IMG/VR virus record: IMGVR_UViG_3300015360_000241
Span: 1 to 20,333 of that record
DNA from: a virus
Reading direction: 5' to 3' (one strand)
Length of the DNA stretch: 20,333 nucleotides
How positions within the stretch are numbered: position 1 is the stretch's first letter; each line of letters starts with the position of its first letter. A model generated the notes under the pieces. The model saw nothing but the letters and a program-made list of their open reading frames with translations, searched no databases and had not been told where the DNA came from. Made by a program: the position numbers and the translations under genes. Of the stretch, positions 1 to 20,333 are shown piece after piece.

Positions 1-2
1 AG

Positions 3-608
3 TGGAAAATGGCTCAGAACATTTACTCTTACACTTCTGGTCAACGTGGAGGAACACCTCTTACAAACGGTGTACCTGCTACGGGCGCTTCGACTCTCGT
101 TACCGATGCTTGGACAGCCGCCGCAGCAAACAGAGTTAAAGCTGGTGATGTTTTCACAATTGCAGCTGTTTACTCTGTAAACCCAATTACAAAACAAAGC
201 ACAGGAGTGTTACAGCAATTCGTAGTAACCGCTGACGCTTCATCTGATGGTTCTGGTAACGCAACACTAAGTATTGCACCTAGCATTTATTCATCTGCCT
301 CAGGTTCATTACAAAATGTTGATGCATTACCTGCAGACAACGCAGCACTTACCTTCTTGCAAGCCGTAAGTACTATTACCTCAAACAACATGGTCTACCA
401 TAAAGACGCATTTGTTTTAGGTTGCGCTGATTTAGAGATGCCAAGTGGTGTTGATATGGCCTCTCGTGCAAGTGATCCAGAATCTGGATTATCTGTCCGA
501 TTTATCCGTGACTACAGCATTTCTACTGACACAATAATTAGCCGTTTAGATATTCTCTACGGTTGGAAAGTAGTTCGTCCTGAATTTGCTTGTAAGATCT
601 TAGGTTAA
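3..608 (+). CDS. Major capsid (coat) protein, P22 gp5-like, 3' part only
   Basis: C-terminal part of a P22-type coat protein, which builds the icosahedral head shell. The reading frame is open to the left edge (codons TGG AAA precede the ATG at 9), so that ATG is very likely internal and the gene starts outside the window. Family coat proteins are about 400-430 aa; about 200 are visible. The tail of the fragment carries the features I associate with this family: MVYHKDAFVLGCADLEMPSG, an aromatic/arginine stretch VRFIRDYSISTDT, and the ending DILYGWKVVRPEFACKI. The middle (roughly residues 45-105 of the visible part), with KAGDVFTIA and GNATLSIAPSI, fits the beta-rich insertion region. The gp4-like and gp10-like genes downstream support the call. 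Confidence 0.9.
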   Translation, partial: WKMAQNIYSYTSGQRGGTPLTNGVPATGASTLVTDAWTAAAANRVKAGDVFTIAAVYSVNPITKQSTGVLQQFVVTADASSDGSGNATLSIAPSIYSSASGSLQNVDALPADNAALTFLQAVSTITSNNMVYHKDAFVLGCADLEMPSGVDMASRASDPESGLSVRFIRDYSISTDTIISRLDILYGWKVVRPEFACKILG

Positions 609-633
609 TTTAAGATTTGGAAGGGGGAGTCCT

Positions 634-936
634 ATGAAGGGCTCTCCTTGTTTAATATATAAGGGAAAAAAGATGGATTTAAAAATGCAAGGCGAGACAT
701 ACGCAAGCGCTGATAAGGACACCACAAATTATGCCGAGAAGCGCGTTTACATATTAAAGCCCGGCTATGTTTACAACCCTTTAAAGAAATACCCACGTAA
801 TGGTCCATGTATTTGCGGGTCTGGAAAAAAGTTTAAAAAATGTCATTTAGATTTATTGCCAGATGCCATCACGGTTGCCGAAGCAAATAAAATGGCGATT
901 GATTTTCATAACCTTAAGGGGAATAGACATGCTTAA
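634..936 (+). CDS. Small SEC-C zinc-binding motif protein
   Basis: 100-aa protein of unknown role with a clear SEC-C motif near its C-terminus: PCICGSGKKFKKCH, with C59, C61, C70 and H71 as the probable zinc ligands. This motif is best known from the SecA tail, where it binds zinc and SecB, and occurs in many unrelated proteins as a small protein-contact module. The start at 634 is fixed by a strong Shine-Dalgarno (AAGGGGGAG, 619-627). The gene lies between coat and the gp4-like gene in the structural operon, so it is probably made late and may be a virion or assembly factor; that is inference. The N-terminal 55 residues resemble nothing I recognise. Confidence 0.75.
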   Translation: MKGSPCLIYKGKKMDLKMQGETYASADKDTTNYAEKRVYILKPGYVYNPLKKYPRNGPCICGSGKKFKKCHLDLLPDAITVAEANKMAIDFHNLKGNRHA

Positions 937-1285
937 AGTCGAATATCCTAAATTTGTATATCACAAATCAGAATCACCGAAAGTTGTAAAATCAAAAGAA
1001 GAGCATGACCTGCTTTCAAAAGAATGGGTTGAAGCTCCAGTTGATCCATTGGCAGTTGAAGTCAAGGAAGAAATAAAAGTTCAACCTGAAGAAGTAAAAG
1101 AAGAGCCAAAGGAAGAGCCAAAGGAAGAACCAAAAGAAGAACCAAAGGTTCAACCTGAAGAAATAAAAGAAGAAGTGAAAGAAGAAGTGAAAATTCAACC
1201 CAAAGAAGAAAAGCCAGAACCAAAAGCCTTAAAAAGAATGTTGGGCCGTGGTTTAAAAAGAAGGATAAGTAATGGCAACGGTTAG
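929..1285 (+). CDS. Charged EPK-repeat protein of the head operon
   Basis: 118-aa protein, start taken as ATG 929 because AAGGGG (916-921) sits just upstream; the ORF is open back to an ATG at 863 but that one lies deep in the previous gene. The N-terminal 30 residues contain YPKFVYH and may be folded. Residues about 45-100 are low-complexity, with tandem EEPK units flanked by VQPEEV/IKEE blocks, encoded by imperfect 12-bp repeats at 1097-1147. The C-terminus is basic (KRMLGRGLKRRI). A Glu/Pro/Lys stretch of this kind is likely extended, like a spacer or TonB-type linker. The last 14 nt overlap the next gene. No family is recognised; a head-decoration or head-to-tail linker role would be a guess. 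Confidence 0.7.
   Translation: MLKVEYPKFVYHKSESPKVVKSKEEHDLLSKEWVEAPVDPLAVEVKEEIKVQPEEVKEEPKEEPKEEPKEEPKVQPEEIKEEVKEEVKIQPKEEKPEPKALKRMLGRGLKRRISNGNG
1097..1147 (+). repeat. Imperfect 12-bp tandem repeats coding EEPK
   Basis: About four units of the form GAAGAGCCAAAG/GAAGAACCAAAA in a row inside the EPK-repeat gene. They keep the frame, with synonymous third-position changes between units, which suggests the peptide repeat is maintained. Tracts like this can vary in copy number between isolates. Confidence 0.7.
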
Positions 1286-1979
1286 AGACCTACTTAAAGG
1301 ATCGCTAAGACTTTTAGGTGCAATATCTACTGGAGAAACACCGACTTCAGAAGAACTAACTGACGGACTTTCGGTCCTTAATGACATGCTTGATAGCTGG
1401 GCCACTGAAAAACTTTTAGTATATGGCAGAGTTAGAGAAGAGTTTAGCCTTGTCTCTGGAACTCAATCTTACACAATTGGAAGTGCTGGCACTTTTAACA
1501 CGTCTCGCCCTCAAGGCATAAATGAAGCTACTATCGAGGATCAATCTGTAAGCCCTACCACTGAATATCGATTACATATCTTAAATGATCAGGAATGGTC
1601 TGAAATTAAAATCAAAGATCTGACCGGAAATATTCCCACAAAGCTATACATGGAAGAAGGCTTTCCATTAAACACACTTTATTTTTGGCCAAAGCCATCA
1701 TCGACTAACAAAGTCGTACTATATTCTTGGAAGCCATTTACTGCGTTTGCAACACTTGACACAACGGTTTCAATGCCGCCTGGATTTGCAAAGGCGTTGA
1801 GATACAACCTTGCTTTAGAGTTAGCACCTGAATACGGCAAATCTGCAAGCCCTGAGCTTGTCTCGGGTGCAATGGAATCAAAAGAAAATATCAAACGCAT
1901 GAATATTAAACCTCAATACTTAAGCGTTGATGCCGCATTAATGGGTTCAAAACCTTTTAACATTGAAACGGGTGAGTAA
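1272..1979 (+). CDS. P22 gp4-like head-completion / tail accessory factor
   Basis: 235-aa protein resembling the P22 tail accessory factor family (gp4), which binds the portal after packaging and starts tail assembly. The N-terminus MATVRDLLKGSLRLLGAIST, followed by the helical block ELTDGLSVLNDMLDSWATEK, is typical, as are the later TLYFWPKP segment and the helix MPPGFAKALRYNLALELAPEYG. The length is somewhat longer than P22 gp4 (about 166 aa) but usual for homologues in other podoviruses. The gene overlaps the preceding one by 14 nt and the gp10-like gene by 1 nt, implying translational coupling. The order coat-gp4-gp10 is that of P22. Confidence 0.88.
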   Translation: MATVRDLLKGSLRLLGAISTGETPTSEELTDGLSVLNDMLDSWATEKLLVYGRVREEFSLVSGTQSYTIGSAGTFNTSRPQGINEATIEDQSVSPTTEYRLHILNDQEWSEIKIKDLTGNIPTKLYMEEGFPLNTLYFWPKPSSTNKVVLYSWKPFTAFATLDTTVSMPPGFAKALRYNLALELAPEYGKSASPELVSGAMESKENIKRMNIKPQYLSVDAALMGSKPFNIETGE

Positions 1980-3427
1980 TGCGATTTCCTGGTTTCATCG
2001 GACCTAGTTATACAACGCGCTCAGTGAATGTGAACTGTCAGCGCAGTGTAAATCTATATCCTGAGATTGATGAAACAGGCACCGCTAAAGAACGTGAAGT
2101 CGCTGCACTTTTAGGTACGCCAGGTCTTAGACTTGCTAAAAATGTTGGAAGTGGCCCAGTTAGACTTATTAAAGAGGATCCAGACGGAAGAATATTTGTC
2201 GCAAGCGGAGCCACGCTATACAGGCTTACTCGCACTGAAGGAGTTTGGGCGCAGAGCACAGTCGGCTCTTTAAGTACAACTACAGGCAAAATGAATGCGG
2301 CTTCAAGTTCACTTCACACTGTATTTGTTGACGGCACTGTTAACTATGCTTTCGTGAATGCTACAAGCGTATTTGGCAGCTTTACATCACTCGGATTTTC
2401 AGGCGTGCCAACTGCAACGCATGTGGATTACATCGATGGTTATTTTATTTTCAATGAATCAAGTACGAATAAGTTTTGGGTCTCAGACATTAATAGCCTT
2501 ACTGTAAGTCCTTTAGATTTTGCCTCAGCTGAGGGAAATCCAGACGACATTGTTGCACTCATTGCACTAAATCGTGATCTATGGCTTTTTAATTCAAAAA
2601 CAATTGAAGTTTTCTCTAATACTGGAAATCCTGATTTTCCGTTTGAAAGAATTTCAGGCGGCTTTGTTGAGCAAGGGTGTGTCGCTCCTCACAGTGTCGC
2701 AAAAATTGAAGGCTCAGTTTTTTGGCTAAGTCGCTCTGAGACTGGAAATGGATCTGTTTACATGGCAAGAGGCTTAAGTCCTCAGCGTGTAAGTACTCAC
2801 GCAGTTGAAAAAGTAATTCAAGGGTACAACGATATGTCTACAGCGGTAGCCTATTGTTATAAGTCAGGCGGACATATTTTTTATGTCATTAACTTTGTAG
2901 AAGGCACATGGGTTTATGACGTAACCACAAATTTGTGGCATGAGAGGGCATACACCTCAAATGGCGTCCTTCAGCGTCATCGTGCAAATGTTCACTCTTT
3001 TATTAAAGACTTAGGTGTTCACCTTGTCGGTGATTATTCAGATGGCAACGTCTATCAACTTGATGGCGTATATTACACAGACAACGGTGCATACATCACA
3101 AGACTTAGAGCCTCACCACATGTCTCAAGCGAAGGAGATTTTCTTTTTTGTCATAGTTTTAGACTTGATATGGAAACGGGCGTAGGCGTTGACGGCGGCG
3201 GTCAAGGCACAAGTCCTCAAGCAATGCTTCAATATAGTGATGACGGCGGCCATACATGGTCAAATGAAATGTGGGCGTCAGTTGGAGCCATAGGTAAGAC
3301 AAAAACTCGGGCATTATGGCGCAGACTTGGAAAATTTAGAGACCGTGTGTTTCGAGTCACCATTACTGATCCAATAAAAGTCGCCTTAATTGGCGCTGAA
3401 CTTGAAGTTGAAAAGGGAGCAAGCTAA
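1979..3427 (+). CDS. P22 gp10-like packaged-DNA stabilization protein
   Basis: 482-aa protein of the P22 gp10 family (P22 gp10 is 472 aa), the second tail hub component that closes the portal channel with gp4. The N-terminus FPGFIGPSYTTRSVNVNCQR followed by SVNLYPEID is characteristic, as is the beta-propeller-like body with repeated strand-turn units, for example DGRIFVASGATLYRLT, HVDYIDGYFIFN and NRDLWLFNSKTIEVF. The C-terminal GDFLFCHSFRLDMETGVG and MLQYSDDGGHTWSNE regions are also typical of the family. It starts on the last base of the previous stop codon and ends the same way with the next gene. There is no sign of damage. Confidence 0.9.
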   Translation: MRFPGFIGPSYTTRSVNVNCQRSVNLYPEIDETGTAKEREVAALLGTPGLRLAKNVGSGPVRLIKEDPDGRIFVASGATLYRLTRTEGVWAQSTVGSLSTTTGKMNAASSSLHTVFVDGTVNYAFVNATSVFGSFTSLGFSGVPTATHVDYIDGYFIFNESSTNKFWVSDINSLTVSPLDFASAEGNPDDIVALIALNRDLWLFNSKTIEVFSNTGNPDFPFERISGGFVEQGCVAPHSVAKIEGSVFWLSRSETGNGSVYMARGLSPQRVSTHAVEKVIQGYNDMSTAVAYCYKSGGHIFYVINFVEGTWVYDVTTNLWHERAYTSNGVLQRHRANVHSFIKDLGVHLVGDYSDGNVYQLDGVYYTDNGAYITRLRASPHVSSEGDFLFCHSFRLDMETGVGVDGGGQGTSPQAMLQYSDDGGHTWSNEMWASVGAIGKTKTRALWRRLGKFRDRVFRVTITDPIKVALIGAELEVEKGAS

Positions 3428-3894
3428 TGGCAAATCTTCCCTTACTGCAAGTGCCATATCGAGATAAGCCTGCGGGTTCTGACGGACTTCTATCTATTCC
3501 TTGGCAACAATTCTTTACTCTTTTAAAGCGCGTTGTTGACCCACTCGGTGTTGAAAAAACATTTGAACTTGCGAACAACCAAGCCGCAGCCGTTGACATT
3601 GAAGGCCTAGCTTTTAATTCAGATACAACAAAACAATCTCTCATTGAATATTTTGTTCAGCGAATTACAACTGGCGTTGGAGCTGTAGAGCTAACCGAAA
3701 GCGGAGTACTTCACTCGGTTTGGCAGGTCACAAGTGCTACATGGTCCATTTCTCAAGGTGACTTTTATCCAGAGGATGCTGGCATTACTTTCACAATTAC
3801 TGCCGCTGGTAAAGTTAAATACACGACAACCAACGTAACAGGCACTCCTTCTATTTCAAAAATCTCTTACAGAGTAAGGAGCATGGCGGGCTAA
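3427..3894 (+). CDS. Structural-operon protein at the tail-needle position
   Basis: 155-aa protein that I do not recognise by family. By position it sits where P22 has gp26 (tail needle) and gp14. The N-terminal 40 residues contain LLSIPWQQFFTLLKRVVDPL, a short helical segment of a type seen in small podovirus neck/tail proteins. Residues 60-155 look beta-rich (Thr/Ser/Val alternation, e.g. AGKVKYTTTNVTGTPSISK), like a small jelly-roll or tip domain. No long coiled coil is seen, which argues against a canonical gp26 needle. It is coupled by 1-nt overlap to the gp10-like gene and is followed immediately by the GNAT-like gene. Confidence 0.7.
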   Translation: MANLPLLQVPYRDKPAGSDGLLSIPWQQFFTLLKRVVDPLGVEKTFELANNQAAAVDIEGLAFNSDTTKQSLIEYFVQRITTGVGAVELTESGVLHSVWQVTSATWSISQGDFYPEDAGITFTITAAGKVKYTTTNVTGTPSISKISYRVRSMAG

Positions 3895-4248
3895 ATGCTT
3901 AAAGATACGTTGTACGCAAAATATATAAAAGAACGAGATGACAGAGAAATTCTAGAGGATGAATTTGGATTCATCACTTACAAGATTTCAGGCGAGGAAT
4001 GTTACATCAACGACATGTGTATTGATCTTAGTGAGAGATCAGGTAGTAGGGGGCGTAACTTGATTGAACAGCTTAAAGAAATTGCACTTAAATTAGGATG
4101 CACGTTTATTTCAGCGAACATTTATCTAGCTGATAAAGGCTCATCAAATACTTTATTTGCATCGTTAAAAGTTGGTTTTAAAGTCGTTAAAGCAAATCAC
4201 GACATACTTTTTATTGTTAAAAAAATTGGGGGCGAAGACAATGGGTGA
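3895..4248 (+). CDS. Small GNAT-like N-acetyltransferase fold protein
   Basis: 117-aa protein that looks like a minimal GNAT acetyltransferase. Residues about 36-60 (CYINDMCIDLSERSGSRGRN followed by LIEQLKEIA) match the beta4-loop-alpha3 core, with the GSRGRN stretch at the place of the acetyl-CoA pyrophosphate loop (R/Q-x-x-G-x-G/A). The usual glycine pattern is degraded. The later LGCTFISANIYLADKGSSNT and LFASLKVGFKVV segments match the C-terminal half of the fold. GNAT-like proteins of this size are found in podovirus head/ejection operons, but their substrate is unknown to me. The ATG directly follows the previous stop (TAA ATG), consistent with coupling. Catalytic activity is uncertain. 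Confidence 0.7.
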   Translation: MLKDTLYAKYIKERDDREILEDEFGFITYKISGEECYINDMCIDLSERSGSRGRNLIEQLKEIALKLGCTFISANIYLADKGSSNTLFASLKVGFKVVKANHDILFIVKKIGGEDNG

Positions 4249-5131
4249 TGTAGTTAAGGGTGTTGGCGGTGTTGTTGATAACGTACTCGGCACTAACATG
4301 GCGGGTCCTAACTCATCGGATAAAGCAATTAGTGCGCAGACAAGCGCCGCTAATGAAGCGAATCAAACGGCTCGATATGTTTTCGATACACAGCGTGCTG
4401 ACAATGAACCTTGGAGAGCGGCGGGTACAAAAGCCCTAGGTGATTTAGCTAATCCTGACTTCCAACGTGATTTTAAAATGGAAGATTATCAAGCGGACCC
4501 TGGTTATCAATTTCGAATGGAAGAGGGCGCTAAAGCTGTAGAGAGATCAGCCGCTGCACGCGGAGGACTTAACTCAGGTGCCACACTAAAAGCCCTTAGT
4601 CGTTACGGACAAGACTTTGCGACCAATGAATATCAAAATGCCTACAGTCGGTTCAACTCAGACCGTGATCGTAGATTTAATAGACTCTCATCTCTTGCAG
4701 GCGTCGGCCAAACGGCAGTCGGCCAAATGGGTCAGGCCGCAAGTCAGTACGGTCAATCCGTGGGCTCAAATCAAATCGGTCTTGGTAATGCCATAGGCGC
4801 TGCGAATATTGGTCAAGCAAATCGTCAAGCGCAACTGGTTAGTCAGGGTGCTGGCGCTGCCGCTGCCGCTTTTTCTGATGAGCGTCTTAAAACTAATGTC
4901 ACTCCAGTTTTAAAAGCAGATCTTGATGAAATGAAGAAACACCTCAAAGCATATTCTTTCAAATATATTTCAGACAAGCATGGCGAGGGTGATTGGGTTG
5001 GAGTAATGGCCCAAGATCTTCAAAAATCTAAACTAGGACGAACACTCGTAGTCGAAAACGAAGACGGCCACAAGATGATCGATATGAAAAAAGTAATGTC
5101 ACTGTTCTTAGCAACAATGGCGGGAGAATAA
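4241..5131 (+). CDS. P22 gp7-like DNA-ejection protein with C-terminal S74 chaperone domain
   Basis: 296-aa protein, start taken as ATG 4241 just after GGGGGCGAAG; an in-frame ATG at 4172 lies inside the GNAT gene. The N-terminal two thirds match a widespread podovirus ejection-protein type (DNA transfer protein, P22 gp7 position): EPWRAAGTKALGDLANP, DPGYQFRMEEGAKAVERSAA, ARGGLNSGATLKALSRYGQD, then a Gln/Gly/Ala-rich segment. The C-terminal about 80 residues begin FSDERLKTNVTPV and include YSFKY and GVMAQDLQ, the hallmark of the peptidase S74 intramolecular chaperone domain. In that family the chain is cut before the Ser of SDxRLK after assembly. The protein would be injected with the genome; whether this copy self-cleaves is not known. 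Confidence 0.85.
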   Translation: MGDVVKGVGGVVDNVLGTNMAGPNSSDKAISAQTSAANEANQTARYVFDTQRADNEPWRAAGTKALGDLANPDFQRDFKMEDYQADPGYQFRMEEGAKAVERSAAARGGLNSGATLKALSRYGQDFATNEYQNAYSRFNSDRDRRFNRLSSLAGVGQTAVGQMGQAASQYGQSVGSNQIGLGNAIGAANIGQANRQAQLVSQGAGAAAAAFSDERLKTNVTPVLKADLDEMKKHLKAYSFKYISDKHGEGDWVGVMAQDLQKSKLGRTLVVENEDGHKMIDMKKVMSLFLATMAGE

Positions 5132-5132
5132 C

Positions 5133-6266
5133 ATGGCCCAGATAGATCACAGTATTTATTTACAACAACAAACTCCTGACATAGTTGGGGGCATTGAGCG
5201 TGGCATGAATATGCGCGATATGATTGATAAGCGTAAAAAACAAGCCGCCCTTGATAAAAAACAAAAAGACATTGATGATGCCTACAGCGCAGGCGTTGTG
5301 ACTAATCCTGACGGCACCACTTCTGTGGATCGAAACAAAACACTTTCAGGTCTCGCAAAAGTCGGCGGTCAAGAATATCTGGAAGGTGAACAAAAATTCA
5401 GCGCCCATGATCTCGCTCAGACAGAAGCAAAGACGAAAAAGAGTCTTTATGAAGCTGATACAATAACAAGAATTGCAGGATCAATAACAGATGAGCCGAG
5501 CTATCAATTTGGAATAAAAGAAGCTGCAAAAGCTGGAATTGATGTTACCCAAATGCCGCCTAGCTATGACCCTAAATTTATCAATGGAGTACTGGCTAGA
5601 TCGCTCTCGTACAAAGAAAAAATTGCCAATCAGTTGGAAAAAGATAAAATACAAAATTCAGCACTCGACCGCAAAGAAGCAAGGGACGAAAGAAGGTTTC
5701 AAGCGGGCATTAAATTGGATGAAAAAAAGCAGGGGCTTAAAACTCCGTTTGGATATGCCAATACCGAAGACGATGCCAAAAAGCTTAAAGAAAGTTTTGA
5801 ATCAAAATCAACTTTCGATAATAAACTTGAGCAAATGATTGCACTAAGAGAAAAGCATAAGGGCGGAAATTTTTCTAACCGTGAAGACGTTGCAAGAGGG
5901 AAGCAACTCTCTAAAGATCTTTTACTTGAATATAAAAACATGGCTAAGCTCGGAGTGCTTTCTAAAAACGATGAAGATATAATTCGAGCCATTATTCCAG
6001 ACGATCCACTTGAATATAATTCTCCTCTTGCCGCTATTCAGGGACAAGATCCAACGTTGGCAAAACTTAAAGCGTTCCAAGCAGATTCTAATAAAGATTT
6101 TCAAACTCGTGTGAACACAAGAACGAGAGCGGGCATCGATACCGCAGCTCAGGGCGCGCCGAGAAGTCAATTCTCACCGGGTGGCAATGACCAGATTGCA
6201 CAACAAGAGCAGCGCGCAAAACAAATTCTGGAGCAACGAAAAAAGAATAAGGTTGCGGGGAAATAA
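5133..6266 (+). CDS. P22 gp20-position internal/ejection protein
   Basis: 377-aa, very hydrophilic protein rich in Lys, Asp, Gln and Glu. Residues 1-60 (QQTPDIVGGIERGMNMRDMI, then a KKQAALDKKQKDIDDAY helix) resemble the start of many podovirus internal virion proteins, with a predicted coiled coil from about 150 to 250 (EKIANQLEKDK... DRKEARDERRFQAGIKLDEK). The C-terminus is Gln/Lys/Arg-rich. There are no catalytic motifs, signal peptide or TM segment. By position (after gp7-like, before gp16-like) it corresponds to P22 gp20, one of three proteins ejected ahead of the DNA. Family assignment rests on position and composition more than on sequence identity. Confidence 0.72.
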   Translation: MAQIDHSIYLQQQTPDIVGGIERGMNMRDMIDKRKKQAALDKKQKDIDDAYSAGVVTNPDGTTSVDRNKTLSGLAKVGGQEYLEGEQKFSAHDLAQTEAKTKKSLYEADTITRIAGSITDEPSYQFGIKEAAKAGIDVTQMPPSYDPKFINGVLARSLSYKEKIANQLEKDKIQNSALDRKEARDERRFQAGIKLDEKKQGLKTPFGYANTEDDAKKLKESFESKSTFDNKLEQMIALREKHKGGNFSNREDVARGKQLSKDLLLEYKNMAKLGVLSKNDEDIIRAIIPDDPLEYNSPLAAIQGQDPTLAKLKAFQADSNKDFQTRVNTRTRAGIDTAAQGAPRSQFSPGGNDQIAQQEQRAKQILEQRKKNKVAGK

Positions 6267-8101
6267 TGGATCTAGAAAACTTATCTGATGCAGAATTAGA
6301 ACATATTGCCGGTGGTGGGCTTAGAAAAGAAAGCCCTGACCAAATGGAACTTATGAGCGATGCAGATCTTGAGAAGATCGCAAATGGCGGGCTACGCGCT
6401 CAAGAATCTGAAAAGATACCCGCATATGTATCAGCTATTAGAAAATTAACTCAAGGTGCAACGGCTGGTTTCTCAGATGAAATTGCGGGTGCAGGTGAGG
6501 CAATTGGCCGATCTGTGGGCTTAAAGGGTCTTGGCGGTCCTATGAATGAGATTGAACGCGCTGAAGGCGGGCCTACTCTTAATTTAGAAGTTTTAAAAAA
6601 AGCATATGAACAAGGACGTAATTATGAACGCGAACTTTTAATACAAGATTCCAAAGACAACCCAGGCATATCAACTGTAGCTGAAATCGGCGGCGCCATA
6701 CTCTCTCCTGTAAATAAGATTGCAAAAGGTGCTTCTTTATTAAAACAGGGCGCTGCGATAGGCGGTATTACAGGCCTTGGTAATTCCGAAGCTGAGGATG
6801 CTAAAGGAATGCTTGTTGACACTGCAACAGGCGCAGCTATCGGGGGCACTGTAGGCAAAGTCGCTGACAAGGCTTCAAAAGTAATTGGAAATAGTGCAAA
6901 GGCTGTAAGTAAGAAATCAGGGGATCTAGCTGAGAGTTTTGCAGCACGAGCAGTGGGCGCTGAGCGCGCGACTATTAAAAAACTTGGAAAAGACACAGTT
7001 AAAGAAGTCGGTCGTTACGCACTTGATGAAAAACTATTAACTCCTCTCTCATCAACTGATGATGTCATTGCACGCAATGCAGCTAATAAAGCTAAGGGCG
7101 GCGCTAAAATGGATGAAGTTTATTCGGCCATTGACGATGCCGGTGCGAGCACTTTTAATCCTCTTGATGTTGCCAGCAAGTTAGACGAAAAACTCGGTGG
7201 ATTTTATCGCAGTCCGATTAATCAAGGAGAAACAAGACAATTAGAAAATACTCTTGAGTCAATTCTCATGCGTGGAGATAAGAATGTTTCTCTTAAAGAA
7301 GCGCAAGTCTTAAAACAAGAGCTCGGTAAAGTCGCTAACTGGAAAAACAATCTTAACATTACTGACAAAGAAAAAATGGCGCGAGAAGCCTATGGAATTG
7401 TAAACCAATCTATAGATGAAGCTACTGAAGCCGGTGCTAAATCTATTAATCGCTTGGGCTTAGATAAAACATTAAAGACTGGCAAAAAACTTTATGGAAA
7501 TGCATCTAATGCAGAACAACTACTTACTAATAAAGGAGCCAGAGAGCAAGGCAATCAACTCTTTGGAATTACTGACGCAGTTACTGCAACGGGTGCGGGC
7601 GGTTATGCTGCGGTAACTGGGGATTTGGTAACTGCGGGCGTTGCAATGTTAGCTAAAAAAGGCTTACAAAGATTTGGGTCACAAAGCGCAGCCCTTACAC
7701 TAGATAAGATCTCAAAAACCCTTGCGACCTCTCCCAAATTCGCCCAACTTCAAAGCCAGAACCCAAAAGCATTTCAAGCTCTAGTTCAAAAATTGTCAAA
7801 CGAGGCTAACGGTCCTGGTTCAGTTCTTTCTAAGCCGGGAAAATCAGATAATGAAAAACCAGATCAAGAGGAGTCAAGACCCTTAAAAGGTTCTGAGAAA
7901 TGGGCCAATGACGGCGTAGAAAAACTTAAGAGCCATGACAAATCAGGTGCTTTAAGTAATCCAAAAGTAATTGAGAAAATTATGAATTCTAAAGAAGGAA
8001 AAAGTCTTTTAATAGCGGCCTCTGATCTTAAGCCAAATTCCAAAGCTATGGATCAGTTGCTTGCAAAAATTAAATCTAAATACATTCAGGAGAAACTCTA
8101 A
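6266..8101 (+). CDS. P22 gp16-like DNA-ejection protein
   Basis: 611-aa protein at the gp16 position (P22 gp16 is 609 aa), expected to enter the host envelope at infection and help DNA cross it. The N-terminus has two copies of a short motif, LSDAELEHIAGGGLR and MSDADLEKIANGGLR, about 30 residues apart. Next is AIRKLTQGATAGFSDEIAGA, a segment common in podovirus ejection proteins. Residues about 155-205 form Gly/Ala-rich zipper-like hydrophobic stretches (AAIGGITGLG, ATGAAIGGTVGKVAD), and another lies near 440-460, fitting membrane or pore contact. The rest is helical and charged. It overlaps both neighbours by 1 nt. Confidence 0.85.
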   Translation: MDLENLSDAELEHIAGGGLRKESPDQMELMSDADLEKIANGGLRAQESEKIPAYVSAIRKLTQGATAGFSDEIAGAGEAIGRSVGLKGLGGPMNEIERAEGGPTLNLEVLKKAYEQGRNYERELLIQDSKDNPGISTVAEIGGAILSPVNKIAKGASLLKQGAAIGGITGLGNSEAEDAKGMLVDTATGAAIGGTVGKVADKASKVIGNSAKAVSKKSGDLAESFAARAVGAERATIKKLGKDTVKEVGRYALDEKLLTPLSSTDDVIARNAANKAKGGAKMDEVYSAIDDAGASTFNPLDVASKLDEKLGGFYRSPINQGETRQLENTLESILMRGDKNVSLKEAQVLKQELGKVANWKNNLNITDKEKMAREAYGIVNQSIDEATEAGAKSINRLGLDKTLKTGKKLYGNASNAEQLLTNKGAREQGNQLFGITDAVTATGAGGYAAVTGDLVTAGVAMLAKKGLQRFGSQSAALTLDKISKTLATSPKFAQLQSQNPKAFQALVQKLSNEANGPGSVLSKPGKSDNEKPDQEESRPLKGSEKWANDGVEKLKSHDKSGALSNPKVIEKIMNSKEGKSLLIAASDLKPNSKAMDQLLAKIKSKYIQEKL

Positions 8102-9642
8102 TGGCAAGTGTAGCACCTTCTATAAGACAGAGATTTTTTAGTGCAAACGGTGCACCGCTAGCCGGGGGTAAGCTTTACTCCTATGCCGCTGGTACATCAA
8201 CTCCGCAGGCAACGTATACTGATAATACTGGCGCGACACCTAATGCAAATCCAGTTGTTATGGATGCAAACGGTGAAGCAAACATATGGCTAGCAGATCT
8301 TTCTTATAAATTTGTTCTTAAAGATTCAAGTGATGTTACTCAGTGGACTGTAGATAACGTAAGTAACTGGGCTGAGGCGCCCACTGCGGCTTATCGTTGG
8401 GGAGGCACGTCAGGCGGAACAGCGAACGCGTTAACACTAACACCTACTCAAACTTTTACCTCCTATCAAATCGGTGTCACGTTTGCATTTATTTCAAGCA
8501 ATACAAATACCGGTGCAGCCACAGTTAATATTAATAGCCTTGGCGCAAAGAGCATTGTTAGACAAAGTGCAGTCGCACTTGGTAACGGTGAGATCGCAAC
8601 GGGAAACGTTTATTTAATCACTTACGATGGGACAAATTTTGTTCTTAACAGTTCAATTGCAGATGGTAGCGTTACTTTAGCAGCACTATCGTCTCAAGTA
8701 ATTGATCCTAGATTTACATTAAACTACGCAATTGCAGCCACTGTAGCTTCAAATGCTATGACAATCGCTTTGAAAAATGCAGCAGGCACTGACCCTGCGG
8801 TTGCAGGCCCTTCAAAATTTGCGTTTAGAAATGCCACACTAGCTACTGGCACACCTATTGTTAGAATTGTCTCCGCCGCACTTTCAACTGTTATTTCATC
8901 AGGATCAACTGGCGGCACTAAAAATGCCGTTGCAGAATACATTCATGTATATGCAATAGATAACGCTAGTGCTGTTGAACTGGCTTGGTCAGGTTCTAGG
9001 ATTTGGGATGAATCACAACTTCATTCCACTACATCGGAAGGCGGAGCCGGGGCGGCTGATTCTAAAACAACTCTTTACTCAACAACTGCAAGAACCAATG
9101 TTCCAGTGAGATATATTGGAAGTATCAGATCAACACAAACAACTGCTGGTACATGGGTCACAGCGCCTTCGGAAATTAGCCTTTTCCATAGAAATTCAAA
9201 CTCAATTCCCAGAAGTGAAGTCCACGTTACAACCACTACTTCGACTCAAACGGGGACCGATGATACAATGGTGAGATATTTCTCTGTAATAAACACGAAC
9301 ATTGGAAGCGCTATTTCTGTTTCAAATACGACAACCAAGGGCTCAGTGTTTACAATTAATGAAGATGGTGTCTATGCCATTACTTATGTCGATTCTATGA
9401 TTTCGTCCGGAGATACAACCGGTATTTCTAAAAATTCAACTGCACTGACTACTAGTATTTTGAATTCTGCTAACGATGCATTCAGATTGTTAGCGTTTTC
9501 AATAGATACTGGTTTCAATACGACGGGGTCTGTAGTAACGAATTTGGTGGCAGGAGACATTATTAGACCGCATACGAACACAGCTAGTACTCCAACCGGT
9601 GAATCCGTAGTTAATTGCTTTAGAATTGTGAAAGTTGCTTAA
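8101..9642 (+). CDS. Tail fibre / receptor-binding protein
   Basis: 513-aa modular fibre. Residues 1-92 (PSIRQRFFSANGAPLAGGKL ... TYTDNTGATPNANPVVMDAN ... SYKFVLKDSSDVTQWTVDN) form the virion-attachment module common at the start of podovirus fibres and spikes. Residues about 98-185 (NALTLTPTQTF, NTGAATVNINSLGAKSIV, VYLITYDGTNFVL) are a repeat unit found in many fibres. Residues about 375-513 (GSVFTINEDGVYAITYVDSM, then a beta-rich end with LVAGDIIRP) resemble a C1q/TNF-like trimeric jelly roll, the probable receptor-binding tip. No tailspike hydrolase repeats are seen. It closes the virion operon, as gp9 does in P22. Confidence 0.85.
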   Translation: MASVAPSIRQRFFSANGAPLAGGKLYSYAAGTSTPQATYTDNTGATPNANPVVMDANGEANIWLADLSYKFVLKDSSDVTQWTVDNVSNWAEAPTAAYRWGGTSGGTANALTLTPTQTFTSYQIGVTFAFISSNTNTGAATVNINSLGAKSIVRQSAVALGNGEIATGNVYLITYDGTNFVLNSSIADGSVTLAALSSQVIDPRFTLNYAIAATVASNAMTIALKNAAGTDPAVAGPSKFAFRNATLATGTPIVRIVSAALSTVISSGSTGGTKNAVAEYIHVYAIDNASAVELAWSGSRIWDESQLHSTTSEGGAGAADSKTTLYSTTARTNVPVRYIGSIRSTQTTAGTWVTAPSEISLFHRNSNSIPRSEVHVTTTTSTQTGTDDTMVRYFSVINTNIGSAISVSNTTTKGSVFTINEDGVYAITYVDSMISSGDTTGISKNSTALTTSILNSANDAFRLLAFSIDTGFNTTGSVVTNLVAGDIIRPHTNTASTPTGESVVNCFRIVKVA

Positions 9643-9884
9643 TGACTGAAGTTCCACAGTCCCTTTATGTGATTGTTGGCATTTTAGTAGTGACGAATCT
9701 GAGTACTGTCGGAGCACTCATAGTTTTTATTTTTAAATGTGGAATGTTTGTCGCTGAAACTAAATCAGGCATTAAAGATTCAAAAGACTCAGCGATAAGG
9801 GCACATGTTAGAATCGACAATTTAGCAAGTGCTATAGATAACGCACTGACAGCTACAAACGATAGAAATTCTTATGATGGGTAA
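9642..9884 (+). CDS. Small one-TM membrane protein, lysis-cassette position
   Basis: 80-aa protein with one strongly hydrophobic segment at about residues 7-33 (SLYVIVGILVVTNLSTVGAL then IVFIFK), followed by a polar C-terminal tail (residues 38-80). There is no signal-peptidase site or lipobox. It lies just before the DUF5675 gene and the holin-like gene, so it may be an antiholin, pinholin or regulator of lysis, but the sequence alone does not decide. The ATG overlaps the fibre stop codon by 1 nt. Confidence 0.65.
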   Translation: MTEVPQSLYVIVGILVVTNLSTVGALIVFIFKCGMFVAETKSGIKDSKDSAIRAHVRIDNLASAIDNALTATNDRNSYDG

Positions 9885-9887
9885 GGC

Positions 9888-10304
9888 TTGAAGAGAGTCA
9901 CATTGATAAGACATGAATCAGGCGGTCAAGGAACATTCGGAAAAATTATGATTGGTGATCGTGTTTTTTTCACTGGCGAACTTCCTTGGCGAGATAATCA
10001 AACTAATATTTCATGTATTCCAGAGGGAAAATTTGAATGCCGTTGGACTTATTCCGCAAGGTTTAAAAGATACATGTATGAGATTAAAGTACCGGGACGC
10101 GTGGGTATTAGAATTCATAGTGCTAACTTAATGGGCGATGCCTCAAAAAACTTCAAATGCCAATTAAATGGGTGCATCTCTCTCGGAGAAAAACTTGGAA
10201 GTATTGAAAATCAAAAGGCCGTTCTTTTGTCAGCGCCTGCTGTCAGGCATTTTGAAAGTTATATGAATCATGAACCGTTTGAATTGGAGATCCGAAATGC
10301 TTGA
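9888..10304 (+). CDS. DUF5675 family protein, candidate cell-wall-active lysis protein
   Basis: 138-aa protein matching the DUF5675 pattern: GTFGKIMIGDRVFFTGELPW, RDNQTNISCIPEGKFECRW, a VPGR-G-RIHSAN segment, then NGCISLGEKLG. The spacing of H97-S-A-N and N-G-C115-I resembles the catalytic H...[S/H]GC motif of YkuD L,D-transpeptidases, so the His and Cys may be a catalytic pair; this is inference. Position between a one-TM and a three-TM protein points to lysis or wall processing. The first start in frame is TTG 9888 (GGGTAAGG directly upstream); a second TTG at 9903 is possible, and ATGs at 9874/9877 are out of frame. The end overlaps the next gene by 8 nt. Confidence 0.78.
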   Translation: MKRVTLIRHESGGQGTFGKIMIGDRVFFTGELPWRDNQTNISCIPEGKFECRWTYSARFKRYMYEIKVPGRVGIRIHSANLMGDASKNFKCQLNGCISLGEKLGSIENQKAVLLSAPAVRHFESYMNHEPFELEIRNA

Positions 10305-10860
10305 ATTATTAGGTGCTGCATTTTCATCCATTGTCGGCGGCGGCATGACGGGCATTTTGGGAGTCGTCGTACAAAGAATTGCAGATTTCAAAAATAAACA
10401 ATTAGATCTACAGCTTAACAAACAAAAGTATGAATATGAATTAACACTTAGAAAAGTTGACGCTGAAATCATGGCGCACGAATGGGCCGGACGCACAAAG
10501 GTTGCTGAAGTAGAGGCCTCGGGACGTGAAGCCGTCGCAGATAGCCAGGCATTCGCAGCGTCTTTTAACGAGCCTCAGAGATACAGCGACCCATCACGCG
10601 CCAATAATACTCAAACATGGTTACTTGTCATTCTTGATTTCATACGTGGTATTGTTAGACCTGGGCTTACAATTTATTTATGCGTGATTACGACTTTGAT
10701 TTATTTTCAAGCACGAGAATTGCTTGGTTCAAGTATACCCGAAGAGCACGCGTATGAGATTTTGAAAACTATCATTGGGACTATTTTATATTTAACTACG
10801 ACCTGTTTATTGTGGTGGTTTGGTTCGCGGAATAAACAACCCGCTCCTAAAATCAAATAG
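10297..10860 (+). CDS. Three-TM holin-like membrane protein
   Basis: 187-aa protein from ATG 10297, chosen because GGAGA sits six bases upstream; the frame is open to 10270. The layout is a hydrophobic N-terminus (residues 2-27, LLGAAFSSIVGGGMTGILGV), a charged helix likely to be coiled coil (about 30-90), a second TM (about 110-140, with the RGIVRPGLTIYL segment) and a third TM (about 155-178) ending in WWFGSR. This topology and the RPxLT...WWFGSR signature are familiar from phage holins of the GTA_holin_3TM type. It would form the inner-membrane lesion that triggers lysis. It is the last gene of the rightward late operon before a weak hairpin terminator. Confidence 0.75.
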   Translation: MLELLGAAFSSIVGGGMTGILGVVVQRIADFKNKQLDLQLNKQKYEYELTLRKVDAEIMAHEWAGRTKVAEVEASGREAVADSQAFAASFNEPQRYSDPSRANNTQTWLLVILDFIRGIVRPGLTIYLCVITTLIYFQARELLGSSIPEEHAYEILKTIIGTILYLTTTCLLWWFGSRNKQPAPKIK

Positions 10861-10882
10861 CTCGTCAAGGATGACATAGAAT

Positions 10883-10902
10883 GCACAAGGAAGTGCTTTT
10901 TT
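10883..10902 (+). terminator. Weak intrinsic terminator of the late operon
   Basis: GCAC-AAGGAA-GTGC hairpin followed by six Ts, 22 bases after the holin-like stop codon. The stem is only 4 bp, extended weakly by A-T pairs past a T-T mismatch, so efficiency is doubtful. The T-run is on the + strand side only, so it would stop the late transcript and not the facing lipoprotein transcript. Confidence 0.5.
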
Positions 10903-10914
10903 AATTCCTACCGG

Positions 10915-11562
10915 TTAATTCATTTCATAAAAGAGCTTTTTGTTTTCTACAGGCTTTAGAAAATTTTCAAACGCAGCGCTGAGCATGTAAGGTGACACTT
11001 CGTTAAGTGAAGCTCTATTACCTATGCTTTTTCCTTCAAAAATCCATACAGCTTGTGTATCACCGTCGCTTGCATTTCGAATTGAACCGGCTTCGAAAAT
11101 ATGAATGTCTAACCATCTAATCAAGAGATCATATGAATCTGGTACATAGCTAACACTTCCAGAAGTGCTTCCATGCGAAGTACTTGTCGAATAATTGGAT
11201 GAATTATAATTAGTGACCGTAAAACTTTTTCCTGGGTTCCATACAGCACGGGTAGTTTGAATAGTCTTAGAGCCAATGCCAGCCGCATACACCACTGCAA
11301 AGTCGGCTTCTTTTGGATCATCGGTTACAATATAATTATCATCACGTAACATTTTCTTAATTAAACCTGCAATGCGTTGTGAAGATATAGAGCTTTGCAT
11401 TTTATCGTTCACAATAACGTAGTACTTTTTTTGGTGATTTCCAGCGTCCTTAAAGTTTTCAGAAAGATGTGTCTTAAGATCGACCTTTACATAGTTCTTC
11501 TTTTTAGGAAGTAGAGCACAACCACTAGTCATTAATAATATTAGACAAAGCACTGCTTTCAT
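10915..11562 (-). CDS. Outer-membrane-type lipoprotein, possible lysogenic-conversion gene
   Basis: 215-aa protein with a short lipoprotein signal (MKAVLCLILLMTSGC; lipidated Cys at residue 15, +2 residue Ala, so no inner-membrane retention Asp). The start ATG is preceded by GGGGATGGGAA. The mature part has a mixed alpha/beta N-terminal half, with SQRIAGLIKKMLRDDNYIVT and ADFAVVYAAGIGSKT. It is followed by a Ser/Thr/Asn/Tyr-rich loop (about residues 115-145) and RWLDIHIFEAG...VWIFEGKSIG. This arrangement resembles DUF4136-like lipoproteins, only as a tentative match. It is the only leftward gene apart from the repressor and sits between the lysis and immunity regions, a usual place for moron genes expressed in the lysogen. 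Superinfection exclusion or surface change are possible roles, not shown. Confidence 0.75.
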   Translation of the reverse strand: MKAVLCLILLMTSGCALLPKKKNYVKVDLKTHLSENFKDAGNHQKKYYVIVNDKMQSSISSQRIAGLIKKMLRDDNYIVTDDPKEADFAVVYAAGIGSKTIQTTRAVWNPGKSFTVTNYNSSNYSTSTSHGSTSGSVSYVPDSYDLLIRWLDIHIFEAGSIRNASDGDTQAVWIFEGKSIGNRASLNEVSPYMLSAAFENFLKPVENKKLFYEMN

Positions 11563-11761
11563 TTCCCATCCCCTTGTTACTTAGCTTCTCGGCATATTTA
11601 AACAGGACTAAAGCAGTAGGTTTGAGAGGAAACAAAAATAATTTAATCTACCGAGCGGTCCATTGTAAATAATCATGAGTTGTTTTAACTCGTAAGCTAC
11701 CGGTAGCTCCTTATATAGATAAACTTGTTTGATTTAGTGGCACCGCTGGGGATCGTGGATA
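11563..11761. other. Divergent intergenic region between lipoprotein and 76-aa gene
   Basis: About 200 bp that must hold the leftward promoter of the lipoprotein gene and the rightward promoter of the small gene. Visible elements are GAGTT-GTTTT-AACTC (11677-11691), the perfect palindrome at 11695-11708 and a TATATAGAT box at 11712. No good -35 is found 16-18 bp upstream of that box. No RNA gene is recognised. Confidence 0.5.
11695..11708. promoter_or_regulatory. Perfect 14-bp palindrome, putative operator
   Basis: AGCTACCGGTAGCT reads the same on both strands. It ends 3 bp before a TATATA -10-like box (11712-11717), where a -35/-10 spacer would be, so a bound dimer would control the rightward transcript of the 76-aa gene. 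The binding protein is unknown; CI, Cro or a host factor are candidates. Confidence 0.45.
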
Positions 11762-11992
11762 TTGAATAAATCAGTTTTGTTTTTATTACTCGCTGGCATG
11801 GAAGATCCAGTCAGCCAAATAATTCTAAGAACTACTAATCGAGAAGATTTGATTAGAGCAATTGATACTCATCTTATTGATACAGAACATCTTTGTCAGC
11901 ATTTAGAGAAGCAGCTCAGGAGTATGAATGATCATGAAAATGAATGTAGCAAAAACAACGTGATAAATTTAAATGCCTGGAAGAGAAAGTAA
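11762..11992 (+). CDS. Small hypothetical protein of the control region
   Basis: 76 aa from TTG 11762, or 64 aa from ATG 11798 (MEDPVSQIIL...); neither start has a convincing Shine-Dalgarno, though GTGGA precedes the TTG. The sequence is mostly polar and helical (TTNREDLIRAIDTHLIDTEH, then LCQHLEKQLRSM) and ends in NNVINLNAWKRK, a basic tail seen on many small phage regulators. No domain is recognised. It is a lone rightward gene between the lipoprotein and repressor genes, convergent with the repressor gene, and followed by the palindrome array. Confidence 0.55.
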   Translation: MNKSVLFLLLAGMEDPVSQIILRTTNREDLIRAIDTHLIDTEHLCQHLEKQLRSMNDHENECSKNNVINLNAWKRK

Positions 11993-11999
11993 TGCTTCC

Positions 12000-12053
12000 A
12001 AGCGTACGCTACCGAAATTGAAGCGCGCGCTACACAGACTGAAGCGTATGCTA
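12000..12053. repeat. Three 12-bp palindromic repeats at exact 21-bp spacing
   Basis: AAGCGTACGCTA (12000-12011), AAGCGCGCGCTA (12021-12032) and AAGCGTATGCTA (12042-12053) start exactly 21 bp apart, which puts them on one face of the helix. The core AGCGTACGCT is a perfect palindrome, AGCGCGCGCT also, and the third copy differs by one base from perfect symmetry. The arrangement is that of an iteron or multi-dimer operator array. It lies between convergent 3' ends, where no promoter is required. Confidence 0.7.
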
Positions 12054-12076
12054 GTGGAAATTGCTCTCACCACGAA

Positions 12077-12117
12077 GTGCCAATAGTGCCAAAACCGACT
12101 ATTGGCACTATTGGCAC
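12077..12117. repeat. Perfect 16-bp inverted repeat with internal direct repeats
   Basis: Left arm GTGCCAATAGTGCCAA (12077-12092), 9-base loop, right arm TTGGCACTATTGGCAC (12102-12117). Each arm itself holds two copies of TTGGCAC at 9-bp spacing, giving four half-sites. A transcript through it in either direction would form a stable hairpin, but no T-run follows on either strand. A protein-binding site, or a stem that protects or ends both convergent transcripts, is more likely than a classic intrinsic terminator. Confidence 0.7.
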
Positions 12118-12147
12118 CTTGAGGTCCGTGGATATTCTTACTTGAGA

Positions 12148-12591
12148 CTAAGCCTTTTTCTTAGAGGCTTGCTCTGATTCTGATGAGGGTCCTCTTAGCA
12201 TTCGTAAGATGAGGTTCTTTTGTCTTTCATTTGCGTGCTGCCATAGTTGTATGAATTCAGCTGTTTGAGGGTCTTTGGTTTTATCGGAAGTTCTAAGTAG
12301 TTCATTTTCTTTTTGAAGCTCTTGTAGGGCTGATAATAAAGACTCGATAGTATGTGAGTTCTTGGTTTCCGCAGATGTAAGTTCCGGCACAGTAACATCA
12401 AGTGCTCTAGCAAGGTCTTCTAACGTCTCTTTTCGAGGCCACCTTTGACCAGTCTCGATCTGTTTAATTGCACCCAAGGACAAATCAGCCGCTTCAGCTA
12501 ATTGGTTTTGATTCCAACTTTTTTTGCGACGAAATCGCTTTAAATTTTCAGCCAGGATTAAATCTTGATTTTTGCCTATAGTACTCACCAC
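12148..12591 (-). CDS. CI-like phage repressor, XRE-family HTH
   Basis: 147-aa DNA-binding protein with an N-terminal XRE/lambda-type helix-turn-helix at about residues 12-70: NLKRFRRKKSWNQNQLAEAA, DLSLGAIKQIETGQRWPRKE, TLEDLARALDVTVPEL. A short coiled coil follows (about 78-100, LLSALQELQKENELL), probably for dimerisation, and a polar tail. It starts with GTG GTG preceded by AGGAT. It is divergent from the Cro-like gene across a region of AGTA/TACT inverted repeats, the standard CI-cro layout. There is no S24 peptidase domain, so induction by RecA-stimulated self-cleavage is not expected. It should hold the lysogenic state by blocking the rightward early promoter. Confidence 0.85.
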   Translation of the reverse strand: MVSTIGKNQDLILAENLKRFRRKKSWNQNQLAEAADLSLGAIKQIETGQRWPRKETLEDLARALDVTVPELTSAETKNSHTIESLLSALQELQKENELLRTSDKTKDPQTAEFIQLWQHANERQKNLILRMLRGPSSESEQASKKKA

Positions 12592-12595
12592 TTAC

Positions 12596-12680
12596 ATCCT
12601 AAAGCTACATAGTGATTACTGCGGTACTAATAAAGTATTTTTTTACTTGCAAATAGTAATAATCTTCCATACTATGAGTG
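12596..12680. promoter_or_regulatory. CI/Cro operator region with AGTA/TACT inverted repeats
   Basis: The 90-bp divergent gap holds several inverted pairs of the same half-site: TAGT-N11-ACTA (12610-12628), TACT-AATAA-AGTA (12625-12637), AAGTA-TTTTTT-TACTT (12633-12648) and AGTA-N12-TACT (12654-12673). The last overlaps the rightward promoter. On the - strand TACTTT-17-CACTAT or TTTATT-17-TATGTA could serve as a weak promoter for the repressor. Which sites are true operators cannot be told by eye. Confidence 0.55.
12647..12675 (+). promoter_or_regulatory. Rightward early promoter (TTGCAA-17-TACTAT)
   Basis: -35 TTGCAA at 12647-12652 and -10 TACTAT at 12670-12675 with exactly 17 bp between. 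The expected start of transcription is at about 12681-12683, on the ATG of the Cro-like gene, so the mRNA would have little or no leader. Confidence 0.65.
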
Positions 12681-12681
12681 T

Positions 12682-12918
12682 ATGGAAAGCAGACGAGTAA
12701 ACAGACCGCTCTTAGACGGGTGGTTAGAAATTAACGGGCCGGATGGTGTAAGCAGATTAGCCGTGCAAAGCCAAATTTCCGCTTCAACTATCCAGAAAGC
12801 CCGATCTACTGGCAAAGCCCCAAAGAAATTCATTACGCTTCAGAGGCTGAGTGAAACTTTGGGATGCGCAATCGATGAGCTTTTTCCTGTAGCCGGAACT
12901 AAAGGAAAAGCCAGATAG
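12682..12918 (+). CDS. Cro-like HTH regulator
   Basis: 78-aa small helix-turn-helix protein: LLDGWLEINGPDGVSRLAVQ, SQISASTIQKARSTGKAPKK, TLQRLSETLGCAIDELFPV. The recognition helix is about residues 33-46 and the final helix ends in the DELFPV signature common in Cro/C1-type XRE proteins. It lies at the head of the rightward early operon, opposite the repressor. No Shine-Dalgarno is present; the ATG lies at the predicted transcription start, suggesting leaderless translation. It would turn down repressor synthesis and later the early operon, as Cro does in lambdoid phages. Confidence 0.78.
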   Translation: MESRRVNRPLLDGWLEINGPDGVSRLAVQSQISASTIQKARSTGKAPKKFITLQRLSETLGCAIDELFPVAGTKGKAR

Positions 12919-13013
12919 ATATAACACAAGGCATCATAGGAACGAAGGGTATGTTCGAAAACTAGAAACATAAGGCCATGGATGACCTTGTTTGATTTGA
13001 ATGTGAGGTCACC

Positions 13014-13328
13014 GTGAAAAATTTACACGCAATAAACAAATCAGCACTCTTAAAGCAAGCGGCTTTTGACCTCCTCACTGTTGAACTTGGACGAAAACCA
13101 TCAATCGATGAGTTATTTGAACTTGCAGACAAACCAAATATTGGAATGATGAATCTTGCGCACACAATTTTAAAAGCAAGTGACGCTCAAGAATCACTAG
13201 CAAAAGAATTTAGATGTCCATACTGCGATAAAAACAAGGGTGATGAGTCTAATAATTTTTGTTGCAGTGAAACTCATTGCCGCTGGGTTTGGGTTGATCA
13301 AAATGGAAATGAAGTGGGTGAGGTATGA
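13014..13328 (+). CDS. Early zinc-ribbon protein
   Basis: 104-aa protein of unknown function. It starts with GTG 13014, chosen for the GAGGT five bases upstream. The N-terminal 60 residues are helical (SALLKQAAFDLLTVELGRKP, SIDELFELAD). Residues 68-96 form a probable zinc ribbon: CPYC, then FCCSETHC, then RWVWVDQNGNEVGE. It is the first gene after Cro separated by a 95-bp leader, and the leader of the recombination operon. A role as a DNA-binding accessory factor is possible but not shown. Confidence 0.65.
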   Translation: MKNLHAINKSALLKQAAFDLLTVELGRKPSIDELFELADKPNIGMMNLAHTILKASDAQESLAKEFRCPYCDKNKGDESNNFCCSETHCRWVWVDQNGNEVGEV

Positions 13329-13334
13329 GCGCGT

Positions 13335-13670
13335 ATGTCTTTTAAAAAACAACCAAATCAAACTGATGGAACTTCTCAATTAATCGACACACTCGAAAGA
13401 CAACTAAGACAAGTGCGCGCGCGATTACTGGTACCTGGCGACAAAGTTGATTTCACATATGGCGGCGATCAAGGTTTCTCGGTCATCATTCCAGATCCTT
13501 CCGATGAAAGATGTCCTCACTGCTTAAGCAGTGAGTGTTTGGAATATTTAGATATGGAAGCTGAAAACGCACAAGAATTTGAAGTTAGATTTGAATGTAA
13601 GAATATCGTCCAAGATGAATTGGGCAAGTACGAGTGCCAAGGGCGAGTAATTATTAAGGAGTCAGTATGA
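13335..13670 (+). CDS. Early zinc-binding hypothetical protein
   Basis: 111-aa protein. Residues 12-30 form an amphipathic helix (LIDTLERQLRQVRARLL), followed by a beta segment and a Cys-rich part with CPHC (about residues 59-62), C at 67 and further Cys near 87 and 99 (FECKNIVQDELGKYECQGRV). The pattern suggests an irregular zinc ribbon that may touch DNA or another protein. It is co-oriented with the exonuclease gene, overlapping it by 4 nt (ATGA), so it is expected to be co-translated with it. No family name can be given. Confidence 0.62.
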   Translation: MSFKKQPNQTDGTSQLIDTLERQLRQVRARLLVPGDKVDFTYGGDQGFSVIIPDPSDERCPHCLSSECLEYLDMEAENAQEFEVRFECKNIVQDELGKYECQGRVIIKESV

Positions 13671-14575
13671 TCCTACCATATAGAATTATTAATCTTGAGC
13701 AAGGCTCTGATGAATGGAAACAGGAGCGTCTTAAGTACGTTACTGCAAGCCAGGTCCCAGTGTTACTTGATCTTTCTCCATATCAAACGACACTGGGACT
13801 ATTTGAAGAAAAGGTCTTAGGACAAGAGCCACCTATCACGACAACTCAACAAATTCTTTTTGATCGAGGTCATAAAGCTGAAGCCATCGGTAGGCAGTGG
13901 GTTAAGGATAATCTTGGATTAGATTTTAAACCCGCAGTGGTTGTTTCAACTGAAGTCTTAGACCTATTAGCTTCCCTTGATGGTTTCATTGAAAACGACA
14001 AGATCATTTTTGAAGCCAAATACATGGGTGCGAAAACTTTACTAGATGTAAAAGCAGGTAAAATTCCAGAACATCACAAATACCAAGTACAAGCGCAGTT
14101 ACTTGCTACTGGTGCAGATCATTGTATTTACTTTGCCATGGACGGTAAAGACTCCGCTTGGATTAGAATATTTCCAGATACTAAGTGCATGGAAGAAATT
14201 AAAAAATCTATTACTAAATTCATGAATTGTGTTCGCAAAGGTGAGGCGCCAGAACCTTCGGAGAGAGACTTTCACAGCCCAGAAGACGCAAGATTTAATC
14301 AGCTCTTTAATTTGAAACTTCAAATGGAAAAAACAAAAGAAGAGTTCGATCAGCTCAAAGAAAAGCTAGCGACTGAATACTCTCATTTCAAACGCATACG
14401 TACTTCTGGCATCACAATGATTCGCACCCTTCGCAAGGGCGTTGTGAATTACTCCAAAGTGCCTGAGCTTAAGGGTCTAGATCTTGAGCAATATAGAGGT
14501 AAGAGTAGTGAAACGGTAACGGTGAGCTTCGATAAGGCCGAGCTTAAAAACAAAGCCAGACAGGAGAGCGCATGA
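13667..14575 (+). CDS. YqaJ/lambda-exonuclease-type recombinase nuclease
   Basis: 302-aa nuclease of the YqaJ/lambda Exo family (PD-(D/E)XK fold), which resects one strand of dsDNA ends for recombination. The N-terminus QGSDEWKQERLKYVTASQVP is the classic YqaJ start (Q-G-S/T-xx-W-xxR...TAS). The metal site is visible: D in LLASLDGFI, then E-A-K in IIFEAKYMG, followed by the Q-V-Q-A-Q-L helix (HHKYQVQAQLLATGADHCIY). The C-terminal 90 residues are a charged helix plus RGKSSETVTVSF. It starts after AAGGAG (13656-13661) and overlaps the ERF gene by 4 nt. With ERF it forms a two-component recombination system. Confidence 0.9.
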   Translation: MILPYRIINLEQGSDEWKQERLKYVTASQVPVLLDLSPYQTTLGLFEEKVLGQEPPITTTQQILFDRGHKAEAIGRQWVKDNLGLDFKPAVVVSTEVLDLLASLDGFIENDKIIFEAKYMGAKTLLDVKAGKIPEHHKYQVQAQLLATGADHCIYFAMDGKDSAWIRIFPDTKCMEEIKKSITKFMNCVRKGEAPEPSERDFHSPEDARFNQLFNLKLQMEKTKEEFDQLKEKLATEYSHFKRIRTSGITMIRTLRKGVVNYSKVPELKGLDLEQYRGKSSETVTVSFDKAELKNKARQESA

Positions 14576-15117
14576 TTAAGTCAGATACGATAAATGAACT
14601 TGCGACAGCACTTTCTAAAGCTCAATCTGAAATCATCGGAGCCGTTAAAGATTCGACCAATCCATTTTTTAAAAGTGATTATGCTGATCTTGCTTCTGTC
14701 TGGGAGGCAATTCGTAAGCCACTTACTAATCATGGTATGTCGATCACTCAACTTTGCGGTGAAGACGAACTTGGCAAATATTTAGAGACGGTAATCCTTC
14801 ACTCCTCTGGCCAATGGATTGGTTCAAAACTTTATTATAAACCTGTAAAAGATGACCCGCAAGGAAACGGCTCGGCCTTAACTTACGCAAGACGATATGC
14901 GCTTGCTGCAATTGCTGGGGTTTCTCAAATAGATGACGATGCTGAAAGTGCGATGAATAGAAAAGATCCTGAAATCAAGACTGGTGTCGTAACGAGCGTT
15001 TCTGCTCTTGCCCAAGTTTCAGTTCCTGAGCATACATGTGAATGGTTGGTTTCTAAATACAATCCTAATCAACTTTACTGCCCGAAATGCAAGGCTAAGA
15101 AAGCGAAAGCGAGCTGA
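14572..15117 (+). CDS. ERF-type single-strand annealing recombinase
   Basis: 181-aa protein of the ERF family (P22 Erf), which anneals complementary single strands made by the exonuclease. Diagnostic parts are ELATALSKAQSEIIGAVKDS, the NPFFKSDYADLASVWEAIRK motif, HGMSITQL and GNGSALTYARRYALAAIAGV with the Asp-rich end SQIDDDAES. The C-terminal about 30 residues add an unusual potential zinc site, HTCEWLV...YCPKCKAKK. The start follows GGAG at 14560-14563 and overlaps the nuclease stop codon. It is needed for genome circularisation or concatemer formation in P22-like phages. Confidence 0.9.
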   Translation: MIKSDTINELATALSKAQSEIIGAVKDSTNPFFKSDYADLASVWEAIRKPLTNHGMSITQLCGEDELGKYLETVILHSSGQWIGSKLYYKPVKDDPQGNGSALTYARRYALAAIAGVSQIDDDAESAMNRKDPEIKTGVVTSVSALAQVSVPEHTCEWLVSKYNPNQLYCPKCKAKKAKAS

Positions 15118-15119
15118 GA

Positions 15120-15317
15120 ATGATCCACATTTGCAGTCAATGCGGTCTTAAAATGCATGGCAAGCATCCTGACAAATGTAGTTTATGCGGCTGCGATGGG
15201 AAGTGGGTTTTAGATTTTAATGATGAAGAAGAGTTTAAAAATGCCAAACGTGAATTTGAGAGACAAAAACATTACCTGCCATTGGTATTAGAACCAATAT
15301 CAGTGAGTAAATTTTGA
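15120..15317 (+). CDS. Small zinc-ribbon protein, rubredoxin-like
   Basis: 65-aa protein with two CxxC knuckles in the first 30 residues (CSQCG ... CSLCGC), the layout of a minimal zinc ribbon or rubredoxin-type metal site. A charged helix follows (DFNDEEEFKNAKREFERQKH). It starts 2 bases after the ERF stop codon with a weak GCTGAGA upstream, so it is probably coupled. Function unknown; metal-binding adaptor proteins of this type are common in phage early operons. Confidence 0.65.
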   Translation: MIHICSQCGLKMHGKHPDKCSLCGCDGKWVLDFNDEEEFKNAKREFERQKHYLPLVLEPISVSKF

Positions 15318-15436
15318 TTGTTTGTAATGAGTGTGAGTTTGAATGTGCAGAAGACGATGAGAGTTGTCCAAAGTATGGAAGCATTGAGCTTGTTAGCGTT
15401 GATGATAGTGAATCTGATTTAGAGGTGATTCATTAG
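15314..15436 (+). CDS. Tiny zinc-ribbon-like protein (40 aa, TTG start)
   Basis: 40-aa ORF below usual length limits, starting at TTG 15314 and overlapping the previous stop codon (TTGA). It reads M-IVCNECEFECAEDDESCPKYG then SIELVSVDDSESDLEVIH. This is a zinc-ribbon pattern, C-N-E-C ... C-P-K-x-G, in which the fourth Cys of the expected CPKCG is Tyr (TAT instead of TGT). The Cys at position 10 might substitute, or the copy may be decaying. The acidic tail is typical of such small proteins. There is no independent Shine-Dalgarno; translation would depend on the upstream gene. Confidence 0.5.
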   Translation: MIVCNECEFECAEDDESCPKYGSIELVSVDDSESDLEVIH

Positions 15437-15580
15437 TGAGTTGTCTATAGTGGTGGTGTCATTTGTACAAAATGGTATTGCTGAGTGAAACAGACAGACG
15501 CAGCTTGAAACACATACGGACATATGGGGACTGGAACGTGAATTGCTCTAAAGCGTTTTGCACTAATTAGGGAATATTAA
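15437..15580. other. Intergenic region before the excisionase gene
   Basis: About 145 bp without a recognised gene. It holds a 32-codon ORF (15472-15570) whose end, HIRTYGDWNVNCSKAFCTN, faintly recalls the start of a Fis-type helix-turn-helix, but it has no ribosome binding site and ends abruptly; it may be a remnant. GGGA just before the excisionase ATG is that gene's Shine-Dalgarno. Confidence 0.35.
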
Positions 15581-15850
15581 ATGACAGAACAAATTGAAGA
15601 GAAACTTTTAAAAGTTCTCACAGAGTTAGAGAAAAGATTTGATGTTAAAGAAGCTAGTGAGAAATCAATAGGTCTTTTAACAACAGAACAACTCGCAAAG
15701 CGTTGGGAAGTTTCTCCTAACAAAATAAAACAAATGAAAGCAGAAAACAAAATTCCTTTTATTAAAATAGGTGACGGTTCAATTCGATTTCCAATCAAAG
15801 ACATCGAGGCTTTTGAGGCTCGCAATACTACGAGGGCGAGTGGGCTATAA
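15581..15850 (+). CDS. Excisionase-like / MerR-type HTH protein
   Basis: 89-aa protein. The N-terminal 30 residues are a charged helix (EEKLLKVLTELEKRFDVKEA). Residues about 32-80 form a winged helix of the excisionase/HTH_17 type: LLTTEQLAKRWEVSPNKIKQ, MKAENKIPFIKIG, then the wing SIRFPIKDIEAFEA. Proteins of this form bind DNA next to att sites and steer the integrase to excision, or act as small regulators. The gene lies immediately upstream of the integrase with a 6-bp gap, which favours excisionase. The ATG follows TAGGGAA. Confidence 0.75.
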   Translation: MTEQIEEKLLKVLTELEKRFDVKEASEKSIGLLTTEQLAKRWEVSPNKIKQMKAENKIPFIKIGDGSIRFPIKDIEAFEARNTTRASGL

Positions 15851-15856
15851 AACAAA

Positions 15857-16987
15857 ATGGGCAACCTCTTAAGGATTCCGCAGTACCCTGATTATTATTA
15901 TGACCCACACTCAGGAATGATCTATGTCAGGTTTTGGGTGAATGGTGCGAGAAAAACTAGAAGCACGGGTATTCGAGGAAGCCTCCCTGCTTTAGTGGCT
16001 GAAATAAAACAGGCCGTATCATCTGGGCGTAAGATAATTTCTGGTTATGATTCCGAAAAAGAATCGATGACAAAATTTGGGATACTCGTTCAAGACTGGC
16101 AGCCTAAATGGATTGAATCATTAGAAACAAGTTGGAAATCTAAAGCATCTAGAGCGGATGCAAAGTCTCGATGGAAAGTTCACTTATCAAAGTTCTTCTT
16201 TGTTTATAAAGACAGGCCATTAGATGTTCGAGAGATCAATGAGGGCCTTTGGCTTGAGTATGCGGCTTGGTTTCAAAAGAAAAACCCAGGGCGTATGCTT
16301 AAGCACCATAGAGCCTACTTGAGACATTTCCTTTATTTTATGCATGAGCAAAGAGACCGAAAAACAGGTGAGCGTTTATTATCCATAGTGCCTGAGCTTA
16401 AGGATTACGACCCAGCAACGGAGTCGCCAGGAAGGTCAATTGAGCTTAAAGAAGAAAGTAATCTTTTAGATTCATGTAATACTCCACAACAAAGGCTCCA
16501 AATTCTCATGGGCATTTATATGGGCATGAGGCCTGGTGAGGTGTGTACTTGTCAAAAGAAGTTCATTAACTGGGATTCTAAAGAGATCGATCTCCCCTCA
16601 ACATTTGTGAAAACTGGGCGAGTTAAAAAACGCGGAAGGTCAGTACCCATTCATCCTAAAGTTGAAAAAGAGCTTAAGGCTCAATTTGATAGTCACACTT
16701 ATGAGCCACTATTTCCTTCGCCTAAGGATCCAACCAAGGCAATCGGTAGAGATGGGAATAAGAAAGCATGGGCCAGGATTAAGCGTGACGCTGGTATAGT
16801 TGGAAGATTACGCCGCCATGACATGAGAGTGACAAGGGCGACAAGGTTCGCTGAGCAAGGAGTATCTGAGCAATTATCTCAAGATGTTTTAGGTATGAGT
16901 AAAGAAGTCATGGATCGACACTATACAAAGTTTAAAGCCGAGGGACGTAAAAAAGTTTATCAGGCAGAACGTCGAGGCAAGAAATGA
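15857..16987 (+). CDS. int: Tyrosine site-specific recombinase (phage integrase)
   Basis: 376-aa integrase. The N-terminal part (residues 1-60, YPDYYYDPHSGMIYVRFWVN) is an arm-type DNA-binding domain, residues about 70-175 form the SAM-like core-binding domain and residues about 195-370 the catalytic domain. Active-site residues seen are Arg in IYMGMRPGEV, the Lys of the beta-hairpin region near FVKTGRVKKRGRSVPIH, H-x-x-R in RRHDMRVTRAT and Tyr in DRHYTKFK. The usual LGH-S His is Met here (LGMSKEV), an uncommon change seen in some members. The gene ends 12 bp before the paired TGGTCGAA repeats of attP. It should integrate the phage at a host tRNA gene. Confidence 0.92.
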   Translation: MGNLLRIPQYPDYYYDPHSGMIYVRFWVNGARKTRSTGIRGSLPALVAEIKQAVSSGRKIISGYDSEKESMTKFGILVQDWQPKWIESLETSWKSKASRADAKSRWKVHLSKFFFVYKDRPLDVREINEGLWLEYAAWFQKKNPGRMLKHHRAYLRHFLYFMHEQRDRKTGERLLSIVPELKDYDPATESPGRSIELKEESNLLDSCNTPQQRLQILMGIYMGMRPGEVCTCQKKFINWDSKEIDLPSTFVKTGRVKKRGRSVPIHPKVEKELKAQFDSHTYEPLFPSPKDPTKAIGRDGNKKAWARIKRDAGIVGRLRRHDMRVTRATRFAEQGVSEQLSQDVLGMSKEVMDRHYTKFKAEGRKKVYQAERRGKK

Positions 16988-16999
16988 CATTGCGCGCTG

Positions 17000-17018
17000 T
17001 GGTCGAAACGTGGTCGAA
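17000..17018. promoter_or_regulatory. Left pair of putative integrase arm sites
   Basis: Two direct copies of TGGTCGAA at 17000-17007 and 17011-17018 (11-bp period), directly after the integrase gene and about 60 bp left of the tRNA-like core. The same heptamer TGGTCGA appears as a pair on the other side of the core, so arm-type Int binding sites are the simplest reading. Confidence 0.6.
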
Positions 17019-17071
17019 CGTGCTTACTTTAAAAGTTAACGTACTAGATTTAATAATGAATTTAAAATACA

Positions 17072-17125
17072 AGCCACAGTCTTTGAATCTGAGGGTCACA
17101 GGTTCGACTCCTGTCGGCCGCACCA
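17072..17125 (+). other. attP core: 3' part of a tRNA gene (possibly tRNA-Gln, anticodon TTG)
   Basis: The segment carries a complete T arm (ACAGG-TTCGACT-CCTGT, 17098-17114), the 3' acceptor strand CGGCCGC (17115-17121), discriminator A and an encoded CCA (17123-17125). Before the T arm, a five-base variable region and a CTTTGAA anticodon-like loop (17081-17087) are in place, giving anticodon TTG. To the left the pairing breaks down and there is no D arm or 5' acceptor strand, so this is not a full tRNA gene. A phage-borne tRNA 3' end next to int restores the host tRNA after integration. The tRNA identity is tentative. Confidence 0.78.
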
Positions 17126-17230
17126 TAAAAGTACCTATAGAATTAAACACTTACATGCTTTCTGTGAATTTGTCTCGGAACTTCAATGTTTTGATTAGCT
17201 CGATTGAGCCCAACGTAGGGCAATGCCTAC

Positions 17231-17250
17231 TGGTCGAATTTGTGGTCGAG
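17231..17250. promoter_or_regulatory. Right pair of putative integrase arm sites
   Basis: TGGTCGAA at 17231-17238 and TGGTCGAG at 17243-17250 (12-bp period), about 105 bp right of the core CCA. Same heptamer and orientation as the left pair. Having both arms indicates an intact attP. Confidence 0.6.
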
Positions 17251-17369
17251 TGTTTCATCGATCCGATCAGGATATTTAGAGCCTCAGATGTCGCGACCAA
17301 CTTAAGTCGCATGCAGTTATCGGAACAATCTTTAAATTCTAAAGCACTTAAATTTCAAAAGCAAAACTT

Positions 17370-17402
17370 AAAAAAAGAGCCCGCCTTAACTGCAGACGGG
17401 CT
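17370..17402 (-). terminator. Strong leftward intrinsic terminator
   Basis: Read on the - strand: AGCCCGTC, loop TGCAGTTAA, GGCGGGCT, then C and seven Ts. The stem is 8 bp with one G-U pair in the - strand RNA, where the + strand RNA would have a C-A mismatch and no T-run. So it acts leftward. No leftward gene lies to its right in the window, implying either an antisense or regulatory RNA made near the origin or insulation of attP/int from leftward transcription. Confidence 0.75.
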
Positions 17403-17430
17403 AACTCAATCGGTATTGGGAATAAATCAG

Positions 17431-17506
17431 TGGACAATAGCCAATCAAACGCCTACTATCGTCCCACAAATAGTATCGCTACAGACAGACAGACAAGACA
17501 GACAGA
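17431..17506. repeat. Ori-like element, copy 1 (non-coding)
   Basis: 76-bp block starting TGGACAATAGCCAA, with inner inverted repeat TACTAT-CGTCCCACAA-ATAGTA (17454-17475) and ending in GACA/GACAAGACAGACA runs. It is the near-identical partner of the block at 17837-17932 inside the replication gene. Its frame relative to the gene copy differs, so conservation is at the DNA level. Confidence 0.75.
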
Positions 17507-17544
17507 TTAAACGGATAAAGGCAACCGAAATATTAGGGGGAGTT

Positions 17545-18279
17545 GTGGATAATTTAATTAAAATAAGCGTTCCAAATTGGGAGAAATTCAACCCAAGAAA
17601 TGATCGAACCAATCATGTTTGGTTCAGATTTCAAAATAAGTTTTTTTCAGATCAAAGAGTGTTTCCATTAACAGGTGAACAACAACGTCTTTTGATTTTC
17701 ATTTATTGTCTAAGATCAGAAAAGTGTAAAGAGTATGTTGAGCTAAGCCTTTCATATACCTCTGCAATTTTGAAACGTAAGCCAAAAGAGATTCATGCGG
17801 ATCTTCAACAACTTTTTGATTCAGAATTACTTGCGGTGGACAATAGCCAACCAAATGCCAACCATCGTCCCACAAATGGTATCGCTACAGACAGACAGAC
17901 AGACAAGACAGACAAGACAGACAAGACAGACAGGGGCGCGCGCGCCACCTTGCCTACCTTAGCCACAATTTGGAATAAACATTCAGGAGAGTTGCCAAAA
18001 GTAATAGAATGCGGTAGCAATCGAAAGATTTCAGCTAAGGCTAGATGGCGGGAGAAGCCAGACCCAGAGTATTGGGTTACTATTATTAAAAAACTAACTA
18101 ATTCAAAGTTTTGTAAAGGCGACAATGAAAGGGTTTGGATAGCTGATTTTGATTTTTTAATTAAACCTGAAACCCACATAAAAGCCATGGAAGGAAAATA
18201 CGACGATAAAAAATCCAAGCATGCAAAAACCGGAATAGACCTCTGGGCTGAAAAGAATGTGGTTGAAAATGGAGCGTAG
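17545..18279 (+). CDS. Phage replication initiator (O-like)
   Basis: 244 aa from GTG 17545, chosen because AGGGGGAG (17535-17542) lies just before it and homology begins there; the frame is open back to 16984 only through attP. Residues 1-95 (VPNWEKFNPRNDRTNHVWFR ... VFPLTGEQQRLLIFIYCLRS) are a winged-helix DNA-binding domain typical of phage replisome organisers. Residues about 98-135 are a polar linker with TDK repeats encoded by ori-like DNA. Residues 135-244 (LATIWNKHSGELPKV ... YWVTIIKKLTNSKFCKG ... VWIADFDFLIKPETHIKAME, EGKY) match the C-terminal module shared by many phage initiators. As in lambda O, the origin probably lies in the linker-coding DNA. The last 23 nt overlap the next gene. 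Confidence 0.8.
   Translation: MDNLIKISVPNWEKFNPRNDRTNHVWFRFQNKFFSDQRVFPLTGEQQRLLIFIYCLRSEKCKEYVELSLSYTSAILKRKPKEIHADLQQLFDSELLAVDNSQPNANHRPTNGIATDRQTDKTDKTDKTDRGARATLPTLATIWNKHSGELPKVIECGSNRKISAKARWREKPDPEYWVTIIKKLTNSKFCKGDNERVWIADFDFLIKPETHIKAMEGKYDDKKSKHAKTGIDLWAEKNVVENGA
17837..17937. repeat. Ori-like element, copy 2, with 9-bp tandem repeats
   Basis: Starts TGGACAATAGCCAA, contains ACCAT-CGTCCCACAA-ATGGT (17862-17881) and continues into tandem 9-bp ACAGACAAG units (about three full copies, 17893-17937, within a GACAGACA-rich tract). It differs from copy 1 at about five positions in the first 55 bp. The unit length of 9 keeps the reading frame and yields repeated Thr-Asp-Lys. It is followed by GGGGCGCGCGCG. 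Confidence 0.78.
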
Positions 18280-18859
18280 TGATTTTCTCATCCAGATCAA
18301 ACGGCTCATGAACCGCTTTGGCGAAAAGTACTACGACGAGGGCGTATGTCAAAAGCTATGGCACATTATTGAAAAGTTACCCGCTGAAAAGGTTGGACAT
18401 TTTGTTACAAATGCATGTGGCGGTCACAAGGCGCCACTGTTTCCAGAATTCACAGAGTTTGAACTAACTAATCGAGCGATTCATTCATTTCCTCAAAAAC
18501 ATTTTCTAGGAACTTGCGGGAAATGTTATGACGGAATGATTGTGGCTGTAAAAAGAAAAGTAGAAAGCTCCCCATATGTTTTTAAGTGTGATTGTAGTGT
18601 GGGACATAGTCACCAAGAGCAATGGCCAACATGGAGTCAGTGGCAAAATCAGAATTTCAGAATTGACAACTTGCCAAGTTCAAAAGACAAAACCTCAATT
18701 TTCTCAAAAGAAGAAATAACGGAAATTTTTTCAATTCTTAGAGGCATAGTGACAAAGAAGATTTCATTTCAAGATGGTGAACAGTACGCAAAGTTATTAC
18801 GGGAAATGATTCATGAGCGAAAACCAAGTTATAATCCAGAACCATCGGGAGCGGCTTGA
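18257..18859 (+). CDS. Replication-module zinc protein, possible helicase loader
   Basis: 200 aa from ATG 18257 (or 196 from ATG 18269); neither has a strong Shine-Dalgarno and both overlap the initiator gene, so coupling is likely. The N-terminal 70 residues are helical (FLIQIKRLMNRFGEKYYDEG, KLWHIIEKLPAEKVGHFV), a layout I associate with small phage proteins that follow the initiator gene. Residues about 90-118 hold a probable zinc knuckle: GTCGKCYDGMI ... FKCDCSVGH. The C-terminal 50 residues are a helix plus Pro-rich tail. By position it matches lambda P / helicase-loading functions, but no loader motif (for example Walker A) is present, so this is inference. Confidence 0.62.
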   Translation: MWLKMERSDFLIQIKRLMNRFGEKYYDEGVCQKLWHIIEKLPAEKVGHFVTNACGGHKAPLFPEFTEFELTNRAIHSFPQKHFLGTCGKCYDGMIVAVKRKVESSPYVFKCDCSVGHSHQEQWPTWSQWQNQNFRIDNLPSSKDKTSIFSKEEITEIFSILRGIVTKKISFQDGEQYAKLLREMIHERKPSYNPEPSGAA

Positions 18860-18883
18860 TATGTTTTTTAGGAAGGTCAACAA

Positions 18884-19201
18884 ATGACTGAGCAAGAAAT
18901 TAAAAACTCAATACTCGATTACTTAAGCTGGAAACGTGAATGCTTTGTTTGGCCAAATGACTCAGTGGGGATTTATGATCCGATTCGTAAAATCTATAGA
19001 AAGAAAAACTCTAAATTTCATATTCGTGGCGTATCAGACATTCTGGGGATATTTCGTGAAAGGGCCTTGGCAATAGAAGTGAAAACGCAAAAAGGCAAAG
19101 TATCACCTGAGCAATTAGAGTTTATTAGTAAGTTTAATAAATCCGGCGGTATTGCCTTTGTGGCCAGATCAGTTGAAGACGTTGAAAGGGAATTAAAATG
19201 A
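18884..19201 (+). CDS. VRR-NUC domain nuclease
   Basis: 105-aa stand-alone VRR-NUC protein (PD-(D/E)XK superfamily), found in many phages and thought to cut branched DNA such as Holliday junctions. Motifs: TEQEIKNSILDYLSWKRECF with the N-terminal Glu, then IRGVSDILGIFRERALAIEV, giving the catalytic D and E-x-K (EVKTQKGKVSPEQLEF), then GGIAFVARSVEDVE. Length fits the family's typical 90-120 aa. The ATG has GGAAGGT 8 bases upstream. It overlaps the next gene by 4 nt. It probably resolves branched replication or recombination intermediates before packaging, a function fitted to the exo/ERF pair. Confidence 0.88.
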   Translation: MTEQEIKNSILDYLSWKRECFVWPNDSVGIYDPIRKIYRKKNSKFHIRGVSDILGIFRERALAIEVKTQKGKVSPEQLEFISKFNKSGGIAFVARSVEDVERELK

Positions 19202-19386
19202 CTGAATCTTTAAAGCTAGAGTTAAGGCATTGCCAGGAATGTAAACGCAGCTTCAAAGTGTTAGCGACGAGCGAACAAACGTGGTGCTCCCAAAACTGTA
19301 AGATGATGGCAAACCCTTTAGAAAACTATAAGGCAAGGTTTCTTAATTACCCGAAACAAAATGTACGGACAAAGCATGATTCGTAA
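19198..19386 (+). CDS. Small zinc-finger protein
   Basis: 62-aa protein with one C-x2-C ... C-x3-C zinc site: HCQECKRSFKV at residues 11-21 and QTWCSQNCK at about 28-36. This recalls the small zinc fingers at DNA-binding phage proteins (FCS/MYM-like or HNH-flanking fingers), but without a second domain. It is coupled to the VRR-NUC gene through an ATGA overlap, so a shared DNA-processing role is plausible. Not assigned to a family. Confidence 0.6.
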   Translation: MTESLKLELRHCQECKRSFKVLATSEQTWCSQNCKMMANPLENYKARFLNYPKQNVRTKHDS

Positions 19387-19453
19387 AATAGTTTTCCTTG
19401 GATTTTTTCTTGTCGTATTCCAACTGCTTCTTGTCGGCGCGTTGACATATTAG
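19376..19453 (+). CDS. Tiny hydrophobic membrane peptide (25 aa)
   Basis: ATG 19376, stop TAG 19451-19453: MIRKIVFLGFFLVVFQLLLV GALTY, a basic N-terminus followed by one continuous TM stretch. An in-frame ATG at 19361 would add five residues. The only possible Shine-Dalgarno is ACGGA. It overlaps the zinc-finger gene. The composition is too consistently hydrophobic to look random, but coding status is uncertain. It could be a small membrane toxin or lysis modulator; no evidence decides. Confidence 0.35.
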   Translation: MIRKIVFLGFFLVVFQLLLVGALTY

Positions 19454-19469
19454 GTAATATAGGTAGTAC
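19442..19469 (+). promoter_or_regulatory. Promoter with perfect TTGACA -35
   Basis: TTGACA at 19442-19447, then 16 bp to TAGTAC (19464-19469) as a weak -10. The -10 lies in GGTAGTACC (19462-19470), an almost perfect palindrome that could be the operator of the XRE protein encoded just downstream. A strong -35 with a poor -10 fits a regulated promoter. Confidence 0.5.
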
Positions 19470-19497
19470 CGAGAAAACATCTATAGAACAGGAGTGC

Positions 19498-19536
19498 ATG
19501 GAATATGTGCAAGATGGTGATGTGTGCATAAGTTAG
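19498..19536 (+). CDS. Putative 12-codon leader peptide
   Basis: ATG 19498 preceded by a good Shine-Dalgarno (AGGAG, 19490-19494): MEYVQDGDVCIS, stop TAG 19534-19536. The regulator gene starts inside it at GTG 19524 in another frame and has no good binding site of its own, so ribosomes ending on the leader may restart there. Confidence 0.4.
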   Translation: MEYVQDGDVCIS

Positions 19537-19724
19537 AGAATATCGGTGTGGCGATAACTAAGGCTAGAAAAAAATCTGGTCTCACACAAACGCAATTGGC
19601 TAAGAAAATAAAGATGCATCAAGGTGAGGTGTCAAGGTATGAGCGTGGAACAACATACCCAAGCCTTGAAACATTATTTAAGATCTATAAGGCGCTGAAG
19701 ATTAATCTAAATGATTTATTTTAA
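19524..19724 (+). CDS. XRE-family HTH regulator (single domain)
   Basis: 66-aa protein that is almost only a helix-turn-helix: NIGVAITKARKKSGLTQTQL, AKKIKMHQGEVSRYERGTTY, PSLETLFKIYKALKINLNDL. GTG 19524 is the only start: an in-frame stop lies at 19518-19520. It lies in a cassette with its own promoter at the right end of the early region, so it may control this promoter or the late genes. It is distinct from both CI and Cro of the immunity region. It is not next to an obvious toxin, so a toxin-antitoxin reading is not supported. Confidence 0.8.
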   Translation: MHKLENIGVAITKARKKSGLTQTQLAKKIKMHQGEVSRYERGTTYPSLETLFKIYKALKINLNDLF

Positions 19725-19748
19725 ATTAGGAACTAAAGGAGTAAAAAA

Positions 19749-20024
19749 ATGGCTAGTGTAAATAAAAACCCATTCAAAGTAGGTGAAAAATATTTCATTC
19801 GTACTGCGACTTATTTTCATCTAGGAAGATTAAAAGATATTTCCGGTAAATGGCTTATTTTAGAAGAGGCTTGCTGGATTGCAGACACCGGGCGTTTTCA
19901 TGATTTTCTTAAAGAAGGTAAATGCAATGAATACGAGGCCTTTGTTGAAGATGTTTTCATCTCTCTTGATTCTGTAATTGATATTACAAAATGGAGTCAT
20001 GAACTATTTAAAGGCCAAAAATGA
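19749..20024 (+). CDS. Hypothetical protein (91 aa), partner of the repeat gene
   Basis: 91-aa protein with a strong Shine-Dalgarno (AAAGGAG, 19736-19742). The sequence VGEKYFIRTATYFHLGRLKD, then ISGKWLILEEACWIADTGRF and HDFLKEGKCNEYEAF, is a compact beta-rich fold. I recall similar (FIRT..TY...GR....LVLE.AAWIADTGRF) proteins in phages of other bacteria, also sitting just before a low-complexity repeat gene; that memory is unverified here. No catalytic motif is evident. It ends in ATGA overlapping the repeat gene start, implying coupled translation. Function unknown. Confidence 0.68.
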   Translation: MASVNKNPFKVGEKYFIRTATYFHLGRLKDISGKWLILEEACWIADTGRFHDFLKEGKCNEYEAFVEDVFISLDSVIDITKWSHELFKGQK

Positions 20025-20287
20025 GACACTTCCTTAAGAATATTTCATATTATTGGAGCAGGAGCGGGAGCAGGAGCGGGAGCAGGAGCAGGAGCGGGAG
20101 CAGGAGCTGGAGCGGGAGTAGGAGCTGGAGCGGGACCAGGAGCTGGAGCAGGAGCGGGAGCAGGAGCAGGAGCAGGAGCAGGGGCTGGAGCAGGAGCGGG
20201 AGCTGGAGCGGGAGCTGGAGCGGGAGCAGGAGTGGGAGCTGGAGCGGGAGTAGGAGCTGGAGCGGGAGCTGGAGCGGGAGCGTATAA
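20021..20287 (+). CDS. Low-complexity Ser-(Arg/Gly/Trp) repeat protein
   Basis: 88-aa ORF starting in the ATGA overlap with the preceding gene. After a short N-terminus (MRHFLKNISYYW) it is an almost perfect alternation of Ser with Arg, Gly or Trp, encoded by 38 hexanucleotide units (GGAGCN). The other two frames would give Gly-Ala repeats (no start codon before them) or Glu-Gln-Glu-Arg repeats (closed by TAG codons), so this frame is favoured by its start site. The protein is probably disordered; it might bind nucleic acid through Arg and Trp or be a surface adhesive. Coding status is moderately secure; function unknown. Confidence 0.55.
   Translation: MRHFLKNISYYWSRSGSRSGSRSRSGSRSWSGSRSWSGTRSWSRSGSRSRSRSRGWSRSGSWSGSWSGSRSGSWSGSRSWSGSWSGSV
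20055..20282 (+). repeat. Hexanucleotide tandem repeat, 38 units of GGAGCN
   Basis: 38 uninterrupted 6-bp units. The last base of the unit is A, G or T and never C. Only five units depart at other positions (GTA at units 11 and 33, GTG at unit 30, ACCA at unit 14, GGGGCT at unit 22). Such a tract is prone to copy-number change by strand slippage. Confidence 0.9.
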
Positions 20288-20333
20288 AATGGAACGCGAA
20301 TTGAAATATGTGTAACTAAATCAAATAGGAAAA
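20283..20333 (+). other. Sequence after the repeat, to the window edge
   Basis: About 50 bp with only an 8-codon ORF (ATG 20289, MERELKYV). The AT-rich end (TAAATCAAATAGGAAAA) may lead into the ribosome binding site of the next gene, which is outside the window. Confidence 0.4.

Follow-up and report, generated by a model that had tools for sequence, protein, structure and literature searches.

A repeat block found upstream of and within a phage replication initiator gene points to a probable linker origin with a possible second initiator site

We describe here a 66-bp block that occurs twice at the replication initiator gene of a temperate phage, once shortly before the gene and once in the DNA encoding the linker of the protein, within a window of 20,333 bp (the whole stretch of DNA that was analysed). 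Judging from the sequence, the initiator probably binds both sites, the linker copy being the replication origin and the upstream copy serving either in autoregulation or in pairing with the origin. The features on which this argument is built are the following:

17378–17402, minus strand: intrinsic terminator acting on leftward transcription, to the left of copy 1.
17430–17495, plus strand: first copy of the repeat block (copy 1), at about −115 to −50 relative to the start codon of the initiator gene.
17431–17459, plus strand: sigma-70-like promoter candidate TGGACA-17-TACTAT (9/12 match), overlapping copy 1.
17455–17474, no strand: inverted repeat ACTAT-CGTCCCACAA-ATAGT of copy 1, proposed initiator-dimer site.
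17481–17506, plus strand: short ACAGACAAG tandem tract, rich in purines, that follows copy 1.
17544–17552, minus strand: perfect DnaA box TTATCCACA that overlaps the start codon of the initiator gene and is followed by AT-rich TTTAATTAAAATAA.
17545–18279, plus strand: gene for a predicted replication initiator / DnaD-like helicase loader of 244 aa, starting with GTG.
17836–17901, plus strand: second copy of the block (copy 2), within the DNA that encodes the linker.
17861–17880, no strand: inverted repeat ACCAT-CGTCCCACAA-ATGGT of copy 2.
17887–17933, plus strand: longer ACAGACAAG tandem tract, rich in purines, that follows copy 2, five copies of 9 nt.
17962–18231, plus strand: conserved C-terminal domain common to phage initiators.

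The gene is predicted to encode a phage replication initiator or helicase-loading protein, since residues ~106–230 match the DnaD-like helicase loader phrog_10469 (4.6e-22), phrog_19658 and the O-like phrog_345. The N-terminal ~100 residues have no meaningful match in Pfam or PHROGs, and AlphaFold, given the single sequence, returned no usable model (pLDDT 34) and no structural support for the N-terminal domain. The start codon is most likely the GTG at 17545, which lies behind AGGGGGAG. Upstream of it the initiator's frame stays free of stops for 187 codons (16984–17544), spanning the probable attP, and this open frame has no coding bias; copy 1 would thus be upstream DNA and copy 2 linker-coding DNA. 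As for the attP, a sequence resembling the 3' end of a tRNA lies directly after the integrase gene (17083–17126) and is flanked by GTGGTCGA motifs at 16999–17017 and 17229–17249, three exact motifs being present against 0.34 expected; together they probably form an attP core with integrase arm sites. The tRNA-like attachment sequence, a potential clue to the host, has no exact match in GTDB contigs. At the end of the record, 20021–20287 is an open reading frame of Ser/Arg/Gly/Trp repeats, with ~38 copies of a GGAGCA-type hexamer.

The block at 17430–17495 recurs at 17836–17901 in the same orientation, at an offset of 406 bp and with five differences. Over 64 nt the two blocks share 92% identity, and their edges are sharp. 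The longer segments 17430–17518 and 17836–17924 are 84% identical over 89 nt; the motif ACNATCGTCCCACAAATNGT, with three mismatches allowed, occurs exactly twice in the 20,333 bp and in none of 100 shuffles. Common to both copies is a 20-bp inverted repeat, ACYAT-CGTCCCACAA-ATRGT. Over 17430–17493, copies 1 and 2 differ at 17445 (T/C), 17450 (C/T), 17454 (T/A), 17457 (T/C) and 17472 (A/G), and 17457 and 17472 are a mirrored pair of the stem, T-A in copy 1 and C-G in copy 2, so that pairing is preserved. Five random substitutions would produce any such compensatory pair with P ~0.008, and one with all five pairs kept with P ~0.005. A sixth, outer pair, T17454–A17475, is present in copy 1 only and broken in copy 2. 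A competing inverted repeat of copy 1, GTGGACAATAG with CTATCGTCCCAC, is weakened in copy 2, and the compensation is therefore specific to the central palindrome. Searches of IMG/VR, GTDB genome contigs, phages and plasmids turned up no close relative of the window's initiator, and the evidence for covariation is therefore this single pair change; the only other genome with the palindrome pattern (L007) was rejected as a relative, as it looks like an unrelated phage region. The offset of 406 equals 1 modulo 3, which puts the copies in different reading frames, and four of the five differences alter an amino acid in the frame of copy 2; thus, the shared unit is the DNA.

These results bear out most of what the first-pass annotation had read from the letters: a duplicated block with its second copy in the linker DNA of the initiator, stems ACTAT/ATAGT and ACCAT/ATGGT around one loop, a single compensatory T-A to C-G change, conservation of DNA across different frames, and tandem tracts after both copies. 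The same high identity and sharp edges, together with slippage-prone tracts that invite recombination, could also have come from a recent accidental duplication of the linker segment, which would leave the upstream copy without a function. We consider such an accident quite unlikely, given the compensatory pair among the five changes and the fact that an upstream copy recurs in other phages (the GGACGACC genomes and L054/L057, discussed below).

The annotation had called the element a single-stem hairpin or palindrome; of these, the hairpin is poorly supported. Folded as DNA, the bare stems reach −1.2 and −2.3 kcal/mol and the whole blocks do no better than shuffles, which makes a double-stranded site for a protein dimer likelier than a hairpin. 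An RNA-level element, in which the inverted repeat forms an mRNA hairpin controlling initiator translation, seems to us very improbable: although copy 1 possibly lies in a 5' leader and shuffled sequences fold slightly less well than the isolated stems, these stems are weak (−2.0 and −2.9 kcal/mol), the full blocks do not outdo shuffles (z −0.37 and +2.1), and copy 2 sits within the coding region. In an Rfam search no family reached the threshold, with minus-strand matches to VrrA and suhB falling far below it.

The place of copy 2 can be judged against the wider family of initiators. The comparison covered 73 non-redundant genes that encode the C-terminal domain of this initiator, drawn from IMG/VR and from named phages (the window's included, with start codons assigned by rule). 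Direct repeats within the 180 nt before the C-terminal domain scored z>3 in 60/73 genes, against 5/73 for the N-terminal DNA, 11/73 for the C-terminal domain and 0/72 for downstream DNA. Purine-rich stretches on the coding strand (at least 80% over 40 nt) were present in 38/73 linkers, versus 11/73, 6/73 and 6/72 in the control regions. On visual inspection, the iterons are short and specific to a clade, and a purine-rich tandem tract typically comes after them. L017 and L016 have C-terminal domains that are 87% alike, N-terminal domains that are 37% alike, and different iterons; such a swap, with the C-terminal domain kept, ties the iterons to the N-terminal domain. In the initiator of L002:5275-6369, AACCCTTTCGAAA-type repeats form two clusters, one of them within the N-terminal part.

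Repeats in the linker are thus the rule in this family, which makes copy 2 look like a lambda O-type origin built into the initiator gene. In lambda, the origin within gene O holds 19-bp inverted-repeat iterons that are bound by initiator dimers and adjoin a strand-asymmetric purine region (PMC5043065). The proposed origin in the initiator gene, the inverted repeat and the purine-rich tract would be their counterparts here; the window's leftward terminator left of copy 1 is likewise comparable to lambda pO/oop, the leftward transcript unit adjoining O (PMC3985674). The lambda origin differs in its four iterons and its A+T-rich region, the window having one palindrome per copy and a tract of ~50% GC; the second copy upstream of the gene is a further difference. 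An origin-like element in linker-coding DNA, the core of the first-pass proposal, is well supported by the PHROG matches and by the family-wide repeats, and its analogy with lambda O is apt.

Three points speak against a linker origin: (i) each copy carries one palindrome and at most one related half site, GGACAATAG, in place of the usual several side-by-side iterons; (ii) copy 2 lies in some of the window's most stable DNA, and its surroundings are not AT-rich; (iii) AT-rich DNA and a perfect DnaA box adjoin copy 1 instead. It is possible, if rather unlikely, that copy 1 is the replication origin and copy 2 an accessory site for looping or handcuffing. Palindrome, tract, DnaA box and AT-rich unwinding region would then all fall within 140 bp (17430–17575); the box at 17544–17552 is the only perfect one in the window, and 17500–17600 belongs to its less stable tenth to fifth. 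However, the family-conserved place of iterons and tandem tract is the linker, most family members have no visible upstream copy, and DnaA boxes occur near the gene start in only 5/73 genes. Directly 3' of the copy 2 tract we also observed an alternating GCGCGCGCGCC (17936–17946), among the window's most stable DNA.

The upstream copy is rare in the family and yet recurrent in one group of gut phages. With a score cut-off of at least 13, an upstream match to the linker site was found in 9 of 70 genes, against 0/70 in downstream DNA, and an upstream copy as a family-wide feature was rejected, as it is confined to a minority. The strongest upstream-linker pair is that of the window itself and most others come from the Roseburia phage Shimadzu clade; the match in L040 is probably due to a mis-assigned start codon. 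In this clade (the Shimadzu initiator, VUE37452.1, and its IMG/VR relatives L012–L016, L079, L093 and L054/L057) the upstream copy is present in all ten close relatives by N-terminal domain: eight have sites of the GGACGACC type, and two (L054, L057) of the GGTAGAAATC type. Sites of either type match only within their own type, and we take the clade to represent one or two independent cases rather than ten. In the GGACGACC genomes the upstream copy lies at about −22 to −90. In L054/L057 it is near −155, and the GGTAGAAATC-type site there is nearly identical in its upstream and linker places; the more distant L089, L090 and L017 have no upstream copy. The initiators of L054:756-1919 and L057 also have an apparent HNH-type Cys-rich insertion (DYCRYCGKKV...VVTCRECSSKW) between N-terminal domain and linker. 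The clade shares with the window a related C-terminal domain and the layout of a linker site with a copy upstream of the start codon in the same orientation, ~410–475 bp apart in GGACGACC members. Unlike the window's palindrome, its sites are direct GGACGACC or GGTAGAAATC repeats of unrelated sequence, and no homology was detected between its N-terminal domain and that of the window's initiator. Of a two-site form that the first-pass annotation did not recognise, the linker part is therefore a known form, and the additional upstream copy is unusual, though recurring in the Shimadzu clade.

Two sites, one of them within the initiator gene, are also found in Bacillus phage SPP1, whose gp38 has one binding region, oriL, inside gene 38 and another, oriR, at a different place (PMC6316719). 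This precedent, and the presence of palindrome and tract in the same orientation in both copies, would suit a pair of equal origins or an origin with a fork-stalling site. To us such an arrangement appears improbable: the present copies lie 406 bp apart and the SPP1 sites about 13 kb; the tract of copy 1 is the shorter; and the upstream site of the GGACGACC clade is without the linker-type tandem tract. The match to SPP1 is one of sequence layout only, and the SPP1 sites have direct repeats with an AT-rich element.

With the linker copy as origin, the reading that we prefer, a dimer of the initiator's N-terminal domain would read the inverted repeat as double-stranded DNA. The linker copy and its purine-rich tandem tract would constitute a lambda O-like replication origin bound by the initiator, the tract opening or taking in the helicase, and the C-terminal domain would recruit the replicative helicase. 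At the upstream copy, 406 bp away and shortly before the start codon, the initiator may respond to its own level through repression of a promoter that overlaps copy 1, through pairing with the origin copy, or through both. The candidate for that promoter belongs to a class of matches no more frequent in the window than expected by chance, and its −10 element is lost in copy 2. Autoregulated initiators are also found in iteron plasmids, where the initiator has sites at the origin as well as in front of its gene, the origin usually being outside the gene. A broader and more tentative proposal is that some phage initiator families keep matched pairs of sites, one before the gene and one in the linker ~400–475 bp away, that evolve in concert, and that pairing of the two, through looping or handcuffing, stops both the synthesis of the initiator and the firing of the origin.

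The two-site view offers a testable account of how a phage initiator might tie its expression to the firing of its origin. In most members of this large and little-studied family of initiators, origin-like repeats in the linker DNA can be read from the sequence, which would allow origins to be predicted in many metagenomic phages.
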